DNA of 64,000 nucleotides from an uncultured Archangium sp. (GTDB lineage: Bacteria; Myxococcota; Myxococcia; Myxococcales; Myxococcaceae), in the NCBI GenBank assembly GCA_903905455.1, contig CAIVGN010000029.1, positions 1 to 64,000 on the forward strand, given 5' to 3'. Below are positions 1 to 64,000 of this stretch, piece after piece. Made by a program: the position numbers and the translations under genes. The notes beneath the pieces were generated by a model, which saw nothing but the letters and a program-made list of their open reading frames with translations, did no database searches and was not told where the DNA came from. How positions within the stretch are numbered: the stretch's first letter is position 1; each line of letters opens with the position of its first letter.

Positions 1-362
1 AGCCCGCGGTACTGCAACCGGGCGATCACCTGCGTGAGATCGCCCCGAATGACGAGCCGCTTCTGCACGATGGCCGCGATGGGGTCCAGCCCCCCCTCGA
101 TCAACGCCCACCAGTCGGCCTGCGTCGCCCGGGCGAAGTACTTCGGGCCGGCGGCCTCGACCTCGGTGGCGGGCAGGAAGCGGGGCTCGGGCAGGCGCCC
201 GTCGACGGGGGCTCCGATGTGAATGCCGAAAGGGCCCGCGGGCGCGTCGATGACCACCCCGAAGTCGGCGTCCCAACCCTGGGCGGCGCCGGCGGCATCG
301 GGGTCTTCATTGAGGAGGCGGATCGCGTCCTTGCACCACGCCTCGGAAGGGAACTCAGGCAT
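1..362 (-). CDS. SCP2 sterol-carrier-like protein, 3' end cut by window edge
   Basis: Minus-strand gene running off the left edge; 120 codons are visible from an ATG at 362. The N-terminus reads MPEFPSEAWCKDAI. Residues 83-116 carry DWWALIEGG, then LDPIAAIVQKRLVIRGDLTQV, the pattern of an SCP2 lipid/sterol-carrier domain, a small cytosolic fold with a hydrophobic ligand pocket. There is no signal peptide or membrane segment. It is divergent from the gene starting at 421, with 58 bp between the starts, so the two probably share a promoter region. Family membership rests on this C-terminal pattern only; the ligand is unknown and the rest of the domain lies outside the window. Confidence 0.7.
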   Translation of the reverse strand, partial: MPEFPSEAWCKDAIRLLNEDPDAAGAAQGWDADFGVVIDAPAGPFGIHIGAPVDGRLPEPRFLPATEVEAAGPKYFARATQADWWALIEGGLDPIAAIVQKRLVIRGDLTQVIARLQYRG

Positions 363-420
363 CGAGGGCAGGGTGTCAGAAAACTGGTCTTTTCGCGCGG
401 CTGCCGTGGGATGCCGAGGC

Positions 421-1758
421 GTGAACTGGATCTTCCTGGGCCTCATCGTGGTGTCGATCGTCACGGCGGCCTTCAACGGCACGATGCCCCGGGTGACCGA
501 GGCCTCGCTGACGTCTGCAAAGTCGGCTGTCGAACTCGCCATTGGGCTCATCGGGCAGATGACGCTGTGGCTGGGGCTGGTGGGCGTGCTGCGCGAGGCC
601 GGGTTGATGCGCTCGGTGGCCAACGGGCTCAAGCCGATCATGAGCCGGCTCTTTCCCGAGGTCCCCATCGATCACCCCGCCATGGGCGCGATGATCATGA
701 ACCTCGCGGCCAACGTGCTGGGCCTGGGCAACGCGGCGACCCCGTTCGGGCTCAAGGCGATGCAGGAGCTCGACAAGCTCAACCAACAGAAGGGCGTGGC
801 CACCAACTCCATGGCCCTCTTCCTGGCGATCAACACGTCCGGCGTGGCGGTGCTGCCCCTGGGGGTGATCGCCGTGCGCGCCAGCATGGGCTCCAAGGAC
901 GCGGCCGGCATCATCGTGCCCACGCTCCTGGCGACCTCGGCCAGCACGCTCTTCGCGATCCTCGCCTGCAAGCTGCTGGAGAACCGCGCCTTCTTCGCGC
1001 CCTCGAAGTACGGACCGGTGGAGATCGACGCCACCCACCTCAAGGCCCCCGACGCCGCCTCGCTGGAGAAGGCCGAGGAGTTGGCTGCCGTCGCGCCGAA
1101 GGCCCAGCTGTGGCGCCAACTCGTCGCAGCGAGCATCGGGGCGGCCATCGTCTTCGCCCTGGTGCGCCACGTGATGTCCGCGCCGATCGAGCAGACCGCC
1201 TTCGACGTCACCCGCGGCGTGCTCTCCGACTGGCTGTTGCCTCTGCTCATCCTCACCATCGTCACCCTGGGCTTCGGGCGGCAGGTGAAGGTCTACGAGG
1301 CGTTCATCGCGTCGGCCAAGGAGGGCTTCCAGACGGTGACCGCGATCATCCCCTTCCTCGTGGGCATGCTGGTGACCATCGGCATGTTCCGCGCGTCGGG
1401 CGCGATGGACGTGCTGGTGCACGCGCTGGCCCCGCTGGTGGCTCCCATCGGCTTCCCCGCCGAGGCCCTTCCCATGGCGCTCATCCGCCCGCTCTCGGGC
1501 AGCGGCGCCCTGGGGGTGATGACCGAATCCCTCAAGACCTACGGGCCCGACTCGTTCCTCGGCTATTTGATCTCCGTGCTCAACGGCAGCACCGAGACCA
1601 CCTTCTACGTGCTGGCGCTCTACTTCGGCGCCGTGCAGGTCAAGGTGCTGCGCCACTCGCTGGCCGCGTGCCTGGTGGCCGACGTCGCGGGCCCGTTGGG
1701 CGGGTTCCTCGCCTGCAAGGTCTTCTTCGCGTCGGCCCCGTTCCTCACCCCGAAATGA
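421..1758 (+). CDS. Spore maturation SpmA-SpmB fusion membrane protein
   Basis: A 445-residue multi-span membrane protein with two nucleoside-recognition (Gate) domains. The first half matches SpmA in order: an N-terminal membrane segment ending in NGTM, then PDHPAMG-like IDHPAMGAMIMN, then the glycine-rich LGLGNAATPFGLKAMQ. The second half matches SpmB: IPFLVGMLVTIGMFRASG, PLSGSGALGVM and a GSTETTFY segment near 1590. SpmA and SpmB are separate proteins in Bacillus, where they help dehydrate the spore core; a fused form is common outside Firmicutes. The GTG at 421 was chosen because it gives the SpmA-like start VNWIFLG; there is no good Shine-Dalgarno, so the start is moderately certain. The stop overlaps the next start (ATGA). 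Confidence 0.88.
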   Translation: MNWIFLGLIVVSIVTAAFNGTMPRVTEASLTSAKSAVELAIGLIGQMTLWLGLVGVLREAGLMRSVANGLKPIMSRLFPEVPIDHPAMGAMIMNLAANVLGLGNAATPFGLKAMQELDKLNQQKGVATNSMALFLAINTSGVAVLPLGVIAVRASMGSKDAAGIIVPTLLATSASTLFAILACKLLENRAFFAPSKYGPVEIDATHLKAPDAASLEKAEELAAVAPKAQLWRQLVAASIGAAIVFALVRHVMSAPIEQTAFDVTRGVLSDWLLPLLILTIVTLGFGRQVKVYEAFIASAKEGFQTVTAIIPFLVGMLVTIGMFRASGAMDVLVHALAPLVAPIGFPAEALPMALIRPLSGSGALGVMTESLKTYGPDSFLGYLISVLNGSTETTFYVLALYFGAVQVKVLRHSLAACLVADVAGPLGGFLACKVFFASAPFLTPK

Positions 1759-2969
1759 AGGCCCCGATGCCCTCGCTCCACGTCGAACACGTCCCCTCCG
1801 CGGTCCAGGAGGTCATCCAGGGGCTGCAGGCCGGGGGCTTCCGGGCCTTCCTCGTCGGCGGGTGCGTGCGCGACCTGCTCCGGGGCCAGCTCCCCAAGGA
1901 CTTCGACGTCGCTTCCAGCGCCAAGCCGGCCGACGTGCAGAAGCTCTTCAAGAAGGTGATCCCCACCGGCATCGAGCACGGCACAGTGACCATCGTGGTA
2001 CGCGGCGTTCACGTCGAGGTCACCACCTTCCGCGCCGAGGCCGAGTACGTCGACGGCCGCCGACCCTCGAAGGTCGAGTTCCACGAAGACATCGAGGCCG
2101 ATCTCGGGCGCCGCGACTTCACGATGAACGCCATCGCCTGGGACCCGGTGTCGAAGGAGCTGGTCGACCCGTTCTTCGGCCAGGTGGATCTCCAGGCGGG
2201 CATCGTGCGCTGCGTGCGCGACGCGATGGAGCGCTTCCTCGAAGACGGTCTGCGGCCCCTGCGCGCGGTGCGCTTCGCCACGGTCCTCGACTTTCAGCTC
2301 GAGCCGATCACCGAGGCGGCCATCACCCAAACGCTCCACGTCTTTCGCAAGGTGGCCCAGGAGCGCGTGCACCAGGAGTTCGTGAAGCTGCTCCTCGCGC
2401 CGTCGGCCACCCGCGGGCTCGAGCTGCTGCGCCGCACCGGCCTGCTGGGCGAGTTCCTCCCCGAGGCCACCCTCACCGAGTTCGAGGCCGTCGGCCGGGC
2501 CCCGCGGGACGAGGTGATCCGCATGGCCCTGGTGCTGCTGGGCCAGCCGAAGGCGCGCGAGGTGATGGTGCGCCTCAAGTTCCCCACGAAGAGCTGCGAC
2601 GAGGTCAGCGCGCTGGTGACCCACGTCACCTTGCCCGACCCCGCGAGCACCGACGCCCAGCTGCGCCGGTGGCTGGCTCGCATCGACGCGGTGCGGGCCG
2701 CGCCCCTCCTGTCGCTCCACGAGGCCCGGGGCTCGTTGCCGGACGGTTTCCGCGCGCGGGTCGAGGCCCTGCTGGCCACCGCGCCCCCACTCACCACCCG
2801 CCAGCTCGCCCTCGACGGGAAGGCGATCATGACCGCCCTGGGCACCGGGCCGTCGCCGGCCATCGGCCACGCCACCCGGCACCTGCTCGACCTCGTGCTC
2901 GACGATCCCTCGCAGAACACCCCCGACGCCCTGGCCGCCGCGCTGGGCCGCTGGACCCCTCCGAAATAG
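1755..2969 (+). CDS. cca: CCA tRNA nucleotidyltransferase / poly(A) polymerase family
   Basis: 404-residue class II polymerase-beta-type nucleotidyltransferase that adds or repairs the CCA 3' end of tRNA. Seen in the sequence: FLVGGCVRDLLRG (about residue 31), the catalytic DFDVASS carboxylates, RRDFTMNAIAWD, and the motif ERFLEDGLRPLRAVRFA typical of the neck region. The C-terminal half is helical with no HD domain. The ATG at 1755 overlaps the upstream TGA by four bases, so translation is likely coupled to the SpmAB gene; a second in-frame ATG lies at 1767. Bacterial poly(A) polymerases share these motifs, so CCA addition is favoured but not proven. Confidence 0.88.
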   Translation: MKAPMPSLHVEHVPSAVQEVIQGLQAGGFRAFLVGGCVRDLLRGQLPKDFDVASSAKPADVQKLFKKVIPTGIEHGTVTIVVRGVHVEVTTFRAEAEYVDGRRPSKVEFHEDIEADLGRRDFTMNAIAWDPVSKELVDPFFGQVDLQAGIVRCVRDAMERFLEDGLRPLRAVRFATVLDFQLEPITEAAITQTLHVFRKVAQERVHQEFVKLLLAPSATRGLELLRRTGLLGEFLPEATLTEFEAVGRAPRDEVIRMALVLLGQPKAREVMVRLKFPTKSCDEVSALVTHVTLPDPASTDAQLRRWLARIDAVRAAPLLSLHEARGSLPDGFRARVEALLATAPPLTTRQLALDGKAIMTALGTGPSPAIGHATRHLLDLVLDDPSQNTPDALAAALGRWTPPK

Positions 2970-2980
2970 CGGTCCGCCGG

Positions 2981-3004
2981 TTTCCCACAGGCTTTCCCAC
3001 AGGC
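2981..3004. repeat. Perfect 12-bp tandem duplication in intergenic region
   Basis: TTTCCCACAGGC occurs twice head to tail between cca and mnmA. The surrounding 2970-3224 gap is the longest non-coding stretch in the window. It holds a local A/T-rich pocket at about 3060-3090 (possible promoter for mnmA) and no recognisable ORF or RNA gene. Confidence 0.7.
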
Positions 3005-3224
3005 CGCGGCTGCCGAATGCCAGCCACCCTCCGAGGGAAATGGCTCCGCTCGGAAGTCCTCAGAAATACATCGTTGAATCATGTGGTTATGCGGGCTCGT
3101 AGTTCGTGACGCCGAGCGACACCCACATGTGCGACCCGGACGGACCTCCTGTGGAAAAGGTGCTCCCGACCGTTTCCCGAGCAGGGGGTTTCAGGAAGGG
3201 GCGGGCTGTGGCATCCGGAGCCCC

Positions 3225-4264
<1,040 letters not shown>

Positions 4265-4268
<4 letters not shown>

Positions 4269-5008
4269 AGCGCCTGTCGGTGCTGCTCCTGCTCGCGGGG
4301 TGCACGAAGGAGCCCGAGGGCCCGGTGTGTGGGCTCCACGCGGCCTCCGAGCCGGTGCTGCTCCAGGGCAAGCGCGACGTGGCGTTGTCGGTGGGGGCGC
4401 GGTTGATGCCTTCCGATCGCATCGACGCCCAGGGCTTCGCGTTGCTCGAGTGCTTCGGCGGCGCGATCAGGGTGCTCGACGACGAGAAGGTCACCGTGGG
4501 CGAGCTGACGGAGTCGAAGATCGAGGCGACCACCATTCCCCGCTTCGTGCTCAAGGACGGCAAGCCGGTGAAGGCCACCATGCTCGCGCCCTCGATGCTG
4601 CCTCGCTACTCGGACAACCGCTTCACCCCGGCCAGCGCGTTCACCGCGGGCAGCGACCCGACCTCGGCCGACTACTTCAAGGCCTTCTTCACCCCCAACG
4701 GCATCGAGAACATGACCTCCGCGCCGCGGGAAGACGGGCCGGCGCGCCTGCCGCCTCCCTCGCAGCGGGTGAAGGTGTCGCGCATTCACGCCGGGCCGTT
4801 GGGGCAGGGCGGGGCGCGCCTCGAGGTCGAAGACGAGGTGGTCTTCGCCGAGACCGACGAGCTGACCACCGCCGCGCTCCCCGAGGGGCACACGTATGAG
4901 CTGGGCCGGACGGTGCGCCTGGTGCTCCCCGACGGCGCCGAGGCCACCCTGGTGCGCGACGGGGTGAAGACCGAGCTCGACGGCCCGATGGATCTGCGCC
5001 TTCGCTAG
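4265..5008 (+). CDS. Hypothetical lipoprotein, FecR-like region
   Basis: A 247-residue exported protein beginning [12 protein letters not shown], a short lipoprotein signal peptide with lipobox LAGC. The TTG at 4265 was chosen because GGAGGG at 4251-4256 sits eight bases upstream; a GTG at 4256 is the alternative. The start overlaps the mnmA stop by four bases. The middle ([17 protein letters not shown], then [13 protein letters not shown]) and the C-terminal [13 protein letters not shown] resemble FecR-type beta repeats that sense or bind at the envelope, but the match is weak. Probably anchored in the periplasm or outer membrane; function unknown. Confidence 0.8.
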
Positions 5009-5028
5009 TCTGTACTAGGGTTCGGCCG

Positions 5029-5646
5029 ATGCGGCTTTCCCGTACCGTCGTCCTGGGCTGCCTCGCCGGGCTGCTGGGTGCTTCCGTCGTCTCCTGTGGT
5101 CAACCGATGTCCGGGCCGAAGGCCTGCAGCGCCGCAACGTGTGAGGGGTGCTGCGCCGAGTCGGGCGACTGTCTCGCGGGCACCGCGGTCTTCGAGTGCG
5201 GCGCGGGCGGCGCGGCGTGTACGAGCTGCGCCTCCAACGAGGTCTGCCAGGCGGGCGCCTGCGGGCCGTTCGAAGGCGGTGACTACGACGCGAGCTTCCC
5301 CGCGCTGGCCGACGCCTCGGTGCGCCTCGACGCGGGCGTGTACCGGCCGCCGGACTCAGGCGTGGTGGTGCCCGACGCGGGCACGGTGGACGCCGGGCCC
5401 ATGAACGTCAGCTACTCCGCCCAGGTGCAGCCGATCTTCGACGCGCGCTGCATCGCCTGCCACCCGTGGAGCTACGACACGATCGTCAACGTCAACGCGC
5501 GCATCACCCCCGGCAACTTGAACGCCTCGGCCATCTACACGCGCACCCTGTCCGGAGACATGCCGCGCTTGGGCGGGGCGCCGCTGACCGGCACCCAGCA
5601 GGTGCTCCTGCGCGACTGGATCCTCAACGGGGCCCCACGAAATTGA
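5029..5646 (+). CDS. Lipoprotein with C-terminal c-type cytochrome motif
   Basis: 205 residues. A signal peptide ends in lipobox VVSC (Cys23). Next comes a cysteine-rich segment (residues 33-78, about ten Cys), then an Asp/Pro-rich linker with repeated PDAG and DAG. The C-terminal domain contains one haem-attachment CIACH (Cys141, Cys144, His145), with a possible axial Met in SGDMPRLGG. This layout is typical of myxobacterial surface cytochrome lipoproteins, where the C-terminal part resembles the small cytochrome module of planctomycete-type proteins. Electron-transfer partners are not encoded nearby. An inverted repeat CTAGT-CTGT-ACTAG lies just upstream at 5005-5018. Confidence 0.82.
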   Translation: MRLSRTVVLGCLAGLLGASVVSCGQPMSGPKACSAATCEGCCAESGDCLAGTAVFECGAGGAACTSCASNEVCQAGACGPFEGGDYDASFPALADASVRLDAGVYRPPDSGVVVPDAGTVDAGPMNVSYSAQVQPIFDARCIACHPWSYDTIVNVNARITPGNLNASAIYTRTLSGDMPRLGGAPLTGTQQVLLRDWILNGAPRN

Positions 5647-5670
5647 CGCCCTGATACAGCGCGCTACTTT
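5643..5670 (+). promoter_or_regulatory. Sigma-70-type promoter candidate for SPOR gene
   Basis: TTGACG (5643-5648), a 16-bp spacer and TACTTT (5665-5670). The -35 box overlaps the stop codon of the cytochrome lipoprotein. The predicted transcript starts near 5677, upstream of both possible starts of the next gene. Found by eye only. Confidence 0.45.
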
Positions 5671-5715
5671 CGTGATGCGCCCACCGCAGAGCTGATCGTG
5701 GGCGCCCAGGACCAC

Positions 5716-6498
5716 ATGCGCGACTCCCACCGCCTCAAAGAGAAGTACGAGCTCTCGCTCGACAACCGCCAGATCGTCACCATCACCGTCGCCTCGCTCG
5801 TGGTCCTGGGCGGCGTGTTCATGTTGGGGGTGGTCGTCGGCAAGAAGCTCTCGGCCGAGATGGTGGCCGGGCAGCAACAGCAGCCCACCGATCTCCTGGG
5901 GCAGCTCGATCGCAAGACCGACGCCCTCGAGAACGTGAAGGCCGACGCGGCGCTCACCTTCCAGGACGAGCTCACGCGCCAGGCGCCGACCCTCGTGGCC
6001 CAGGCCCCGGTCATCAAGCCCATCGAGGCTCCCAAGCCCGTCGCCGAGGCTCCCAAGCCCGTCGAGCCGCCGAAGCCCGTCGAGGTGGCCGTCGCCCCGA
6101 AGCCCGAGCCGGTGAAGCCGGAACCGGTCAAGCCCGCGCCGGAAGCGAAACTGCCCGAGACCCCGAAGTCGGAGCCCGTGGCCACGCGCACCGTCGACGG
6201 TGGTGGCCTCAAGGAAGCGTTCGGCAAGGTGCAGCGCGCGCCCGCCGAGGCCGCGGCAGATGGCTCGTGGACGCTGCAGCTCTCGGCCTACCAGGACAAG
6301 GCCGAGGCCGATCGCTTCGCCGCGGGCCTGCGCGACAAGGGCTACGCCCCATACATCATCGAGGCGGTCATCCCGGGAAAGGGCACCTGGTACCGCGTGC
6401 GCATGGGCCGCTTCGCGTCGAAGGACGCGGCCTCGCGCTACATGGTCGACTTCCGCCGCGAGACGGCGATGAACGCCATCGTCACCGCGGCGAACTGA
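5716..6498 (+). CDS. SPOR-domain inner-membrane protein
   Basis: 260 residues. A short cytoplasmic N-terminus (MRDSHRLKEKYELSLDNRQ) leads to one membrane helix at about 20-42, then a Pro/Lys/Glu-rich periplasmic linker (repeats of PKPV and EPVKP). The C-terminal SPOR domain begins at about residue 180 with WTLQLSAYQDKAEADRFAAG and ends with WYRVRMGRFASKDAA. SPOR domains bind denuded septal peptidoglycan, so a role in division or envelope remodelling is likely. An in-frame GTG at 5698 is an alternative start. The upstream promoter candidate at 5643-5670 suggests its own transcript. Confidence 0.9.
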   Translation: MRDSHRLKEKYELSLDNRQIVTITVASLVVLGGVFMLGVVVGKKLSAEMVAGQQQQPTDLLGQLDRKTDALENVKADAALTFQDELTRQAPTLVAQAPVIKPIEAPKPVAEAPKPVEPPKPVEVAVAPKPEPVKPEPVKPAPEAKLPETPKSEPVATRTVDGGGLKEAFGKVQRAPAEAAADGSWTLQLSAYQDKAEADRFAAGLRDKGYAPYIIEAVIPGKGTWYRVRMGRFASKDAASRYMVDFRRETAMNAIVTAAN

Positions 6499-7116
6499 TC
6501 ACCCCTCGCCGTCGGGGTTCTTCGTCCACTTGTCGACGTTGCCGTCGCCGTCGAGATCTTCACCGATGCGGTCGACCTGGTTGTTTTCCCAGTACTCCCA
6601 GTAGTCGACCTTGCCGTCCGCGTTGGTGTCGCGCTCTTTGCGGACGATCTGGCCCTTCTCGTAGAAGACCCAGAGTGACGGCTTGCCGCTCGACGACAGG
6701 TCGCGCTCTTTGCGCACCACGAGGCCCTTCTCGTAGAAGATCACCTCGTCGACCTTGCCGTCGAAGTCGAGATCGAGCGCCTCGCGGCTGATCTGCTCCT
6801 TCTCGTCGTACTGCCGGGCGATGTCGACCTTGCCGTCCCAGTTGATGTCGAGGTCCTTGCGGGCGATGCGCTCGACGTCCTTGCCCTCGGCGTTCTTGGC
6901 GACGACGGTGTAGGTCCACACGTCGGTCTTCTTGTCCTTGTTGAGGTCGAACTCGGCGACCTTCTCGTCGCCCGACTGCTTCTGCCGGATGTTCTCGGTG
7001 ACCTGGTCGCCTTCGGTGGTGGTGGGCTTCTTCTCGCCCGACTCGGTGGTGGCACAGCCGGCGAAGGTCAGCGCGGCGCCCAGCAAGGTCATCCTGAACG
7101 TCTTGAAGCAGGTCAT
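6499..7116 (-). CDS. Lipoprotein with six Ca-loop-like Asp repeats
   Basis: 205 residues. The start ATG at 7116 is preceded by GAGGG. The signal peptide ends in lipobox FAGC. After a charged linker come about six repeats of 20-25 residues built on a DxDxDGxxD loop: DLNKDKKTDVW, DINWDGKVDIAR, DLDFDGKVDEVIF, DLSSSGKPSLWVF, DTNADGKVDYWEY and DLDGDGNVDKW. The loops resemble EF-hand/dockerin calcium sites; the fourth has lost its acidic residues. Convergent with the SPOR gene (directly abutting) and divergent from the RHH gene 43 bp away. Likely a calcium-dependent surface protein; function unknown. Confidence 0.85.
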   Translation of the reverse strand: MTCFKTFRMTLLGAALTFAGCATTESGEKKPTTTEGDQVTENIRQKQSGDEKVAEFDLNKDKKTDVWTYTVVAKNAEGKDVERIARKDLDINWDGKVDIARQYDEKEQISREALDLDFDGKVDEVIFYEKGLVVRKERDLSSSGKPSLWVFYEKGQIVRKERDTNADGKVDYWEYWENNQVDRIGEDLDGDGNVDKWTKNPDGEG

Positions 7117-7159
7117 TTTGTTGCCCTCGTCCAGAGTCGACATAGCGTCACATACGTCC

Positions 7160-7339
7160 ATGGCGCGCAAGAAGATCAGCACCACGATCTACATCACGCC
7201 CGAGCAGAATGAGCTCCTCAAGGAGCTCAACCAGAAGACCAAGGTCCCGGTCGCTGAGTACATCCGCCAGGGCATCGATCTCATCCTCCAGAAGCACAAG
7301 GACGACCTCCCGGGGCAGGCGCGCTTCGACGGCATGTGA
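7160..7339 (+). CDS. Small ribbon-helix-helix DNA-binding protein
   Basis: 59 residues, almost entirely one RHH (CopG/Arc/MetJ-type) domain. The beta strand is KKISTTIYITPEQ, followed by two helices (NELLKELNQKTK and PVAEYIRQGIDLILQKHK). Such proteins bind DNA as dimers through the strand. It is divergent from the Ca-loop lipoprotein with only 43 bp between the starts, so it may control itself and that gene. No toxin partner is adjacent; the downstream gene is a sugar-nucleotide enzyme 25 bp away. Confidence 0.88.
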   Translation: MARKKISTTIYITPEQNELLKELNQKTKVPVAEYIRQGIDLILQKHKDDLPGQARFDGM

Positions 7340-7364
7340 CGGGCCTCGTGGTACACGGCCCTTC

Positions 7365-8315
<951 letters not shown>

Positions 8316-8324
8316 ACACACCGA

Positions 8325-8357
8325 CGCCCGCGAACCTTTTCAAGGGGCTCGCGGGCG
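8325..8357. terminator. Hairpin between convergent epimerase and lon
   Basis: Nine-base perfect stem CGCCCGCGA / TCGCGGGCG, with an inner CCTT/AAGG stem around TTC. It sits between the two convergent stop codons and lacks a T-tract on either side, so it is a plausible but weak bidirectional terminator. Confidence 0.5.
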
Positions 8358-8383
8358 CGGGGTACGTCAACTTGAGCTGAGGC

Positions 8384-10843
8384 TCAGGCGCGGACTTCGG
8401 CCGCCTTGGGCTCTTCGACCGCCGGCGTCACGGGCGTCGTCACGAAGGGCGAACGCTCCAGGGCCCACTTCAGCGCGTCATCGACGTGCGAGACGAAGTT
8501 GAACTCGAGGGTGGTGCGCACCGACTCCGGCACCTCGACGAGATCCTTCTTGTTCTTCTCGGGGAGCATGACGCGCTTGATGCCCGCGCGGTGTGCCCCG
8601 AGGACCTTCTCACGCACGCCACCGATCATGCCCACGATGCCACGCAGGGTGATCTCGCCGGTCATCGCCGTGTCGGACCGCACCGGGATGCCGGTGTAGA
8701 GCGAGGTCAGGGCCATGATGATCGCCACGCCCGCCGACGGCCCGTCCTTGGGGGTCGCGCCGTCAGGGAAGTGGATGTGGAGGTCGGTCTTCTCGAACGC
8801 CGTCACCGGGATGCCCATGCGATCCGCGTTCGCGCGGAGCCACGAGAAGCCGGTGGTGACCGATTCCTTCATGACGTCGCCGAGCTGGCCGGTGAGCGTC
8901 ATGGTGCCCTTGCCAGGCATCTTGGTGGCTTCGATGAAGAGGATGTCTCCGAAGCCCAGCGGCGTGTAGTACAGGCCGACGCTGACGCCGGTCTGCGAGG
9001 TGCGCTCGGCCACGTTGAGCTCGTGGCGCTTGTTGCCCAGCAGCTCTTCGGTGCGGGCGACGTCGATGATCACCTTGTCGGTCTTGCCCGAGGCGACGTT
9101 GACGGCCACCGAGCGGCACAGCTCCGCGATGCGACGCTCGAGGGTACGCACACCGGGCTCGATGGCGTAGGCGCTGATGATCTTCTCCAGCGACTCGGTG
9201 GTGATCTCGATGTGCTCCGTGGTGATCCCGTGCTCCTTGATCTGCTTGGGGATCAGGTGGTTGCGCGCGATGTGCTCCTTCTCGATGAAGGTGTACGAGC
9301 TCATCTCGATGACCTCCATGCGGTCACGGAGCGGCGCGGGGATGGTGTCGAGGCGGTTGGCCGTCGCCACGAACATCACCTTCGAGAGATCGAACGGAAC
9401 GTCGAGGTAGTGATCGGAGAACGTGCTGTTCTGTTCCGGGTCGAGCACCTCGAGCAGGGCCGCCGACGGGTCACCGCGGAAGTCCGAGCCGAGCTTGTCG
9501 ATCTCGTCGAGCAGCATGAGCGGGTTGCGCGAGCCGGCCTTCTTCATCTGCTGGATGAAGCGACCGGGCAGGGCGCCCACGTAGGTACGGCGGTGGCCGC
9601 GGATCTCGGCTTCGTCCCGCACGCCGCCCAGCGAGAGGCGCACGAACTTGCGACCCAGCGCGCGGGCGATGGAGGCACCCAGCGACGTCTTGCCGACGCC
9701 CGGGGGACCCGAGAGGCACAGGATGGGGCCGCGCATGTCGTTCTTCAGCTTGCGCACCGCCAGGTACTCCAGCACGCGCTTCTTCACGGTCTGGATGCCG
9801 TAGTGATCGTTGTCGAGCTGCTTGCGCGCGTTGTCGATGTCGAGGTTGTCCTCGGTCTGCTTGCTCCACGGCAGGTCCGCGATCCAGTCCAGGTAGGTGC
9901 GGGCGACGGTGTACTCGCTCGACGCTGCGGGGATGGTCTTGAGCCGGTTGAGCTCCTTGTTGGCGACCTTCTCGACCTCGGGGGGCAGCGCGGCCTTCTT
10001 GATGCGCTCCGCGAGTTCGTCGAGCTCTTCCTCGTCCTCGCCCATCTCGCCGAGCTCTTCCTTGATCGCCTTGAGCTGCTGGCGGAGGTAGTACTCGCGC
10101 TGGGTCTTCGACATCTCGCCCTTCACGGCGGAGTCGATCTTGTTCGAGAGCTTGAGGATCTCGCGCTTGCGGTTGAGCAGCTCGAGCACGAGCTTCATGC
10201 GCGCCTTGAGATCGACGGTCTCGAGGACGGCCTGCTTCTCCTCGATGGGCACGTCGACGTTGGCGGCGATGAGGTCGGCCAGGTGACCCGGGTGGGTGAT
10301 GCTCTCGACGAGCTCGGTGGCCGCGGCAGGCAGCTCCGGCATCATCTCGATCACTTCACGGGCGAGCTTCTTCAAGTTGATGGTCAACGCCTCGATCTCG
10401 ACGTTGTCGGGCGAGGTCTTGTCGTCCACCGGCTCGATGCGCGCCTTGAGGTAGGGCGACTCCTGCACCAGCTCCATCACGCGGAAGCGGGCGAGGCCCT
10501 GGACGACGAGCGAGTAGTTGTCTTCGCCCATCTTCAGCAGCTTCACGATGCGGGCGACGGTGCCCATGTTGTAGAGGTCGGTCGCGCCCGGATCTTCCTC
10601 TTCAGCCTTGCGCTGCGTGACCACGCCGATCACCTGGTCGTCGCGCACGGCGTCCTTGATGAGCGCAATGGTCTTCTGGCGACCGACCGCGAGGGGCAAC
10701 ACGCCGCCGGGGAAGAACACGGAGTTCCGCAGCGGGAGAATGGGGAGGACGGCGGGGATGTCGTCCTTGTTGATGGCGCCCGGCGGCGTCATCGTCGTCG
10801 GCAGTGCCTGCGCACCGACCGCCTTCTTCTTGTCATCGGACAT
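8384..10843 (-). CDS. lon: ATP-dependent protease Lon
   Basis: 819-residue full-length LonA protease that degrades misfolded and regulatory proteins. Order: N-terminal substrate domain (from ILPLRNSVFFPGGVLPL), coiled-coil middle, AAA+ module with Walker A GPPGVGKT (379-386) and Walker B LMLLDEIDK, then the serine protease domain. The catalytic Ser703 lies in KDGPSAGVA and the Lys746 in GGVREK, 43 residues apart as in E. coli. The ATG at 10843 is preferred to an in-frame TTG at 10867. Myxobacteria carry two Lon paralogues (LonV, LonD); which one this is cannot be settled here. Confidence 0.97.
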   Translation of the reverse strand: MSDDKKKAVGAQALPTTMTPPGAINKDDIPAVLPILPLRNSVFFPGGVLPLAVGRQKTIALIKDAVRDDQVIGVVTQRKAEEEDPGATDLYNMGTVARIVKLLKMGEDNYSLVVQGLARFRVMELVQESPYLKARIEPVDDKTSPDNVEIEALTINLKKLAREVIEMMPELPAAATELVESITHPGHLADLIAANVDVPIEEKQAVLETVDLKARMKLVLELLNRKREILKLSNKIDSAVKGEMSKTQREYYLRQQLKAIKEELGEMGEDEEELDELAERIKKAALPPEVEKVANKELNRLKTIPAASSEYTVARTYLDWIADLPWSKQTEDNLDIDNARKQLDNDHYGIQTVKKRVLEYLAVRKLKNDMRGPILCLSGPPGVGKTSLGASIARALGRKFVRLSLGGVRDEAEIRGHRRTYVGALPGRFIQQMKKAGSRNPLMLLDEIDKLGSDFRGDPSAALLEVLDPEQNSTFSDHYLDVPFDLSKVMFVATANRLDTIPAPLRDRMEVIEMSSYTFIEKEHIARNHLIPKQIKEHGITTEHIEITTESLEKIISAYAIEPGVRTLERRIAELCRSVAVNVASGKTDKVIIDVARTEELLGNKRHELNVAERTSQTGVSVGLYYTPLGFGDILFIEATKMPGKGTMTLTGQLGDVMKESVTTGFSWLRANADRMGIPVTAFEKTDLHIHFPDGATPKDGPSAGVAIIMALTSLYTGIPVRSDTAMTGEITLRGIVGMIGGVREKVLGAHRAGIKRVMLPEKNKKDLVEVPESVRTTLEFNFVSHVDDALKWALERSPFVTTPVTPAVEEPKAAEVRA

Positions 10844-10911
10844 GTGGGGGGTGTTGCCTTGTTTCAACGGGTTGCTGAGGGAGCGCCCTCATGCGGAGTT
10901 GCGACTTCGAG

Positions 10912-10939
10912 AGGGTAGCAGCGAAAACTCGCACCGCAA
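10912..10939 (-). promoter_or_regulatory. Possible lon promoter
   Basis: On the minus strand, TTGCGG (10939-10934), a 16-bp spacer and TACCCT (10917-10912), about 70 bp upstream of the lon ATG. Modest match to sigma-70 consensus; no clear heat-shock promoter was seen. Confidence 0.3.
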
Positions 10940-11034
10940 CCGCGTCGTGGAGGTTTTCCGGTTCCTCGCCCCCGCTGATTGTCCGGTGCATGATGCCCAG
11001 ACGCGCAGGGCCGAATCTCCGAGCCAGGTCACCC

Positions 11035-12279
11035 ATGAAACCGTCACGCTTTTTCGCCACCGCCGTGTTGGGGCTGCTCGCCAGCTGCCAGGGCTGCTTT
11101 GGCTGCAAGACCTCTCCGATCGATGATGATTCCCTGCTCCTGACCCGGAGCTGCGAGTCCACGCCCCCGCTGATCGAGCCGCCCAAGCTCGACATCCTGT
11201 TCGTCATCGACAACTCGAACTCCATGCGGGAGGAGCAGGAAGGCGTCGCCCGCGAGCTCACCGGCTTCATCGACGAGCTCAAGAAGGGCGGCGGGGTGCC
11301 CTCGGAGTTCAACATCGGCGTGGTGACCACCTCGGTGTACCTGAACGGCCGCCTGGGCCAGCAGACGTTCCTCCTCAACTACGGCAAGCAGGCCGGCAAG
11401 TTGCGCCCGGTCCCCGTGGCCCTGGCCGACGGCGGCACCGACTTCGACGACCCCATGGGCGAGCGGGTGTTGACCGGCACCGACCCGGAGTTGATCACCA
11501 AGTTCGCCAAGCTGGTCCGCCAGGGCACGACGGGCTCGGGCCAGGAGACCCCCTTCGAGGCGGTTCGCCTCGCGCTGCTCTCGGAGCTCGCCACCACGCC
11601 CCAGGTGATGGGCGGCAACCAGGGCTTCCTGCGCGACGGGGCGCGGCTGCTGGTGGTCGTGCTGACCGACGAAGACGACTGCAGTGAGAAGATCCGTCCG
11701 CCGCTGGTGAGCGTGGGCGACAACGGCGCCGTGGCCGATTGCACCGATCGCGAGATGGAGCTGACCCCGGTCAGCGAGTACCACCGCATGTTCCACGACG
11801 ACCTGAAGAACTCCGACGGCAGCCAGAAGGAAGTCATCTGGACGGCCATCGCCCCGGTCTCCACGGTCAACAAGGCCGCCATGGCCTTCGTCGACGGCGC
11901 CCAGGTGCGCAACATCGACTGCCCCACCTCGAACCAGGGCGGCTTCCGCCACCGGCAGATGGCCGAGATGTTCGACAACACGCTCGAGAACCTCGACTCG
12001 ATCTGCCGCGATTCGTTCCGCCAGACGCTGATCACCATCGCGCAGCTGGCCTCGGTCTCCCAGACCATCGAGATCCGCAACGTGGCCGACGAGCGGCTGA
12101 TGCAGTTCGTCATCAAGCGCGCCGGGGGGGAAGACGTGATGTGCACCCTCGCCAACGAGGGCATCGTGTCCTTTTCGCGCAACGCCGCGGCGACCTCCGC
12201 GAAGGTCCAGTTCGGCAACCAGTGCAAGCGCCGGGCGGACGACCAGTCGATCCTCATCAAGCAGATCTGCGCCACCTGA
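11035..12279 (+). CDS. VWA-domain lipoprotein
   Basis: 414 residues. Signal peptide with lipobox LASC (Cys18), a cysteine-rich neck (CQGCFGC), then a von Willebrand factor A domain starting LDILFVIDNSNSM; Asp59, Ser61 and Ser63 form the metal-binding MIDAS DxSxS. Later acidic and Cys residues (TDEDDCSEK) fit the extended VWA lipoproteins common in myxobacteria. Likely surface-exposed and involved in adhesion or protein binding through a divalent metal. The ATG at 11035 puts the signal peptide at the N-terminus. A longer frame to 10891 would bury it. Confidence 0.88.
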   Translation: MKPSRFFATAVLGLLASCQGCFGCKTSPIDDDSLLLTRSCESTPPLIEPPKLDILFVIDNSNSMREEQEGVARELTGFIDELKKGGGVPSEFNIGVVTTSVYLNGRLGQQTFLLNYGKQAGKLRPVPVALADGGTDFDDPMGERVLTGTDPELITKFAKLVRQGTTGSGQETPFEAVRLALLSELATTPQVMGGNQGFLRDGARLLVVVLTDEDDCSEKIRPPLVSVGDNGAVADCTDREMELTPVSEYHRMFHDDLKNSDGSQKEVIWTAIAPVSTVNKAAMAFVDGAQVRNIDCPTSNQGGFRHRQMAEMFDNTLENLDSICRDSFRQTLITIAQLASVSQTIEIRNVADERLMQFVIKRAGGEDVMCTLANEGIVSFSRNAAATSAKVQFGNQCKRRADDQSILIKQICAT

Positions 12280-12316
12280 TCGGCGCGGATCACCTTTCGA
12301 GAGCGCCGCCGGGGCA

Positions 12317-12342
12317 AACCCTGATCCACGTGGATCAGGGTT
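12317..12342. repeat. 26-bp perfect palindrome
   Basis: Two 13-base arms, AACCCTGATCCAC and GTGGATCAGGGTT, meet with no spacer. It lies 37 bp after the VWA lipoprotein stop and 45 bp before a 49-codon ORF. With no loop and no T-tract it looks more like an operator for a dimeric regulator than a classical terminator, though the transcript could still fold. Confidence 0.8.
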
Positions 12343-12387
12343 GGTCAAAAATTTGCCAGATCCCGGAACGCAGGCACATTGCGCGGC

Positions 12388-12537
12388 ATGCCGAGCCAGA
12401 GCTTCACGTTCTTCTTCACCGTCGACGCGCACCGAGCCACCGATCGCAGCCTGGAGCTGACCTGGGCCAAGCCCGGCGTGAGCAGCAGCGGGCCCGTGCA
12501 GAGCTTCGGCTGGGTCAAGCCGGCCAAGACCGCGTGA
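12388..12537 (+). CDS. Small hypothetical protein (49 aa)
   Basis: Open frame MPSQSFTFFFTVDAHRATDR to GWVKPAKTA with about 95% G/C at third codon positions, as in the confirmed genes here, which supports coding. Hydrophilic apart from an N-terminal FTFFFTV strand; no signal peptide or known motif. No clear Shine-Dalgarno. It lies between a 26-bp palindrome and the HAD gene. Not recognised; could also be a chance frame in a GC-rich gap. Confidence 0.45.
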   Translation: MPSQSFTFFFTVDAHRATDRSLELTWAKPGVSSSGPVQSFGWVKPAKTA

Positions 12538-12573
12538 AGTGCGCCGTGCGGTGCGCCGCGTTACGGTGACCCC

Positions 12574-13251
12574 GTGCGTGGCATCGCCTTCTTCGATCTC
12601 GACAAGACGATCCTCTCGGTGAACTCCGGGACGCTCTGGGTGCGCCGCGAGGTCGCGCTCGGGCACCTCGCCAAGCGGCAAGCCTTCAAGGCCATGACCT
12701 GGCTGGCGCGCTACCACCTGGGCTTCGCCTCGGCGGAGGCCATGGTCTCCGAGGCCGTGGCCCAGATCACCGGCACCCAGGCGGCCGCGTTGCGCGAGCG
12801 CACCCAGCGCTTCTTCACCGAGGAAGTGCGCCAGACCTACCGGCCCGGCGCGCTGCAGGCCATCGAGCAGCACCGCCGCGAAGGCCGCCGGCTGGTGATG
12901 CTCACCTCCTCGACCCACTACCTGTCCGAGCTCGTGGCCGAAGAGCTGCGCTTCGACTCCGTGCTCTGCAACCGGCTCGAGGTCGACGCCCAGGGCCTCC
13001 ACACCGGCCTCGTGGTGGGCGGCGTGTGCTTCGGGCCGGGGAAGCTGCCCCACGCCCAGCGCGAGGCGCAGCAGGCGGGCGCGGCCCTCAGCGAGGCCGT
13101 CTTCTACACCGACTCGTACAGCGACCTGAGCGTGCTCGAGGCCGTCGGCGAACCCGTCGCGGTGAACCCCGACCCGCGCCTGCGACGGCTGGCCCACAAG
13201 CGCAACTGGCGCATCGTCGACTGGGGTGTCCCGAGCGCGAAGGCCGCATGA
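12574..13251 (+). CDS. HAD-IB family hydrolase (SerB-like)
   Basis: 225-residue haloacid-dehalogenase phosphatase. Motif I FFDLDKTIL (Asp8, Asp10), motif II LVMLTSSTHYL, motif III Lys in GPGKLPHA, and motif IV YTDSYSDLSVLE. These fit subfamily IB, which includes phosphoserine phosphatase and several lipid or sugar phosphatases. The substrate cannot be read from sequence. GTG start at 12574. The stop overlaps the next gene (ATGA), implying translational coupling with the SUMF1-like protein. Confidence 0.9.
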   Translation: MRGIAFFDLDKTILSVNSGTLWVRREVALGHLAKRQAFKAMTWLARYHLGFASAEAMVSEAVAQITGTQAAALRERTQRFFTEEVRQTYRPGALQAIEQHRREGRRLVMLTSSTHYLSELVAEELRFDSVLCNRLEVDAQGLHTGLVVGGVCFGPGKLPHAQREAQQAGAALSEAVFYTDSYSDLSVLEAVGEPVAVNPDPRLRRLAHKRNWRIVDWGVPSAKAA

Positions 13252-13928
13252 GCCTTTCCGAGCTCGCTTCGCTCCCGGAGGAAGAGCGGCGCGTGCTGCT
13301 CGATCAACTCCTCGAGCGCCTGCCTCCGTGGCTCCAGCTCATCGACTCCAACGCGCTCCAGCCGCGGTTCCTCGACGCCCGCTTCGACGAGACCTGGCGG
13401 CTGTTCACCGGGGGCACCTTCGAGATGGGGGCGACGGCGGCGCGGCTCAACCGCTTCTACGAGCTCCACGCGCGGTACCCGCTGCGCATGGGCTTCGAGA
13501 TGCTGCACTCCCCCCCACGCACCTTGTCGCTGCGCCCGTTCCTGATGATGGAGCAGGTGCTCCGCGACGAGCTCGATCCTTCCGAGCCGAAGGTGGTGAT
13601 CTCCGAGCACGCCGAGGAGTCCCGGGCCCTGCTCGAGCAGCGCGGCGCGCGGCTGCCCACCGAGGCGCAGTGGGAGTTCGCCTGGCGCGCGGTGCAGCGC
13701 CAACCCGGGCACTGGGTGGCGCGGGAGTTCGAGCTGTGTGCCGACGGGTGGACGACCGATCTGACGGCCCTCACGGACGTCGACCCGCTGGTGCCCGGAG
13801 GCCCGGCGGTGCTGCGCACGGCGACCTTCGATCTCGAGGCCTTCGAGAACGTGCTGCCGTCGCGTCAGCCGCTGACGGGCATCCGCATGGCCACGGTGCG
13901 GGGCGTGCTCGACGTCCCCACGCTGTGA
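13248..13928 (+). CDS. Degenerate SUMF1/FGE-like protein, paralogue 1
   Basis: 226 residues. N-terminal helical LLDQLLERLPPWL, then a shortened formylglycine-generating-enzyme-like region recognised by RLPTEAQWEFAWRA, followed by ELCADGW and GGPAVLRTATF, which mirror the WEWCxDW and RVLRGGSW signatures of the family. The usual C-terminal GFR segment and most active-site context are missing. It shares layout with the gene at 14441 (VxxDQLLERxPP and xSEAEWEFACRA), so the two are paralogues. Coupled to the HAD gene by an ATGA overlap. Enzymatic activity is doubtful; it may be a binding domain. Confidence 0.7.
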   Translation: MSLSELASLPEEERRVLLDQLLERLPPWLQLIDSNALQPRFLDARFDETWRLFTGGTFEMGATAARLNRFYELHARYPLRMGFEMLHSPPRTLSLRPFLMMEQVLRDELDPSEPKVVISEHAEESRALLEQRGARLPTEAQWEFAWRAVQRQPGHWVAREFELCADGWTTDLTALTDVDPLVPGGPAVLRTATFDLEAFENVLPSRQPLTGIRMATVRGVLDVPTL

Positions 13929-13929
13929 C

Positions 13930-14376
13930 TCACTCGACGGCGATCGCCAGGGTCAGCGGCACCTTCTCGATGAGGCACTTCTCGGGGCTGCACACGCTGA
14001 AGGCGAGCACGCCCGCGACCTTCGCCGCGCCGGCCTTCTCGGGAGTCAGCGGCAGGGGGAACTCGACCCTGCACGCGTCTTCGGCCTTGTCGGCGCAGGG
14101 GGTCTTGGTGCCGGCCGTCAAGCGCACGCGCTCGTCGCCGAACTTCACCGCCTCGGAGCCCTCGGGCTTGAAGGCCACCGGGTACTCGGGGTTCACGTGG
14201 AGCCCCGGCGCGGCGGTCACGGTGATGAGCGCGCTGGCTTCCTGGCCCGCGGCATAGGGCGCGTGCGCGGCGATGTTCACCGTGTAGTTGTTCGCCGCTT
14301 CGGCCGGGGCGCTCTTCGCGGGTTCCTTGGTGCAGGCCGCGAGCGCGAGGCACGCGAGGACGGGCAGGGTCTTCAT
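13930..14376 (-). CDS. Small periplasmic lipoprotein, DsbD-N-like
   Basis: 148 residues. Signal peptide MKTLPVLACLALAAC with the lipidated Cys at 15. The mature part is beta-rich, with ITVTAAPGLHVNPEYP and a C-terminal CSPEKCLIEKVPL. The paired cysteines near the end and the overall pattern resemble the N-terminal domain of the thiol-disulfide protein DsbD, but the usual partner domains are absent. It is convergent with SUMF1-like paralogue 1 (one base apart) and divergent from paralogue 2. Thiol chemistry is a guess. Confidence 0.7.
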   Translation of the reverse strand: MKTLPVLACLALAACTKEPAKSAPAEAANNYTVNIAAHAPYAAGQEASALITVTAAPGLHVNPEYPVAFKPEGSEAVKFGDERVRLTAGTKTPCADKAEDACRVEFPLPLTPEKAGAAKVAGVLAFSVCSPEKCLIEKVPLTLAIAVE

Positions 14377-14440
14377 GGCCGCCGGTATAACGTCAGCCGC
14401 CCATGTCCGCCTCCCCCACGTCGTCGCGCCGCGTGCCCCC

Positions 14441-15250
14441 ATGGAGCTGACGCTCGCTGATTGGTGGTCGCTCGATCTCGGGAGCCGGTCGGTGGTGATC
14501 GACCAGTTGCTCGAACGCATGCCGCCCGGGTACTTCGACCCGCGCTCGGTGGGCCACGCGCTGGGTCCCCTGCCGCAGTTCATTCACCGCGAGACCAACG
14601 TGCTCTTTCACGTCGTCTTCGGGGGCACCGGCGTGATGGGCATGTCGGACCGCCGGTTCGCGCGCCTGCGCCGGGTGACCGTCGAAGAATCCGAAGACTT
14701 GATGGTGCCCGTGGCGCGCCTCGAGGAGGCCCGGGAGTTGTTGCCCGCGCAGGAGATCGTCGTGCGCGCCGCCCTGGTGGCCGACCAACCCCTCTCGTTC
14801 GGCGTGTTGCGCAAGCTCGGCCTCGACGAGTCGCGCCTCACCATCGCCGGGGTGAGCCCCATCGCCGTGGGGGCGGTGCTCAAGACCCTGGTGGCCCAGC
14901 GGTGGCGCGCACCCTCCGAGGCCGAGTGGGAGTTCGCCTGCCGCGCGGTGGAAGACGCGACCGACGACGCCGATCCACCAGCGAGCCCGACCGGGGCCCT
15001 GCTGGGCACGGGCCTCGCGCAGATGGGCCACCGGGCCGAGCTGTGCCGGGACTCGTGGCACGACGACTTTCGCGACTACCCGTGGGAAGGGCAGGGCCAC
15101 GAGGTGCTGCGCGGGCGCGGTGCCGGGGCGCGCTTCGCGGGCTGGGGCGTGTCGGCGGCGTGGAACGAGGCCCTGTGGCCGGGGCGCCGGCGGCTCTCGG
15201 GCTGGACGACCGCGGTGGCCATCAGGCCGTGGGTCGATCTCCTGAAGTGA
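14441..15250 (+). CDS. Degenerate SUMF1/FGE-like protein, paralogue 2
   Basis: 269 residues, resembling the gene at 13248: VVIDQLLERMPPGYFD near the start, then APSEAEWEFACRAV, AELCRDSW, HEVLRGRGAG and a Trp-rich C-terminus (WNEALWPGRRRLSGW). These mirror in order the SUMF1/EgtB/PvdO signatures, but the family's asparagine and glycine loops are altered. The ATG at 14441 gives MELTLADWW; longer frames run into the divergent lipoprotein. Cytosolic, no signal peptide. Duplication followed by divergence is inferred from the shared layout. Confidence 0.7.
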   Translation: MELTLADWWSLDLGSRSVVIDQLLERMPPGYFDPRSVGHALGPLPQFIHRETNVLFHVVFGGTGVMGMSDRRFARLRRVTVEESEDLMVPVARLEEARELLPAQEIVVRAALVADQPLSFGVLRKLGLDESRLTIAGVSPIAVGAVLKTLVAQRWRAPSEAEWEFACRAVEDATDDADPPASPTGALLGTGLAQMGHRAELCRDSWHDDFRDYPWEGQGHEVLRGRGAGARFAGWGVSAAWNEALWPGRRRLSGWTTAVAIRPWVDLLK

Positions 15251-15287
15251 TCGCGCGCGGTCGCGAGGTGGGGTTTGGTGCGCGCCG

Positions 15288-16643
15288 ATGCGAACGCTCC
15301 TGCTCCTCCCGTTGCTGGTCGCTGGTTGTGCCTCGATCCCCCTGTACCCGTCGCGCCCCTCGGCGCTGATCGGTGCACCCCACGCCGACCCGCTGCCCGC
15401 CAAGCTGGTGGTGCACGTCACGGCCACCGCCGACGGCCTCAAGCAGGCGCTCGACACCCGCGTCCCCACCAGCGGCGAGTCGACCTTCGAGCTGCGCGGC
15501 ACCCGCGCGGTCGGCTGGTCCCGGGGCCCGTTCGCGCTCCGCTTCGCCGATGGCCGGGTCGAGCTGAAGACCGATCTCACCCTGGAGGTCGATCTCCCCG
15601 TGCTGGGCAAGCAGGTGGTGCCGGTGCTGGTCTCGGTGCAGGGCGAGCCGATCATCACCAGCGATTGGAAGTTCCGGCTGCAGGGCGCGAAGTCGAAGCT
15701 CGAGTCGAAGGACCTGCGGCTGCGCACCGCCCAGGGCATGGCCGGCGCGATGGAGAAGGCCACCGCGTCGCTGGAGGACTTCATCGAGCACTTCTCGTGG
15801 GATCTCTCGCCCCAGGTGAAGCAGGCCTACCAGCGGCTCTCGACGCCCATCGTGCTCGCGGCCGGTGGGGCGGATGCCTGCGCCACGCTCAAGGTGACCT
15901 CCATCGAGGCCGGGCCCACGGTGATCGCCGGGGGCTTCGAGAAGGACTTCGCGCTGGTCGTCGAACCCAGCGTCACGCTGCCGTGCGGGACCGCGTCGAT
16001 GCCGCCGGAGCCTCCGCGGCTCGCCAACGTGGCCACGCTGCCCTCGGGCCCGTTCACCGTCGTGGTGCCCATCGCCGCCCGCTACGAAGAGCTCGCCCGC
16101 GCCATGACCCTGGCCTTCACCGACGGGAAGCTCTTCTTCTCGAAGTCCTTCCCCGAGCTCTACCTCACGAACCCCGAGGTCTTCGCGTCCCAGTCGGACC
16201 AGTTGGTGGTGAAGCTGCACCTCGCGGGGCCGATCAAGGCGGCGGGCCTGAGCACGAGCCTCGACGGCGATCTCTACTTCGCCGGCCACCCCGAGGTGAT
16301 CGACAACGAGCTGCGCATCCCTGATCTCCAGCCCACGGTGGACACCAGCAGCTTCCTCCTCGCACTCAAGGCGAACCTCGATCGCGACGGCATCCGCGAC
16401 CAGGCCCGGCAGGCCCTCAAGCTCGACCTCGGGGAACGCTTCGCCGCCGTGCGCGCCAAGCTGTCGAACGACGTGCCCTTCGAGAACGGGCTGGGGTGCA
16501 TGAAGACCAACGTGGCGAAGATCGAAGTGACCGGGGTGTACCCGCACGCCTCCTACCTGCGCGTGTACGTGACGACCACGGCCCAGGCGGGGATCTACTT
16601 GCCGTGCCCCGCGTCCGCCGAGACGCCCGTCGCCGAGCGGTAA
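15288..16643 (+). CDS. DUF4403 family lipoprotein
   Basis: 451 residues. Signal peptide MRTLLLLPLLVAGC with lipobox VAGC, then a long beta-rich protein matching DUF4403. The N-terminal repeat has ELRGTRAVGWSRGPFALRF; the central part IEHFSWDLSPQVKQAY; the C-terminal half LVVKLHLAGPIKAAG and DLQPTVDTSSFLL. Family members are envelope proteins of unknown role, possibly lipid-binding. It converges on the peptidase lipoprotein with an 8-bp gap. Start ATG at 15288. Confidence 0.85.
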   Translation: MRTLLLLPLLVAGCASIPLYPSRPSALIGAPHADPLPAKLVVHVTATADGLKQALDTRVPTSGESTFELRGTRAVGWSRGPFALRFADGRVELKTDLTLEVDLPVLGKQVVPVLVSVQGEPIITSDWKFRLQGAKSKLESKDLRLRTAQGMAGAMEKATASLEDFIEHFSWDLSPQVKQAYQRLSTPIVLAAGGADACATLKVTSIEAGPTVIAGGFEKDFALVVEPSVTLPCGTASMPPEPPRLANVATLPSGPFTVVVPIAARYEELARAMTLAFTDGKLFFSKSFPELYLTNPEVFASQSDQLVVKLHLAGPIKAAGLSTSLDGDLYFAGHPEVIDNELRIPDLQPTVDTSSFLLALKANLDRDGIRDQARQALKLDLGERFAAVRAKLSNDVPFENGLGCMKTNVAKIEVTGVYPHASYLRVYVTTTAQAGIYLPCPASAETPVAER

Positions 16644-16651
16644 CGCCCTCT

Positions 16652-17503
16652 TCAGGCCCCCGGCCGGCGCTTCTCGATCAACTCGTGGAGGTTCGGCCTG
16701 AGCAGCGGGGCCGATCTCCCGGTGCCCCGGAACGCCCGCAGGTGCAGGTAGTTCAGGAAGTCGCGCTGAAACCGCGCCAGCGTGGTGCCCATGGCCTGCT
16801 CGAAGCCCGTGGCGAAGTCGGCGCCAGCCTTCATCTGGCCCATGAGCGCGCCCAACTGCACCGCCCCGTACCTCCGCTCGAGGAAGGTGAAGGCGTGGAG
16901 CGCGAAGCCATAGACCTCGAGGTAGTGCTCGGCGGAGAGCGCCTCTCCGTCTTCGAACACATCGAGCGCGGGGTTCTTCTCGGCCCACTGCGCGGTGTCC
17001 TCCAGCGTGGGGTACAGGCCCTGCTGCTTCGCCGTCCACACTGCCATTCCCTCTCGGAACCACAGGGGAATCTGCTTCGAGCGCCACGACTCGGGCGTGC
17101 CGGTGCGCTGGAAGAGCAGGCAGTGCGTGAGCTCATGCAGGAGCAGTTCGTCGATCACCGCGGCGTTGGTGGTCCACGTCGAAGGGGCCTGGACGACGAC
17201 GTCCTCGAGGCGGGCCCAGGCGCGCAGCCAGGCGTAGCCGGGGCGGTGCACCGCGCGCTCGAGGGCGCGGTGATCGCTCACCACGAAGACCGTCACCGGG
17301 GTCTCGAGCCCTCCCCACGGGGCGAGGCCGGCGGGCGCCTCGCTGAGGGCGTGCTCGATGCGGTGCACGTCGGCATCGACGGTACCGTCGCTGCGAATCG
17401 TGAAGCGCGCCGACTCCAGCGTGAGCGGGCGTTCGACCTTCAACGAGGCCAGGGGCCCGGCGCAGCCCGAGGCGAAAATCAGCAAGGAGAGCAGGGCCCT
17501 CAC
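16652..17503 (-). CDS. HExxH zinc-peptidase lipoprotein
   Basis: 283 residues. Signal peptide MRALLSLLIFASGC. The catalytic domain carries LLLHELTHCLL (His123, Glu124, His127) and the downstream ligand Glu151 in PLWFREGMAVW, the gluzincin arrangement of the peptidase MA-like families. Probably a periplasmic or surface metallopeptidase. The start overlaps the stop of the metalloenzyme gene by four bases, so they form a two-gene operon. The substrate is unknown. Confidence 0.87.
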   Translation of the reverse strand: MRALLSLLIFASGCAGPLASLKVERPLTLESARFTIRSDGTVDADVHRIEHALSEAPAGLAPWGGLETPVTVFVVSDHRALERAVHRPGYAWLRAWARLEDVVVQAPSTWTTNAAVIDELLLHELTHCLLFQRTGTPESWRSKQIPLWFREGMAVWTAKQQGLYPTLEDTAQWAEKNPALDVFEDGEALSAEHYLEVYGFALHAFTFLERRYGAVQLGALMGQMKAGADFATGFEQAMGTTLARFQRDFLNYLHLRAFRGTGRSAPLLRPNLHELIEKRRPGA

Positions 17504-18423
17504 GGGGTGATTCCCAACAGCGAGAGCGCCGCCGTCCCCACGTCAGCCACGGTCCCCATGCGGGGGAGGATGCCCTCACCGAAGGAGAGCACGGCGACCT
17601 GGTTGCGGGTGTGCCCGCGCGTCGAGAGATCCTCCACGTTGCCGTGGTCGCTGCAGATCAGCACGTGGGCGTCGGCCGGCCGGGTGGCGATCACCGCGCG
17701 GGCGAAGGCGTCGAAGGTGCCCAGCGCTCGCTCGGCGGCCTCGAGGTCCTGGGCGTGCCCGGCCTCGTCCGCGAGGTAGTGCTCGAAGAGGGTGAAGTCG
17801 GCCGCCAGGGCCCAGAAGATCTCGGCCGCGCGCTCAGGCGTCCGGGTGGGCAGGTTCATCTTGCGCCGGGTCGCCGTCGAGCCGTCGACGTCGTGGGTCA
17901 GGCCCGCGTCGGCGCGCGCATCATCGAAGGTGCGCAGCGCGATCTGTCCGGCGGCCATCGCCAGGGTGCTCGCCGAGGGCTTCACCCGGCGCAGATACCG
18001 CTCTGGGATGCGCACGTCTTCCCCCGTCGACGGCCGCCGGGCCAGCCCCAGCGCGTCGAGGTACTCCGCGGGGTAGGCGTTGGCGAAGGTCGCGGTGCGT
18101 CCCTGGGTGGTGAGGCTGCGCACGATGGAGTGCGCGGCGATCAGCCCCTTGAGCGCCGCGTTGGGGTACCCCAGCACGTGGCGACCCACGAGTTGCGGGG
18201 CGGGGTGGCCGGTGAAGATCGCGGTCTGGTTGCTGGCCGACTGGGGCCGCCCGGGCACCCCGAAGGTGGTGTCCACGTCATGCCGCGCGCCGCCCGGCGG
18301 GAGCGTCGCCCCTGCGCCCCCCTCGAACTGTGACAGCAGGTACTCGCGCCGCGCGAGCGGGTTGGTGGCGGGCTCCCGGGGGCCAACCCCGACTCCATCC
18401 GTGAAGAGGATCGCCACCCGCAT
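17500..18423 (-). CDS. Alkaline-phosphatase-superfamily metalloenzyme
   Basis: 307 residues. N-terminal metal ligand in ILFTDGVGVGPRE, a candidate nucleophile region ASNQTAIFTG, and C-terminal metal ligands in LICSDHGNVEDLSTRGHT. This set is shared by cofactor-independent phosphoglycerate mutase and phosphopentomutase, but the protein is shorter than both. The exact reaction cannot be read off. Start ATG at 18423; an upstream GTG-like extension is possible. Head of the operon with the zinc peptidase and divergent from the DUF4388 gene with a 28-bp gap, so both promoters are packed tightly. Confidence 0.82.
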   Translation of the reverse strand: MRVAILFTDGVGVGPREPATNPLARREYLLSQFEGGAGATLPPGGARHDVDTTFGVPGRPQSASNQTAIFTGHPAPQLVGRHVLGYPNAALKGLIAAHSIVRSLTTQGRTATFANAYPAEYLDALGLARRPSTGEDVRIPERYLRRVKPSASTLAMAAGQIALRTFDDARADAGLTHDVDGSTATRRKMNLPTRTPERAAEIFWALAADFTLFEHYLADEAGHAQDLEAAERALGTFDAFARAVIATRPADAHVLICSDHGNVEDLSTRGHTRNQVAVLSFGEGILPRMGTVADVGTAALSLLGITP

Positions 18424-18451
18424 CAGCACGTACTGTAGCCTCTTCACGCGC

Positions 18452-19501
18452 ATGGCCTTCCACGGAGATCTCTCCAGCTACCCGTTGCCGGATCTCCTCC
18501 AGTGGCTCGACGCGTCGAAGAAGACCGGCGCGCTCTCGCTCTCGTGGGAAGCCGGCCAGCGCAAGGTGTTCATCCTCTCCGGGCAGATCATCGCCGCCTC
18601 GGCCCCCGGCCTGTGGGAACGGCTGTCGCGCGTGGTCGAGCACACCCGCGAGGCCCGTGGTGACCAGGTGATGCTCGCGCTGCGGCGGGCGCTGTCCCTG
18701 GGTCCCGCGCTCGACGCCGCGCTGCGACAGATCGCCGAGGAGGAGCTCGTCGGCAGCCTGGTCGATCTCCTGCCCGCCAGCGGCCGCTTCCACTGGAGCG
18801 AGGACCTCGATCGAGGAGAAGACGAGTGGACCACGCTCGAACTCCCGTTGCGGCACGTGCTCTTCGAGACCTTGCGGCGCCTCGACGAGGTCGGCGACGT
18901 CGAGCGGGCGTTGCCCCACGAGCAACTGGTGCTGCGCGGCTCACCGGGCGCCCAGCCGTCTCACGCGCTGCACCGCGCGATCCTCGGGCTCATCGAGTCG
19001 GGCGAGGACGTCACCCTGAGCCGGCTGCGCATCTCGCTGGGCCTGGCGCGCTCGGTGGTGGCCCGGTCGGTGTTCGACATGCTGCGCGCCGGGCGCGCCA
19101 TCGTCGTCGGCGCGGCCCCCGTGGCGTCGGACCCCATCGCCGACATGCTCGAGAAGGGCGCGATCCTGGTGCGGGAGCGCCAGTTCGACGCTGCGGCGTT
19201 GATCTTCGCCTCGCTGCTCCAGAGCGACCCCGGCGATCGCCGCGTGCGCGAGTTCGCCCGCATGGTCGAGCGCGAGCACGTCGCCGCGCTGTACCGGGAG
19301 ATGCCGCCCCTGGCGCGCTTCCAGGTCACCACCAGCCCCACGGTGCTCTCGGGGCTGCGGCCCGAAGAACGGTCGATCGTGCGCTGGTTCGAGACCGGGT
19401 GGGATCTCTCGGCGGTGTTGCTCGCCAGCACCCAGCGCGAGCTCGACACCCTGCGGACGGTGATGCGCCTGGTCCGCGTCGGTGCGTTGACGCCGGCCTG
19501 A
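18452..19501 (+). CDS. DUF4388 (PATAN-type) domain protein
   Basis: 349 residues. The N-terminus, MAFHGDLSSYPLPDLLQWLD, continues with KTGALSLSWEAGQRKVFILSGQI, the signature of DUF4388/PATAN, a domain found in signalling proteins of myxobacteria and cyanobacteria. A helical middle and a TPR-like segment (ILVRERQFDAAALIFASLLQ) follow. No enzymatic motif. Its 3' end faces the MglA-like GTPase gene 7 bp away. In myxobacteria such proteins often act with gliding and chemosensory signalling; here that is inference from context. Confidence 0.85.
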   Translation: MAFHGDLSSYPLPDLLQWLDASKKTGALSLSWEAGQRKVFILSGQIIAASAPGLWERLSRVVEHTREARGDQVMLALRRALSLGPALDAALRQIAEEELVGSLVDLLPASGRFHWSEDLDRGEDEWTTLELPLRHVLFETLRRLDEVGDVERALPHEQLVLRGSPGAQPSHALHRAILGLIESGEDVTLSRLRISLGLARSVVARSVFDMLRAGRAIVVGAAPVASDPIADMLEKGAILVRERQFDAAALIFASLLQSDPGDRRVREFARMVEREHVAALYREMPPLARFQVTTSPTVLSGLRPEERSIVRWFETGWDLSAVLLASTQRELDTLRTVMRLVRVGALTPA

Positions 19502-19508
19502 CCTGGGT

Positions 19509-20561
19509 TCACTGCTCCGGCGTGGGCAGCCCGGCCTGGCTGAGGCGCACGAACAACTGCGAGAGCACGAAGAGCGCGAACGAGGCGTCTTCGATGTGCG
19601 CCGCGCCGCGCTGGGCCCGGGTCCACGCGTCCAACACGTCCCGGCCATGGAGCCCGAGGAGGAACGCCTGGTGCGCCACCGACGCGTCGCCGGCGAACGC
19701 CAACCCCCGCTGCAGGGTCTCGATGCTGGTGCGCACGCAACCGTCGAAGTCACCCGCGGCGAATGCGCCCTCGGCGACGCGCGCGAGATCGATCAACGCC
19801 GCCGGGGCGAGCGCCGCGATGGGACCCAGCACCGGCTTGGTGAAGGGCGCGGGCAGCGGCTCGGGGGCCGGCTGGGTGACGAGGTGCTCCTGCACCTGGG
19901 CCTCGAGCGACGCGCCCACGTCGCGCGAGAGCGAAGGCGTGGGCGCCGAGGGCCGGGGCTTCATCGAGGGCACGATCTTCCGGGCCCGCAGGTCCTTGAT
20001 CACCAGGCGGATCATCGCCTTCATCGCGTCCAGCACGCCGTCGCCGCTCATGGCGATGGTCTCGAAGTCAGGCACGTTGCGCCGGTTGATGAGCGCCCGC
20101 ATCTGCGCCACGGGCACCGCGTTCACCAGGTCGCGCTTGTTGTACTGGATGACCAGCGGGAACGAGTCGAGGCCCATGCCCTGCTCGGCGAGGTTCTCCT
20201 CGAGGTTGGCCATCGACTCGCGGTTCGCGTCTTCGGCCCCCGGGTTCGAGTCGGCGACGAAGACCACGCCGTCCGCGCCCTGGAGCACCAGCTTGCGGGT
20301 CGCGTTGTAGAAGACCTGGCCGGGCACCGTGTAGAGCGCCAGCCGCAGCGCATAGTCGCCGACCTTCTCCACGCGCACCGGCAGGAAGTCGAAGAACAGC
20401 GTGCGATCGGCCTCGGTCGGCAGCGTCATCAACTCGCCGCGCAGCGAGGGCTTCACCGACTCGTAGATGCGCTTGAGCGTGGTCGTCTTGCCCGAGAGGC
20501 CGGGGCCGTAGAACACGACCTTCGCGGCGATCTCCTTGGCCATCACGTTGACGGTGCTCAT
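19509..20561 (-). CDS. MglA-family GTPase with C-terminal extension
   Basis: 350 residues; canonical MglA is about 195. P-loop GPGLSGKT at 19-26, the MglA-specific switch TVPGQ at 78-82 (Thr replaces the usual Asp of DxxG), and NKRD at 141-144. The extra 150 residues (about 200-350) have a Pro/Ala-rich linker and a helical region with no known motif. MglA proteins set polarity and motility direction. The start overlaps the stop of the flavoprotein by four bases, as the last gene of the purM-purN-flavoprotein-GTPase operon. A paralogue rather than MglA itself. Confidence 0.9.
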   Translation of the reverse strand: MSTVNVMAKEIAAKVVFYGPGLSGKTTTLKRIYESVKPSLRGELMTLPTEADRTLFFDFLPVRVEKVGDYALRLALYTVPGQVFYNATRKLVLQGADGVVFVADSNPGAEDANRESMANLEENLAEQGMGLDSFPLVIQYNKRDLVNAVPVAQMRALINRRNVPDFETIAMSGDGVLDAMKAMIRLVIKDLRARKIVPSMKPRPSAPTPSLSRDVGASLEAQVQEHLVTQPAPEPLPAPFTKPVLGPIAALAPAALIDLARVAEGAFAAGDFDGCVRTSIETLQRGLAFAGDASVAHQAFLLGLHGRDVLDAWTRAQRGAAHIEDASFALFVLSQLFVRLSQAGLPTPEQ

Positions 20562-22021
20562 GCGGTCGTCCTCTTCTTGAGCGGGTCGTTCTTCTTCAGG
20601 CCGGTCTCCACCAGACGCGCCGCGCGCTGGGCCGCCAGCACTTCACCCTCGAAGCCCAGGCCGGGGAGCACCTGGCGGCTGGCGATCATCACGCGCTTCC
20701 ACGGGCTGTGCGTCACCAGCCCGGCCACGCCCAGCCATGACTGCGGTGGGAGCTGGAAGAGCGGGTGCACCTCGACGCGGTTGTCCACCACCTGGATGGA
20801 GTCGATCCACGGGGTCGACTCGAAGGTGACGTGGGGCCGGGTGAAGGGCATCACCCGCGCCAGGGCCGCGTGCACCTGCGTCGCCAGCGCGCGGATCGCC
20901 GGCTCACCACCCACGCGCAGGGCGATCGGCGCCTGCACCGTCGCGCTGAGCACCCGCTGTTCGGCCGTCGGCCCGGCCAGCACCTGCACCAGCACCACGC
21001 CCCCATCGAGCGACGGCGCGTCGACCAGGGCCAGGGCGCCCAACCCTCGGGGCAGGGCGCGCTCGGGCAGCACGACGTTGAAGGTGACGCAGGCCTTCTG
21101 CGCGGCGACCGTGGGGGCCACCTTCGCCGCGGCCTTGCGCTGCTTCTCGGGGATGAGCCCGGTGAGCACGTCGAGATCCATCGCCGCGACCAGGAAGCCC
21201 GCGCGGTAGGTCGTGTCGCCGCGGCCCAGGCGCACCCCGGCCGTCGAGCCCTCGAGCACGATCCGCTCGACCGCTTCGTCGCCGGCCAGCACGTCGGCCC
21301 CCAGCTCCCGCGCGCGCTCGGCCAGTTGGTGCCACAGCCCCTCGCGACCGCCCTGGTACAGCACCGGGCCGGCCAGCGTTCGCCCCAACACCCGGGCCCG
21401 CGTCAGGGGGCCTGGCGCTTCGACGTTCGCCACGAAGGGCAACAGCCTGCGCAGCAGCGCGTCCTTCGGCAACGGCGTGTCGAGCTCCAGCCCGGGGTAC
21501 CGCGAGAGCTGGCGCTTGAACTTCCAGCGGCCGAAGAAGCCCTCGGGGGGCAGGTCGGGCTTCGCCTGGAAGAAGGAGTCGCTGGCGTCAGCTGCCGCCT
21601 GGGCCTTGCGCACCAGCTCGTCGAAGGCCTCGGCGTCGGCGCCCAGGGCGCGAGACAGCTCGGGGCCGCGGCGCTTCTCGTCGTGACTCAGCTCGAACCA
21701 GCGGTCCTGCTCGAGCAACTGCAGCGGCACCGACTGCATGGCGCGCCCGACCACCGGGCCCAGCCCCAGTTCCTGCAGCGCCTCGTCGAAGGCCGGCACC
21801 GACTTGAGCGGCGGCACGAGGAAGGGCGCGTGGGCGAACTTGAACTCACCGTGGGCGTAGGGCTCGCCGAGCGCGTCGTGCGGGACGTGCAGCACCTGCA
21901 GGCCCCGCTTCGCGAAGAGCGCGGTCGCGAGCACGCCGCTCAATTGCCCGCCGATCACGATCACGTCGTAGACATGCCGGCCCGGGGCGGTACCGCGACG
22001 AACGACGGCCGACGGCGCCAT
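20558..22021 (-). CDS. FAD-dependent oxidoreductase, phytoene-desaturase-like
   Basis: 487 residues. Dinucleotide-binding motif YDVIVIGGQLSGVLAT (about residues 18-33), an altered GxGxxG. A second cluster of substrate-domain features, GPVLYQGGREGLWHQLAERARE, is characteristic of the carotenoid-desaturase/NAD(P)-FAD superfamily. The substrate is unclear; no crt gene is adjacent, although a lycopene cyclase lies about 17 kb away. The start overlaps the purN stop by one base (TGATG) and the stop overlaps the GTPase start, so it is coupled to both. Confidence 0.85.
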   Translation of the reverse strand: MAPSAVVRRGTAPGRHVYDVIVIGGQLSGVLATALFAKRGLQVLHVPHDALGEPYAHGEFKFAHAPFLVPPLKSVPAFDEALQELGLGPVVGRAMQSVPLQLLEQDRWFELSHDEKRRGPELSRALGADAEAFDELVRKAQAAADASDSFFQAKPDLPPEGFFGRWKFKRQLSRYPGLELDTPLPKDALLRRLLPFVANVEAPGPLTRARVLGRTLAGPVLYQGGREGLWHQLAERARELGADVLAGDEAVERIVLEGSTAGVRLGRGDTTYRAGFLVAAMDLDVLTGLIPEKQRKAAAKVAPTVAAQKACVTFNVVLPERALPRGLGALALVDAPSLDGGVVLVQVLAGPTAEQRVLSATVQAPIALRVGGEPAIRALATQVHAALARVMPFTRPHVTFESTPWIDSIQVVDNRVEVHPLFQLPPQSWLGVAGLVTHSPWKRVMIASRQVLPGLGFEGEVLAAQRAARLVETGLKKNDPLKKRTTA

Positions 22022-22632
22022 CAGAGTGCCTCCACGAGCTGGACCAGCCGGCCCGATTGCGTGACGTGACCGCGGGCGATGGCCTGCACCACCGCGGGGT
22101 ACAGCCGGTGCTCTTCGGCGTGAATGCGGGCCCCCAGGCGGGCCTCGTCGTCACCGGGCAGCACCTGCACCGCCGCCTGCGCGATGATCGGGCCGGTGTC
22201 GGTGCCCTCGTCGACGAAGTGCACCGTGCACCCCGCGACCTTCACCCCCGCGTCGAGCGCCTGCTTCACCGCGTGCAGCCCGGGGAAGGACGGGAGCAGG
22301 GCGGGGTGCAGGTTGAGCACCTTGCCCGGGAAGGCGCGCAGGAACGTGGGCGTGACCAGCCGCATGTAGCCGGCCAGGCAGACGAGCTCGAGCTTCCGCG
22401 CGCTGAGCGCCTCGACCACCTGGGCGTCGAAGGACTCGCGGGGGCCGGCGGTGCGGTGATCGATGACCACCACCTCCACGCCCGCCGCCCTGGCGCGCTC
22501 GATCACCCGCGCTCCGGGCACGTTGCACACCAGCAGCTCGACGCGCGCCGGGCTCCCCGCGACGTTCAACGCGTCGACGAGGGACTGGAAGTTCGAGCCG
22601 CTGCCCGAGGCGAGCACCCCCACGCGCATCAT
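22021..22632 (-). CDS. purN: Phosphoribosylglycinamide formyltransferase
   Basis: 203 residues, cytosolic folate-dependent GAR transformylase, third step of purine synthesis. Motifs: [17 protein letters not shown] near the start, [19 protein letters not shown], the catalytic [12 protein letters not shown], and [15 protein letters not shown] holding the catalytic Asp. The first of two adjacent ATGs, at 22632, overlaps the purM stop (ATGA); the second is at 22629. Coupled to purM upstream and the flavoprotein downstream. Confidence 0.95.
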
Positions 22633-23663
22633 GAGACGACGATGGCCTCCGCCTCGGCGCCGGGAGTTCCGTTTTCGATGGACCCCACGTCCCAGGCTTG
22701 CAGCCCGCGCGCGGTGAGCAGCTCGAGCGTCGCCTTCACGTCGGCCGGCGCCACCACCACCGTCATGCCCAGGCCCATGTTGAAGGTGCTGAACATCTCG
22801 GCGCGCTCGACCTCGCCCAGCTTCTGCAGGAGGTCGAAGATCGGGGCCCGCTTCCAGCTCGCCTCGCGCAGCACCGCCCGAAAGCCGTCGGGCAGGCACC
22901 GCGGCACGTTGCCGGGCAACCCGCTGCCGGTGATGTGCGCCATGCCCTTGATCGCGACCTTCTCGCCCAGGGCAAGGATGTCCTTCACGTAGATGCGCGT
23001 CGGCTCGAGCAGCGCGTCGCCCAGCTTGATGCCTTCGACCGTGTCGTTGAGCGAGAGCCGCGCGTCCTCGAGGATGCGCCGCGCCAGCGAGTAGCCGTTG
23101 GAGTGCAGCCCCGACGAGGCGATGCCGATCACCCGGTCACCCGCGACGATGGTCTTGCCGTCGATGATCTTCGAGCGCTCGACGATGCCCACGGCGAAGC
23201 CCGCCAGCTCGTACTCGCCGGGCACGTAGAACCCCGGCAGCTCGGCGGTCTCGCCGCCCAGCAGGGTGCAGCCGGCCTGCTCGCAGCCCTTGGCCACCCC
23301 GGCGATCACCTTCACCGCGCGCTCCACGTCGAGGCGGGCGGTGGCGAAGTAGTCGAGGAAGAACAGGGGCTCGGCGCCGCTGGTGAGCACGTCGTTGACG
23401 CTCATGGCCACCAGGTCGATGCCCACCGTCTCGTGGCGGTCCATGGCGAAGGCGAGCTTGAGCTTGGTGCCCACCCCGTCGGTCCCGCTGACCAGCACCG
23501 GCTCCTTGTACTTCCCGGGAGGGATCGCGAAGAGGCCACCGAAGCCACCCACCCCGGAGAGCACCTCGGGGCGGCGCGTCTTCGCGGCGTGGGGCTTGAT
23601 GCGCTCGACGAGGGCGTCACCGGCCTCGATGTCTACTCCAGCCTGCTTGTAGGTCGTTCCCAC
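22629..23663 (-). CDS. purM: Phosphoribosylformylglycinamidine cyclo-ligase
   Basis: 344-residue AIR synthetase, fifth step of purine synthesis. It begins [19 protein letters not shown]. Motifs: [41 protein letters not shown] and [19 protein letters not shown] start at 23663, giving the family's usual N-terminus; longer frames are not conserved. First gene of the four-gene minus operon, divergent from the adenylate cyclase with an 85-bp gap. Confidence 0.95.
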
Positions 23664-23748
23664 GGGCGCGGCTTGTACCCCTTCGCTCCGGGCCGCACCA
23701 CGATTGAGGAGGTGTCCCACACCGCAGCAGGTAGTCTCCCGCGCGCGC

Positions 23749-26064
23749 ATGCGCCAAGTCCTCTCGAAGCGACGTTACGAGTTGCTCGCCCTGGGTCTCT
23801 TCATCGTCTTCGGCCTGGTCCACGTGCAGACCTCCGAGCCGTTGATGGGCCTCACCGAGAAGGGCAGCCTGGTGCACCGGCTGATCCAGAACCTCGACGG
23901 GCGGGTGACCACCCAGTTGTTCCGCCTTCGGGGCTCCCGGCCGGCCCACCCCGACGTGGTGGTGGTGGAGATCGACGAGCGGGGCGCCCAGCGCTACGGC
24001 CTGTGGCCCTGGCCCCGTGAGCTCGTCGCCACCGCCCTCGACAAGCTGCTCGACGCCGACGCGAAGGTGATCGGCCTCGACATCGCGTTCACCGACCAGA
24101 CCCAGGTCAACCCGCGAGAGCAGGCCTGGCTCGACGCGCTCCACCAGGTGCCCTCGCTGCCCACCGAGCTGGCGCCGCTCCAGTCCGAGCTCGAACAGCG
24201 GCTGCTCCACTCGCCCGACGAGCGCCTCGAAGCGGTGCTCCGCAAGGCTGGGCCGCGCATCGTCCAGGGCGCGATCCCCTTCGGCTCCAGCGACGCCGCC
24301 TCGTTCTCCGCCGCCCAGCGCGAGGCCTTTCGCACCGCCGCTGCGGCGTCGATGATCACCAGTATTCCGGGCAAGGTGAAGGGCTCGTCGTACCCCCTCG
24401 ACGGCGTCGAGGCGTACCCCTACGTGGGGGTGCTGGCGCCGCTGCCCCGCTTCGCTGCCACCGGGTCACCCCTGGGGCACTTCGTCACCATTCCCGACAT
24501 CGACAGCACCATTCGCCGCTCGCCGTTGCTGGTGCGCCTCGACGAGCCGCCGGGCCTGCTGCCGTCGCTGGCGCTGCAGGTCATCGCCCGGCAGCTCGAC
24601 GCGCAGATCATCCCCGTGGTCGACGAGCACAAGCTGGCGGCGATCCGCCTCGCGCGCCCCGCGGGCGACGTGGTGGTGCCCATCGAGTTCGAGAGCCCGA
24701 TGACGCTCATCAACTATCCCGGCGACTACAAGTCGTTCCACCGGGAGAGCATCGTGGACGTGCTCGACGGCAAGGTGGGCAAGGACCAGCTCGCGGGCAA
24801 GGCGCTGCTGGTCGGCGTCACCATCATCGGCAGCAGCGGAGACCAGCGCGTCACCCCGTTCTCCGAGTTCACCTCCGGCGTCTTCACCCACGCCTCCCTG
24901 GTGTCCAACGCGCTGACCGGGGACTTCCTGAACCGCCCGGTGTCCCTCAACTACCTCGAGCTGGGCCTGATGCTGGTGCTGGGCCTCGCGGTGGCGGTGA
25001 TCACCCCGCGGCTGCGTTCGTTCGTGGGGAAGATGGTCTTGATGGTGGCGGTGATCGCCGGCTTCACCGCCGTGACCTACGTGCTCTTCGTCAACGGGCT
25101 CAAGGTGAACTGGGTGGTGCCCACGGTGCACCTCGCCGCCACCGCCTTCGGCACCATCTTCCTCGGCTACCTCTCGCTCGACCGCGAGAAGCTCAAGATG
25201 CGCAGCACCTTCAGCCGATACCTGGGCGAAGACGTGATGGACGTGGCCCTCGAGAACCCCGAGCGCCTCAACCGCGGCGAAAAGCGCGAGATGACCGTGC
25301 TCTTCTCGGACATTCGCGGCTTCACCTCGCTCTCGGAACACATGTCTCCCGAGAAGCTCGCCGACTTCATCAACCAGTACCTCTCGCCGATGACCCAGAT
25401 CGTGTTCGACGAGAAGGGCACCCTCGACAAGTACATCGGCGACGCGGTCATGGCCTTCTGGAACGCGCCCCTCGACCAGCCCGATCACGCCCTGCGCGCC
25501 TGCCGCGCCGCGGTGCACATGCTCGAGCGCCTCGAGGAGCTCAAGGTGGTGTGGCGCAAGAATGGCTACCCCCAGCTGGAGATCGGCATCGGCATCAACA
25601 CCGGGCAGATGGTGGTGGGGAACATGGGGTCTGACGTGCGCGTCGACTACACCGTGCTCGGCGACTCGGTGAACCTCGGCAGCCGCCTCGAGGGCACCAA
25701 CAAGGAATACGAGACCCGCACCATCATCAGCGAGTGGACCCGCGCCGCCGTGAAGGACGGCATCGTGACCCGCCGCCTCGGGGCCGTGCGCGTCAAGGGC
25801 AAGAAGGTGCCGGTGGGCATCTACGAACTCCGCGGCCTCGGCACCCCCAACGAGACAGACGCCCGGGCCATCGCCGCCTTCGAGGCCGGGCTCGTGGCCT
25901 CCACCCAGCGGCACTTCGACGAGGCCATCGCGCTCTTCAACGAGGTGCTCACCCTGTGGCCCGGCGACGCCCCCACGCGCAACTACCTGGCCGAGCTCGA
26001 GACCTTCCGGGTGCGCCCGCCCCCCCCCGATTGGGACGGCGTCGTGTCGCTGAAGACCAAGTGA
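23749..26064 (+). CDS. CHASE2-domain class III adenylate cyclase
   Basis: 771 residues. One N-terminal helix (11-28), a periplasmic CHASE2 sensor (about 30-395), three closely spaced helices (402-419, 428-447, 455-475), then a cyclase domain. Metal ligands lie in [10 protein letters not shown] (Asp521) and [11 protein letters not shown] (Asp565), and transition-state Asn/Arg in [12 protein letters not shown] (Asn642, Arg646). A TPR-like tail follows at about 705-750. It makes cAMP from ATP in response to an unknown extracellular signal. The ATG at 23749 was chosen; an upstream frame to 23704 is less likely. Followed after 55 bp by a CRP-family regulator. Confidence 0.93.
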
Positions 26065-26119
26065 GCGCCGGTTCCGTAATTGACGCCCCCCGGTTTGCGG
26101 GTGAGAGTCGGGGACTTTC

Positions 26120-26770
26120 ATGAGTGCCGAAAAAGCCCTGTTTCAGCGGTTTGGGAAGGACATCCCCGCGGGGACGCTGCTCTTCCGTGAAGGTGAGCCC
26201 GGCAAGGAGATGTACGTCATCCAGTCCGGCCGCATCGCCATCACCAAGAAGGTGCGTGACGTCGAGAAGGTGCTCGCCGTGCTCGGACCCGGTGAGTTCT
26301 TCGGCGAGATGGCGATCATCTCCAACAAGCCGCGCAACGCCTCGGCCTCGGTCGAAGAAGAGGCGCGCCTCCTGGTCATCGACCCGCGCACCTTCGAGGC
26401 GATGATCCGGGGCAACTCCGAGATCGCCGTGCGCATGATCAAGAAGCTCGCCGAGCGCCTCTCGGACGCCGACGCGCAGATCGAGAACCTGCTGCTCTCC
26501 GACCCCGGCAGCCGCATCGTCCACCACATGCTCAACCTGTGTCAGACGCGCGGCAAGCAGACGGAAGAGGGCATCGAGGTCGACTTCCCGGTGCGCGATC
26601 TCCCCCGCGAGCTCGCAGTCGGGGAGCCGGCGATTCGTTTCATGGTGAACAGGCTGGAGAGGGCGGGTTTGGTCGAGGTCTCGGGCGATCGCGTGACGGT
26701 GAAGGACACGGCGCGGCTCTTCGATTTCCTCAGGTATCTCGAGATGAAGTGGAAGTTCGGGGAACTCTGA
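26120..26770 (+). CDS. CRP/FNR-family cyclic-nucleotide-binding regulator
   Basis: 216 residues. N-terminal cyclic-nucleotide-binding beta-barrel (about 10-115) with REGEPGKEMYVIQSGRIAI and the phosphate-binding cassette FGEMAIISNKPRNASASV. The Arg in PRNAS is the residue that pairs with the cyclic phosphate. A dimerisation helix follows, then a winged-helix DNA-binding domain with PRELAVGEPAIRFMVNRLER. Directly downstream of an adenylate cyclase and 3 bp before a cyclic-nucleotide phosphodiesterase, so cAMP is the likely ligand. Start ATG at 26120. Confidence 0.93.
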   Translation: MSAEKALFQRFGKDIPAGTLLFREGEPGKEMYVIQSGRIAITKKVRDVEKVLAVLGPGEFFGEMAIISNKPRNASASVEEEARLLVIDPRTFEAMIRGNSEIAVRMIKKLAERLSDADAQIENLLLSDPGSRIVHHMLNLCQTRGKQTEEGIEVDFPVRDLPRELAVGEPAIRFMVNRLERAGLVEVSGDRVTVKDTARLFDFLRYLEMKWKFGEL

Positions 26771-26773
26771 GCC

Positions 26774-27529
26774 TTGAAACTGAAAGTGTTGGGCCCACAC
26801 GGCGGTGAGCTTCCCGGGTGCAAGAGCACCTGTTTCCTGGTCGACGACCGCATGGCGATTGATGCCGGCGCGCTGACCTCGATGCTCGAACTGCCGGCGC
26901 TGGCGAAGGTCGACGACATCCTGCTGACGCACTCGCACTTCGATCACATCAAGGACCTGCCGATGATGTCCGACGTGGTCGTCGGCCGTCGCGACAAGCC
27001 CGTGGTCATTCACAGCAACTCGGAGTGCATCGAGACGCTGCAGAAGAACCTCTTCAACAACGTCCTCTGGCCGGACTTCACCAAGATCCCCACCAAGAAG
27101 AACCCGGTCTTCAAGCTGCGCAGCTTCCGCGCCGGCTCGAACATCAAGGTGGGGCCCTACAGCGTGAAGTCGGTGCTGGTCTCCCACCCGGTCGAGTCCT
27201 GCGGCTACGTCATCTCCGATGGCGAAGTGTCCATGGCCATCTCGGGTGATACCGGACCCACCGAGAAGTTCTGGAAGGTGCTGAACAAGGTCGAGAACCT
27301 GAAGCTGGTGCTCGTCGAGTGCAGCTTCCCCAACCAGCTCCAGGCCCTGGCGGACATCTCGGGCCATTTCACCCCGCAAACCCTCGAAAAAGAGCTCGAG
27401 AAGTTCGATCGGCGGGGGGCCGAGGTGCTGCTGTACCACCTCAAGCCGGCGTTCGTGGCCCAGCTCAAGAAGGAAGTGCGCCATTTGCCGGTGCACGTGT
27501 CCGAACTGGGCGAAGAATTCGACTTCTGA
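26774..27529 (+). CDS. 3',5'-cyclic-nucleotide phosphodiesterase, MBL fold
   Basis: 251 residues of the metallo-beta-lactamase fold, class II cyclic-nucleotide phosphodiesterase type. The metal-binding motif THSHFDH (52-58) is complete; further ligands are in VLVSHPVESCGYV, AISGDTGPTEKF and the late LYHLKPAF. Family members cut cAMP to AMP. TTG start at 26774, three bases after the CRP stop, so the genes are almost certainly co-translated. Cytosolic. Other MBL-fold hydrolases remain possible, but the cyclase and CRP neighbours favour this role. Confidence 0.85.
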   Translation: MKLKVLGPHGGELPGCKSTCFLVDDRMAIDAGALTSMLELPALAKVDDILLTHSHFDHIKDLPMMSDVVVGRRDKPVVIHSNSECIETLQKNLFNNVLWPDFTKIPTKKNPVFKLRSFRAGSNIKVGPYSVKSVLVSHPVESCGYVISDGEVSMAISGDTGPTEKFWKVLNKVENLKLVLVECSFPNQLQALADISGHFTPQTLEKELEKFDRRGAEVLLYHLKPAFVAQLKKEVRHLPVHVSELGEEFDF

Positions 27530-27543
27530 TAACCGCGCGTTCC

Positions 27544-28170
27544 GTGTCGGCCGCCCCTCTCGTCCTCGGAATTGCTGGTGGTACTGCCTCAGGCAAGACC
27601 ACCGTCGCGCGTAAGCTCCACGAAGCGTTCGCCTCGCGCGTCGCCTTCATCGACCAGGACTCGTACTACCGGCCCCTGGATCACCTCAGCCTCGAAGAGC
27701 GGCGCGAGGTGAACTTCGATCATCCCGACGCCTTCGACTCCGACCTGCTGGTCGAGCACGTCAAGGCGCTCAAGGCCGGCCACGCCATCGAGAAGCCGGT
27801 CTACGACTTCGTCAGCTCGACCCGGCAGCCGCGCACCGTCACCGTCAACCCGGCAGACCTCATCCTCATCGAGGGCATCCTGGTGATGCACATGGACCCG
27901 CTGCGGGCCCAGATGGACGTGAAGATCTTCGTGGAGACCGAAGACGACGTGCGGATCATTCGCCGCCTCACGCGCGACATCAAGGAGCGCGGCCGCGACT
28001 TCGACCACGTGATCCACCAGTACTTCGCGCACGTGCGGCCCATGCACATGGCCTTCGTCGAGCCCTCCAAGCGCTGGGCCGACATCATCGTGCCGCACGG
28101 CGGCAACAACGACACGGCCATCGACATGCTCGTCGGCGCCATCAAGGCGCGGCTCGTCAAGGCGAAGTGA
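27544..28170 (+). CDS. udk: Uridine kinase
   Basis: 208 residues, pyrimidine salvage enzyme phosphorylating uridine and cytidine. P-loop GGTASGKTT (12-20), QDSYYRPLDHLSLEERREV, NFDHPDAFDSDLL and IEGILVMHMDPLR match the family throughout. GTG start at 27544, 14 bp after the phosphodiesterase stop, so probably in the same transcript. The 3' end overlaps that of the convergent DUF4340 gene by 14 bp. Confidence 0.95.
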   Translation: MSAAPLVLGIAGGTASGKTTVARKLHEAFASRVAFIDQDSYYRPLDHLSLEERREVNFDHPDAFDSDLLVEHVKALKAGHAIEKPVYDFVSSTRQPRTVTVNPADLILIEGILVMHMDPLRAQMDVKIFVETEDDVRIIRRLTRDIKERGRDFDHVIHQYFAHVRPMHMAFVEPSKRWADIIVPHGGNNDTAIDMLVGAIKARLVKAK

Positions 28171-29638
28171 CGGCAGGCCCGGCATCGGCGCCGGGCTCGT
28201 CGAGCACGTCACCGAGCGCGAAGGGCAGCTCACCGAAGCGGCTGCCCTCTGACTCGAGCACCTGGTCGCGGGTGCCGCGCACGTAGAAGGTGACCGGCTT
28301 GCCGATGACCTCCTTGCCGATCACCAGGCGGGCCAGCTCCGCGCCGTCCTGGCCGTAGAGGGCGATGAACTTCGCCTTGGCGTCGAGCCCGTAGCGCCCC
28401 CAGTCCTTCGGCTTCTCCTCGCCGTTGACCAGGGCCTTGAAGCTGCCCAGCGTCCACAGCGCGCCGGTGACCTTGAAGACCTTCGCCTTGCCCGGCCGCG
28501 GGGCCACCACCCGCCAGGCATCGGCCGAGGCGTCCACGGAGTCCTTCTGCACCACCACCTCTTCGCCGGCCGGGTCGTGGAAGACGATCTTCGTCACCAG
28601 CTCGCGGCGGAAGCGGAGCACCGTCTTGTCGCGCAGGTCGCTCGGCGGGCGATCGTACTGGGTGACGTTCGAGCCCAGCTTCGCCAGCACCGCGCCGTCG
28701 TCGTCTTCGCGCAGGCCGTAGAACGCCTCTTCGCCGCCGTCGGGGGCCTGCCGGGTGACGCGCAGGTGCACCACCTTGTCGCCGGTCAGGGTCAGCCGGG
28801 CGTCGATCAGCGGCGCGTCGAAGCCGAGCGCCTTGCGCTGGGCCGGGGAGTCGTCGGGGAAGGCCTGGGCGCGCTCCTGGGAGGTGCCGGCGATGATCGC
28901 GCTGAGGGCCGCGCTGTCCGCGGGCTCGGCCGCGGGGCGCACCAGGTTCCACTGCTTGTCGTTGAGGCGCACCACCTCGTACTCGTTGGCGCCCGATTTC
29001 ACCGCCAGCCGCTGCACCTTCGCCTCGTCGACCGCGAAGGGGTTCTTGTCGCGCAGGTCGAAGAGCTGCTTGGCGAGCATGAAGCGCACGCCGCCCTCGG
29101 CGGTGAACACGGGCTTCTCGTCGTTGCGGCGCACGTAGACCGAGCCGTCGAAGGTGTTCTCGATGCCGCCGATGATCTTCACCGTGCGGTCCTGGGCCCC
29201 GACCTGGGCGGTGGCCACCACCACGAACGCCGGGGCGTCGAGGCCGTACTTCTGGAGCGTCGCCGCGTCGGGGTCTTCCTCGAGCGTGGCCTTGAACTTC
29301 GCCGTCTGGAGCTGGCTGGTGATGCCGTCGACCACCAGCTTGTCGGCCTTCGCCACGACCGGGCTGACGATCCACCACTCGCGGTTGCCGCGGCGCTCGA
29401 GCGTCGTGACGTGGCCGCCGGTGGTGACGGTGAGGTGGGTGAACTCCGCGGGGGGCGATCCGCCGTCGGCCTGCCGCTCGTCGAGCTTCTGGGGCGCGAA
29501 GAGCCGCAGCTCGTGCTCCACGCGGCGCTCGGAGGCCTGGTCTTTCTTGAAGACGCCGAAGTACGCGTAGCCGCCGAACGCGCCGGCGACGGCCAGCAGG
29601 CCCAGCATCATCAGCATCGTCTTCTGGCTCTGGTTCAT
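28157..29638 (-). CDS. DUF4340 membrane-anchored protein
   Basis: 493 residues. One N-terminal helix (about 8-29), then a large beta-rich periplasmic region with repeated DUF4340 features: REWWIVSPVVAKADKL, LQKYGLDAPAFVVV, RDKNPFAV, DWGRYGLDAKAK and LVIGKEVIGKPV. DUF4340 proteins accompany GldG-type ABC transporters in many Gram-negative bacteria. Last gene of the ABC operon, 4 bp after the GldG-like gene. Likely a component of the same envelope transporter. Confidence 0.9.
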   Translation of the reverse strand: MNQSQKTMLMMLGLLAVAGAFGGYAYFGVFKKDQASERRVEHELRLFAPQKLDERQADGGSPPAEFTHLTVTTGGHVTTLERRGNREWWIVSPVVAKADKLVVDGITSQLQTAKFKATLEEDPDAATLQKYGLDAPAFVVVATAQVGAQDRTVKIIGGIENTFDGSVYVRRNDEKPVFTAEGGVRFMLAKQLFDLRDKNPFAVDEAKVQRLAVKSGANEYEVVRLNDKQWNLVRPAAEPADSAALSAIIAGTSQERAQAFPDDSPAQRKALGFDAPLIDARLTLTGDKVVHLRVTRQAPDGGEEAFYGLREDDDGAVLAKLGSNVTQYDRPPSDLRDKTVLRFRRELVTKIVFHDPAGEEVVVQKDSVDASADAWRVVAPRPGKAKVFKVTGALWTLGSFKALVNGEEKPKDWGRYGLDAKAKFIALYGQDGAELARLVIGKEVIGKPVTFYVRGTRDQVLESEGSRFGELPFALGDVLDEPGADAGPAVTSP

Positions 29639-29642
29639 GGGG

Positions 29643-31214
29643 TCAGCGGGCGCGGCGCGTGAGCCAGATCGTCAGGCCCACGGAGAGCAACAGGGTGGGC
29701 AGCAACACCATCGACAGCAGGCGGATGGTGCTCAGCTTCTCGTTCGTGAGATCGAGCGTCGAGAGGTCGCGGTCCGGCGGGCGAATGGTGATCTTCTTGA
29801 GCTGCTGCGTGGTCCACGCGAACGCGTTCATCACCAGGTTGCGGTTGGTCTCGACCCCGAAGGCCGAGGTGAGCACGTCGCTGTCGCCGAAGATCACCAA
29901 CCGGGCCTCGTCGGCGCGGCGCGGGGTGGTGCCCGTGGTGGGGTGGCCCACCGCCACGGCGAGGATCAGCTGGCCGGTGCGCTCGTCGGGGTCGCGCTGG
30001 GGGTTCTCCGACAGCGAGTTCTCGACCCACGCGTAGGGCGAGGTGAGCACCAGCGGGGTGAGGGTCAGCTCGTCGAGCGTGCCGCTGCCCAGCCGGGTGA
30101 TGGCCCGGGCCGTGGGGAAGACCACGTTGGCCTGGGCGGCCATCAGCACCTTGGTCAGCTCGTGCTCGCCGATGAAGGGCGTGTAGACGATGTAGGGCTG
30201 ATCGGGGTTCACCTTGGCGTCGGCCACCAGGCCCGGCTCGATCTGAGCGCCGTACTTCGCCAGCAGCTCGCCCAGGTCCGGCTCGGTGCCGGCCTCGGCG
30301 AAGTAGAGCAGGCGGCCGCCCTGCGCGAGGTACACCTCGAGCATCTTCTTCTCCGAGTCGGAGAACTTGCCGCGCGCGCCGGCGATGACCACGGCCGAGG
30401 CGTCGGAGGGGATCTCGCCCTTCTCGAGCAGGTTGAGCGGCTGCGGCGCGTAGCCCTCGTCCTGGAGGATGCGCTTGACCGCCATCAGCGAGGCCGCCAT
30501 CGCCTCCTGGCTCTGCGCGGCGGGGTCCAGGGGCAGCTCGCCGTGGCCCACCACGAAGTAGAGCTTCTGGGTGCCCACGGCCTCGAGCTTGATCAGGCCG
30601 TTGGTCAACTCCTGCTCGGCGATCTGCGGGTTCCCCAGGCGCTGCAGGTTCAAGATGGTGTGCGTCTCGTTCTCGCCGCTGGAGATCAGCACCGCCGCCA
30701 GCTGACCTTCGCGGATCTGGTACTTGCCGGTGAGGTCGGGGCTCTTGCGCGGGTCCTTGAACTCCCAGGTGAACTTGTCGGTCACCTGGGCGTAGCGGCG
30801 GAAGAGCGCCTCGACCTGCTCCGGGGGGCTCTCCTTGACGAAGGCGATCACCCGCACCGGGTACTTGAGCTCCTGGAGCGTGTTGGTGGTCTGCGGCGAG
30901 AGCGAGAAGATCTTCTTCGCCGTGAGATCCCACGTGGGGGCGCGCTTCGCGGTGATGAAGTTCGCGGCCACCAGCACGCCGATGAACGCCACGCTCAGGC
31001 CCACCGACGACGAATAGAAGAACGCGGAGCGCGCCCAGCTGCCGGCGCGGTTGCCGCCGGTGGTGATCGCCCAGAACCCGATGCCCAGCACGCCCAGGCC
31101 GAGGGTCACGAAGAACGGCACCAGCGAATCCACGGTGAAGAAGCTGATCGGCGCGGTGAACAACACCAGCAGCAGGCCGACGCCACCACCGACACTTGCG
31201 AGGGTTTTCTTCAT
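29643..31214 (-). CDS. GldG-like ABC transporter auxiliary protein
   Basis: 523 residues. N-terminal helices (about 9-31, 33-50, 65-85), a periplasmic region with FSLSPQTTNTLQEL, VRVIAFVKESPPEQ and VVGHGELPLD, and a C-terminal helix (LLPTLLLSVGLTIWLTRRAR). It fits the GldG/YfiN-type subunit of ABC transporters. In Bacteroidetes GldG is needed for gliding; in proteobacteria the role is unclear. Sits between the permease and DUF4340 genes. Confidence 0.9.
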   Translation of the reverse strand: MKKTLASVGGGVGLLLVLFTAPISFFTVDSLVPFFVTLGLGVLGIGFWAITTGGNRAGSWARSAFFYSSSVGLSVAFIGVLVAANFITAKRAPTWDLTAKKIFSLSPQTTNTLQELKYPVRVIAFVKESPPEQVEALFRRYAQVTDKFTWEFKDPRKSPDLTGKYQIREGQLAAVLISSGENETHTILNLQRLGNPQIAEQELTNGLIKLEAVGTQKLYFVVGHGELPLDPAAQSQEAMAASLMAVKRILQDEGYAPQPLNLLEKGEIPSDASAVVIAGARGKFSDSEKKMLEVYLAQGGRLLYFAEAGTEPDLGELLAKYGAQIEPGLVADAKVNPDQPYIVYTPFIGEHELTKVLMAAQANVVFPTARAITRLGSGTLDELTLTPLVLTSPYAWVENSLSENPQRDPDERTGQLILAVAVGHPTTGTTPRRADEARLVIFGDSDVLTSAFGVETNRNLVMNAFAWTTQQLKKITIRPPDRDLSTLDLTNEKLSTIRLLSMVLLPTLLLSVGLTIWLTRRAR

Positions 31215-31221
31215 GGCGCCC

Positions 31222-32031
31222 TCAGGTCCAGCGCTGCGCTTCGATCGACCGGTGGGTCAACAGAAGGAAGAGGGCGATCACCGAGCCGAAGAACACCAGC
31301 GGCTTCACGTCCAGCACGCCCTTGACCAGGTTCGCCAGCTGGGTGTCGAAGGCGAGGTAGTTGAGCACCGAGCGGAACGGCTCCGGCGCGCCCGGTGCGA
31401 CCTGCTTGAGCAGCATCCACGCCAGGGCCACCGCGAAGCTGATGAGCGCCGCGACCATCTGCGACTCGGTCGTCGAGCTGATGAACATGCCGATGGCCAT
31501 GTTGGTCGCGCCCCACAGCAGCAGCGCGAAGTACCCCATCATCACCGTGCGCCACTCGAGCGCCGAGCCCGACTCGGAGCTCCCCAGCACCGAGAGCATG
31601 ATCGGGAAGACGATGGTCACGCCCAGCGTGCACACCACGATGCCCAGCGCGCCGAAGTACTTGCCCAGCACGATCTCGTAGGGGCGAATGGGCGTGGTCA
31701 TCAACAGCTCGAAGGTCTTGTTGCGCCGCTCTTCGGCGAACAGCCGCATCGACAGGAAGGGCGCGATGAACAGGGTCAGCACCAGCATCGTGCCCCACAG
31801 GTTCACCACCACGCCGTCGGTCAGGTTGCGGAAGTCCTGGTAGTCGGGCGGCAGCTGGCTCCAGCCCCCGGGGATGTCGCGCACCTCGTCATGTACCTGC
31901 TTGAAGCTCACCAGCAGGGCGATGAAGAAGATCGAACTCAGGAAGGACATCGCGGTGAACACCACCCAGGCCCACGGGGTGGTCAGGTACGAGGTCAGCT
32001 CTTTCTTCGTGATGGCGAAGATCGTTCTCAT
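31222..32031 (-). CDS. ABC transporter permease, GldF-like
   Basis: 269 residues with about six membrane helices. It begins MRTIFAITKKELTSYLTTPW, the usual start of ABC-2 permeases acting with GldA. The loop SMRLFAEERRNKTFELLMTTP is the conserved coupling segment with the ATPase. The gap to the ATPase gene is 3 bp and to the GldG gene 7 bp, so this is one operon. Confidence 0.92.
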   Translation of the reverse strand: MRTIFAITKKELTSYLTTPWAWVVFTAMSFLSSIFFIALLVSFKQVHDEVRDIPGGWSQLPPDYQDFRNLTDGVVVNLWGTMLVLTLFIAPFLSMRLFAEERRNKTFELLMTTPIRPYEIVLGKYFGALGIVVCTLGVTIVFPIMLSVLGSSESGSALEWRTVMMGYFALLLWGATNMAIGMFISSTTESQMVAALISFAVALAWMLLKQVAPGAPEPFRSVLNYLAFDTQLANLVKGVLDVKPLVFFGSVIALFLLLTHRSIEAQRWT

Positions 32032-32034
32032 GCG

Positions 32035-32751
32035 TCACTCCGCAGTCAGTTGGATGAACTTGTCTTCCAGGCCGGTCTCTTTGCCGCCGGTGATGTTCGC
32101 CATGGTGTCGTTGGCGACGATCTTCCCGCGGTGGATGATGAGGACCTTCTGACAGATGGCCTTCACCTCCGCGAGGATGTGCGTGGAGAGCACCACGGTG
32201 TGCTTGCCGGCGAGGCCCTTGATCAGCTCGAGCACCTCCCGGCGCTGGCGCGGGTCGAGGCCCTCGGTCGGCTCGTCGAGGATCAGCAGCGCCGGGTCAC
32301 CCAGCATGGCCTGCGCGATGCCCACGCGCTGCCGGTAGCCCTTCGACAGCACCCCCGTGAGGCGATCGAGCTCGGGGATGATGCCGGTGCCCTGGGCCAC
32401 GCGGTCGATCTCCGACTTCACCTTCGCCCGCGGCACGCCCTTCAACTCCGAGACGTACTTGAGGTACCCGCGCACCGTGAGCTCCGGGTACAGCGGCGGC
32501 GTCTCCGGCAGGTAGCCGATGCGACGCTTGGCCTCCAGCGGCTGCTCGAAGATGTCGAAGCCCGCCACGCGCGCCTTGCCGCTGGTGGCCGGCATGAAGC
32601 CCGTGAGGATCTTCATGGTCGTCGACTTGCCGGCGCCGTTGGGCCCCAGGAACCCGACGATCTCGCCGTCTTCGATCTTGAAGTTGAGCGCGTCGATGGC
32701 GACGCGGTCGCGGTACTGCTTCGTGAGGTTTTCGACCTCGATCATCGCCAT
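32035..32751 (-). CDS. ABC transporter ATP-binding protein, GldA-like
   Basis: 238 residues. Walker A GPNGAGKST (about 39-47), Q-loop YLPETPPLYPELT, signature LSKGYRQR, Walker B LLILDEPTEGLDP and the H-loop STHILAE are all intact. It starts MAMIEVENLTKQYRD; GGAGAA lies upstream on the minus strand. First gene of the four-gene transporter operon. The cargo is not known. Confidence 0.95.
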   Translation of the reverse strand: MAMIEVENLTKQYRDRVAIDALNFKIEDGEIVGFLGPNGAGKSTTMKILTGFMPATSGKARVAGFDIFEQPLEAKRRIGYLPETPPLYPELTVRGYLKYVSELKGVPRAKVKSEIDRVAQGTGIIPELDRLTGVLSKGYRQRVGIAQAMLGDPALLILDEPTEGLDPRQRREVLELIKGLAGKHTVVLSTHILAEVKAICQKVLIIHRGKIVANDTMANITGGKETGLEDKFIQLTAE

Positions 32752-32895
32752 GCGGTGTTCTCCGCGAGAGTGGGGTCGGTGAAGCGGCGCGGAATATAGG
32801 GACGAAGTCACAGGTGTCAACGCGAGTTCGGGAATGAATCCCATGGGTTGGCCGCTTTCCTGCAATGAGGTATTCGCACGCGGCCAAGGAGGCAC

Positions 32896-34050
32896 ATGTC
32901 CCGCATCGTCGTGCAGAAGTTCGGAGGTTCCTCGGTCGCGGATGCCGGGAAGATCCGCAAGGTCGCCGCCCGGGTGAAGGCCCGAAGGGACGAGGGCTGG
33001 CGCCTGGTGGTGGTGGTCTCCGCCATGGGCGACACCACCGACGAGCTGCTGGCCCTGGCCAAGCAGATCAGCGCCGACCCGCCCCGGCGCGAGCTCGACA
33101 TGTTGCTGACCTGTGGCGAACGCATCTCCATGGCGCTGCTGTCCATGGCGCTCCACGAACAGGGCGTCTCGGCGATCAGCTTCACCGGGAGCCAGAGCGG
33201 GATCATCACCGACTCCACCCACGCCCAGGCGCGCATCATCGAGGTCAAGCCCGCGCGCATCGAAGAGGAGCTGGCGAAGGACAAGGTGGTGATCGTCGCT
33301 GGGTACCAGGGCGTGTCGAAGAACCGCGAGGTGACGACGCTGGGGCGGGGTGGCTCGGACACGACGGCCGTCGCTCTCGCCGCGGCGCTCGGCGCTGATT
33401 GTGAGATCTACTCCGACGTCGACGGCATCTTCAGCGCCGACCCCCGCGTCGTGCCCAGCGCGGCGAAGCTCGAGTCACTGTCCTTCGACGAGATGCAGGA
33501 ACTCGCCGCCGCAGGCGCCAAGGTGCTCAACGCCCAGGCCGTCGAGTTCGCCCGCGAAAAGGGCATCGTCATCCACGCGAAGTCCACCCACGGCAGCGGC
33601 ACGGGCACGGCCATTCAAGCGTCCACCCCGTCGACGCGGGTCAAGGGCGTGACCTCCGAGAGCGACGTGTGGATCTTCGCCACCCACGGGGCGCCCGAGG
33701 CCTTGCTCGAGCTGCTCGACGCCCAGCAGGTGAAGGGGCGGAACCTGGTCTCCGACGCGCAGGGGCGCACCCTGGCGGTCGTCCCGATCCACGACGTGCA
33801 CGGGCCCGAGGCCCTGCGCGCGAAGTTGCCCGCCGAGGTGTCGTTGCTCGAAGACCACGGCACGGTGACCTGCGTGGGCACCGGGTTGAACGCCGACTGG
33901 TCGGTGTCGCGAAAGGCCCTCGCCGTCGCGAAGTCCATCGGCGCCGAGGTGACGGCGAGCTACGCCTCGGCGCTGCAGCTGACGTTGATCGTCAAGCGCG
34001 CCCACGTGAAGGCGCTCACCAGGTCGCTGCATGAAGCGCTGATCGGCTGA
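32896..34050 (+). CDS. lysC: Aspartate kinase
   Basis: 384 residues. Kinase motif [14 protein letters not shown] at the start, [12 protein letters not shown], then [21 protein letters not shown] and [15 protein letters not shown], followed by C-terminal ACT domains for amino-acid feedback. First step toward lysine, methionine, threonine and diaminopimelate. Strong Shine-Dalgarno AAGGAGG just before the ATG at 32896. Monocistronic; the divergent ABC operon is 144 bp away. No riboswitch was recognised in that gap. Confidence 0.95.
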
Positions 34051-34105
34051 ACCCAACTCGAACCCCGCAGTGGTGCATGGCCCTCAGCAAGCAAGCCGCA
34101 CACAC

Positions 34106-34243
34106 GTGACCATTGATCACCGGGGCGCGAGCAGGTGGAGCACCCCCGGCCCCGACGACGCGTTGCTCACGCGCCTCGAGGAACTGGTCGACAGCGCCAC
34201 CGAGACCGAAGCGCACCTCGTGGGGTGCCGCACCGAGCGCTGA
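34106..34243 (+). CDS. Small hypothetical protein (45 aa)
   Basis: GTG-initiated frame MTIDHRGASRWSTPGPDDAL to CRTER, about 90% G/C in third positions, with an acidic helix LLTRLEELVDSATETEAHL. No motif or signal peptide. It ends 7 bp before the convergent stop of the haloperoxidase gene. Not recognised; coding status rests on codon pattern only. Confidence 0.4.
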   Translation: MTIDHRGASRWSTPGPDDALLTRLEELVDSATETEAHLVGCRTER

Positions 34244-34249
34244 ACGGGC

Positions 34250-37021
34250 TCAGGGCCAGTACGACTCGGCCTTCGCGTACGCCCCGAGGCCCACCAGCGA
34301 TCCCACCTGGCGCCCGGCGTAGTCGTCGGCGGCGATGTGAATGCCGCCCCAGAGGCGCGACTGGCCGGCCTGGTCGGCCGCGTCGAAGTAGGTGGCCCAC
34401 TGCAGCACCACCGGCTGGCTGGGCCCCAGCTCGAAGGTGAGCGCCGTGCCCGCGGCCGCCGGCAGCTCGGCCAGCCCACCGGGGAAGTACGGAGTGCCCG
34501 TGATGCGCGCCAGGACCTCGGCGGCCGCGCGGCTGAAGGTGCTGTGCCCCGAGATGAAGCCGGGGAACGCGGGCGTGACGAAGTCGCGCTTCTGGTACGG
34601 CACCCACTCCACGCCGCGCACCCAGCCGACGCCCGAGACCTGGCGCACGTCACCCGGCTCTCCCTTCCACGCGCGCACCACGACCTGGCCCACCGCGTTC
34701 TGGAACCCCGCGTGGCGCCCACCCGGGGTTGCCGTCTCGGCCGTCACCAGCTCGATCAGCCCCGGCACCAGGGGGAGCCCCTTCACGTTGTACGAGGGCT
34801 GCGCCGGGTCGCTCGACTGGCCGAGCGCCGCGCAGGTGCGAATCAGGGTGATCGGCCGCGAGCAGAGGAAGACGCGCTTGATCTCCCATGCCGCGATCGC
34901 CGCGTCGTGCAGCGCGCCGTTCATCGCCAGGTACGCGCGCACGTCCCACTCGAGCGGCGAGAGCTCCGGGCCCGTGCCGTTCCACTTGCGGGTGAACAAT
35001 GGGTGCTCGAAGGCCGCGTTGGCCAGGAGGTTCCAGTGGCCCGGCGGCGTCTCGGACTTCGGCCCATCGGCCCACACCTCGGCGAGCACGCGCCCGAAGT
35101 CACCCAGCGGGACGATCTGCGCGGCGTAGGGCTGGCCGGTGACGGGGTTGAGCGGGTGACCGGTGCCCGCGTTGCTGCCCAGCGGGTTGTTGCCGTACTT
35201 GCCGGGCGAGATGTCGGTCGGCTCGTCAGCGCTGACCGCCAGCTGTGACGATCGGCGGAGCACCTCGATCACGGCCGGCATGGTCGCCGGGGTGAGCATC
35301 GGCGGCGCGCCGGGATCGACGTAGACCGCGCCAGGCGCCGAGCGGGTGAGGGCGAAGGGCGTCACGTGGCCCCACTGCGCGCCGATGTACTTCTGCACCC
35401 CGGCGGCCAGGGGAATGCCGTTCTGGGTCGCGGCGATGGCGAGGTCGAGCTGCTGCCAGTGATCGATGTCCATCACCGGGGCCCCGGGCGTCTCCACCGA
35501 CAGCGGCGGGTTGACGGCCACGAAGGAGGTCGTGTCGGCGTAGTTGTGCTCTTCGTTCGCGCCGTCGTTCCACGTCGCGTCGATGATCTTCTGCGCGACC
35601 CGGTTGCCTACCGCGCGCGGGGAGTCCCCGGTCACAGTGGTGTCGTCGGGCGCGTAGCCCAGCTTCGTCATGAACGCGCGGAAGCAGGCCTGTGACGTGG
35701 GGCCGCCGATGGCCGTCGCGTAGCGGTGCGTGAGCAGGCGGTAGGCCGCGAAGCTGATCGCCTCCTGGCGCGCGGCCTCGAGCTCGGTTGCCGTGACGCG
35801 CTCGTTGTTGAAGACCCCCAGCGCGGTCGGGCTGTACGCAGCCCAAGCATCCCACATGGCGGCCGAGAGGTGAAACAAGCTGCGCGCGTGCACCGTGGGG
35901 CGCGGGAGATCTCGACGGATCGCCCCGAGAATCTGCTCGTCCCACCGCCGGGCGATCGACCGAGTCGGCGCGGGATCGATGGACGCCGCAGGACAGCTCA
36001 CCTCGGGAGGCAGGGGCTTGGCCGGCTGCTCGTAGGTGGGCGCCTGCTTCGGCGCGAGGCGCACGATCGCGCCGCCCGTCAGCGTGCTGAGCACCTTGCC
36101 TCCCACCGCCCACACGCCGCCCTTGGGGTCCACCCACACTGCGTGGAGCGACTCGACGTCGAGCGAGAGCCCGTGCGTGATCCTCGCCCAGCCCTTGCTC
36201 GAGCGCTGGAAGATGACCCCGGCCTCACCGACCGCGAAGGCCGAGTCCGCCCCGGTCGGGTCGGTCGCCACGCCCTGCAGCAGCCCGACGGAATCAGGTG
36301 AGACGTCCTTCCACTGCCGGCCGTCACCCTCGAGCAGCGCGCTGGCCACGCCGCCCCCGGAGATCAGCACCTGGCCCGCACGACCATGCACCGTGAAGAG
36401 GGTGTCGGTGCGGTTGACGTCAACCCGGTCCCACACCGCGCCGCTCTTGCGGAGCACGAGCCCATCACCGCCGACCACCCACACGTCGTCGCCGTTCCGG
36501 CCCCAGACCTTGAAGAGCCCGGGCGTCTCGCCGCTACGCAGCGGCACCGAGGACGGCAGCGGCACGTCGCTCCAGGCCGTGCCGTCGAAGTGCCAGATGA
36601 ACCCACGGCGCCCCGACGTCTCGCTGCCCACGGCGTACACGTCGGTCGGCGAGGCGCCCCACACCCCGAACACCGTCTGCCGCGCCAGGCCCGGCGTGAC
36701 GTGGCGCACGAAGTCGCTGCCGTTCCACTGCACGATGGTGCTGCGCGCGCCGGCGAAGAAGGCGGTGCCATCGGCGAAGCTGTGCGCCCACCACAGGTGT
36801 CCGTGCGTGCCCGTCTCGCGGCGCGTCCAGCTCGTGCCATCGAAGTGCAACACCAGCGGCCCGGTGCTCACGTCGGCACCCACCGCCCACACGTCGCTCT
36901 CCGAGCTGCCGCTGATCGACATCAGCGCCTCGTCGAGCCCGGTGCTGACCACCTGCCACTCGCGTGGTTCCACACAGCCAGCGAGCGCGACCAGCGCGCC
37001 AACGAGGACGACTCGGTTCAT
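34250..37021 (-). CDS. Beta-propeller/vanadium haloperoxidase fusion lipoprotein
   Basis: 923 residues. Signal peptide with lipobox LAGC. Residues about 20-340 hold repeated blades of the type SDVWAVG, PTDVYAVG and DDVWVVGGDG. The C-terminal half (about 385-923) is a vanadium-dependent haloperoxidase: KRVFLCSRP (Lys715, Arg722; Kx6RP), FISGHST (Ser824-His826) and SRLWGGIH (Arg889, His895; SRxxxGxH) form the complete vanadate-site set shared with PAP2 phosphatases. It likely oxidises halides with H2O2, or acts as a phosphatase, at the cell surface. The propeller may bind a substrate or partner. Start ATG at 37021. Last gene of a three-gene minus cluster. Confidence 0.88.
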   Translation of the reverse strand: MNRVVLVGALVALAGCVEPREWQVVSTGLDEALMSISGSSESDVWAVGADVSTGPLVLHFDGTSWTRRETGTHGHLWWAHSFADGTAFFAGARSTIVQWNGSDFVRHVTPGLARQTVFGVWGASPTDVYAVGSETSGRRGFIWHFDGTAWSDVPLPSSVPLRSGETPGLFKVWGRNGDDVWVVGGDGLVLRKSGAVWDRVDVNRTDTLFTVHGRAGQVLISGGGVASALLEGDGRQWKDVSPDSVGLLQGVATDPTGADSAFAVGEAGVIFQRSSKGWARITHGLSLDVESLHAVWVDPKGGVWAVGGKVLSTLTGGAIVRLAPKQAPTYEQPAKPLPPEVSCPAASIDPAPTRSIARRWDEQILGAIRRDLPRPTVHARSLFHLSAAMWDAWAAYSPTALGVFNNERVTATELEAARQEAISFAAYRLLTHRYATAIGGPTSQACFRAFMTKLGYAPDDTTVTGDSPRAVGNRVAQKIIDATWNDGANEEHNYADTTSFVAVNPPLSVETPGAPVMDIDHWQQLDLAIAATQNGIPLAAGVQKYIGAQWGHVTPFALTRSAPGAVYVDPGAPPMLTPATMPAVIEVLRRSSQLAVSADEPTDISPGKYGNNPLGSNAGTGHPLNPVTGQPYAAQIVPLGDFGRVLAEVWADGPKSETPPGHWNLLANAAFEHPLFTRKWNGTGPELSPLEWDVRAYLAMNGALHDAAIAAWEIKRVFLCSRPITLIRTCAALGQSSDPAQPSYNVKGLPLVPGLIELVTAETATPGGRHAGFQNAVGQVVVRAWKGEPGDVRQVSGVGWVRGVEWVPYQKRDFVTPAFPGFISGHSTFSRAAAEVLARITGTPYFPGGLAELPAAAGTALTFELGPSQPVVLQWATYFDAADQAGQSRLWGGIHIAADDYAGRQVGSLVGLGAYAKAESYWP

Positions 37022-37025
37022 CGGG

Positions 37026-37568
37026 TTACCCCTTGCAGATGGATTCGCAGAACGCCTGGTTGGAGGCCGGGCACAACAACCGGGTCTTCGCCGTCGCACG
37101 CGTGAGCAGCACGCCGTTGCCCCGGATGACGGTGATCTCGAAGGTGAGGTCTTCCCCCGCGACGCTCACGCCCACCGGGGTCGGGCACATGAAGATCGTG
37201 ACCGGCTCTTCGGTGGTCCACGAGCCACCGTCGGCGGCGATGTCGAAGGCGCGGCTCCCGCGGCTGACCAGCACGCCATCGCGAGACCTGCGCACCCGGT
37301 GCTCGACGGTCGCGCCTGCCTGCGTGTGCCCGGTGATGCGGTACATCACGGGCACGTGGAAGCCGCCCTGGGCGCCGGGGTGAAGCTCCATCGACGCGGG
37401 CATCGGCTCAAAGGTGGGCACCAGGTCCGACACTTGCGTGCCCACCTCCATGCTCCCGTCAGCCCACAGCGGATCGCCGCTGATGCCCGAGTCGGCCTCC
37501 TCTTCGGGAGGGGGCCGTTCGGGGCACGCGCACAACACCAACGCGCTGACGAGAAGCAACGAGCGCAT
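37026..37568 (-). CDS. Hypothetical lipoprotein
   Basis: 180 residues. Signal peptide MRSLLLVSALVLCAC, a Pro/Glu-rich linker (PERPPPEEEADSG), then a beta-rich domain with a C-terminal Cys cluster (LLCPASNQAFCESICKG) that may form disulfides. No family recognised. Four-base gaps separate it from the haloperoxidase fusion downstream and the DUF2330 gene upstream, so it is probably co-transcribed and surface-located like them. Confidence 0.8.
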   Translation of the reverse strand: MRSLLLVSALVLCACPERPPPEEEADSGISGDPLWADGSMEVGTQVSDLVPTFEPMPASMELHPGAQGGFHVPVMYRITGHTQAGATVEHRVRRSRDGVLVSRGSRAFDIAADGGSWTTEEPVTIFMCPTPVGVSVAGEDLTFEITVIRGNGVLLTRATAKTRLLCPASNQAFCESICKG

Positions 37569-37572
37569 GTCT

Positions 37573-39231
37573 TCAGCTCTGGCGACGACGACGCAGCACC
37601 GCGACGAGCGCGACCAGCCCCAGGCCGAAGGGCTCGACCACCGTGCAACTGCACCCGGCGGCCTTGGCGCCGATGGCGACCTTGTTGTCGGTCAACACCT
37701 GGGGCGCGCCCTCTTCGGACAACGTCTCGATGCGCAGCGCGGCCGGCACCCCGGACAACTGGGGGGAGGTGCTGGCGTTGCTCAACTGGAAGTTCCAACC
37801 CTGCTCGGTGGTCAGCGTCGCCGGCGATGTGGACGAGTCACCGAAGAGCCCGCATTGAATGACCAGGTTGGCGGTGTGATCGCGGGAGACGTCGGGCAGC
37901 GAGGGGTTGAAGCTGAACACCGGGTCGCGGGTCATGTCCTCGGGCGAGAGCGTCGTGTAGAGCCGGGTGAGGGTGGGGAACTTGCGGAACAGGCCGCCCG
38001 CCTCGAGCGCCGGCTGCACGACCTTCTCGTTGATCTGCGCGGCGAGCGCCGGGGCATCGAAGGCCGGGTTCCAGCCCACGAACTGCTCGGGGTGGTCGGT
38101 GCGGTAGCTGCCGAGGAAGAAGCGAAGGTTCTGCAGGAAGTTGTCCTCGCTCACGTTGAGGCCCGCGGGCATGGGCAGCGCGGTGAGCACCAGGCCGCGC
38201 AGCAGGGGCGTCAGCGTGGGGGCGAAGAAGGTGTTGGGGCTCTGCGTGGCGGTGTAGCCGTTGTTGAAGAGGTACTCGACGAAGTCCACCGGGTCGGTGA
38301 GCCGTGCGAGATCGCTGATGCGGCCGAAGCGCCCGGCGCGGTCGAGCTGGTCGACCATGATGCCGCTGGTGCCCGCGTACTCGGTCGCGAAGGCGTGCTT
38401 CTCGGGCGCCTCGGAGACCGCGCGGATGATCACGTCGTTGTAGTTCTTCGCCTGGTTGAGCCAGTCGATCTGCCCGTCGTTGATCACCACGTGGTTGTAG
38501 TTGCGCGGGATGGCCCGGCCTGCGCCGAGCATCCACACCTGCACGCCCATGTTCGGCGTCGCGGCGACGCTGGTGAGGATGATGGGGATCATCGGGAGAT
38601 CCGACGGGTACTGGAGCACCACCGGCTGGATGTCACCCGACGACTTGCCGCTCTTGAGCTTCAGCGCGAGGAAATACCCGCCGGGGCGGATGTAGGGGCC
38701 CACCGTGGCGTCCGTGCCCGTAGGGATGAAGTAGTGGTTGTCGGTCAGCCACGCGAACATCGCGTCCTTCGACTCCGCGTGGAGCACCGCGTAGTCGTAG
38801 GGCCCGATCGACGACTCGGTCACCAGCGGCGACCCTGAGCTACCGCCAGAGTCGTTGGCGAAGCCAGCCGAGGCCGTGGGCGCCCCGAAGTTCCGTGCCG
38901 AGCAGGCCCCGTTCGTGGTGGTGGTCAGGAAATAGCGGGGCTGGGTGGTGTTGATGAGCTGGGTGAAGAGCTCCTCGGTCCCCAGCTTGAGCACCGGCAC
39001 CGACGGCAGCGGGAGCAGCCACCCGAAGTCCTTCGCGTCACCCGCGTACTGGATCTGAATGTGCGCGGTGACCACGCCATTCTCGACCGCGAACAGGATG
39101 CGCTCGCCGGCCTGCACGATGGGCACGGTGGGGTCGGGCGGCGCGAAACACCCGCAGGCTTCCGCCTGGCGGCTGGCGAGGGCGACTCCGAGCGTCAGGA
39201 CGAGCGCGGCACTGCTGATTCGGCTGAACAT
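37573..39231 (-). CDS. DUF2330 protein with MYXO-CTERM-like tail
   Basis: 552 residues. Signal peptide ending at about residue 22 (ASRQAEA), then ACGCFAPPDPTVPIVQAGERI, the hallmark of DUF2330. Matching blocks include DFGWLLPLPSVP, YDYAVLHAESKDA and GYFLALKLKSGK. The C-terminus reads AAGCSCTVVEP, a hydrophobic helix, then RRRRQS, which fits a MYXO-CTERM sorting signal for cell-surface anchoring. Function of DUF2330 is unknown. First gene of the cluster leading to the haloperoxidase fusion. Confidence 0.92.
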   Translation of the reverse strand: MFSRISSAALVLTLGVALASRQAEACGCFAPPDPTVPIVQAGERILFAVENGVVTAHIQIQYAGDAKDFGWLLPLPSVPVLKLGTEELFTQLINTTQPRYFLTTTTNGACSARNFGAPTASAGFANDSGGSSGSPLVTESSIGPYDYAVLHAESKDAMFAWLTDNHYFIPTGTDATVGPYIRPGGYFLALKLKSGKSSGDIQPVVLQYPSDLPMIPIILTSVAATPNMGVQVWMLGAGRAIPRNYNHVVINDGQIDWLNQAKNYNDVIIRAVSEAPEKHAFATEYAGTSGIMVDQLDRAGRFGRISDLARLTDPVDFVEYLFNNGYTATQSPNTFFAPTLTPLLRGLVLTALPMPAGLNVSEDNFLQNLRFFLGSYRTDHPEQFVGWNPAFDAPALAAQINEKVVQPALEAGGLFRKFPTLTRLYTTLSPEDMTRDPVFSFNPSLPDVSRDHTANLVIQCGLFGDSSTSPATLTTEQGWNFQLSNASTSPQLSGVPAALRIETLSEEGAPQVLTDNKVAIGAKAAGCSCTVVEPFGLGLVALVAVLRRRRQS

Positions 39232-39310
39232 GTTGGGATTCTCCCGGTGGAACGGGGGCGCTCAGCATGACCTGTGCCGGTCGCAATTCCCAGTTGATTC
39301 AATGGGTTCC

Positions 39311-39340
39311 GGTGATGATTGCCCTCGGGCAACCGTCACC
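39311..39340 (-). terminator. Hairpin downstream of lycopene cyclase
   Basis: Arms GGTGATGATTGCC (39311-39323) and GGCAACCGTCACC (39328-39340) with loop CTCG; 11 Watson-Crick pairs, one G-T and one mismatch. It lies 28 bp after the crtY stop on the minus strand. No T-tract, so efficiency is uncertain. Confidence 0.5.
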
Positions 39341-39368
39341 CCGGACAGGGAAGTCACGAGAATCTGAG

Positions 39369-40508
39369 TCAGCCGCCCAGCAGCGCCGCGCGCAGGGCCC
39401 GCCCCGCCGGGACCGTGCCCGCACCCCGGGAGAGCACCGCGAGCTTGTCGCCCAGGGTCAGCGTGCCTGCGTAGAACCGGGCGATCGTCTCTTCTTCGTG
39501 GCCATAGAACGAGTCGAAGATCTTCACCCGCTCGTTGGGCCGCGCCCCGCGGAAGAGCATGCGATTGAGGAGGCGGAAGAAGCGATGCTGGGCCCAGTGG
39601 CGTCGGGTGTGCGCCTGGAGCCAGGCGGTGATCGGCGCGGCGCTCAGATCCGGCAGCTTGGGGATCGCGTCGGCCACGTCGGCGGCCATGGGCAACGAGT
39701 ACCCGGTGGTGGCGTGAAAGAGCCCGGCCGCGACGCCGATCACCGGGCGATCGAGCACCGGGGCCTCACCCGAGAGCGGAATGGGCAGCGCGGCGAACTC
39801 CTCGCGGTACACCTTCGCCACGCGCAGGTTCTTGTCCGCCAGGTACTTCGTGATCCGCTCCCGCATCGCCGGCAGGTCGAGCGTGGCGTCGTCGGAATAC
39901 GAGGTGTCCTCCACCAGCACCCGGCGCTCGTCCCACGGGAGCATGTAGACGAAGCGGAACGCACCGAACTGCTCGACGCGGCCGTCCATCAACAGCGGCA
40001 CCTCGAGCGTGTGGGGCGACTCGAGCTCGAGGTCGAGGCCGAGGAACTTCTGGTACCCGCAGGGCCAGGCCGGGGCCGTCGAAAACCCCCGCCCGTCGAT
40101 GACCGCCTTCGCCTCCACCACCTCACCTGAGGTCAGCGTGACCCGCGTGGCTGTGACTTCTTTCACCGTGGCGCGCAGCCTCACGCGATCCTTGAGCTGC
40201 TCCATCAGCTTCCAGTGGAAGTCTTCGCTCTTGATCGAGTGGTAGCCCCCGCCGATGCGCCGCGGCTCGCCTGAGAAGGCCACGTCGTGGGAGGGCCAGG
40301 ACTTCGAGCAGAGCACCCACAACCACTCGAGCTGCGCCCGGGTCACGTCAGTTCCGTGGAAGCTCCACGTGTGATTTCCGCCCAGCACGGAACCGGCCTC
40401 GAGAATCACAAAAGAAATGTCAGGCCGGGTCATCACCAGGCGCCAGGCGAGGAGGCCATTGGCGAGTCCGCCACCGACGAGCACGAGGTCGAGCACGGGC
40501 GGGCTCAT
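39369..40508 (-). CDS. crtY: Lycopene cyclase CrtY
   Basis: 379 residues, within the usual CrtY length. The FAD-binding start LDLVLVGGGLANGLLAWRL is typical, followed by ILEAGSVLGGNHTWSFH, GGYHSIKSEDFHWKLME, VIDGRGF and FRFVYMLPWDERRVLVEDT. It converts the linear ends of lycopene to beta-ionone rings at the membrane. ATG at 40508 chosen because the family begins a few residues before the FAD motif; an in-frame ATG at 40559 is possible. No other carotenoid gene is in the window. Divergent from a LuxR-type regulator. Confidence 0.92.
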   Translation of the reverse strand: MSPPVLDLVLVGGGLANGLLAWRLVMTRPDISFVILEAGSVLGGNHTWSFHGTDVTRAQLEWLWVLCSKSWPSHDVAFSGEPRRIGGGYHSIKSEDFHWKLMEQLKDRVRLRATVKEVTATRVTLTSGEVVEAKAVIDGRGFSTAPAWPCGYQKFLGLDLELESPHTLEVPLLMDGRVEQFGAFRFVYMLPWDERRVLVEDTSYSDDATLDLPAMRERITKYLADKNLRVAKVYREEFAALPIPLSGEAPVLDRPVIGVAAGLFHATTGYSLPMAADVADAIPKLPDLSAAPITAWLQAHTRRHWAQHRFFRLLNRMLFRGARPNERVKIFDSFYGHEEETIARFYAGTLTLGDKLAVLSRGAGTVPAGRALRAALLGG

Positions 40509-40559
40509 AGCAGCGAGGGCTCCATGCGGCTGATGTTCCTCGACATGAACCGTCTTCAT

Positions 40560-40574
40560 GTTTCTCAAAGAAAC
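40560..40574. promoter_or_regulatory. Inverted repeat in crtY/regulator intergenic region
   Basis: GTTTCT-CAA-AGAAAC, a perfect 6-bp inverted repeat with a 3-bp spacer, just upstream of the crtY start in the 174-bp divergent gap. Possible operator for the adjacent regulator; no functional evidence. Confidence 0.35.
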
Positions 40575-40682
40575 TGAATGGGGAGGCCGCGCATCTGTTG
40601 GGGCAATGCAACGAGTTGGCAGGCGCTGCGGTCCCTTTGAGCTCCTTGCTTTGTCACGTTCCTGCTGTACCTGAGGTGAATC

Positions 40683-41330
40683 ATGAAAGGCCTTCCCCCG
40701 AAGACGTTGCCCCTCCGAGTCGCCGTTCAAGGTGACTACGCCCTGGTCGAGGCGCTGTCCGACCACACCGAGCAGATGATTCTGAGTCCCGTCGAAACCA
40801 ACCTCGAGATTTCTGCGCGCGTCACGCAGGCCGATGTCCTGGTCATCGACGTCTCCACCAATACGGCGAAGGGTTACGAGACCATTCGCGAACTCACCTA
40901 CGACCGCCCGGTCCTGGCGCTGGTCGCCATCGGCCAGGCCCTCGACGCGGTCCGCGCCGGCGCCAAGGGTGCCATTCGTCGGGACGCGAAGCCCGGCGCC
41001 ATTGCCGCGGCCATCCAGGCGCTCCACAACGGGTTGTCGGTGCTCGACCCTGCGGCCCTGGCGAACCTCTCGACCTCCAAGTCGGTGGTCCAGGTCAGTC
41101 CGGCCGACGCCCCCAGCCGCGTGGCGGCCAACGACACGCTCACCAAGCGCGAGAACGAGGTGCTGGTGCTCCTCGCCGACGGGCTCTCGAACAAGGAGAT
41201 CGCCGTTCGCCTCACCATCAGCGAGCACACCGCGAAGTTCCACGTGAACTCGATCCTCCAGAAGATGAACGCGCAGAAGCGGGTCGAAGCGGTCGTTCGC
41301 GCCGCCAAGCTGGGCCTCATCAACCTCTGA
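40683..41330 (+). CDS. LuxR/NarL-type regulator with atypical receiver
   Basis: 215 residues. The C-terminal GerE/LuxR helix-turn-helix (about 150-215) is intact: LTKRENEVLVLLADGLSNKEIAVRL, then ISEHTAKFHVNSILQKM. The N-terminal receiver keeps a candidate phospho-acceptor in VLVIDVS. The acidic pair is reduced to GD (VAVQGDYALVE) and the conserved Lys is Arg (AIRRDA). This suggests phosphorylation-independent or unusual control. Divergent from crtY and followed by a clear terminator. Confidence 0.9.
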   Translation: MKGLPPKTLPLRVAVQGDYALVEALSDHTEQMILSPVETNLEISARVTQADVLVIDVSTNTAKGYETIRELTYDRPVLALVAIGQALDAVRAGAKGAIRRDAKPGAIAAAIQALHNGLSVLDPAALANLSTSKSVVQVSPADAPSRVAANDTLTKRENEVLVLLADGLSNKEIAVRLTISEHTAKFHVNSILQKMNAQKRVEAVVRAAKLGLINL

Positions 41331-41358
41331 GCGTCGAACCAGTCGTCGTGACGCTCGA

Positions 41359-41399
41359 GCCTCCTTCCAGCACGCCTGGGAGGGGGCTTTGTCGTTTTT
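41359..41399 (+). terminator. Intrinsic terminator after LuxR-type regulator
   Basis: 12-bp stem GCCTCCTTCCAG / CTGGGAGGGGGC (two G-U pairs), loop CACGC, then the T-rich run TTTGTCGTTTTT. It lies 28 bp after the stop at 41330. Confidence 0.8.
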
Positions 41400-41516
41400 G
41401 CCCTCCGAACGAGCCAGCCCGAGCGGAGGGTGACCCGCTGTTGGGGTGGTGGCACGTTGAATTCCACTCCCTACGGTGTCGCCCGCCGTCCTCACCACTC
41501 GAAGGGAACACCACAC

Positions 41517-42401
41517 ATGCCTGTCGCCATCACTGACTTGTCGGACACGTTGAGCAGCATCGTGGAGCACACGGGGAAGAGCGTCGTCCGCGTCGACGGA
41601 GGACGTCGCCGCGCGGTCTCCGGGGTCGTCTGGAGCCCGAAGCAGGTCGTCACCGTCGCCCATGGCATTCAGCGGGAAACGGTCGCCGTTGCCATCGAAG
41701 GCAAGGAGTTCACCGCCCGGCTCAAGGGCATCGACGAGACCACCGATCTCGCGTTGCTGGAGCTGGACGAGGCGCTGACGCCCGCCACCTTCGACGACGG
41801 CGCGGCGTTGAAGGTCGGGCAGCTCGCGCTGCGCCTGGGGCGCCCGGGGGAGACGGTGCGCGCGACCAGCGGCATCCTGAGCGCCGTGGGCAAGAAGGCC
41901 TTCCGCTCACCGCGCGGGGGCGAGGTCGACTTCTTCCTCGACGCCGACGCGCCGCACCAGCCGGGCTTCTCGGGTGGGCCGCTGGTGGATCTGCAGGGGC
42001 GGGTGCTGGGCTTGACCACCACCGGTCTGCTGCGCGGCGCCAGTCTCGCCATCCCCACCACGACGATTCGCCGGGTCGTGGGGCAGCTCGAGAAGCACGG
42101 GAAGATCCGCCGCAGCTACCTCGGCCTGCAGTTGCAGCCGGTGCAGTTGCCCGACGCGGTGAAGGTGACCACGGGCGAGGAGATCGGCCTGCTGGTGACC
42201 TCGGTCGAGAAGGGCGGCCCCGCGGAGTTGGCGGGCATCCAGTACGGGGACACCGTGCTGCACCTTGGCGACGATTCGGTGAAGACGCTGGAGGACCTCT
42301 ACGGTTACCTGCGGGCGGACCACGCGGACCAGCAGGTGAACGTGAAGTTGTTCCGCAACGGCGCGGTGGTGACCCAGCAGGTCACGCTCGGCGGTCGTTG
42401 A
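41517..42401 (+). CDS. Trypsin-like serine protease with PDZ domain
   Basis: 294 residues of the HtrA/DegP-like S1C type. The catalytic triad is complete: His49 in VVTVAHG, Asp77 in ETTDLALLEL, Ser152 in GFSGGPLVD. A PDZ domain occupies about 205-290 (GLLVTSVEKGGPAELAGIQYGD). There is no signal peptide or membrane anchor, so it appears cytoplasmic, unlike classical periplasmic DegP. ATG at 41517. It converges on the diguanylate cyclase gene with a 10-bp gap. Confidence 0.9.
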   Translation: MPVAITDLSDTLSSIVEHTGKSVVRVDGGRRRAVSGVVWSPKQVVTVAHGIQRETVAVAIEGKEFTARLKGIDETTDLALLELDEALTPATFDDGAALKVGQLALRLGRPGETVRATSGILSAVGKKAFRSPRGGEVDFFLDADAPHQPGFSGGPLVDLQGRVLGLTTTGLLRGASLAIPTTTIRRVVGQLEKHGKIRRSYLGLQLQPVQLPDAVKVTTGEEIGLLVTSVEKGGPAELAGIQYGDTVLHLGDDSVKTLEDLYGYLRADHADQQVNVKLFRNGAVVTQQVTLGGR

Positions 42402-42411
42402 GAAGCGGGCG

Positions 42412-43845
42412 TCACTTCGGCTCTTCGCCCGGGCCCTCTCCGCTTTCCACGGGGGAGGGCAGGGGCGAGGCCGAGCGCAGGTGGCGGCTGGCCGGGGTGG
42501 CCTCGAGGTTCTTCGCGGCCATGTAGATGATGTTCCGCGTGCCCTTCTTGCCCCGGTACATGGCGCGATCGGCGAAGTCGATGAGGGTCAGCTTGTCCTG
42601 CGCGTGCTCGGGGTACGAGGCCACGCCGATGCAGGTACTGATGTTGAGGCTGAAGCCTTCGCGCGCGAGGAACCGGTGCGCCTCGATCGAGCGGCGAATG
42701 CGCTCGCCGACCTTGAGGGCCCCGCCGGAGTCGGTGCCCCGGAGGAGGATCACGTACTCATCGCCGCCCCAGCGGCAGACGATGTCGTTGTCGCGCACGC
42801 AGTTCTTGAGCACCCGGGCGACCTCGACCAGCAGCTTCGAGCCGACGAGGTGTCCGTGGGTGTCGTTGATGCTCTTGAAATAGTCGAGATCGAGGAAGAG
42901 CAGCGAGAAGGGCTTGTCGGCGCTCGTCGCGTTCTTGAACTCCTTGTCGAGCACGAGGTCGAGGTAGCGCGAGTTGAAGAGGTGGGTGAGGTCGTCGAGG
43001 TAGACGAGGTCTTCCACTGCGGCGAACTTGCCGAGGTTCTTGAGCGCCATGCCCAGGTGCCGCGCGAGGAACGGCGCCGCCGCGACCCCGACGTCCGAGA
43101 TGTCGTCCTTGAAGAAGAGCAGCACCGCGCCATAGAGCGTCTCGCCCTCGGTCACCGGCACCAGGTACGCGGTCTCGAAGGGCAGCCCCTCGACGCGGAT
43201 CTCCTGGCCGGTGCTCTCGATCTCCGTCACGCAGTCGCGCACCGGGACGACGGTGGCCAACTCGATGGCCTCGCGCGCGAGTTCCGCGAACCCCAGGGCC
43301 GAAGCCAGCTCCAGCTGCCCGTTCTCGCGCGTGAAGACCACCACCGCGTCGGCGAGGCACATCGACTGGAAGGCTGCGCCAGTCGCTTCCTGCAGTTGCT
43401 CGCGATCGAGGGTGGTGCCGATGCGCTGGCCGGCCTCGAGGAGCGCCACGTGCCGGCGCAGCGCCTCGTTCTCGCGCAGCAGCCAGTGTTGGGTCAGCGC
43501 CCGGTTGACCGCGTGGGCCAGCACCTCCGGCTGCACCGGCTTGACGAGGTAGTCGGCGGCGCCGCTCTTGATGGCGCGCACGGCCGGCTCGACCTTGTCG
43601 AGAGCGGTGACCAGCAGCACCTCGACGTCGGGCTGCGTCGACTTCACGTGCTGCAGCAGCGCCAGCCCGTCGCTCTGGGGCAGGATGAGGTCGGTCACCA
43701 TCAGCGCGAAGCGGGTCTTGAGCAGCGCCTCTTTCGCTTCCTGCGCCGAGCCGACGGCCGTCACCTCGTGGCCCGCGCCTGCGAGGAAGTCGCTGTAGAG
43801 CGAACGCGCGACCTTCTCGTCATCGACCAACAGGATGTGCGCCAT
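42412..43845 (-). CDS. REC-GAF-GGDEF diguanylate cyclase
   Basis: 477 residues. Receiver (1-120) with LLVDDE, phospho-acceptor Asp52 in VTDLILP and Lys in YLVKPVQ; a GAF-like sensor region (about 145-290); and a GGDEF domain with active site GGDEY at 360-364 preceded by the inhibitory-site motif RDND (351-354). It likely makes c-di-GMP on phosphorylation and is product-inhibited. The last 20 residues (SPLPSPVESGEGPGEEPK) are encoded by a REP-like hairpin. ATG at 43845. A PilZ receptor gene lies at 63047. Confidence 0.93.
   Translation of the reverse strand: MAHILLVDDEKVARSLYSDFLAGAGHEVTAVGSAQEAKEALLKTRFALMVTDLILPQSDGLALLQHVKSTQPDVEVLLVTALDKVEPAVRAIKSGAADYLVKPVQPEVLAHAVNRALTQHWLLRENEALRRHVALLEAGQRIGTTLDREQLQEATGAAFQSMCLADAVVVFTRENGQLELASALGFAELAREAIELATVVPVRDCVTEIESTGQEIRVEGLPFETAYLVPVTEGETLYGAVLLFFKDDISDVGVAAAPFLARHLGMALKNLGKFAAVEDLVYLDDLTHLFNSRYLDLVLDKEFKNATSADKPFSLLFLDLDYFKSINDTHGHLVGSKLLVEVARVLKNCVRDNDIVCRWGGDEYVILLRGTDSGGALKVGERIRRSIEAHRFLAREGFSLNISTCIGVASYPEHAQDKLTLIDFADRAMYRGKKGTRNIIYMAAKNLEATPASRHLRSASPLPSPVESGEGPGEEPK
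42433..42460. repeat. REP-like hairpin in gene 3' end
   Basis: Arms GCCCTCTCC and GGGGAGGGC pair over nine bases (one G-U) around a 10-base loop, followed by AGGGGCGAGG. The layout (CCCTCTCC, GGGAGGGCAGGGG) resembles dispersed REP elements known from many GC-rich genomes. It is translated in frame as the tail of the diguanylate cyclase. Only one copy was seen here. Confidence 0.5.
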
Positions 43846-43899
43846 GGGCACCGGTCGAACTAGCAGACCCCCCCGAGCCGTGCGAGCTTCGGCGACACG

Positions 43900-44646
43900 G
43901 TGGTGACTCGCGACGAGCGGCGGTTGTGCGTGTTCTTCAGCGCTGGGGCGACGCGCTACGCGTTGGATGCGGTGCGCGTGCTCGAGGTCACCCGGGCCAC
44001 CGAGGAGGGCACCTTCGAGCCCCCCCAGCACGTCACGGTGCGCGACCTCTCGCTGCTCCTGGGCGGCGACCCCGAGCCCGAGGTGCGCGCGGGGGTCACC
44101 ATCGACGTGTCGCCGACGCTCACCCTGCGCGTCAAGCAGGTCGACGGGGTCTTCGAGACGGCCGGGCTCCCTCGCTGGCCCGTGCAGGGGCGCCTCATCC
44201 CCCTGATTTCGCCGGCCATTGGCGCGGCCCTCGAGTTCGAGGGGCGGCTGGTCTTCGAGCTCGACGCCGAGGGCGTGGCGCGCGGGTTGCCCCGGCAACT
44301 CAAGCCCCTGGTGCGACACACCTGCGAGGCCCCCCAGGCGCTCGTCTTCACCGTGCAGGGCGAGCGCCTCGCCATTCCGCTCCTCCACGTGGTCCAGGTC
44401 ATCGAAGCCGGCGCCCACTTCAACCGGTGCCCGAACGCCGGCACCTTCCTCGGCGTGGCCCAGCACCGATCTTCCTTGTGCCCGGTCTTCACGGTGGGCC
44501 CCCTGGGCCTGGTGCAGCCCTTCGTGGTGCTCTTCGAAGTCAATGGAGACCTGCTGGGGCTTTCGGCGAGCCAGGTCGAAGGCGTTCGCCCGGCCACCTC
44601 CCTCGATGGGGTGCAGGTGCTCGACATCGCTCGCATGTTTTCTTGA
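43900..44646 (+). CDS. Double CheW-like domain protein
   Basis: 248 residues containing two CheW-type halves. The first (about 5-115) begins RLCVFFSAGATRYALDAVRVLEV; the second (about 140-248) begins ALVFTVQGERLAIPLLHVVQVIE and ends QVEGVRPATSLDG. CheW couples chemoreceptors to the CheA kinase. No receptor or CheA is adjacent, so it may serve a remote array or act with the receiver protein immediately downstream. GTG start at 43900; a second GTG follows at 43903. Confidence 0.75.
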   Translation: MVTRDERRLCVFFSAGATRYALDAVRVLEVTRATEEGTFEPPQHVTVRDLSLLLGGDPEPEVRAGVTIDVSPTLTLRVKQVDGVFETAGLPRWPVQGRLIPLISPAIGAALEFEGRLVFELDAEGVARGLPRQLKPLVRHTCEAPQALVFTVQGERLAIPLLHVVQVIEAGAHFNRCPNAGTFLGVAQHRSSLCPVFTVGPLGLVQPFVVLFEVNGDLLGLSASQVEGVRPATSLDGVQVLDIARMFS

Positions 44647-44672
44647 GGGCGCCTGAAGGTTGCCCCTACACT
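44643..44672 (+). promoter_or_regulatory. Promoter candidate for the receiver protein
   Basis: TTGAGG (44643-44648), an 18-bp spacer and TACACT (44667-44672), about 40 bp upstream of the ATG at 44714. The -35 box overlaps the stop codon of the CheW-like gene. Confidence 0.4.
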
Positions 44673-44713
44673 GGCCCAGTTTTCTTCTGCATTTCTCTTT
44701 ACCGGAATCCGCG

Positions 44714-45916
44714 ATGCCCAAATCAGTGCTGGTCGCCGACGACTCGCTCACGATCCGCAAGATCGTTGGAATGCTCTTCGCGAACGAAGACTTCACGTTG
44801 ACCACGGTCGACAACGGGCTCGACGCCGTCGCCAAGGCGCGTGAACTTCGCCCCGACATCGTGTTGGCCGACTGCATGATGCCGGGCAAGAACGGCTACG
44901 AGGTCTGCCACGACCTGAAGAGCGACCCCGCGACGGCGCACATTCCCGTGCTGCTCCTGGCGGGCACCTTCGAGCCCTTCGACCCGGCCCGGGCGCAGGC
45001 GTGCGGCGCCAACGGTCACATTCCCAAGCCCTTCGACAGCGTCGGCTTCCTCGACCGCGTGAAGACCACCGTCGGCGTGCCGATCGGCGCCGCCCAGCCC
45101 AACCCGTTGCAGCAGTCGTTCGCGCCGCAGCCGGCAGCCGCGCCCCAGGCCGCGCCGCCGCAGCAGCACCAGGTGCCGCACGCGCCGCCGCCGCCCCAGC
45201 AGCAGATGCGTCCGGCCGCCCCCATGCAACCGCTCCAGGGCATGCAGCAGCCTCGCCCCATGCCGGGCGCCGCGGGGATGCCGCAGCAGGGCATGCCACC
45301 GCGACCGATGGGGCCGCCGATGGGTGGCCAGCCGGGCATGCCGCCGCGACCCATGGGTCCGCCGATGGGCGGTCAGCCGGGCATGCCGCCGCGCCCGATG
45401 GGGCCTCCGGGTGGGATCCCCATGGGAACCCAGCCGGGCATGCCGCCGCGACCGATGGGCCCGCCGATGGGGCAGCCGGGCATGCCGCCGCGACCCATGG
45501 GCGTGCCGGGTATGCCGGGCACGATGCCTCCGGGGCCGGGCATGGCGCGTCCTCCGATGGCCGGCACGCCGGGCATGCCTCCCGCGCCCGGCATGCCGGG
45601 TGGGTTCCCCCGTCCTCCGGGCCAGGCTCCGCTGCCGGGCGCTGGAGTTCCCCCGCGCCGTGACCCCTTCGGGCTGCCCCCGCACCAGCAGCAGCACCAG
45701 CAGCCCCACCCGCCGCAGCGCACGGAGTCGCTCGATCTCGACTCGCACCGCTCGGCTGACGGGGGCGAAGCGATGCTCCGCGATGCGCTCTCGAAGGCCT
45801 CGAAGGAGGTCATCGAGAAGATCGCCTGGGAGGTCGTGCCCGCGCTCGCCGAGACCATCATCCGGGAAGAGCTCGAGCGCCTGATCAAGGACCGCGAAGC
45901 CAAGGGCCTCGCCTGA
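44714..45916 (+). CDS. Response regulator with Met/Pro/Gly repeat linker
   Basis: 400 residues. Receiver (1-120) with intact acidic pair ADD, phospho-acceptor Asp53 in LADCMMP, Thr in LLAGT and Lys105 in IPKPFD. It is followed by a long Gln/Pro/Met/Gly-rich linker (about 135-340) containing tandem GMPPRPMGPPM units. A conserved helical tail reads ASKEVIEKIAWEVVPALAETI and continues IREELERLIKDREA. The tail resembles C-terminal helices on several deltaproteobacterial receivers and on polar-organising proteins. It suggests a scaffold or localisation role; no DNA-binding or enzymatic output is present. Confidence 0.88.
   Translation: MPKSVLVADDSLTIRKIVGMLFANEDFTLTTVDNGLDAVAKARELRPDIVLADCMMPGKNGYEVCHDLKSDPATAHIPVLLLAGTFEPFDPARAQACGANGHIPKPFDSVGFLDRVKTTVGVPIGAAQPNPLQQSFAPQPAAAPQAAPPQQHQVPHAPPPPQQQMRPAAPMQPLQGMQQPRPMPGAAGMPQQGMPPRPMGPPMGGQPGMPPRPMGPPMGGQPGMPPRPMGPPGGIPMGTQPGMPPRPMGPPMGQPGMPPRPMGVPGMPGTMPPGPGMARPPMAGTPGMPPAPGMPGGFPRPPGQAPLPGAGVPPRRDPFGLPPHQQQHQQPHPPQRTESLDLDSHRSADGGEAMLRDALSKASKEVIEKIAWEVVPALAETIIREELERLIKDREAKGLA
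45290..45508. repeat. In-frame tandem repeat, 45-bp unit
   Basis: Two adjacent 45-bp units (45290-45334, 45335-45379), then variants of 57, 42 and 30 bp, each starting with GGCATGCCxCCGCG. They encode GMPPRPMGPPM-type repeats in the receiver linker. Such runs expand and contract by slippage, so length may vary among strains. Confidence 0.85.
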
Positions 45917-45953
45917 GGTTTCGGCCGCTTTCCTGATTCTTCAGTTGTCGAGG

Positions 45954-45996
45954 GCGGCCCTTTCCGGTTTGGAGGGGGCCGCTTCGTCGTGTCTGT
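45954..45996 (+). terminator. Terminator after the receiver protein
   Basis: Stem GCGGCCCTTTCC / GGAGGGGGCCGC (12 pairs, two G-U), loop GGTTT, then TTCGTCGTGTCTGT. It lies 37 bp after the stop at 45916 and before nadC. The T-rich tail is imperfect. Confidence 0.6.
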
Positions 45997-46058
45997 CACC
46001 ACGATGAAGTCCGGGCCTGCGCAGGGCCCGTCAGCCACGCAGCGCGCGAGGGGACGAC

Positions 46059-46919
46059 ATGAACAGCTATCTCGACCGGTTGATCGATCTCTCGCTCGAC
46101 GAAGACCTGGGCAGCGCGGGTGACGTGACCACCGCCGCCCTGGTGCCGGAGGGCGCCGCGGGCCGTGCCGAGCTCTGGGCCAAGGAGCCCATGGTGCTCT
46201 CGGGTCTCGGCGCGTTCATGCGCACCTTCGAGAAGGTCGACCCGGCGGTGAAGGTGAAGCTCTCGGCGCGCGACGGCGACCGCACCAGCGCCCGGCAACG
46301 GGTCGCCACCCTGAGCGGTCCGTTGCGGAGCCTGCTGATTGGCGAGCGCACGGCGTTGAACATCGTGCAGCGCTGCGCGGGCATGGCCACGGCGGCGTCG
46401 AACGCGGTGGCGCTGATCGCCGGGGTCAAGGGCAGCAAGCTCAAGATCCTCGACACCCGCAAGACGCCCCCGGGCATGCGCGGGCTGGCGAAGCAGGCGG
46501 TGCGGGACGGTGGCGCGCACAACCACCGCTTCGGGCTCTTCGACGGGGTGTTGATCAAGGACAACCACATCGCCGCGGTCGGAGGCTCGATCGCCCGGGC
46601 GCTGGCCAGCGCGAAGGCCAACGCGCCCCGGCTGGTGAAGATCGAGATCGAGGTGACCACCCTCGAGCAGCTCCGCGAAGCCATCGAGCACGGCGCGCAC
46701 ATCGTGATGCTCGACAACATGGACGACGCGCAGGTGAAGGCGGCGGTGGCGCTGGCGAACGGCCGGGTCGAGCTCGAGGTGTCGGGCGGGGTGACCGCCG
46801 AGCGCCTGCCGCGGCTCGCGAAGCTGGGCGTCGACTACGTCTCGATGGGCGCGCTGACGCACTCGGCCCGGGCGATGGACCTGAGCCTCGAGATCCTCAC
46901 CGCGGCCGGCAAGAAATGA
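46059..46919 (+). CDS. nadC: Nicotinate-nucleotide pyrophosphorylase
   Basis: 286 residues, quinolinate phosphoribosyltransferase of NAD synthesis. Motifs: LDEDLGSAGDVTTAAL near the start, LNIVQRCAGMAT, LDTRKTPPGMRGLAKQAV, GAHNHRFGLFDGVLIKDNH, VMLDNMDD, EVSGGVTAERL and DYVSMGALTHSA. All substrate-binding segments are present. ATG at 46059. Monocistronic; no other nad gene is nearby. Confidence 0.97.
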   Translation: MNSYLDRLIDLSLDEDLGSAGDVTTAALVPEGAAGRAELWAKEPMVLSGLGAFMRTFEKVDPAVKVKLSARDGDRTSARQRVATLSGPLRSLLIGERTALNIVQRCAGMATAASNAVALIAGVKGSKLKILDTRKTPPGMRGLAKQAVRDGGAHNHRFGLFDGVLIKDNHIAAVGGSIARALASAKANAPRLVKIEIEVTTLEQLREAIEHGAHIVMLDNMDDAQVKAAVALANGRVELEVSGGVTAERLPRLAKLGVDYVSMGALTHSARAMDLSLEILTAAGKK

Positions 46920-47006
46920 CGCGCTGAAGAGCGAATTTCGCGAAGGCCCCGTCAGGAACGGTGCCGTCGGCTCGTGAGGGGCAGGTATGGTCCCGGGCCA
47001 CAGCCC

Positions 47007-47678
47007 ATGCTCACTGACGACGAATTGTTCGCAGACGTTTCGCGGCGAAAAGCCCAGGGCCAGGACTACAAGCGTCCCCTCGGGGAGCTCGTCTTTCGCT
47101 GGCGTGACGCGTCCACCACGGTCATCCGCCGGGTCCAGGGCGCGTTCATGAGGGGTTCCCCCGACGACGCCGACGAGGTGTTCCAGGACGCGGTCGCCAA
47201 GTTCATGGCGAAGGGCCTGGACCAGTTTCGCGGTGTCTCGGAGCAGGTGCCCGGCAAGGCCGCCTCGCCGAAGACGTTCTTCCTGCGCATCGTCAAGCAC
47301 TGCGCCATCGACCGCTACCGTCGCCAGCGCGAAGAGCTCGACCCGGGCACGGGCGTGGGTGAAGACGGCGACGAGCCCGAGACCTCGCTGCCCGAGGCCC
47401 ACCGCTCGATGGCCGAGGCCAGGGCCCTGGCGGATCACGCCGAGGCGCACGGCGAGTACTGGAACTCCTGGGAGCGGCTCAAGGACGAGCACCCCAACGA
47501 GGCGGCGGCGTGGGACCTGTACCACCACCAGGATCTCGACGATCACGAGCAGGTCTCGAAGGCCCTGGGGATCACCGTGGTCAATTCGTACAAGCGGGTG
47601 AGCCGCGCGCAGGCGTGGCTGAAGCTCTACATCCTCGAAGCGCGCAAGCGTGACGAGGGTCTGCCGGAGGAGTCGTAA
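47007..47678 (+). CDS. ECF-like sigma factor
   Basis: 223 residues. Region 2-like part: RVQGAFMRGSPDDADEVFQD, then PKTFFLRIVKHCAIDRYRRQ, typical of the core-binding and -10-recognition helices. Region 4-like part: EQVSKALGITVVNSYKRVSRAQ. An acidic linker of about 60 residues (EDGDEPETSLPEAHR) separates them, longer than usual. The ATG at 47007 is preferred to an upstream frame from 46974. The next gene starts on the base after the stop codon, suggesting a dedicated partner. Confidence 0.85.
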   Translation: MLTDDELFADVSRRKAQGQDYKRPLGELVFRWRDASTTVIRRVQGAFMRGSPDDADEVFQDAVAKFMAKGLDQFRGVSEQVPGKAASPKTFFLRIVKHCAIDRYRRQREELDPGTGVGEDGDEPETSLPEAHRSMAEARALADHAEAHGEYWNSWERLKDEHPNEAAAWDLYHHQDLDDHEQVSKALGITVVNSYKRVSRAQAWLKLYILEARKRDEGLPEES

Positions 47679-48848
47679 ATGAACGCTACCCCTCGTGAGA
47701 AGTACGTCGCCCGTCTCTCGGAACTCGAAGCCCTGCACCACGAACTGGCCGCAGGGAAGAGGCCCGGAGACGGGGCCGTCGTGGTGGGTCTTCTCCTCGA
47801 GGCGGCGGGCGACGTGCTCCGGCGAAAGAGCGCCCTGGGCACCTCGGTGGCGACGGTGATGAAACAGCTCTCCGCCATCTCCGAGGACGGCCTTCGTTCG
47901 TGGGGCGAAGGGGTCCAGGTCGACGAACTCGCCGCGCGGCTCAAACGGGCCGCCAGCCAGGCCGTCGAGGCCGCGATCCCCGACAGCCCGGAGGCCGGCG
48001 AGGCGATGGCGCAATGGGCGGTGCAGGATCTCCAGGCCCGCGATCGCCTCGAGTCAGCGCTGGTGGCGCTCGAAGCGATGGCCCGCGCGGACGCCCGCAC
48101 GCTGCTCACCCGGTTGCGCGCCGCCGCGGGAACCGTCGACAAGACGTGTCGCGCCACGGTGGTGAGCCTGACGGCCCTCAACCCCTCGCGTCGCGCCGAG
48201 ACGGCGTTACTCGACACCGAGTTCCGTGGCGCCGCCTGGTGGTTCTCCGAGCGCACCGGCATCGACGACGACCAGTTGGTGCAGGTGCTGGGAGGAGAAG
48301 TGAAGGGCTCGATGCCCAGCGAGTTCAAGAGCGCGAATAGCGAGGTCACCCGCAGGCGCGGTCGCAAGGTGAGCTTCGACGACCTGCTCCGCTTCGATCT
48401 GGGCCTCTCGAACACCGCCGAGCGCGAGGCCATTCGAATCCAGGCTGACGCCGACCCCGAGTTGAAGCTGGCGCTGGCCGCGATGGAAGCCGCCGAGACC
48501 GCCATCACCGAAGAGACGCAGCACGAGGTGGTTTCCACCCGCGTTCCCGAGCCCCCGCCGGTCGAGCGCAACCCGCCGCAGGTCATCGACGAGCGCAGCG
48601 ACTTCAAGGTGCTCGTCTTCCGCACCAGGAAGAGCGTCCAGGTGGTGGTTCAACCCCATCGACTCGACCGCTTCGCGACCGCCGCGGTGTTCCGCACCGA
48701 CGAGCCCGATCGCCCGTTTCCCGCGAGCCCCGGTGACATGGGGCTGCACTTCGAGCTCGGAGCGCCGGAGCGACTCGCAGGGGTGCTCGCCCGGGTAGTG
48801 GTGAAGCTCGTCGACGGCCAGACCCACGCCTTCGAGGTCCGGTTGTGA
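47679..48848 (+). CDS. Unknown protein paired with ECF sigma factor
   Basis: 389 residues, not recognised. The N-terminal half is helical and Ala-rich (about 1-200, e.g. LEALHHELAAGKRPG and ALEAMARADARTLLTRLR). The middle is acidic (residues about 235-300), followed by a Pro-rich linker (VPEPPPVERNPP) and a C-terminal beta-rich domain (DFKVLVFRTRKSVQVVVQPH to GQTHAFEVRL). No signal peptide or membrane segment, so it is not a classical membrane anti-sigma factor. Start ATG directly follows the sigma stop (TAAATG) and its end overlaps cutA, so all three are likely co-expressed. Confidence 0.75.
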   Translation: MNATPREKYVARLSELEALHHELAAGKRPGDGAVVVGLLLEAAGDVLRRKSALGTSVATVMKQLSAISEDGLRSWGEGVQVDELAARLKRAASQAVEAAIPDSPEAGEAMAQWAVQDLQARDRLESALVALEAMARADARTLLTRLRAAAGTVDKTCRATVVSLTALNPSRRAETALLDTEFRGAAWWFSERTGIDDDQLVQVLGGEVKGSMPSEFKSANSEVTRRRGRKVSFDDLLRFDLGLSNTAEREAIRIQADADPELKLALAAMEAAETAITEETQHEVVSTRVPEPPPVERNPPQVIDERSDFKVLVFRTRKSVQVVVQPHRLDRFATAAVFRTDEPDRPFPASPGDMGLHFELGAPERLAGVLARVVVKLVDGQTHAFEVRL

Positions 48849-49168
48849 GCCCCACGGGCGTGTCCGTCGTTTTGATGACGGCGCCCGATGAAGAGAAGGC
48901 CGCGGTGATGGCCCGAACCCTCGTGGAAGAGGGCCTCATCGCCTGCGCCAACCTCGTGCCGGGCGTGCGGAGCCTCTACCGCTGGGAAGGCAAGGTGTGC
49001 GACGAGCGCGAGGTGCTGGTGGTGATGAAGTGTGATGCCACGCGCTTCGAGGCGCTCCGGGCGCGCGTGGTGAGCCTCCACCCGTATTCCGTCCCCGAGG
49101 TGCTGCAACTCGACGTGGCCGCGGGGCATCAGCCGTACCTGGACTGGGTGTTGGGCGCCCCCCCTTGA
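48845..49168 (+). CDS. cutA: Divalent-cation tolerance protein CutA
   Basis: 107 residues. Conserved ACANLVPGVRSLYRWEGKV and the C-terminal HPYSVPEVLQLDVAAGH with YLDWV identify CutA1, a trimeric cytosolic protein linked to copper tolerance. GTG start at 48845 overlaps the preceding stop by four bases. Family function is poorly defined even in E. coli. Confidence 0.95.
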   Translation: MSPTGVSVVLMTAPDEEKAAVMARTLVEEGLIACANLVPGVRSLYRWEGKVCDEREVLVVMKCDATRFEALRARVVSLHPYSVPEVLQLDVAAGHQPYLDWVLGAPP

Positions 49169-49188
49169 GCTGGTGAGGTGGAGGGTGG

Positions 49189-51297
49189 TTGAGTCGCCCG
49201 CTCATGCTGCCGAAACCGGCGGCTGGTGGGGGGGCCACCAGCATTCACGACCAGGTGATGTCTGCGGACGCGTCGCGGCGTCGGCGCACGGCCATCGTGC
49301 TGGGGTTCTGCATGGCCTTCGCCGCGGTGCCCATCTCGATCCAGACGGCCGTGTTGAGGGAAGGCGCGATGCGCCTGGTGATGCTCGGCCTGATCGCGGT
49401 GCTGGCTTCGCTCTGCGTCGGGGTCTCGCTGCTGGCGCGGGCGGGGTGGGGCACGACCGCGGGCCTGGTGCTCACCGCGTTGCCGTGCGTGGGGTCCATC
49501 GTCGCCGTGGCCGCCTCGCGGCAGGTCGGCGCGGCCCCGTACTACGGCGTGCTCGGGGTGGTGATCGCCCTGGCGACGCTCGAGGGACGTGCGCTCCGGT
49601 TTGCGCTCGGCGGCTCGCTGGCCTGCGTGCTGGTCATCGCCGCCCTCGCCACGCAGCTGGACGTGGTCCCGACACAGCCGACCCAGTTGCTGGTGAACGC
49701 CGTGGTGCTGGTCGCCCTCGTTGCAGTGGTGGTCGCCATCTACGGCCGCGCCTACCGGGGCCTGCTCGACGAGGTCGCCGCCCAGCAACTCCGCGCGTCC
49801 GAGGTCGAGGCCCGGTACCGGGTGATCGCCGAGAACACCACGGACCTCGTGGCGCTGATCGACGCGCAGGGGGTGGTCACCTGGGCGAGCCCGTCGTTTC
49901 AACGCGTGTTGGGGGTGGAACCGCTGGGCCAACAGGCGAGCGTAGCCCTCGTGGACGAGCCCGATGCTTCGGCCTTCGATACGTTGCTCACGCTGGCCCG
50001 TGCCGGGCAGATCGCGCGCAGCGAGGTCCGGCGAACCCGGGGCGATGGCGTGGTGGGCCGCTTTGAGTGCGGGATCTCGCCGGCCGAAGACGGGGCGGTG
50101 CTGCTGTGCGTGGCGCGCGACGTGACGACGGAGCGCGCCATGGCCGCTGACCTCGAGCAGGCCCGCAAGATGGAAGCCCTGGGCCGGTTCGCAGGGAGCA
50201 TCGCGCACGACTTCAACAACCTCCTCTCGGTGATGCGCACCTGCACCACCCTCGCGTCGGAGGCGATCGTCGCCGAGAGCCCGGCGCGCGCGGAACTCGA
50301 TGACGTGCAGGAGGCGATCTCCCGGGGCAGCGGGTTGACCTCCCAGTTGCTGGCGTTCAGCCGTCGCGACGTGGTTTTGCCGACGCGGGTCGAGGTGGGA
50401 CCCTTGCTACGGGGCGCGATCGGGCTCGCGCGGCGGCTCGTCGGCGAGCGGGTGCTGGTCGAGGTCGACGTGGCGCACGACGTCTGGGCGGTGCACACCG
50501 GGCCCTCGCAGCTCCACCAGATCGTGATGAACCTCGCGGCCAACGCCCGTGACGCCATGCCCGCGGGAGGGACGCTGCGCATGTCGGCCCGCAATGCCCC
50601 CGGGTCCGTGGTCGGCGACGCCGTGCTGCTGTGCTTCACGGACACCGGCAGCGGCATCGCCGCCGAGACCCAGGCGCACCTCTTCGAGCCCTTCTTCACC
50701 ACCAAGGCCCCCGGCATCGGCACCGGCCTGGGGTTGGCGACGGTGCTCAGCGTCGTCAAGAGCCTCGGTGGCCAGATCGCGGTCGATTCGGAGCTCGGGC
50801 GGGGCACTGAGTTCCGCATCCTGATCCCGCGGGCCGAGGTCCCGATCCCCGCGGCAGTGCCGCGGATCACGAAGCGCCGCACCAGCCGCATCGAGCCCAC
50901 GGTACTGGTGGTGGACGATGACGCCGACGTCCGCTCGCTGATGGTGCGCCTGCTCAGCCAGGAGGGGCTGCAGGTCATCTCCACGGGCAGCGCCGAGGGC
51001 GCGCTGGCGATGGCCATCACGCTCCCCGAGTTGCCGGTGCTGGTGACCGACGTGTCGCTGCCGGGCAAGGACGGGCTGTGGCTGGCCCACCGACTGCTGG
51101 AGCAGTTCCCCTCGATGCACGTGGTGCTGGTCTCGGGCTTCGCGCCCGACCCGCTCGCGACGGCGCGGCTCATCGGCCAGGGGGCGCGCTTCGTCCAGAA
51201 GCCGTTCACCCCCGGGGCGCTGGTGTTCTCGGTGCGCGAGAGCCTGGGCCTCACGCCCCATGCGCTGCGCCCGGCGCTCAGACCCCGCGTGAGTTGA
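49189..51297 (+). CDS. Hybrid sensor histidine kinase
   Basis: 702 residues. About five or six membrane helices (34-190), then a PAS domain (about 205-315), a HisKA domain with His340 in GSIAHDFNNLL, a HATPase domain (NLAANARDAMPAGG, DTGSGIAAETQ, GTGLGLATVLSVVK), and a C-terminal receiver with VVDDDAD and phospho-acceptor Asp621 in VTDVSLPGKDG. TTG start at 49189 follows GGAGGG; ATG at 49204 or 49258 is possible. The 3' end overlaps the convergent GDPD gene by 20 bp. No cognate output regulator is adjacent. Confidence 0.9.
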   Translation: MSRPLMLPKPAAGGGATSIHDQVMSADASRRRRTAIVLGFCMAFAAVPISIQTAVLREGAMRLVMLGLIAVLASLCVGVSLLARAGWGTTAGLVLTALPCVGSIVAVAASRQVGAAPYYGVLGVVIALATLEGRALRFALGGSLACVLVIAALATQLDVVPTQPTQLLVNAVVLVALVAVVVAIYGRAYRGLLDEVAAQQLRASEVEARYRVIAENTTDLVALIDAQGVVTWASPSFQRVLGVEPLGQQASVALVDEPDASAFDTLLTLARAGQIARSEVRRTRGDGVVGRFECGISPAEDGAVLLCVARDVTTERAMAADLEQARKMEALGRFAGSIAHDFNNLLSVMRTCTTLASEAIVAESPARAELDDVQEAISRGSGLTSQLLAFSRRDVVLPTRVEVGPLLRGAIGLARRLVGERVLVEVDVAHDVWAVHTGPSQLHQIVMNLAANARDAMPAGGTLRMSARNAPGSVVGDAVLLCFTDTGSGIAAETQAHLFEPFFTTKAPGIGTGLGLATVLSVVKSLGGQIAVDSELGRGTEFRILIPRAEVPIPAAVPRITKRRTSRIEPTVLVVDDDADVRSLMVRLLSQEGLQVISTGSAEGALAMAITLPELPVLVTDVSLPGKDGLWLAHRLLEQFPSMHVVLVSGFAPDPLATARLIGQGARFVQKPFTPGALVFSVRESLGLTPHALRPALRPRVS

Positions 51298-52057
51298 GCA
51301 CCGCGCGCAGCAGGTCGGGGCGGTCGGTCATGATGCCGCCCACGCCGTCGGCAATCGCCTGGCGCATGTCCGCCTCGTCGTCGACCGTCCACACGTTGAT
51401 CCACTTGCCGTAGGCCTTCGCCACGCGGGCGAGCTCGGCGTCGAAGAGGGTGACGTCTTCCCAGCGCAGCGGCATGTCGAGCACCGTGTAGCGGGGGTCG
51501 TCGTCGGGCGGCTCGCCAGCCCGGGTGGGCAGGACGAACGCAGCCAGCGCGTCGCGCGGGTAGAAGAGGCACGCCGTGGGCAGCCGCAGGGCGAGATCGG
51601 CCGCGACGGCATCGTGCTCGCTGCCGATGCACAGTCGCTCGAGGCACTGCGCGCGACGCATCAGCGAGACGAAGGGGTCGACGGCGGCGGCGGTCTTCAC
51701 CTCGACGTTGATCCGGAGCCCGGGAAACGTGGAGAGCACCGTCTCGAGCAGCGGAAGGGTGATGCCCCGGCCCCGAAAGGCCGGCCGGTGAAAGCCCGCG
51801 TCGAGCTTCGCGAGCTCCGCGTAGCGCAGCGCCGCCAGCGGGCCCGCACCGTTGGTGCAACGCTCGAGCGTGTCGTCGTGCGCGACGACGATCTGCCCGT
51901 CGGCCGAGGCGTGCACGTCGAGTTCGAGCATCTGCGTGCCGTGCACCCGCACCGCCTGCTCGAAGGCATACATCGTGTTCTCGGGGTAGAGCGCCGCGCC
52001 CCCACGGTGCGAAATGTGGAGCGGCGCCTGCAACCCCTCGAGGAAGGCGTACTTCAT
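51278..52057 (-). CDS. Glycerophosphodiester phosphodiesterase
   Basis: 259 residues. GDPD motifs [15 protein letters not shown] (His17, Glu26) and [20 protein letters not shown], with metal ligands Glu/Asp and the second catalytic His. Central INVEVKT and C-terminal [18 protein letters not shown] complete the TIM barrel. It releases glycerol-3-phosphate from deacylated phospholipids; no signal peptide, so cytosolic. Start at 52057 overlaps the thiolase stop. Confidence 0.93.
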
Positions 52058-53253
52058 GGCGCCTCGAAGGTGGCCGCGATGCCCTGGCCGACGCCGATGC
52101 ACATCGAGACCAGTCCCCGCTTGAGTGCCCGCGCGCGCATCGCGTGGGTGAGGGTGGCGACGAGGCGGGCCCCGCTCATGCCCAATGGGTGACCCAGGGC
52201 GATGGCGCCGCCGTTGACGTTGACGCGCGTGGGGTCGAGCCCGAGTTCGCGCAGGCAGCCCAACGACTGCGCCGCGAAGGCCTCGTTGAGCTCGATCAAA
52301 TCGAGGTGCCCGGTCTTCCAATCGGCCCGGTCGAGGGCCCTCCTCGTGGCGGGGACCGGACCCAGGCCCATCACCCGGGGGTCGACGCCGGCGGTGGCGC
52401 TGGAGACGAAGCGCGCCAACGGGGTCTTGCCCCAGGCCTCGACGGCGCGCTCGCTCATCAGCAAGACCGCGGACGCCCCGTCGTTGAGGGTGGAGGAGTT
52501 GCCGGCGGTCACCGTGCCCCCGTCGCGGAAGGCAGGCTTGAGCGAGGCGAGCTTCTCGAGGCTCGAGTCAGCGCGCGGCTGCTCGTCCTGGGAGACGATC
52601 ACCGGAGGGCCCTTCTTCTGGGCCAGGTCGACAGGCACCAGTTCAGCCGCGAAGGCCCCGGCCTGCTGCGCGGCGACGGCCTTCTGGTGCGAGGCGAGCG
52701 CGAAGCGGTCCTGGTCTTCGCGGGAGATCTTCAGGCGCTCGGCGACGTTCTCGGCCGTCTCGCCCATCGACTCGAGGGGGAAGATCGCCGCCAGCTTCGG
52801 GTTCGGGTAGCGCCAGCCCAGCGAGGTGTCCCACGACTCGAGCTTCCCTCCCGGGAAGGCCTCGCTCGGCTTGGGGGTGCTCCACGGGGCGCGGGTCATC
52901 GACTCCACGCCGCCGACCACCACGAGGTCCGCTTCCCCGAGGCGGATCTGCCGCGCCCCCTGGATCAGGGCCTCGAGGCCGCTCCCGCACAGCCGGTTCA
53001 CCGTCGCCGCGGGCACCGTGTCGGGCACCCCCGCGAGCAGCATCGCCATGCGCGCCACGTTGCGGTTGTCTTCACCGGCCTGGTTCGCGCAGCCGGCGTA
53101 CACCTCGTCGACCGTCCCCGGCTCGATGCCTGCCCGCGCGAGGACCTGCTTGATCACCAGGGCGAGCAGATCGTCGGGCCGCGCGTCCTTGAGCGCCCCG
53201 CGCAGCTTGCCGATCGGCGTGCGCACCGCGTCGACCACGAAGCAGGCGCTCAT
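52054..53253 (-). CDS. Acetyl-CoA C-acyltransferase (thiolase)
   Basis: 399 residues. Nucleophile Cys89 in [12 protein letters not shown], the substrate-loop [12 protein letters not shown], the second catalytic region [19 protein letters not shown] and a C-terminal [11 protein letters not shown]. Full-length type. It could catalyse beta-oxidation or acetoacetyl-CoA synthesis. Coupled by four-base overlaps to the dehydrogenase upstream and GDPD downstream. The enoyl-CoA hydratase and hydroxyacyl-CoA dehydrogenase genes lie 2-4 kb away. Confidence 0.95.
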
Positions 53254-54278
53254 GGCGTGAGCACCACGTTGCCGAAGGTCTTGCGGTCAGCGAGCAGGCC
53301 GTGGGCTTCCGCGGCGCGCTCCAGGGGCAGCACCCGGTCGAGCACCGGCAACAGGCGGCCCTGTTCGACCAACTCCAGCACCTGGAAGAGCTCGCTCTTG
53401 CTGCCCATGGTCGAACCCAGCAGCGAGATCGACTTGAAGAACAGCGTGCGCAGGTCGATGCGGACGTCGTGCCCCGTGGTCGCGCCGCAGGTCACCAACC
53501 GCCCGCCCTTGGGTAGGCAGGCGATGGACTTGTCCCAGGTCGAGGCGCCCACGTGCTCGAACACCACGTCGACCAGCTTGCGCGAGGTGAGCTTCTTCAC
53601 CTCCTCGAGGAAGTCGACTTCCGCGTAGTTGATGAGGTGGTCGGCGCCCAGGGCCTTCGCCTTGTCGAGCTTCACGGGGGTCGACGCGGTGGCGATCACC
53701 GTGGCGCCCGCGAGCTTCGCCAGTTGCACCGCCGCGCTCCCCACGCCGGAGCCGGCCGCGTGGATCAGCACCGTCTCGCCGGCCTTCAACTGGGCGCGCG
53801 CGAAGAGCATGTGCCACGCGGTCAGGAAGGTGAGGGGCAGGCAGGCGGCCTCCTCGAAGGAGAGCCTCTTGGGCTTGAGCAGGATGTTCTGCCGGGGCAC
53901 GCAGACGAACTCGGCATACCCGCCGGCCACGTCTTCCCCGATGATCTGGTAGCGGCGGCACAGCACGTCGTCGCCGGCGAGGCACTTCGCGCACACCCCG
54001 CAGGACAACCCCGGGTTCACCAGCACCTCCGTGCCCAGGGGGAGATCGACGACCTCCGCGCCCACCGCGTCGATGACCCCGGCCACGTCGCTGCCCAACA
54101 CGTGCGGCAGCTCGAGCTTCAGCCCCGGCCAGCCCTGGCACACCCAGAGATCGAGGTGGTTGAGGGCCACCGCCTTCACCTTCACGCGCACTTCCTTCGC
54201 GCGCGGCTGGGGCGTGGGGAGTTCCATCAATTCGAGGACTTCAGGGCCGCCGTGCTTCCGGAAGGCGATGGCTTTCAA
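53250..54278 (-). CDS. Zinc-type alcohol dehydrogenase / quinone oxidoreductase
   Basis: 342-residue medium-chain dehydrogenase. Features: [15 protein letters not shown], the structural-zinc-type cysteine loop [15 protein letters not shown], the NAD(P)-binding [19 protein letters not shown], and [16 protein letters not shown] start at 54278, eight bases after GGAG; this gives [15 protein letters not shown], the expected N-terminus. First gene of a three-gene operon with thiolase and GDPD. The substrate is not evident. Confidence 0.9.
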
Positions 54279-54389
54279 GGTGACGACTCCGTGGCTTGCC
54301 GGGGTGGGGACCGTCGTGTACACGCAGCCGGACGTCGGCCGGAGCCCCGTTTAGAAGCGCGGGGCACTGAAATCCACAGGGAGCCTCTG

Positions 54390-55514
54390 ATGATGTTTCG
54401 TTCGATGATGTTTGGTGCGCTGTTGGTCCTCTCGGTCGGCTGTCGCGTGACCACCAAGGTCGACGCTGGCTGCGTGGGCATCACCTGTCCCACGGGTGGT
54501 GGCGTTGGTGCCGGCGGCGGCACGGGTGGCAGCACCGGCGGCGGGACGGGCGGCAGCACCGGTGGTTCGGGTGGCAGCATCGGCGGCGGCTCGGGCGGCG
54601 GTACGGTGAGCGACGGCGGCGTCGCCACGACCATCACCGCGGCGAAGGGCTCGACCTACCCGGCGAAGGTCGCGCTCCAGGGCGTGGTCGTCACCGCGGT
54701 CTCGTTCGCGCGCAAGTCGACGTCCACGTGCGCGGGCACGACGCCCGGCGTCAACGCGAGCTTCTGGGTCGCGGACCCCAGCAACTCGGAGATTGGCGTG
54801 TGGGTCGAGAAGTTCCACTGCGACGGCGACGTCGAGTACTTCCCCCAGGTCGGCGACATCCTGAACGTCTCGGGCGTCATCGGCTTCGAGTCGAACTTCC
54901 AGCACCAGGAGGGCTTCCGCGTAATGGTGAAGTCCCAGTACGACTACATCTCCGGCAAGCCCCAGGGGTACGTCTGCGCGGCCACCTCGACGCCGCCCTG
55001 CGAGCCGTTCATCGTGACCAAGACCGGCTCGATGGCCGCGTTGCCGGTGCCTTCCAAGCCGATCACCTTCGGTGGTGGCTCGGGCGCGATCAAGGCGGAG
55101 CAGGGGCTGCGCGGCGCGCGCATCAAGATCGACGGCCCGCTGACGGTCGCCGACATCAACCCCAACTTCATGCACCGCGTCTCGGCGCTCGGCGCGGCCG
55201 ACAACGTCTATTACGGGTTCGAGCTCTCGAACGGCGTGCTGGTGAACAACTTCCGCACCCGTGATGGCGCGGCGCTCGAAGACGGTGGCATCTCGCACTG
55301 CGACGTTCGCTGGATCGTCGGCGACGGCGGCACGGTGACCTTCCCCAACGGCATCGTCGGCGTGTGGGACACCTACACGATGTCGCCCTGCGAAGACGGT
55401 GGCACGAACCCGTACTGCGGCCGCAACATCAAGGGCTTCGTCCCGGGCGCGGACGCCGGCGTCACGTACACCAACGTGCTCTACCCGACGGACTGCGCTG
55501 ACCTGACCCCGTAA
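54390..55514 (+). CDS. Lipoprotein with Gly/Ser/Thr-rich linker
   Basis: 374 residues. Signal peptide MMFRSMMFGALLVLSVGC, then a long low-complexity linker of GGGTGGS units (about 33-75), followed by a folded domain (about 80-374) with paired Cys and a central VSGVIGFESNFQHQEGFRVMV. The C-terminal domain is not recognised by eye; the linker layout is common in myxobacterial cell-surface lipoproteins. ATG at 54390, preceded by GGGAG. A strong terminator follows at 55535. Confidence 0.82.
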   Translation: MMFRSMMFGALLVLSVGCRVTTKVDAGCVGITCPTGGGVGAGGGTGGSTGGGTGGSTGGSGGSIGGGSGGGTVSDGGVATTITAAKGSTYPAKVALQGVVVTAVSFARKSTSTCAGTTPGVNASFWVADPSNSEIGVWVEKFHCDGDVEYFPQVGDILNVSGVIGFESNFQHQEGFRVMVKSQYDYISGKPQGYVCAATSTPPCEPFIVTKTGSMAALPVPSKPITFGGGSGAIKAEQGLRGARIKIDGPLTVADINPNFMHRVSALGAADNVYYGFELSNGVLVNNFRTRDGAALEDGGISHCDVRWIVGDGGTVTFPNGIVGVWDTYTMSPCEDGGTNPYCGRNIKGFVPGADAGVTYTNVLYPTDCADLTP

Positions 55515-55534
55515 GTTCAGCTCTCGTCGAACCC

Positions 55535-55590
55535 TCGCGACGCGCGTGCCTGGCCCTCATCGGCCCGGCGCCGCGTCGCGAATCTTTTTT
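55535..55590 (+). terminator. Strong intrinsic terminator abutting the next RBS
   Basis: Stem TCGCGACGCG / CGCGTCGCGA, ten perfect pairs enclosing an inner GC hairpin, followed by AATC and TTTTTT at 55585-55590. The T-tract is immediately followed by GGGGGGA, the likely Shine-Dalgarno of the enoyl-CoA hydratase gene, whose ATG is at 55603. Confidence 0.8.
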
Positions 55591-55602
55591 GGGGGGACCC
55601 GC

Positions 55603-56340
55603 ATGATCACCACGAACGTCACCGATGGCATCGCCTCGCTCGAGTTGAACCGGCCCGAGGTGCGCAACGCGATCAACCGCGAGCTGTGTGACGCCATCAG
55701 CCGCACCCTCGACGACTGGTCGGCGCGGGACGACGTGCGCGTGGTGATCGTCTCGGGCGCGGGCGGCAAGGCCTTCGCCGCGGGGGCCGACATTGGCGAA
55801 CTCAAGGACCGCACCCACACCCAGGCGTTCCTCGCGTGGACGCAGCGGATGTTCCAGCAGCTCGAAGACTTCCCCCGGCCGACCATCGCGGCCATCGACG
55901 GCTACGCGCTGGGCGGGGGGCTGGAGCTGGCCCTGGCCTGCGATCTGAGGGTGGCCTCGAAGGGCGCGAAGGTGGGCATGCCCGAGGTCTCGCTGGGCAT
56001 CTTCCCGTCGGCCGGCGGCACGTGGCGGTTGCCACGGCTGGTGGGCCTGGGGCGCGCCAAGGAACTCATCTACACCGGCCGCCTCGTCGACGTGGCCGAG
56101 GCCGCGAGCTGGGGGCTGTTCGAGTCCGTGGTCGAGAGCGACGCCAAGGCCGAGGCGCTGCGCATCGCGAAGTTGATCGCCGCCAACGCGCCGCTGGCGG
56201 TGCAGGTCGCGAAGGTGTCGCTCAACGCGGGCGCGCGCGTCCAGGGGGCGCCGCTGGAGTGGGTGGGGCAGGGCCTGCTCTTCGACTCACCCGAGAAGCA
56301 CGAGCGCATGGCCGCGTTCCTCGAAAAGCGGAAGAAGTGA
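55603..56340 (+). CDS. Enoyl-CoA hydratase
   Basis: 245-residue crotonase-fold enzyme. Oxyanion-hole segments KAFAAGADIGEL and IDGYALGGGLELALACD, with catalytic glutamates in GGGLELA and GMPEVSLGIFPSAGG, as in active hydratases. It adds water across 2-enoyl-CoA. ATG at 55603 just after a terminator and an SD-like GGGGGGA. Its route of transcription is unclear. Thiolase and 3-hydroxyacyl-CoA dehydrogenase are nearby on other units. Confidence 0.93.
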   Translation: MITTNVTDGIASLELNRPEVRNAINRELCDAISRTLDDWSARDDVRVVIVSGAGGKAFAAGADIGELKDRTHTQAFLAWTQRMFQQLEDFPRPTIAAIDGYALGGGLELALACDLRVASKGAKVGMPEVSLGIFPSAGGTWRLPRLVGLGRAKELIYTGRLVDVAEAASWGLFESVVESDAKAEALRIAKLIAANAPLAVQVAKVSLNAGARVQGAPLEWVGQGLLFDSPEKHERMAAFLEKRKK

Positions 56341-56344
56341 GCGC

Positions 56345-56971
56345 CTACGGGGCGGAGCGGTGCTTCTGCTTCGCCCACCAAAAGTAGAAGGCGATGAGTC
56401 CCGTCACGCCGAAGACCACCAGGAACCCGGTGTCGAAGGGCGGCGCGGGAGGCGGGGGCGGAGGAGGCGGCGGCGAGACGCGCTCGAGCTTCGCGCCCAC
56501 CAGCGCCGCCTGGGTGTCGAAGGCCTCGAGCTCGGAGACCGAGTACATCGAGTCGCCCCCCTCGGCGGTCAGCCGCAGGTAGCGGGCGCGCATCATCAGC
56601 TCGGGCGAGGTGCGGGTCTGGATGCCGGGCAGCTCGACGGGCTGCGCCACCCACACCGGGAACCAGCTCGTGCCGTCGAGGCTCCCGGCGACGAGGTACC
56701 GATCGTTGTTGTCGGCCTGGATGCGCAGGGCGGCGATGGGCTCGACCTGGCCCAGGTCCCACTCCACGACGCCGTTGGCCGCGAGGATCGCCGCGCGCAC
56801 CGAGTCCCACACGTCACCGTCGGTCGAGGCCACGCCGTCGGCCATGCGCGCCACGTTCGGGGCGCCGTCTGATTTTTGCACCCGCGCGTCGCGCAGCAGG
56901 TTGGGGCGGGTGGTGCTCACGCCCCCGTCATCGGCAGTCAGCACGAGAGCCAGCAAGAGACCGAACGTCAT
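56345..56971 (-). CDS. Discoidin (F5/8 type C)-like membrane protein
   Basis: 208 residues. Signal peptide MTFGLLLALVLTADDG, then a discoidin-like beta-sandwich (about 20-150): WDLGQVEPIAALRIQADNND, then GTSWFPVWVA and YLRLTAEGGDSMYSVSELEAF. A Pro-rich stretch and a C-terminal helix (GFLVVFGVTGLIAFYFWW) follow. Probably a carbohydrate- or surface-binding protein fixed in the inner membrane. Converges on the enoyl-CoA hydratase with a 4-bp gap. Confidence 0.83.
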   Translation of the reverse strand: MTFGLLLALVLTADDGGVSTTRPNLLRDARVQKSDGAPNVARMADGVASTDGDVWDSVRAAILAANGVVEWDLGQVEPIAALRIQADNNDRYLVAGSLDGTSWFPVWVAQPVELPGIQTRTSPELMMRARYLRLTAEGGDSMYSVSELEAFDTQAALVGAKLERVSPPPPPPPPPAPPFDTGFLVVFGVTGLIAFYFWWAKQKHRSAP

Positions 56972-57039
56972 GGCGCGCCCACCTTACACGCTCAAAACGT
57001 GGTGTCAGCCTGTGCTCTGGGCTTGAGTCGCAGGCTTCC

Positions 57040-57894
57040 ATGACTCGAAAGATCACGCAGGTGGGGATCGTCGGCGCAGGCACCATGGGGCACGGCATCG
57101 CCCATGTCTCGGCGCTCGCGGGCTTCGAGGTGCAGCTCTACGACGTGACCCTCGCCGCCGCCGAGGCCGGGCGCGGGAAGTTGCAGATGAACCTCGAGAT
57201 CGGCGTCGAGAAGGGCAAGGTCACCCAGGCCGCGTTCCACGAGTCGCTGGCCCGCGTGCACTGCACCGATCGGCTCGAAGACCTCGCGGGGTGCCAGCTG
57301 GTGATCGAGGCCATCCCCGAGAAGCTGGCCCTCAAGCAGGACCTCTTTGGCAAGCTCTCGGCGATCTGCGCGGCCGAGGCCATCCTCGCCTCCAACACCA
57401 GCTCGCTCTCGCTGACGGAGATCGCCGCCTCGGCGTCGAACCCGGGGCGCGTGGTGGGGCTGCACTTCTTCAACCCCGTGCACCTGATGAAGCTGCTCGA
57501 GGTGGTGCGCGCCTTTCAGACCAGCGACCAGACCCTCGAGGTGGTGAAGGCCTACGGCGCGGCGATCAAGAAGGAGCTGATCGTCGTCAAGGACTCGCCG
57601 GGCTTCGCCTCGTCGCGGCTGGGCGTGGCGCTCGGGCTGGAGGCCATTCGCATGCTGGAAGAGGGCGTCGCCAGCGCCCAGGACATCGATCGCGCCATGG
57701 AGCTCGGCTACGGCCACCCCATGGGGCCGCTGAAGCTGGGCGACCTGGTGGGCCTCGATGTGCGCCTCGCCATTGCCGAGTACCTGCACGCCGAAACCGG
57801 CAGCCCGACCTTCCGGCCCCCGCAACTGCTCAAGAAGATGGTCCGAGCAGGTAAGCTCGGGAAGAAGTCCGGTGAGGGCTTCTACACGTATTGA
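57040..57894 (+). CDS. 3-hydroxyacyl-CoA dehydrogenase (3-hydroxybutyryl type)
   Basis: 284 residues, typical short single-domain size. NAD-binding GIVGAGTMGHGIAHVSALAG (9-28), IEAIPEKLALKQDLF, catalytic region SNTSSLSLTEIAA and GLHFFNPVHLMKLLEVV, then KDSPGFASSRLG. It oxidises 3-hydroxyacyl-CoA, probably the C4 form. With the nearby thiolase and hydratase it completes a crotonyl-CoA/acetoacetyl-CoA set. Downstream kinase start is 5 bp away. Confidence 0.95.
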   Translation: MTRKITQVGIVGAGTMGHGIAHVSALAGFEVQLYDVTLAAAEAGRGKLQMNLEIGVEKGKVTQAAFHESLARVHCTDRLEDLAGCQLVIEAIPEKLALKQDLFGKLSAICAAEAILASNTSSLSLTEIAASASNPGRVVGLHFFNPVHLMKLLEVVRAFQTSDQTLEVVKAYGAAIKKELIVVKDSPGFASSRLGVALGLEAIRMLEEGVASAQDIDRAMELGYGHPMGPLKLGDLVGLDVRLAIAEYLHAETGSPTFRPPQLLKKMVRAGKLGKKSGEGFYTY

Positions 57895-57898
57895 CGGA

Positions 57899-60013
57899 GT
57901 GCCTATCTCGACGTCCGGCCCCCAGAGCGCGATCCCCTTCGGCTCATACCTGCTGCTCAAGCGGCTCGCCGTCGGCGGCATGGCGGAGCTGTTCCTGGCC
58001 AAGGACACGCGCACCGACCGCATGGTGGTGCTCAAGCGCATTCTTCCGTACCTCGCGGAAGAGGCCGAGTTCGTGCGCATGTTCCTCGACGAGGCGCGCA
58101 TCGCCGCGTCGCTGCACCACCCGAGCATCGTCGAGGTCTTCGAACTGGGGCACCTCGACGGGTCGACCTTCATCGCCATGGAGTGGGTCGACGGCATCGA
58201 CCTGCGCCGGGTGCTGCAGAAGGAGCAGGAGCGGGGCGGGGTGGTCGCGCCGGGCGTGGCGGCCTGGCTGGTGGCGCGGCTGTGCGAGGGCCTGTTTCAC
58301 GCGCACATGGCCCGCGACGCCGCCGGCAAGCCGATGGGCATCATCCACCGCGACGTGAGCCCGCAGAACGTGATGGTCAGCTTCCACGCCGACGTGAAGC
58401 TGGTCGACTTCGGCATCGCCAAGGCCACCGCGTGGATGGGGCGATCGAAGCCCGGCGTCATCAAGGGCAAGTTCCTCTACCTCTCCCCCGAGCAGCTGAC
58501 GACCGAGCCGCTCGATCACCGCATGGATCTCTTCGCGCTGGGCACGATGCTCTACGAGCTGACGACCGGCCAGAGCCCGTTCTACCGGACCTCGACGGAG
58601 GCGGTGATCTACGCCATCCGCATGGAGGACCCGGACCCGCCCACGGTGGTGCGCAAGGGCTTCCCTCCCGCGCTCTCGAAGATCATCTTGAAGTGCCTCG
58701 AGAAGGACCGGGCCCGGCGCTACCAGTCGGCCGACGAGATCCGCGCGGCGCTCGAGGCCTTCATGCGCGACGAGGCGCCCACCACCAGGTCCGACGCGAT
58801 CGACTACGTCTCGCGGCTCTTCGGCGACGACAACGAGCGCACCAGCATCTTCATCCCCCCCAACGCGCAGTCGAAGAACGTTCCGCGCAAGGAAAGCCGC
58901 ACCGACACCGGCACCCACCGCGACGAGGTGCCCGCTTCGGACCCCGACGACGAGCACACGGTGTCGATCTCGGGCACCGGCGTTGGCGCGCGGTTGCTCG
59001 AGGGTCATCGCGAGACCGGGGAGATCGGCGACGTCCCCACCGGGCCAACGCGCGCGGATCGGCCGCGCCTGCGCCCCGAGGGGCCGAGCAACCCCTGGGA
59101 GCCGGAAGTGACCACTCCCATGGCCCAGCGCGCGGTGCTGGCGGCGAAGCGAGACCTGGTCTCGACCGACGAGATCGACGACGAGCGGGTGCTGGGCGGA
59201 TCGCGCGTGCCCGAGACCATGGTCTCGATGTCGGGCGAGCGTGACGTGCCGGTCGGCGGCGTGTTCGCGCCGCTCTTGCCGACGATGATGGGCGAATCCG
59301 CACCGGAGTTGGCGCCTGCCGCGCCCAGGCCCCCTCCGAAGGTCCGCGCCCAGGGCACGAAGCCTCCGCCCCCGGTGCCCGGGCACGATTCGCTGCCCGA
59401 GGTCTCGGTGGTGAGCGCCGGCGAGGCGACGATGGGTGCGCTGTTGGGCGAGTTCGAGGACGAGGACATCGCCCCCCCCGCGCGCGCGGCGCCTCCTCCG
59501 ATCTCCACCCGGGCCGCACCGCGCAAGGGCCCGCCGCCTCCCATTCGTCGCTCGGCCCCGAAGGACCCCGACGACGACGTCGCGACCGTCGACCAGGGCC
59601 AGGACTTCTCGACCGCCCGCCGCACCAGCCCGCAGAAGGCGCTGGTGGCGATCTTCGGCGTCGCGGCCCTCGTGGTGCTGGTGCTCCTGGCGATGCTCCT
59701 CTGGCCGAGTTCCGAGACTGCCGTGCCCGCCAGGCCGCCGGCGAAGGCACCCGTGGTGAAGCCCGCCGCGGTGACGCCGACGACCGAGACGCCGACGCTG
59801 GTCCGGGTGCAGGTGCGCGCGCCGAAGGGCACGGGGCTGGTGATCGACTCGAAGCCCGTGGCCCCCGAAGAGACCTTCGAGCGGGGCGCCGGCGAGCTGG
59901 CGGTGAAGTTCACCTGCCCGCCGAAGAAGAAGGGCAAGCCCCAGGTCGGCACGTTGCGCGCGCAGATTCCCCAATCGAACGCGCTGGTGGTCGTCGAAGT
60001 GCCCTGCCGCTGA
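57899..60013 (+). CDS. Membrane Ser/Thr protein kinase
   Basis: 704 residues. Kinase domain (about 12-275): LAVGGMAELFLAK, catalytic Lys46 in VVLKRI, HRDVSPQN (His150-Asp152), DFGIAKA (Asp170), GKFLYLSPEQ. A long acidic, Pro-rich linker follows, with a membrane helix at about 581-602 and a small C-terminal domain ending VPCR. The GTG at 57899 starts MPISTSGPQSAIPFG; a GTG at 57872 is an alternative. The domain outside the membrane is small, so the sensed signal is unclear. Followed by two M16 peptidase genes. Confidence 0.92.
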   Translation: MPISTSGPQSAIPFGSYLLLKRLAVGGMAELFLAKDTRTDRMVVLKRILPYLAEEAEFVRMFLDEARIAASLHHPSIVEVFELGHLDGSTFIAMEWVDGIDLRRVLQKEQERGGVVAPGVAAWLVARLCEGLFHAHMARDAAGKPMGIIHRDVSPQNVMVSFHADVKLVDFGIAKATAWMGRSKPGVIKGKFLYLSPEQLTTEPLDHRMDLFALGTMLYELTTGQSPFYRTSTEAVIYAIRMEDPDPPTVVRKGFPPALSKIILKCLEKDRARRYQSADEIRAALEAFMRDEAPTTRSDAIDYVSRLFGDDNERTSIFIPPNAQSKNVPRKESRTDTGTHRDEVPASDPDDEHTVSISGTGVGARLLEGHRETGEIGDVPTGPTRADRPRLRPEGPSNPWEPEVTTPMAQRAVLAAKRDLVSTDEIDDERVLGGSRVPETMVSMSGERDVPVGGVFAPLLPTMMGESAPELAPAAPRPPPKVRAQGTKPPPPVPGHDSLPEVSVVSAGEATMGALLGEFEDEDIAPPARAAPPPISTRAAPRKGPPPPIRRSAPKDPDDDVATVDQGQDFSTARRTSPQKALVAIFGVAALVVLVLLAMLLWPSSETAVPARPPAKAPVVKPAAVTPTTETPTLVRVQVRAPKGTGLVIDSKPVAPEETFERGAGELAVKFTCPPKKKGKPQVGTLRAQIPQSNALVVVEVPCR

Positions 60014-60031
60014 TGCGGTATGTCTGCGGGC

Positions 60032-61489
60032 ATGAGACTGCTCACCCTGGGACTGGTGCTCGCCGCCTCGGCTCACGCAGAGGGGCTGGCCGACAAGGTC
60101 CGTGAACTGAAGCTCGCCAACGGCATGGTGTGGCTGGTGGTGGAGCGCCCCGACGCCCCGGTCTTCACCGGTTACGTGCGCGTGCGCGTCGGCGGCGCTG
60201 ACGAGACGACGGGCGCCACGGGCCTCGCGCACCTCTTCGAGCACATGGCGTTCAAGGGCACGCCCTCGCTGGGCGCGAAGGACTGGGCCGCCGAGCAGCC
60301 GCTGCTGGCCGAGGTGGAGCGGGTCGGTGACGCGGTGGCCGGGTTGCAGCGCGGGGGCAAGGGCGGCGCACCCGAGACGCAGGCCCTCAAGGCGGAGCTC
60401 GCCGCGCTGCAGAAGCGCCACGGGGCGCTCTTCGACGAGAACGCGCTGGCGCGGCTCTACCAGGTCAACGGCGGCGTCGGGCTCAACGCCACGACCGACA
60501 AGGACCTGACCTCGTACTTCGTGAGCCTGCCGAAGAACCGCCTGGAGCTGTGGCTCACCGTCGAGGCCCAACGCTTCGCGGCCCCGGTGATGCGCGATTT
60601 CTACACCGAGCGCGCGGTGGTGCAGGAAGAGCGGCTGCGGAGCATCGAGACCAACCCCGCGGGGGCGATGTACGAGGAGTTGATGCAGTTGGCCTTCGTC
60701 TCGAGCCCCTATCGCTGGCCGACGGTGGGCTACGCGGGCGATCTCGCGGCGATGTCCATGGCCGAGGCGCGCACCTTCTTCGACCGGAACTACGTCGCCT
60801 CGAACGCCGTGGGTTGCGTCGTCGGTGACGTGTCGGCCGAAGCGCTCCGCCCCCTGCTCGAGCGCACCTTCGGGCTGCTCCCGCTCCAGCCGCGCCCGGC
60901 GGGCCCGGTGTTCAGCGAGCCGCCCTCGCGGGCCGAGCGCCGCAGCCAGCTCACCTTCGACGCCGCGCCGCGCCTGATGCTCGCCTTCCGCAAGCCGGCG
61001 CCGCCCTCGCGCGACGACTCGGTGTTCGACGTGCTCGAGGTGCTGCTGGGCGAAGGGAACACCGGGCGGCTCCAGCAGCGGCTCGTGTTCAAGGACCGGT
61101 TGGCCCAGGGCGTCGGCGTCTTCACGGGCCCGGGCGTGCGCCTCGACAACCTCTTCATCGTCTCGGTGACGCCGCTGGCCGGGGTGAAGACCGAGCAACT
61201 GGAGGCCGCGATCTGGGACGAACTGCAGAAGCTGATCGCGACCCCTCCGGCCGAACGGGAGCTGCAGAAAGTCCGCAACCGGGTGACCGTGGATCTCGCG
61301 CGCGCCATCGAGTCGAACCCCGGCCTCGCCAACGCGCTGTCCCGGGCGCAGTCGCTGTGGGGCGACTGGAGATACCCGCTCGAGCAGCCGAAGGTGGTGG
61401 AGTCCATCACCGCCACGGAGGTGCAGGCCGTGGCGAAGCGGTTCTTCACCCGCGAGAACTCTCTCGTAGTCACCCTGGTGCGACCGTGA
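60032..61489 (+). CDS. Active M16 zinc peptidase
   Basis: 485 residues. Signal peptide MRLLTLGLVLAASAHA. Inverted zinc motif HLFEH (His67, Glu70, His71) and the third ligand region TERAVVQEERLR near 192-203, as in active M16 peptidases (pitrilysin/insulinase). An in-frame ATG at 60020 is possible. Periplasmic. Its GTG-started partner overlaps the stop (GTGA), so the two subunits are made together. 18 bp after the kinase stop. Confidence 0.9.
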   Translation: MRLLTLGLVLAASAHAEGLADKVRELKLANGMVWLVVERPDAPVFTGYVRVRVGGADETTGATGLAHLFEHMAFKGTPSLGAKDWAAEQPLLAEVERVGDAVAGLQRGGKGGAPETQALKAELAALQKRHGALFDENALARLYQVNGGVGLNATTDKDLTSYFVSLPKNRLELWLTVEAQRFAAPVMRDFYTERAVVQEERLRSIETNPAGAMYEELMQLAFVSSPYRWPTVGYAGDLAAMSMAEARTFFDRNYVASNAVGCVVGDVSAEALRPLLERTFGLLPLQPRPAGPVFSEPPSRAERRSQLTFDAAPRLMLAFRKPAPPSRDDSVFDVLEVLLGEGNTGRLQQRLVFKDRLAQGVGVFTGPGVRLDNLFIVSVTPLAGVKTEQLEAAIWDELQKLIATPPAERELQKVRNRVTVDLARAIESNPGLANALSRAQSLWGDWRYPLEQPKVVESITATEVQAVAKRFFTRENSLVVTLVRP

Positions 61490-62949
61490 AGAACGCCCTG
61501 TGGCTGTTGCTGGCAGGTTGCGCCGTGACGCCCGCCCAGACCCGTCACGAGCCCGGCCTCGAGTCGGCGCCGACCAGGACCGCCGCGCGGCAGTTGCCCC
61601 CGGGGCTCGCGGTCGACCCGACGAAGCTCACCCCGGGTCCGCTCGACTTCGCGCTCCGGCAGCCCGAGGTGGTCACCCTCGCCAACGGGGTGCAGGTGTA
61701 CCTGCTCGAGGACCACGCCGTGCCGCTGGTGCTGCTGCGGGCGCTGATGCCGGTGGGCAACGTCGACGACCGGGCCGAGAAGCTCGGCCTCACGGCGCTG
61801 ACGGCCACCCTGCTCACCGAGGGAGGGGCCGGGACCACCGCCCCCGAGGCCCTCGACGAGTTGCTCGAGTTCCACGCGGCCGACGCCAGCTCGGGGGCCG
61901 GCGACGAGTACTCGACGGTCTCGCTCTCGCTGCGCGCGGTGGACGTGCCGACCCTGTTCCCGGTGTTCGCCGACCTGCTCCAGCGCCCCCGCTTCGACGA
62001 CACGCGCTTCGAGGTGGTGCGTGGACGCTTCCTCGAGTCGGTGCGCCGCAGGGAAGATCGCCCCGACGGCGTCGCGGCGCGCGCTCTGAACAAGGCGGTT
62101 TTCGGCCCCCAGTCGCTGCTGGGCCGCGAGCCCACCGAGGCCACGATGAAGGCGGTGACGCTGGCCGACGTGAAGGCCGCCTGGGCCGCGAACTGGGGCG
62201 CGAAGGGCGCGCGCCTGGTGATCACCGGTGACTTCGACCGCGCGGCGATGCTGCGGCTGCTCGAGGCGGGCTTCGGCACCTGGAAGGGCGGGGCGGCTCC
62301 ACCGCGCGCGTGGGCAGCGCCGGTGCCGCTGGTGCGCCGGGTGTTGATCGTGCCCCGAAAGATCGCCCAGGCGAAGGTGCGCATCGGCACCTTCGGCTTC
62401 GCCCGCAACACCCCGCAGGAGTTCCCCCTGCGCCTGCTCAACACGGCGCTCGGGACCTTCGGCGTGGGGCGGCTGTACCGCGAGATCCGCGACGAGCGAG
62501 GCCTCGCCTACTCGGCTTACGCGACGGTGAACCCCGGGCCGACGACGGGACTGTTCACCGCCGGCTTCGACACCAGGCCCCAGCAGGTGGGCGAGGCGCT
62601 CGAGGTGGCGACGCGCATCTTGACCGAGTTGGGCACGACGGCCCCGGTCACCGACGCCGAGCTGCGCATCGCCAGCGACATGGCCACCAACGCCTTCGCC
62701 TTTCGCTTCGACAGCGCCGCGAAGATCGCCATGGAGCGCGCCACCTTCGATCTCGTCGGCTACCCCGTGGACTACCTCGCGAACTGGCGCGCGAAGATCT
62801 CCGCCGTCGACGTGGCGCACGCCGCCGAAGCGTCACGCCAGCTCGCGCAGGGGCTGCAGATCATCGTCGTGGGCCCGCCGGAAAAAATGGGAGACCTCTC
62901 GCGCTTCGGGCCGGTCAGCACGATCACCGACGTCGAGCAATTTCGCTGA
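61486..62949 (+). CDS. Inactive M16 partner subunit, lipoprotein
   Basis: 487 residues. Lipoprotein signal MKNALWLLLAGC. M16 fold is recognisable (EVVTLANGVQVYLLEDHAVP, RLYREIRDERGLAYSAYATV, DFDRAAMLRLLEAGF), but the HxxEH site is replaced by LTALTATLLTEGG, so it is probably non-catalytic. Active/inactive M16 pairs work as heterodimers. It would anchor the complex to the membrane. GTG start at 61486 overlapping the partner's stop. Confidence 0.9.
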   Translation: MKNALWLLLAGCAVTPAQTRHEPGLESAPTRTAARQLPPGLAVDPTKLTPGPLDFALRQPEVVTLANGVQVYLLEDHAVPLVLLRALMPVGNVDDRAEKLGLTALTATLLTEGGAGTTAPEALDELLEFHAADASSGAGDEYSTVSLSLRAVDVPTLFPVFADLLQRPRFDDTRFEVVRGRFLESVRRREDRPDGVAARALNKAVFGPQSLLGREPTEATMKAVTLADVKAAWAANWGAKGARLVITGDFDRAAMLRLLEAGFGTWKGGAAPPRAWAAPVPLVRRVLIVPRKIAQAKVRIGTFGFARNTPQEFPLRLLNTALGTFGVGRLYREIRDERGLAYSAYATVNPGPTTGLFTAGFDTRPQQVGEALEVATRILTELGTTAPVTDAELRIASDMATNAFAFRFDSAAKIAMERATFDLVGYPVDYLANWRAKISAVDVAHAAEASRQLAQGLQIIVVGPPEKMGDLSRFGPVSTITDVEQFR

Positions 62950-62966
62950 CGCGCGCGCGCCTTTTT

Positions 62967-62994
62967 TTGACGGTTCGAAACACGCCCGTAGGCT
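62967..62994 (+). promoter_or_regulatory. Promoter candidate for PilZ gene
   Basis: TTGACG (62967-62972), a 16-bp spacer and TAGGCT (62989-62994). Predicted start near 63001; the AAGGAG Shine-Dalgarno lies before the ATG at 63047. Good -35, average -10. Confidence 0.5.
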
Positions 62995-63046
62995 TCGCAA
63001 CATCTCGCTGCATCGCTGCAGCGGGTTCCCACAAGGAGCGAAGCGC

Positions 63047-63379
63047 ATGAGCAACAAGCGAAAGCAGTCCCGGGTGAACCTCGACATCTACCTGAACAAG
63101 TACGTCGCCGGCGTGCCGTACATGGCGCGGACGTCGGACATTTCGCGCGAAGGTGTGGGCTTGGCGCACCTCATCGAGCCGGACATGGCGGGCAGCCGCG
63201 TCGGTCTCCAGTTCCAACTCCCCGGATCTGAAGAGGTCATCTACGCCGAGGGCGAGGTCGTTCGAGAGTGGTGCGACCTCGATCACAAGGAAGAGGGCTC
63301 GGGCGTGCGCTTTACGTTGCTGACGGAACGCCACCGTCGCCTGATCGATCAGTTCTGCACCCGCAACGATGTTCAGTAA
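63047..63379 (+). CDS. PilZ domain c-di-GMP-binding protein
   Basis: 110 residues, one PilZ domain. The N-terminal RKQSR (RxxxR) and the later DISREG (DxSxxG) are the two c-di-GMP contacts. Strand FRTL-like end and EEGSGVRFTLLTE follow. It would act as a stand-alone receptor that docks on partner proteins. AAGGAG precedes the ATG. A diguanylate cyclase is encoded at 42412. Other targets are unknown. Confidence 0.92.
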   Translation: MSNKRKQSRVNLDIYLNKYVAGVPYMARTSDISREGVGLAHLIEPDMAGSRVGLQFQLPGSEEVIYAEGEVVREWCDLDHKEEGSGVRFTLLTERHRRLIDQFCTRNDVQ

Positions 63380-63455
63380 TCAGTATTGAAGGTCGGGGAC
63401 CCTCGACCGTAAGTTCGGCGCCGTCATTCCTTCTCCACCTTTGGGGGCGTCGAAC

Positions 63456-64000
63456 ATGAAGCGCATTCTGTGGGCCGTGGTGTTGGCTGTTCCTCTTGGA
63501 GTCTTCGCGCAGGGCAAGGACTCGAAGGCCGCCGAACCCAAGCCCCAGCCGGGCGTGAACTGGTCGGGGCAGGTCGTGCGCGCCACGGGGCAGGGTGCTC
63601 CTGATCTCAAGGCACAGAACCCCGCGCAGGCCCGCCTCGGTGCGGAGCGCGCGGCGCTCGCCGATGCGCTGCGAAACCTGCTGGCCCAGGTCAAGGGCAT
63701 CTCCGTAGATGGTTCGCGCAAGATGGGCGACCTCATGGAGAAGGACGAAGTTCGCACGCGCGTCGAGGGCCTGGTGCGCGGCTACAAGATCACGAACAAG
63801 CGCTACTTCTCGGACAGCGGCGTCGAGGTGGAGATCGAGGTGCCCCTCGCGCTGCTCACCGACGTCGTCGACCCCGACACCACGCAGATGTTCGCCGTCG
63901 GCAAGCCCGAGGGCGACAAGAGCAACACCGGCCTGGTGATCGACGCGCGCGGCCTCAAGGTCACCCCCTCGCTGGCGCCCCGGGTGCTCGACGACGGCGG
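63456..64000 (+). CDS. LPP20/FlgP-like exported protein, cut by window edge
   Basis: The first 181 codons are visible. Signal peptide MKRILWAVVLAVPLGVFAQG, then GQVVRATGQGAPDLKAQNPA and a repeating region (GLVRGYKITNKRYFSDSGVEVEI) that fits the LPP20/FlgP-type family of exported proteins. No Cys in the signal region, so it is probably secreted or periplasmic rather than lipidated. Separate from the PilZ gene by 76 bp. The rest lies beyond the window. Confidence 0.75.
   Translation, partial: MKRILWAVVLAVPLGVFAQGKDSKAAEPKPQPGVNWSGQVVRATGQGAPDLKAQNPAQARLGAERAALADALRNLLAQVKGISVDGSRKMGDLMEKDEVRTRVEGLVRGYKITNKRYFSDSGVEVEIEVPLALLTDVVDPDTTQMFAVGKPEGDKSNTGLVIDARGLKVTPSLAPRVLDDG

Follow-up and report, generated by a model that had tools for sequence, protein, structure and literature searches.

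The window analyzed here, which covers 64 kb of a draft genome of 8.6 Mb whose closest named relatives, judged by the phosphodiesterase described below, are Archangium/Myxococcaceae MAGs (75–88% identity), carries three adjoining open reading frames on the + strand. These encode a CHASE2 - (TM) - class III adenylate cyclase of 771 aa (23749..26064; Pfam CHASE2 at residues 46-413, Guanylate_cyc at residues 511-687, conserved catalytic residues), a CRP-fold cyclic-nucleotide receptor of 216 aa (26120..26770; Pfam cNMP_binding and AF2 model) and a class-II (PDE1-type) metallo-beta-lactamase (MBL) cyclic-nucleotide phosphodiesterase (PDE) of 251 aa with a TTG start (26774..27529; PDEase_II and AF2 model). 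As the original prediction had it, the gaps between them are 55 and 3 bp. On one side, the cyclase gene has purM as its divergent neighbour (22629..23750, - strand), which, together with purN, is kept in many relatives. On the other side, the uridine kinase gene udk (27544..28170, + strand; NCBIfam udk) lies 14 bp 3' of the PDE gene, an arrangement encountered among the inspected loci in the window's closest relatives only. All features described in the following are located on the + strand unless indicated otherwise.

An extracellular sensor had been proposed at the front of the locus, and the first gene indeed encodes a CHASE2 sensor domain predicted to be extracytoplasmic (23884..24987; Pfam PF05226, 3.1e-45), followed by a cyclase catalytic domain (25279..25809; Guanylate_cyc in Pfam, 7e-23). 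Both domain content (Pfam) and key residues (alignment) identify a class III adenylate cyclase with CHASE2: the adenine-type Lys in DKYIGD and Thr in YTVLGD, both metal Asp and the transition-state Asn and Arg are present. Cyclase copies found in situ carry both metal Asp, the Lys, the Thr and the Arg at every covered position; the Asn is lacking in a single copy. The conserved adenine-type Lys/Thr pair rules out a guanylate cyclase identity. Judged by these residues, the enzyme would be expected to make cAMP from ATP.

The second gene product matches cNMP_binding (Pfam, 8.9e-24), and its cNMP domain (26162..26410) contains an intact phosphate-binding cassette, FFGEMAIISNKPRNASA, in which G62, E63, M64, R72, A74 and A76 are invariant over 33 sequences. 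The cNMP fold with the cassette Arg and Ser/Thr that characterizes CRP/FNR receptors was thus recovered by Pfam, alignment and AF2 model alike, and the ligand is most plausibly cAMP. In the AF2 model (pLDDT 85.8) the protein adopts a CRP fold with the winged helix retained. M. tuberculosis CRP is the best PDB match, and CRPs of mycobacteria and corynebacteria head the structural matches; the low TM-scores against CRPs probably reflect a different interdomain hinge in the modelled protein. Whereas M. tuberculosis CRP and C. glutamicum GlxR, the closest solved structures, share the CRP fold with a cNMP pocket, identity is ~25-27%, and the receptor departs from them in its recognition-helix contacts and its C-terminal helix.

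The third gene product matches PDEase_II above the cut-off (Pfam, 8.6e-20), and PDEase_II is also matched by 34/34 homologues. Its metal site HSHFDH (26930..26947) provides H53, H55, D57 and H58, which, like H138, D159, H198 and H222, show no or almost no variation among 34 sequences. Downstream, the motif FNNVLWPDFT (27053..27082) is the counterpart of yeast PDE1 FNDLIWPDLT in a phmmer alignment to 4ojv, with N95, P100 and F102 invariant and W99 and D101 nearly so in the same 34 sequences. The AF2 model (pLDDT 97) ranks yeast PDE1 (4ojv) first, with a TM of 0.83 by query length, and B. subtilis YhfI is the second-best solved match. Above-cut-off profile, HxHxDH and PDE1 fold accordingly all assign the protein to the PF02112 class-II PDEs. 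RNase Z and PhnP were considered as names for the MBL protein and rejected, their profiles being weaker and far below cut-offs while the PDE1-type FN..WPD motif is present. With this, the expectation that catalytic and ligand residues are intact in all three proteins was borne out (D, D, K, T, N and R in the cyclase, R72 in the receptor, the metal ligands in the PDE).

The family assignment suggests 3',5'-cAMP as the PDE substrate. Alternatively, the enzyme might insulate the receptor by removing a nucleotide other than 3',5'-cAMP: cGMP/cCMP/cUMP, 2',3'-cNMP released during RNA decay, or RNA ends. A precedent comes from the cyaD1-clr locus of S. meliloti, where SpdA had been predicted from its locus to end the cAMP signal and proved specific for 2',3'-cNMPs (PMC4222275). 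This mis-prediction is a direct warning for the present assignment, though the window PDE belongs to another class. The structural neighbours of the PDE model moreover include RNase Z, PhnP and Apyc1, whose substrates differ, and substrates of MBL-fold PDEs are varied in general. Against this reading, which we regard as improbable, stand the PDEase_II matches of the window protein and all its homologues, the PDE1-specific motif, and the finding that the class-II PDE relatives C. glutamicum CpdA and M. tuberculosis Rv1339 lower cellular cAMP (PMC7026483, PMC9293780).

The locus had further been described as a self-contained circuit, a view that does not hold at the level of the genome. A profile search returned 18 class III cyclase domains and 43 cNMP-domain matches, and the PDE of the locus is the only class-II PDE (PDEase_II) encoded, class III phosphodiesterases standing outside this count. 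Since many cyclases and cNMP domains face a single class-II PDE, the pool of cAMP on which the PDE acts is probably a shared one. To our knowledge, which receptor matters in this myxobacterium, and how cAMP is cleared, are largely open questions. The same inventory bears on a closed one-operon circuit, in which the cyclase feeds a classical CRP transcription factor activated by cAMP and signalling is terminated by the PDE. Gene order, short gaps and intact domains are in line with such a circuit, but the number of cyclase and cNMP domains elsewhere in the genome speaks against its being closed, and together with the observations on cyclase loss, promoter-like element and DNA-contact residues presented below it leads us to consider this explanation unlikely.

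In order to assess gene-order conservation, which the original prediction itself had named as a check, we inspected 60 loci spanning the phylum, picked by receptor or PDE matches. In 50/60 loci the receptor gene is followed by the PDE gene on the same strand at a distance of -4 to +125 bp, and a CHASE2 cyclase is found 1–180 bp upstream of the receptor in 35/60 and 1.8–3 kb upstream in four. The receptor–PDE pair therefore passes this check, and all three genes occur together in most lineages. Order conservation extends to loci of 15 families in the phylum to which the window belongs, which makes the locus neither a chance arrangement nor a local oddity; chance adjacency is ruled out by the phylum-wide order. 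For the same reason, the notion that such co-location is uncommon is wrong inside Myxococcota, throughout which the genes for cyclase, CRP-like protein and PDE are repeatedly met in this order. The receptor and PDE genes frequently overlap by 4 bp, which suggests that the two are probably translationally coupled. Across 195 genomes of the phylum, in a count made by hand from search tables and ignoring kinship, receptor and PDE were both found in 148 and neither in 32, with the receptor only in 11 and the PDE only in 4.

Exceptions to the pairing were also encountered. In g31, a genus taken for Anaeromyxobacter-like, the receptor gene is divergent from purM-purN and its cassette is intact (e.g. 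L065 (G031), 4010-6825); most members are devoid of both PDE and CHASE2 cyclase, and because the receptor persists in this situation its coupling to the PDE is not obligatory. L092 (G190:C143, 2470-5643), in which the cyclase gene is followed by the PDE gene after ~115 bp with no receptor gene, is the only inspected locus where the receptor is the missing piece. Separately, we observed that in the reduced 2-2.7 Mb genomes of one family (L057 and L094; G143, G144) the receptor is located apart from the PDE, which has diverged (33-35% identity).

The cyclase behaves differently from the receptor–PDE pair. On a tree of 99 concatenated receptor and PDE sequences, a quick one in which some rows are long, the presence or absence of a neighbouring cyclase requires 11 changes, at least 5 of which are forced by the starred branches, and as few changes as observed were obtained in 0/500 shuffles. 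The cyclase is widespread in outer families, and cyclase-less members are nested inside genera such as g5 and g19, so that the pattern is most simply explained by losses. In most cyclase-less loci of the window's family, purM directly adjoins the receptor gene. The cyclase is thus a dispensable piece of the locus which was lost several times while receptor and PDE remained.

The 55-bp region between cyclase and receptor genes contains a promoter-like element, TTGACG - 17 nt - GAGAGT (26080..26108), located 11 nt before the receptor ATG and brought out by comparison of relatives. Within the window's family, the region upstream of the receptor carries TTGAC[C/G], followed after ~17 nt by TTGACT, TTAACT, CTAACT or GAGAGT, located roughly 8–12 nt ahead of the ATG. 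TTGAC at positions -50..-28 was found in 45/49 distinct upstream regions of this family versus 0.8 expected in shuffles, a count that is not an independent test because the 49 regions are related. The element occurs both with and without an upstream cyclase, and similar elements were encountered in f2, f3 and f31; shared ancestry alone would not account for TTGAC being kept in a short intergenic region amid changing surroundings. A generic sigma-70 scan called no promoter here, and measured against E. coli promoters the -10 part is weak. Given the short distance to the ATG, the receptor transcript is possibly leaderless.

A promoter-like element of its own would explain how the receptor–PDE pair outlives loss of the cyclase, and it leaves the proposed single operon unproven. 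Same strand and short gaps stand as predicted, whereas a single transcription unit is doubtful in view of the conserved element and of cyclase loss without loss of the other two genes; these same two observations weigh against the one-operon circuit introduced above, while read-through from the cyclase gene into the receptor gene is possible. A search for a palindromic operator near the element yielded inverted repeats in single genera only, none being conserved between genera. Such genus-specific repeats were seen at L129-L131 (upstream of the receptor gene), L045 and L139, for example ATATCGC..GCGATAT and AATTTCCGG.CCGGAATTT; they overlap or abut the TTGAC box and are possible operators.

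We then turned to the DNA-reading region of the receptor, which sets this protein apart from the CRPs. HTH_Crp_2 scores 22.9 bits, below the curated cut-off of 27, and is matched at E<=0.01 in 31/33 receptor relatives. The equivalent of the recognition helix (residues 169-181, EPAIRFMVNRLER; 26624..26662) is the least conserved part of the receptor. In an alignment made by eye, the E. coli DNA-contact residues R180/E181/R185 correspond to E169/P170/F174, so that the canonical CRP contacts are absent from the receptor and are variable or acidic in its relatives; in many families an acidic residue takes the place of R185. Across the phylum, the recognition helix has an entropy of 2.07 bits, whereas the cNMP domain reaches 0.94; in a CRP paralogue encoded by the same genome and used as a control, the relationship is inverted (0.74 versus 1.47; motif RPETxSR). 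Since this control spans fewer families than the receptor set, the two regions are best compared by their ratio within each protein. The wHTH carries a net charge of <=0 in 32/33 sequences. By contrast with the recognition helix, a C-terminal helix (residues 197-214, 26708..26761; 197-213 in the AF2 model) with the phylum consensus FLEFLEMKxKFGD is conserved at near the level of the cNMP domain (entropy 1.14).

These features can be read in more than one way. A classical CRP transcription factor would fit the wHTH fold kept in the AF2 model, the HTH_Crp_2 matches in most relatives and the VGEPA[IV]R stretch that opens the recognition helix and is near-invariant within the window's family; it does not fit the absence of the canonical contact residues or a recognition helix that is the least conserved segment of the protein. 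Alternatively, the receptor could be a CRP-like protein without DNA recognition, that is, a cAMP-dependent protein-interaction subunit (PKA-R-like logic) whose C-terminal helix acts on a partner, possibly the PDE. The inverted entropy relationship, the acidic R185 position, the non-positive wHTH charge and the conserved C-terminal helix all point in this direction, and we regard the idea as possible, if only tentatively held. Its partner is hypothetical, and within the window's family VGEPA[IV]R is retained (position 174 being free) and R163, R173, R178 and R181 are mostly kept, a pattern that fits a wHTH of other specificity. The near-invariance of VGEPA[IV]R within the family likewise weakens the simple form of a degenerate, dead HTH. 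It is therefore possible that the receptor binds DNA with a specificity other than that of CRP.

Taken together, we consider it fairly probable that the locus represents an old myxobacterial cAMP module with a constant receptor–PDE core and a dispensable CHASE2-cyclase front end. The core would consist of the CRP-fold cAMP receptor and a cytoplasmic class-II PDE under their own promoter, and the front end of the CHASE2-sensor adenylate cyclase present in most lineages. A periplasmic signal or membrane state would act on CHASE2 and alter cAMP synthesis; the receptor would be bound by cAMP from the neighbouring cyclase and from many others, at a level set by the PDE; and the output would be either the reading of DNA with non-CRP specificity or an action on a protein partner. 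A phylum-conserved receptor–PDE pair that holds the only class-II PDE of the genome is a natural place to look for cAMP clearance, and repeated cyclase loss makes it possible to compare closely related organisms that have or lack the dedicated input. With its unusual recognition helix, the receptor is also a test case for a CRP-fold protein acting as a cAMP effector without CRP-type DNA reading. Along these lines, one could suppose that the receptor retained its dimerisation helix and cAMP pocket but no longer reads DNA in the CRP manner, and that cAMP output in Myxococcota runs via a protein-interaction helix. We view this proposal as rather doubtful; if true, it would define a new type of bacterial cAMP effector, fixed beside its own PDE throughout the phylum while cyclases come and go.

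Literature searches, which left most subscription journals outside their reach, retrieved no description of the myxobacterial locus. The nearest counterpart is the S. meliloti cyaD1-clr-smc02178-spdA locus, which likewise combines a CHASE2 receptor-type cyclase, a CRP-family cAMP receptor and a putative PDE (PMC4222275, PMC5498481). In contrast to the window PDE, which is of class II and probably coupled to the receptor gene, SpdA belongs to the class III metallophosphoesterases and acts on 2',3'-cNMP. Clr has been proven to be an activator that binds DNA, whereas the recognition helix of the window receptor is non-canonical.

With respect to the PDE, the window protein resembles the atypical class-II enzymes C. 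glutamicum CpdA, M. tuberculosis Rv1339 and B. subtilis YhfI, characterized by bacterial cAMP degradation, in its MBL fold and [T/S]HxHxDH motif; unlike these, which are filed under PF12706 (PMC9293780), it also passes the PF02112 cut-off. It shares the PDEase_II profile, HxHxDH, FN..WPD and GH(L/F)(S/T)P with yeast PDE1 (4ojv), its best structural match, and with Vibrio fischeri CpdP, but is shorter than both at 251 aa and has no evident secretion signal. V. fischeri CpdP is a periplasmic enzyme.

Finally, the surroundings of the module show recurrent features. The divergent orientation of purN-purM relative to the module is an old arrangement, the two genes also being located nearby in f10, f24 and f25, and a link between purine synthesis and cAMP signalling via this neighbourhood is possible. 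Near purN-purM, the window further contains a gene for an Arf/Ras-like small GTPase (MglA-like; 19509-20561, - strand), which stays close to the module in several related loci.

Follow-up and report, generated by a model that had tools for sequence, protein, structure and literature searches.

A probable surface lipoprotein of Myxococcota that joins a seven-bladed beta-propeller to a predicted vanadium haloperoxidase, and propeller partners of the same enzyme branch in other phyla

In a 64,000-nucleotide stretch of contig CAIVGN010000029.1 from an uncultured Archangium sp. (the window), the gene at 34250–37021 on the minus strand encodes a 923-residue protein with the N-terminus MNRVVLVGALVALAGC, in which a lipoprotein signal peptide is followed by a seven-bladed beta-propeller and a vanadium-haloperoxidase (VHPO) domain. 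We think it probable that this fusion is an exported, lipid-anchored, hypohalite-producing vanadium haloperoxidase of a distinct bacterial branch, with the propeller serving as a docking module. The original prediction, made from the sequence of the window, described N-terminal SDVWAVG-type blades and a C-terminal haloperoxidase on a lipoprotein, and this layout was confirmed by the translation, by a predicted structure (pLDDT 88.8, pTM 0.84; input, an alignment of 31 fusions) and by fold matches. The signal peptide (36974–37021, minus strand), identified from the sequence, contains the lipobox LAGC with Cys16 as the would-be acylated cysteine, and a lipobox is present in at least 25 of the 31 aligned fusions; the protein is thus probably a cell-surface lipoprotein, as originally proposed. 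Scans for a sigma-70 promoter and a terminator returned nothing above chance.

The propeller half, with its DVWAVG-type blades, covers residues 21–325 (36047–36961, minus strand) and is supported by the model, fold matches and sequence matches to Ycf48-like propellers. Structure prediction of the N-terminal part, which had been proposed as a check of the original prediction, placed seven blades, each built of strands, within residues 21–323, the ring being closed by the first strand. Foldseek and VIA-align matched residues 17–325 to seven-bladed propellers with Z about 31. A pattern coding for DVWAVG, allowing 0–1 mismatch, occurs three times in the window, all inside the fusion gene, compared to 0.03 expected in shuffles. 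The closest named counterparts by sequence profile are Ycf48-like propellers (5oj3, 5ojp, 2xbg; E 2e-5), which share the seven-bladed fold; Ycf48, however, is a photosystem II assembly factor without an attached enzyme, whereas the propeller in the window is fused to one. No catalytic family was detected in the propeller half, and Pfam found neither FG-GAP_3 nor UnbV_ASPIC domains in the protein.

The haloperoxidase half (residues 353–923; 34253–35965, minus strand) was delimited by Pfam, the model, and fold and profile matches. A helical domain spans residues 356–919 of the predicted model, and Pfam identified DUF6851 at residues 386–511 (E 9e-20); PAP2 and VCPO_2nd scored below their Pfam cut-offs in this protein (for PAP2, 17.7 bits vs. 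27.2), a sub-threshold score that is compatible with phosphatase activity. By Foldseek and VIA-align, the enzyme half matched NapH1, XhnO11 and NapH3 with Z of 32.4–32.9 over 421–430 residues at 23–24% identity, and the Foldseek matches also included fungal chloroperoxidase (CPO) and the Zobellia iodoperoxidase (VIPO).

Each of the three vanadate-site motifs is intact, as originally claimed, with every vanadate-site residue present and conserved in 85 branch members drawn from many phyla. Motif 1, WEIK(x6)RP (WEIKRVFLCSRP, residues 712–723; 34853–34888, minus strand), supplies the predicted vanadate ligands K715 and R722; motif 2, FPGFISGH (residues 819–826; 34544–34567, minus strand), supplies S824, G825 and the predicted acid-base H826; and motif 3, SRLWGGIHIAAD (residues 888–899; 34325–34360, minus strand), supplies R889 and the predicted axial vanadate ligand H895. 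W712, K715, R722, P723, F819, S824, H826, R889, H895 and D899 are invariant (85/85), G825 is identical in 84 of the 85, and a further signature of the clade, WADGPxSETPPGHW (residues 650–663; 35033–35074, minus strand), is nearly invariant in the same set. Counting against a VHPO reading, the spacing of about 100 residues between motifs 1 and 2 is longer than in the usual signature. In CPO, vanadate is held by Lys353, Arg360, Ser402, Gly403 and Arg490, with His496 as axial ligand (PMC9144378, PMC10278073), and Trp350 and Phe397 are putative halide-site residues (PMC9144378). W712 aligned to a Trp in all VHPO structures printed in the alignments and F819 to the Phe of the Zobellia VIPO, making W712 a candidate equivalent of CPO Trp350 and F819 a candidate equivalent of Phe397; the latter equivalence was drawn from motif register because the residue alignment to CPO scored the motif 1 stretch only, motifs 2 and 3 lying outside it. 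Every sequence and fold feature that could be tested places the enzyme half in the VHPO family, and its activity is predicted from these features.

Among solved relatives, NapH1 (a Streptomyces vanadium chloroperoxidase, 3w35/3w36) matched the entire enzyme half, residues 353–923 (3w35: Z 32.9, 430 residues aligned), as did XhnO11 (9l8x; Z 32.6), and both share the motif 1 and motif 3 residues with the window protein; they differ in having no propeller in their solved chains and in having Ser in place of the SGH His. NapH1 is a biosynthetic enzyme that forms a dimer. NapH3 shares the fold (Z 32.4) but has SGF in place of SGH, and it catalyses a rearrangement, a non-halogenating chemistry on this fold. 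More broadly, SGH is kept in the window protein and the Zobellia VIPO, with SGS, SGF or SAS in NapH1, XhnO11, NapH3 and 9ptr. The Zobellia enzyme (4cit/4usz) shares TPxFPxxxSGH, SRxxGGIH, the acid-base His and the Phe before the SGH His, but it is far shorter, lacks a propeller and is about 17% identical to the window protein (Foldseek). The Curvularia inaequalis chloroperoxidase (1vnc, 1idq) has the VHPO fold (Foldseek E about 1e-10) and a profile-matched motif 1 stretch, and its HOX-releasing chemistry is the model for the activity that we propose here; it is about 15% identical and has neither propeller nor lipobox.

Searches with the enzyme half (E < 1e-60) found it in 28 of 195 genomes sampled across Myxococcota, a patchy distribution; among these 28, two (G129 and G008) lack the propeller and contig ends truncate a few. 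The 33 sampled fusions, from Myxococcota only and with complete genomes included, form one clade in the VHPO tree (33/33, SH-aLRT 99), requiring one change compared to a shuffled mean of 26.6, and named relatives include Myxococcus, Corallococcus, Pyxidicoccus, Polyangiaceae and Kofleriaceae. Sister to this clade are two propeller-less Myxococcota lipoproteins. The fused propellers likewise form one clade against eight standalone propellers (support 92), and distances in one half correlate with those in the other (r 0.85, 0/2000 permutations). As both halves are monophyletic and co-diverge, there was one fusion event in Myxococcota followed by joint descent of the halves, and the one-clade trees for both halves rule out repeated independent fusions within the phylum. 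An assembly or annotation artefact was likewise ruled out, since complete genomes, including those on a single contig, carry the fusion in one open frame. Because the fusion is the standard architecture in Myxococcota, the propeller is a normal family element inside this clade, the outcome that the original prediction had named as counting against it. Its statement that usual vanadium haloperoxidases have no such propeller holds for the structurally characterised enzymes matched here, but fails within the enzyme's own branch, in which a propeller partner is common. One genome (G135) holds two propeller-VHPO fusions (G135:C386 and G135:C272), which are 61% and 54% identical to the protein of the window. 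The genome of the window also encodes, on contig C107 (L122, about 4751–6064, minus strand), a second VHPO-like protein of more usual type, a propeller-less 495-residue open frame with 28% identity to the enzyme half.

The same enzyme branch occurs well beyond Myxococcota: of the 334 related loci in the genome collection, the best 80 also included loci from Chloroflexota, Actinomycetota, Verrucomicrobiota, Planctomycetota, Acidobacteriota and Pseudomonadota, their enzymes being about 50–60% identical over the enzyme half. Pfam scans of four such loci revealed FG-GAP_3 repeats and UnbV_ASPIC ahead of the VHPO in a fused protein. These FG-GAP/ASPIC-UnbV (CRTAC1-like) proteins belong to another repeat family than the propeller in the window, and in other phyla they are the propeller partner of the same VHPO branch. 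A profile search built from the four fused proteins identified seven intact fused cases, plus a frameshifted one (L099), and an FG-GAP/ASPIC gene adjoining the VHPO gene, whether downstream, upstream or divergent, at 26 loci; Pfam confirmed FG-GAP_3 and UnbV_ASPIC in nine of the neighbouring proteins. On the VHPO tree the fused FG-GAP/ASPIC state needs four separate changes. We compared contig coordinates of the VHPO, its neighbour and the ASPIC matches in 17 genomes with the adjacent arrangement (L063, L067, L068, L069, L072, L073, L075, L079, L083, L085, L088, L090, L091, L105, L109, L113 and L115): the neighbour carries ASPIC in 17/17, and it is the sole ASPIC gene of the genome in 16/17. 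With one ASPIC gene among some 2000–4000 genes, we estimate chance adjacency to be of the order of 0.1% per genome. Such near single-copy ASPIC genes beside a VHPO suggest a function for at least this ASPIC subgroup. One record titled as a Klebsiella pneumoniae MAG (L062) has a VHPO with a divergent FG-GAP/ASPIC neighbour, on a contig that is almost certainly mislabelled or mis-binned.

In 19 tree rows, approximately one in three of the loci outside Myxococcota, no propeller lies nearby (a few of these rows are at the end of a contig), and a propeller is therefore not universally needed. By eye, two propeller-less Planctomycetota relatives of the VHPO (L080 and L081) have dockerin-like repeat tails and two others (L097 and L103) PEP-CTERM-like ends, tails that point to a probably extracellular enzyme. 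Propeller partnership is nevertheless common in this VHPO branch, with Myxococcota using a different propeller in cis, and the pairing is a recurrent design, not a one-off oddity, that is apparently undescribed: in the open-access literature that we searched, which misses most subscription papers, no paper had haloperoxidase together with UnbV or FG-GAP, CRTAC1 together with vanadium, or vanadium-dependent haloperoxidase together with beta-propeller, an absence that is no proof of novelty.

Based on these matches, we propose that the protein would be exported by Sec, lipidated at Cys16 and displayed at the outer membrane, as its lipobox suggests, and that vanadate would be held by the residues noted above (K715, R722, S824, G825 and R889, with H895 axial). 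Hydrogen peroxide and halide would then yield hypohalous acid with H826 as the acid-base, a role we assign to this His because it is conserved, is kept in fungal CPO and the Zobellia VIPO, and is lost in NapH-type enzymes. The propeller would most likely be a docking module that keeps the enzyme attached to a surface polymer or protein, or would partly cover the active-site entrance, thereby doing the job that a separate FG-GAP/ASPIC protein may do in other phyla; we infer a docking or gating role because the enzyme branch recurs with unrelated propeller types. One recent study has linked a more shielded cofactor to stronger and more specific chlorination, the tunnel being formed by loops from neighbouring subunits (PMC11871015); a fused propeller could play this shielding part. 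A wider and more tentative idea, which we would not yet expect to hold, is that of a multi-phylum two-part surface system in which a hypohalite-producing VHPO is accompanied by a propeller that sets the substrate or shields the site, an unrelated propeller having been swapped in and fused in Myxococcota. Known vanadium haloperoxidases come from algae, fungi and a small number of natural-product pathways, and there is debate about how they direct their reactive product. This large branch of bacterial enzymes, with its own dedicated propeller either fused or encoded by the next gene, offers a natural and testable case of targeting or gating; the pairing suggests a role for an FG-GAP/ASPIC subgroup otherwise without one, and the branch indicates that environmental bacteria may be a widespread source of surface halogenation that has gone unstudied.

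The original prediction left the activity as that of an oxidant or a phosphatase; residue conservation favours the oxidant, and the phosphatase keeps its standing as the main rival because the site is common to both kinds of enzyme. None of the results favours or speaks against the chemical attack or defence that the original prediction had tentatively suggested. On the phosphatase reading the enzyme half would be an acid phosphatase or phosphotransferase at the cell surface, within the PAP2/haloperoxidase superfamily, and its vanadate site would bind phosphate; we regard this as unlikely. All vanadate ligands are indeed common to bacterial acid phosphatases, there is a weak PAP2 profile score, and apo-chloroperoxidase can dephosphorylate (3bb0 title; PMC9144378), but the PAP2 score falls short of its cut-off, every one of the nearest solved relatives belongs to the haloperoxidase family, the protein has the N-terminal half of a VHPO (DUF6851), and W712 and F819 are invariant. 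We consider it very unlikely that the protein is a vanadate enzyme, or a cofactor-free descendant of one, with non-halide chemistry (sulfoxidation or a rearrangement like that of NapH3) on a surface substrate presented by the propeller: the NapH3 precedent and the strict conservation of WADGPxSETPPGHW outside the site, which suggests a specific job, would fit this, but NapH3 has lost the SGH His that all 85 branch members keep.

It is possible, though on the whole doubtful, that the propeller is no more than a surface anchor of a kind general in Myxococcota and does not affect catalysis. The genome of the window has 11 stretches matching this propeller type, involving several other proteins, and standalone versions exist; against this, the fused propellers are a conserved clade of their own that co-diverges with the enzyme, and in other phyla the same enzyme branch has unrelated propellers as partners. 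The original prediction also placed the fusion in a system with its neighbours, which it described correctly: 4 bp upstream is a small lipoprotein of no known family (37026–37568, minus strand), with a conserved CPTPVG and three C-terminal cysteines, and before it a DUF2330 protein (37573–39231, minus strand), the first gene of a presumed three-gene operon with 4-bp gaps, whose MYXO-CTERM-like tail matches TIGR03901 at the right place yet below the cut-off (15.1 bits vs. 20). We find it rather unlikely that these three work as a single surface machine and that the enzyme depends on both neighbours. The gaps speak for such a machine, as does the same gene order at L036–L039 (judged by length and identity, the loci of G133, G131, G136 and G132, four genomes of one related genus), but the pair lies upstream of the fusion only there and in the window genome, being absent beside the same-genus fusion in G050 and beside most other fusions, complete genomes included, and G052 and G049 have the pair with no fusion behind it. 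As the pair is absent beside most fusions and present without one, we concluded that the DUF2330 operon is a local feature that may reflect a shared surface theme, and is not a requirement.

The structure prediction of the DUF2330 protein (pLDDT 66.6) was too weak to interpret, and DUF2330 is mentioned in no paper of the open-access literature searched. When the neighbours at 30 loci were clustered, none proved convincingly shared, the large clusters being frames that overlap the fusion gene. Four further genes of the window, for a lycopene-cyclase-like protein, a LuxR-type regulator, an HtrA-like protease and an aspartate kinase, had no matches near the relatives. At L116 (G051:C26, 2038–7826), two DUF2330 genes, a small lipoprotein and a standalone propeller lipoprotein follow the order of the window, the propeller lipoprotein having a Cys-rich tail and no haloperoxidase domain. 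In the window itself, the lycopene-cyclase-like gene (39369–40559, minus strand) immediately precedes the DUF2330 gene in the same orientation, with a gap of 137 bp. At 28157–33222 (minus strand) an ABC transporter ATPase, a permease, a large GldG-like protein and a DUF4340-like protein are encoded in a row that, judged by eye from the sequence, resembles gliding-associated ABC clusters.
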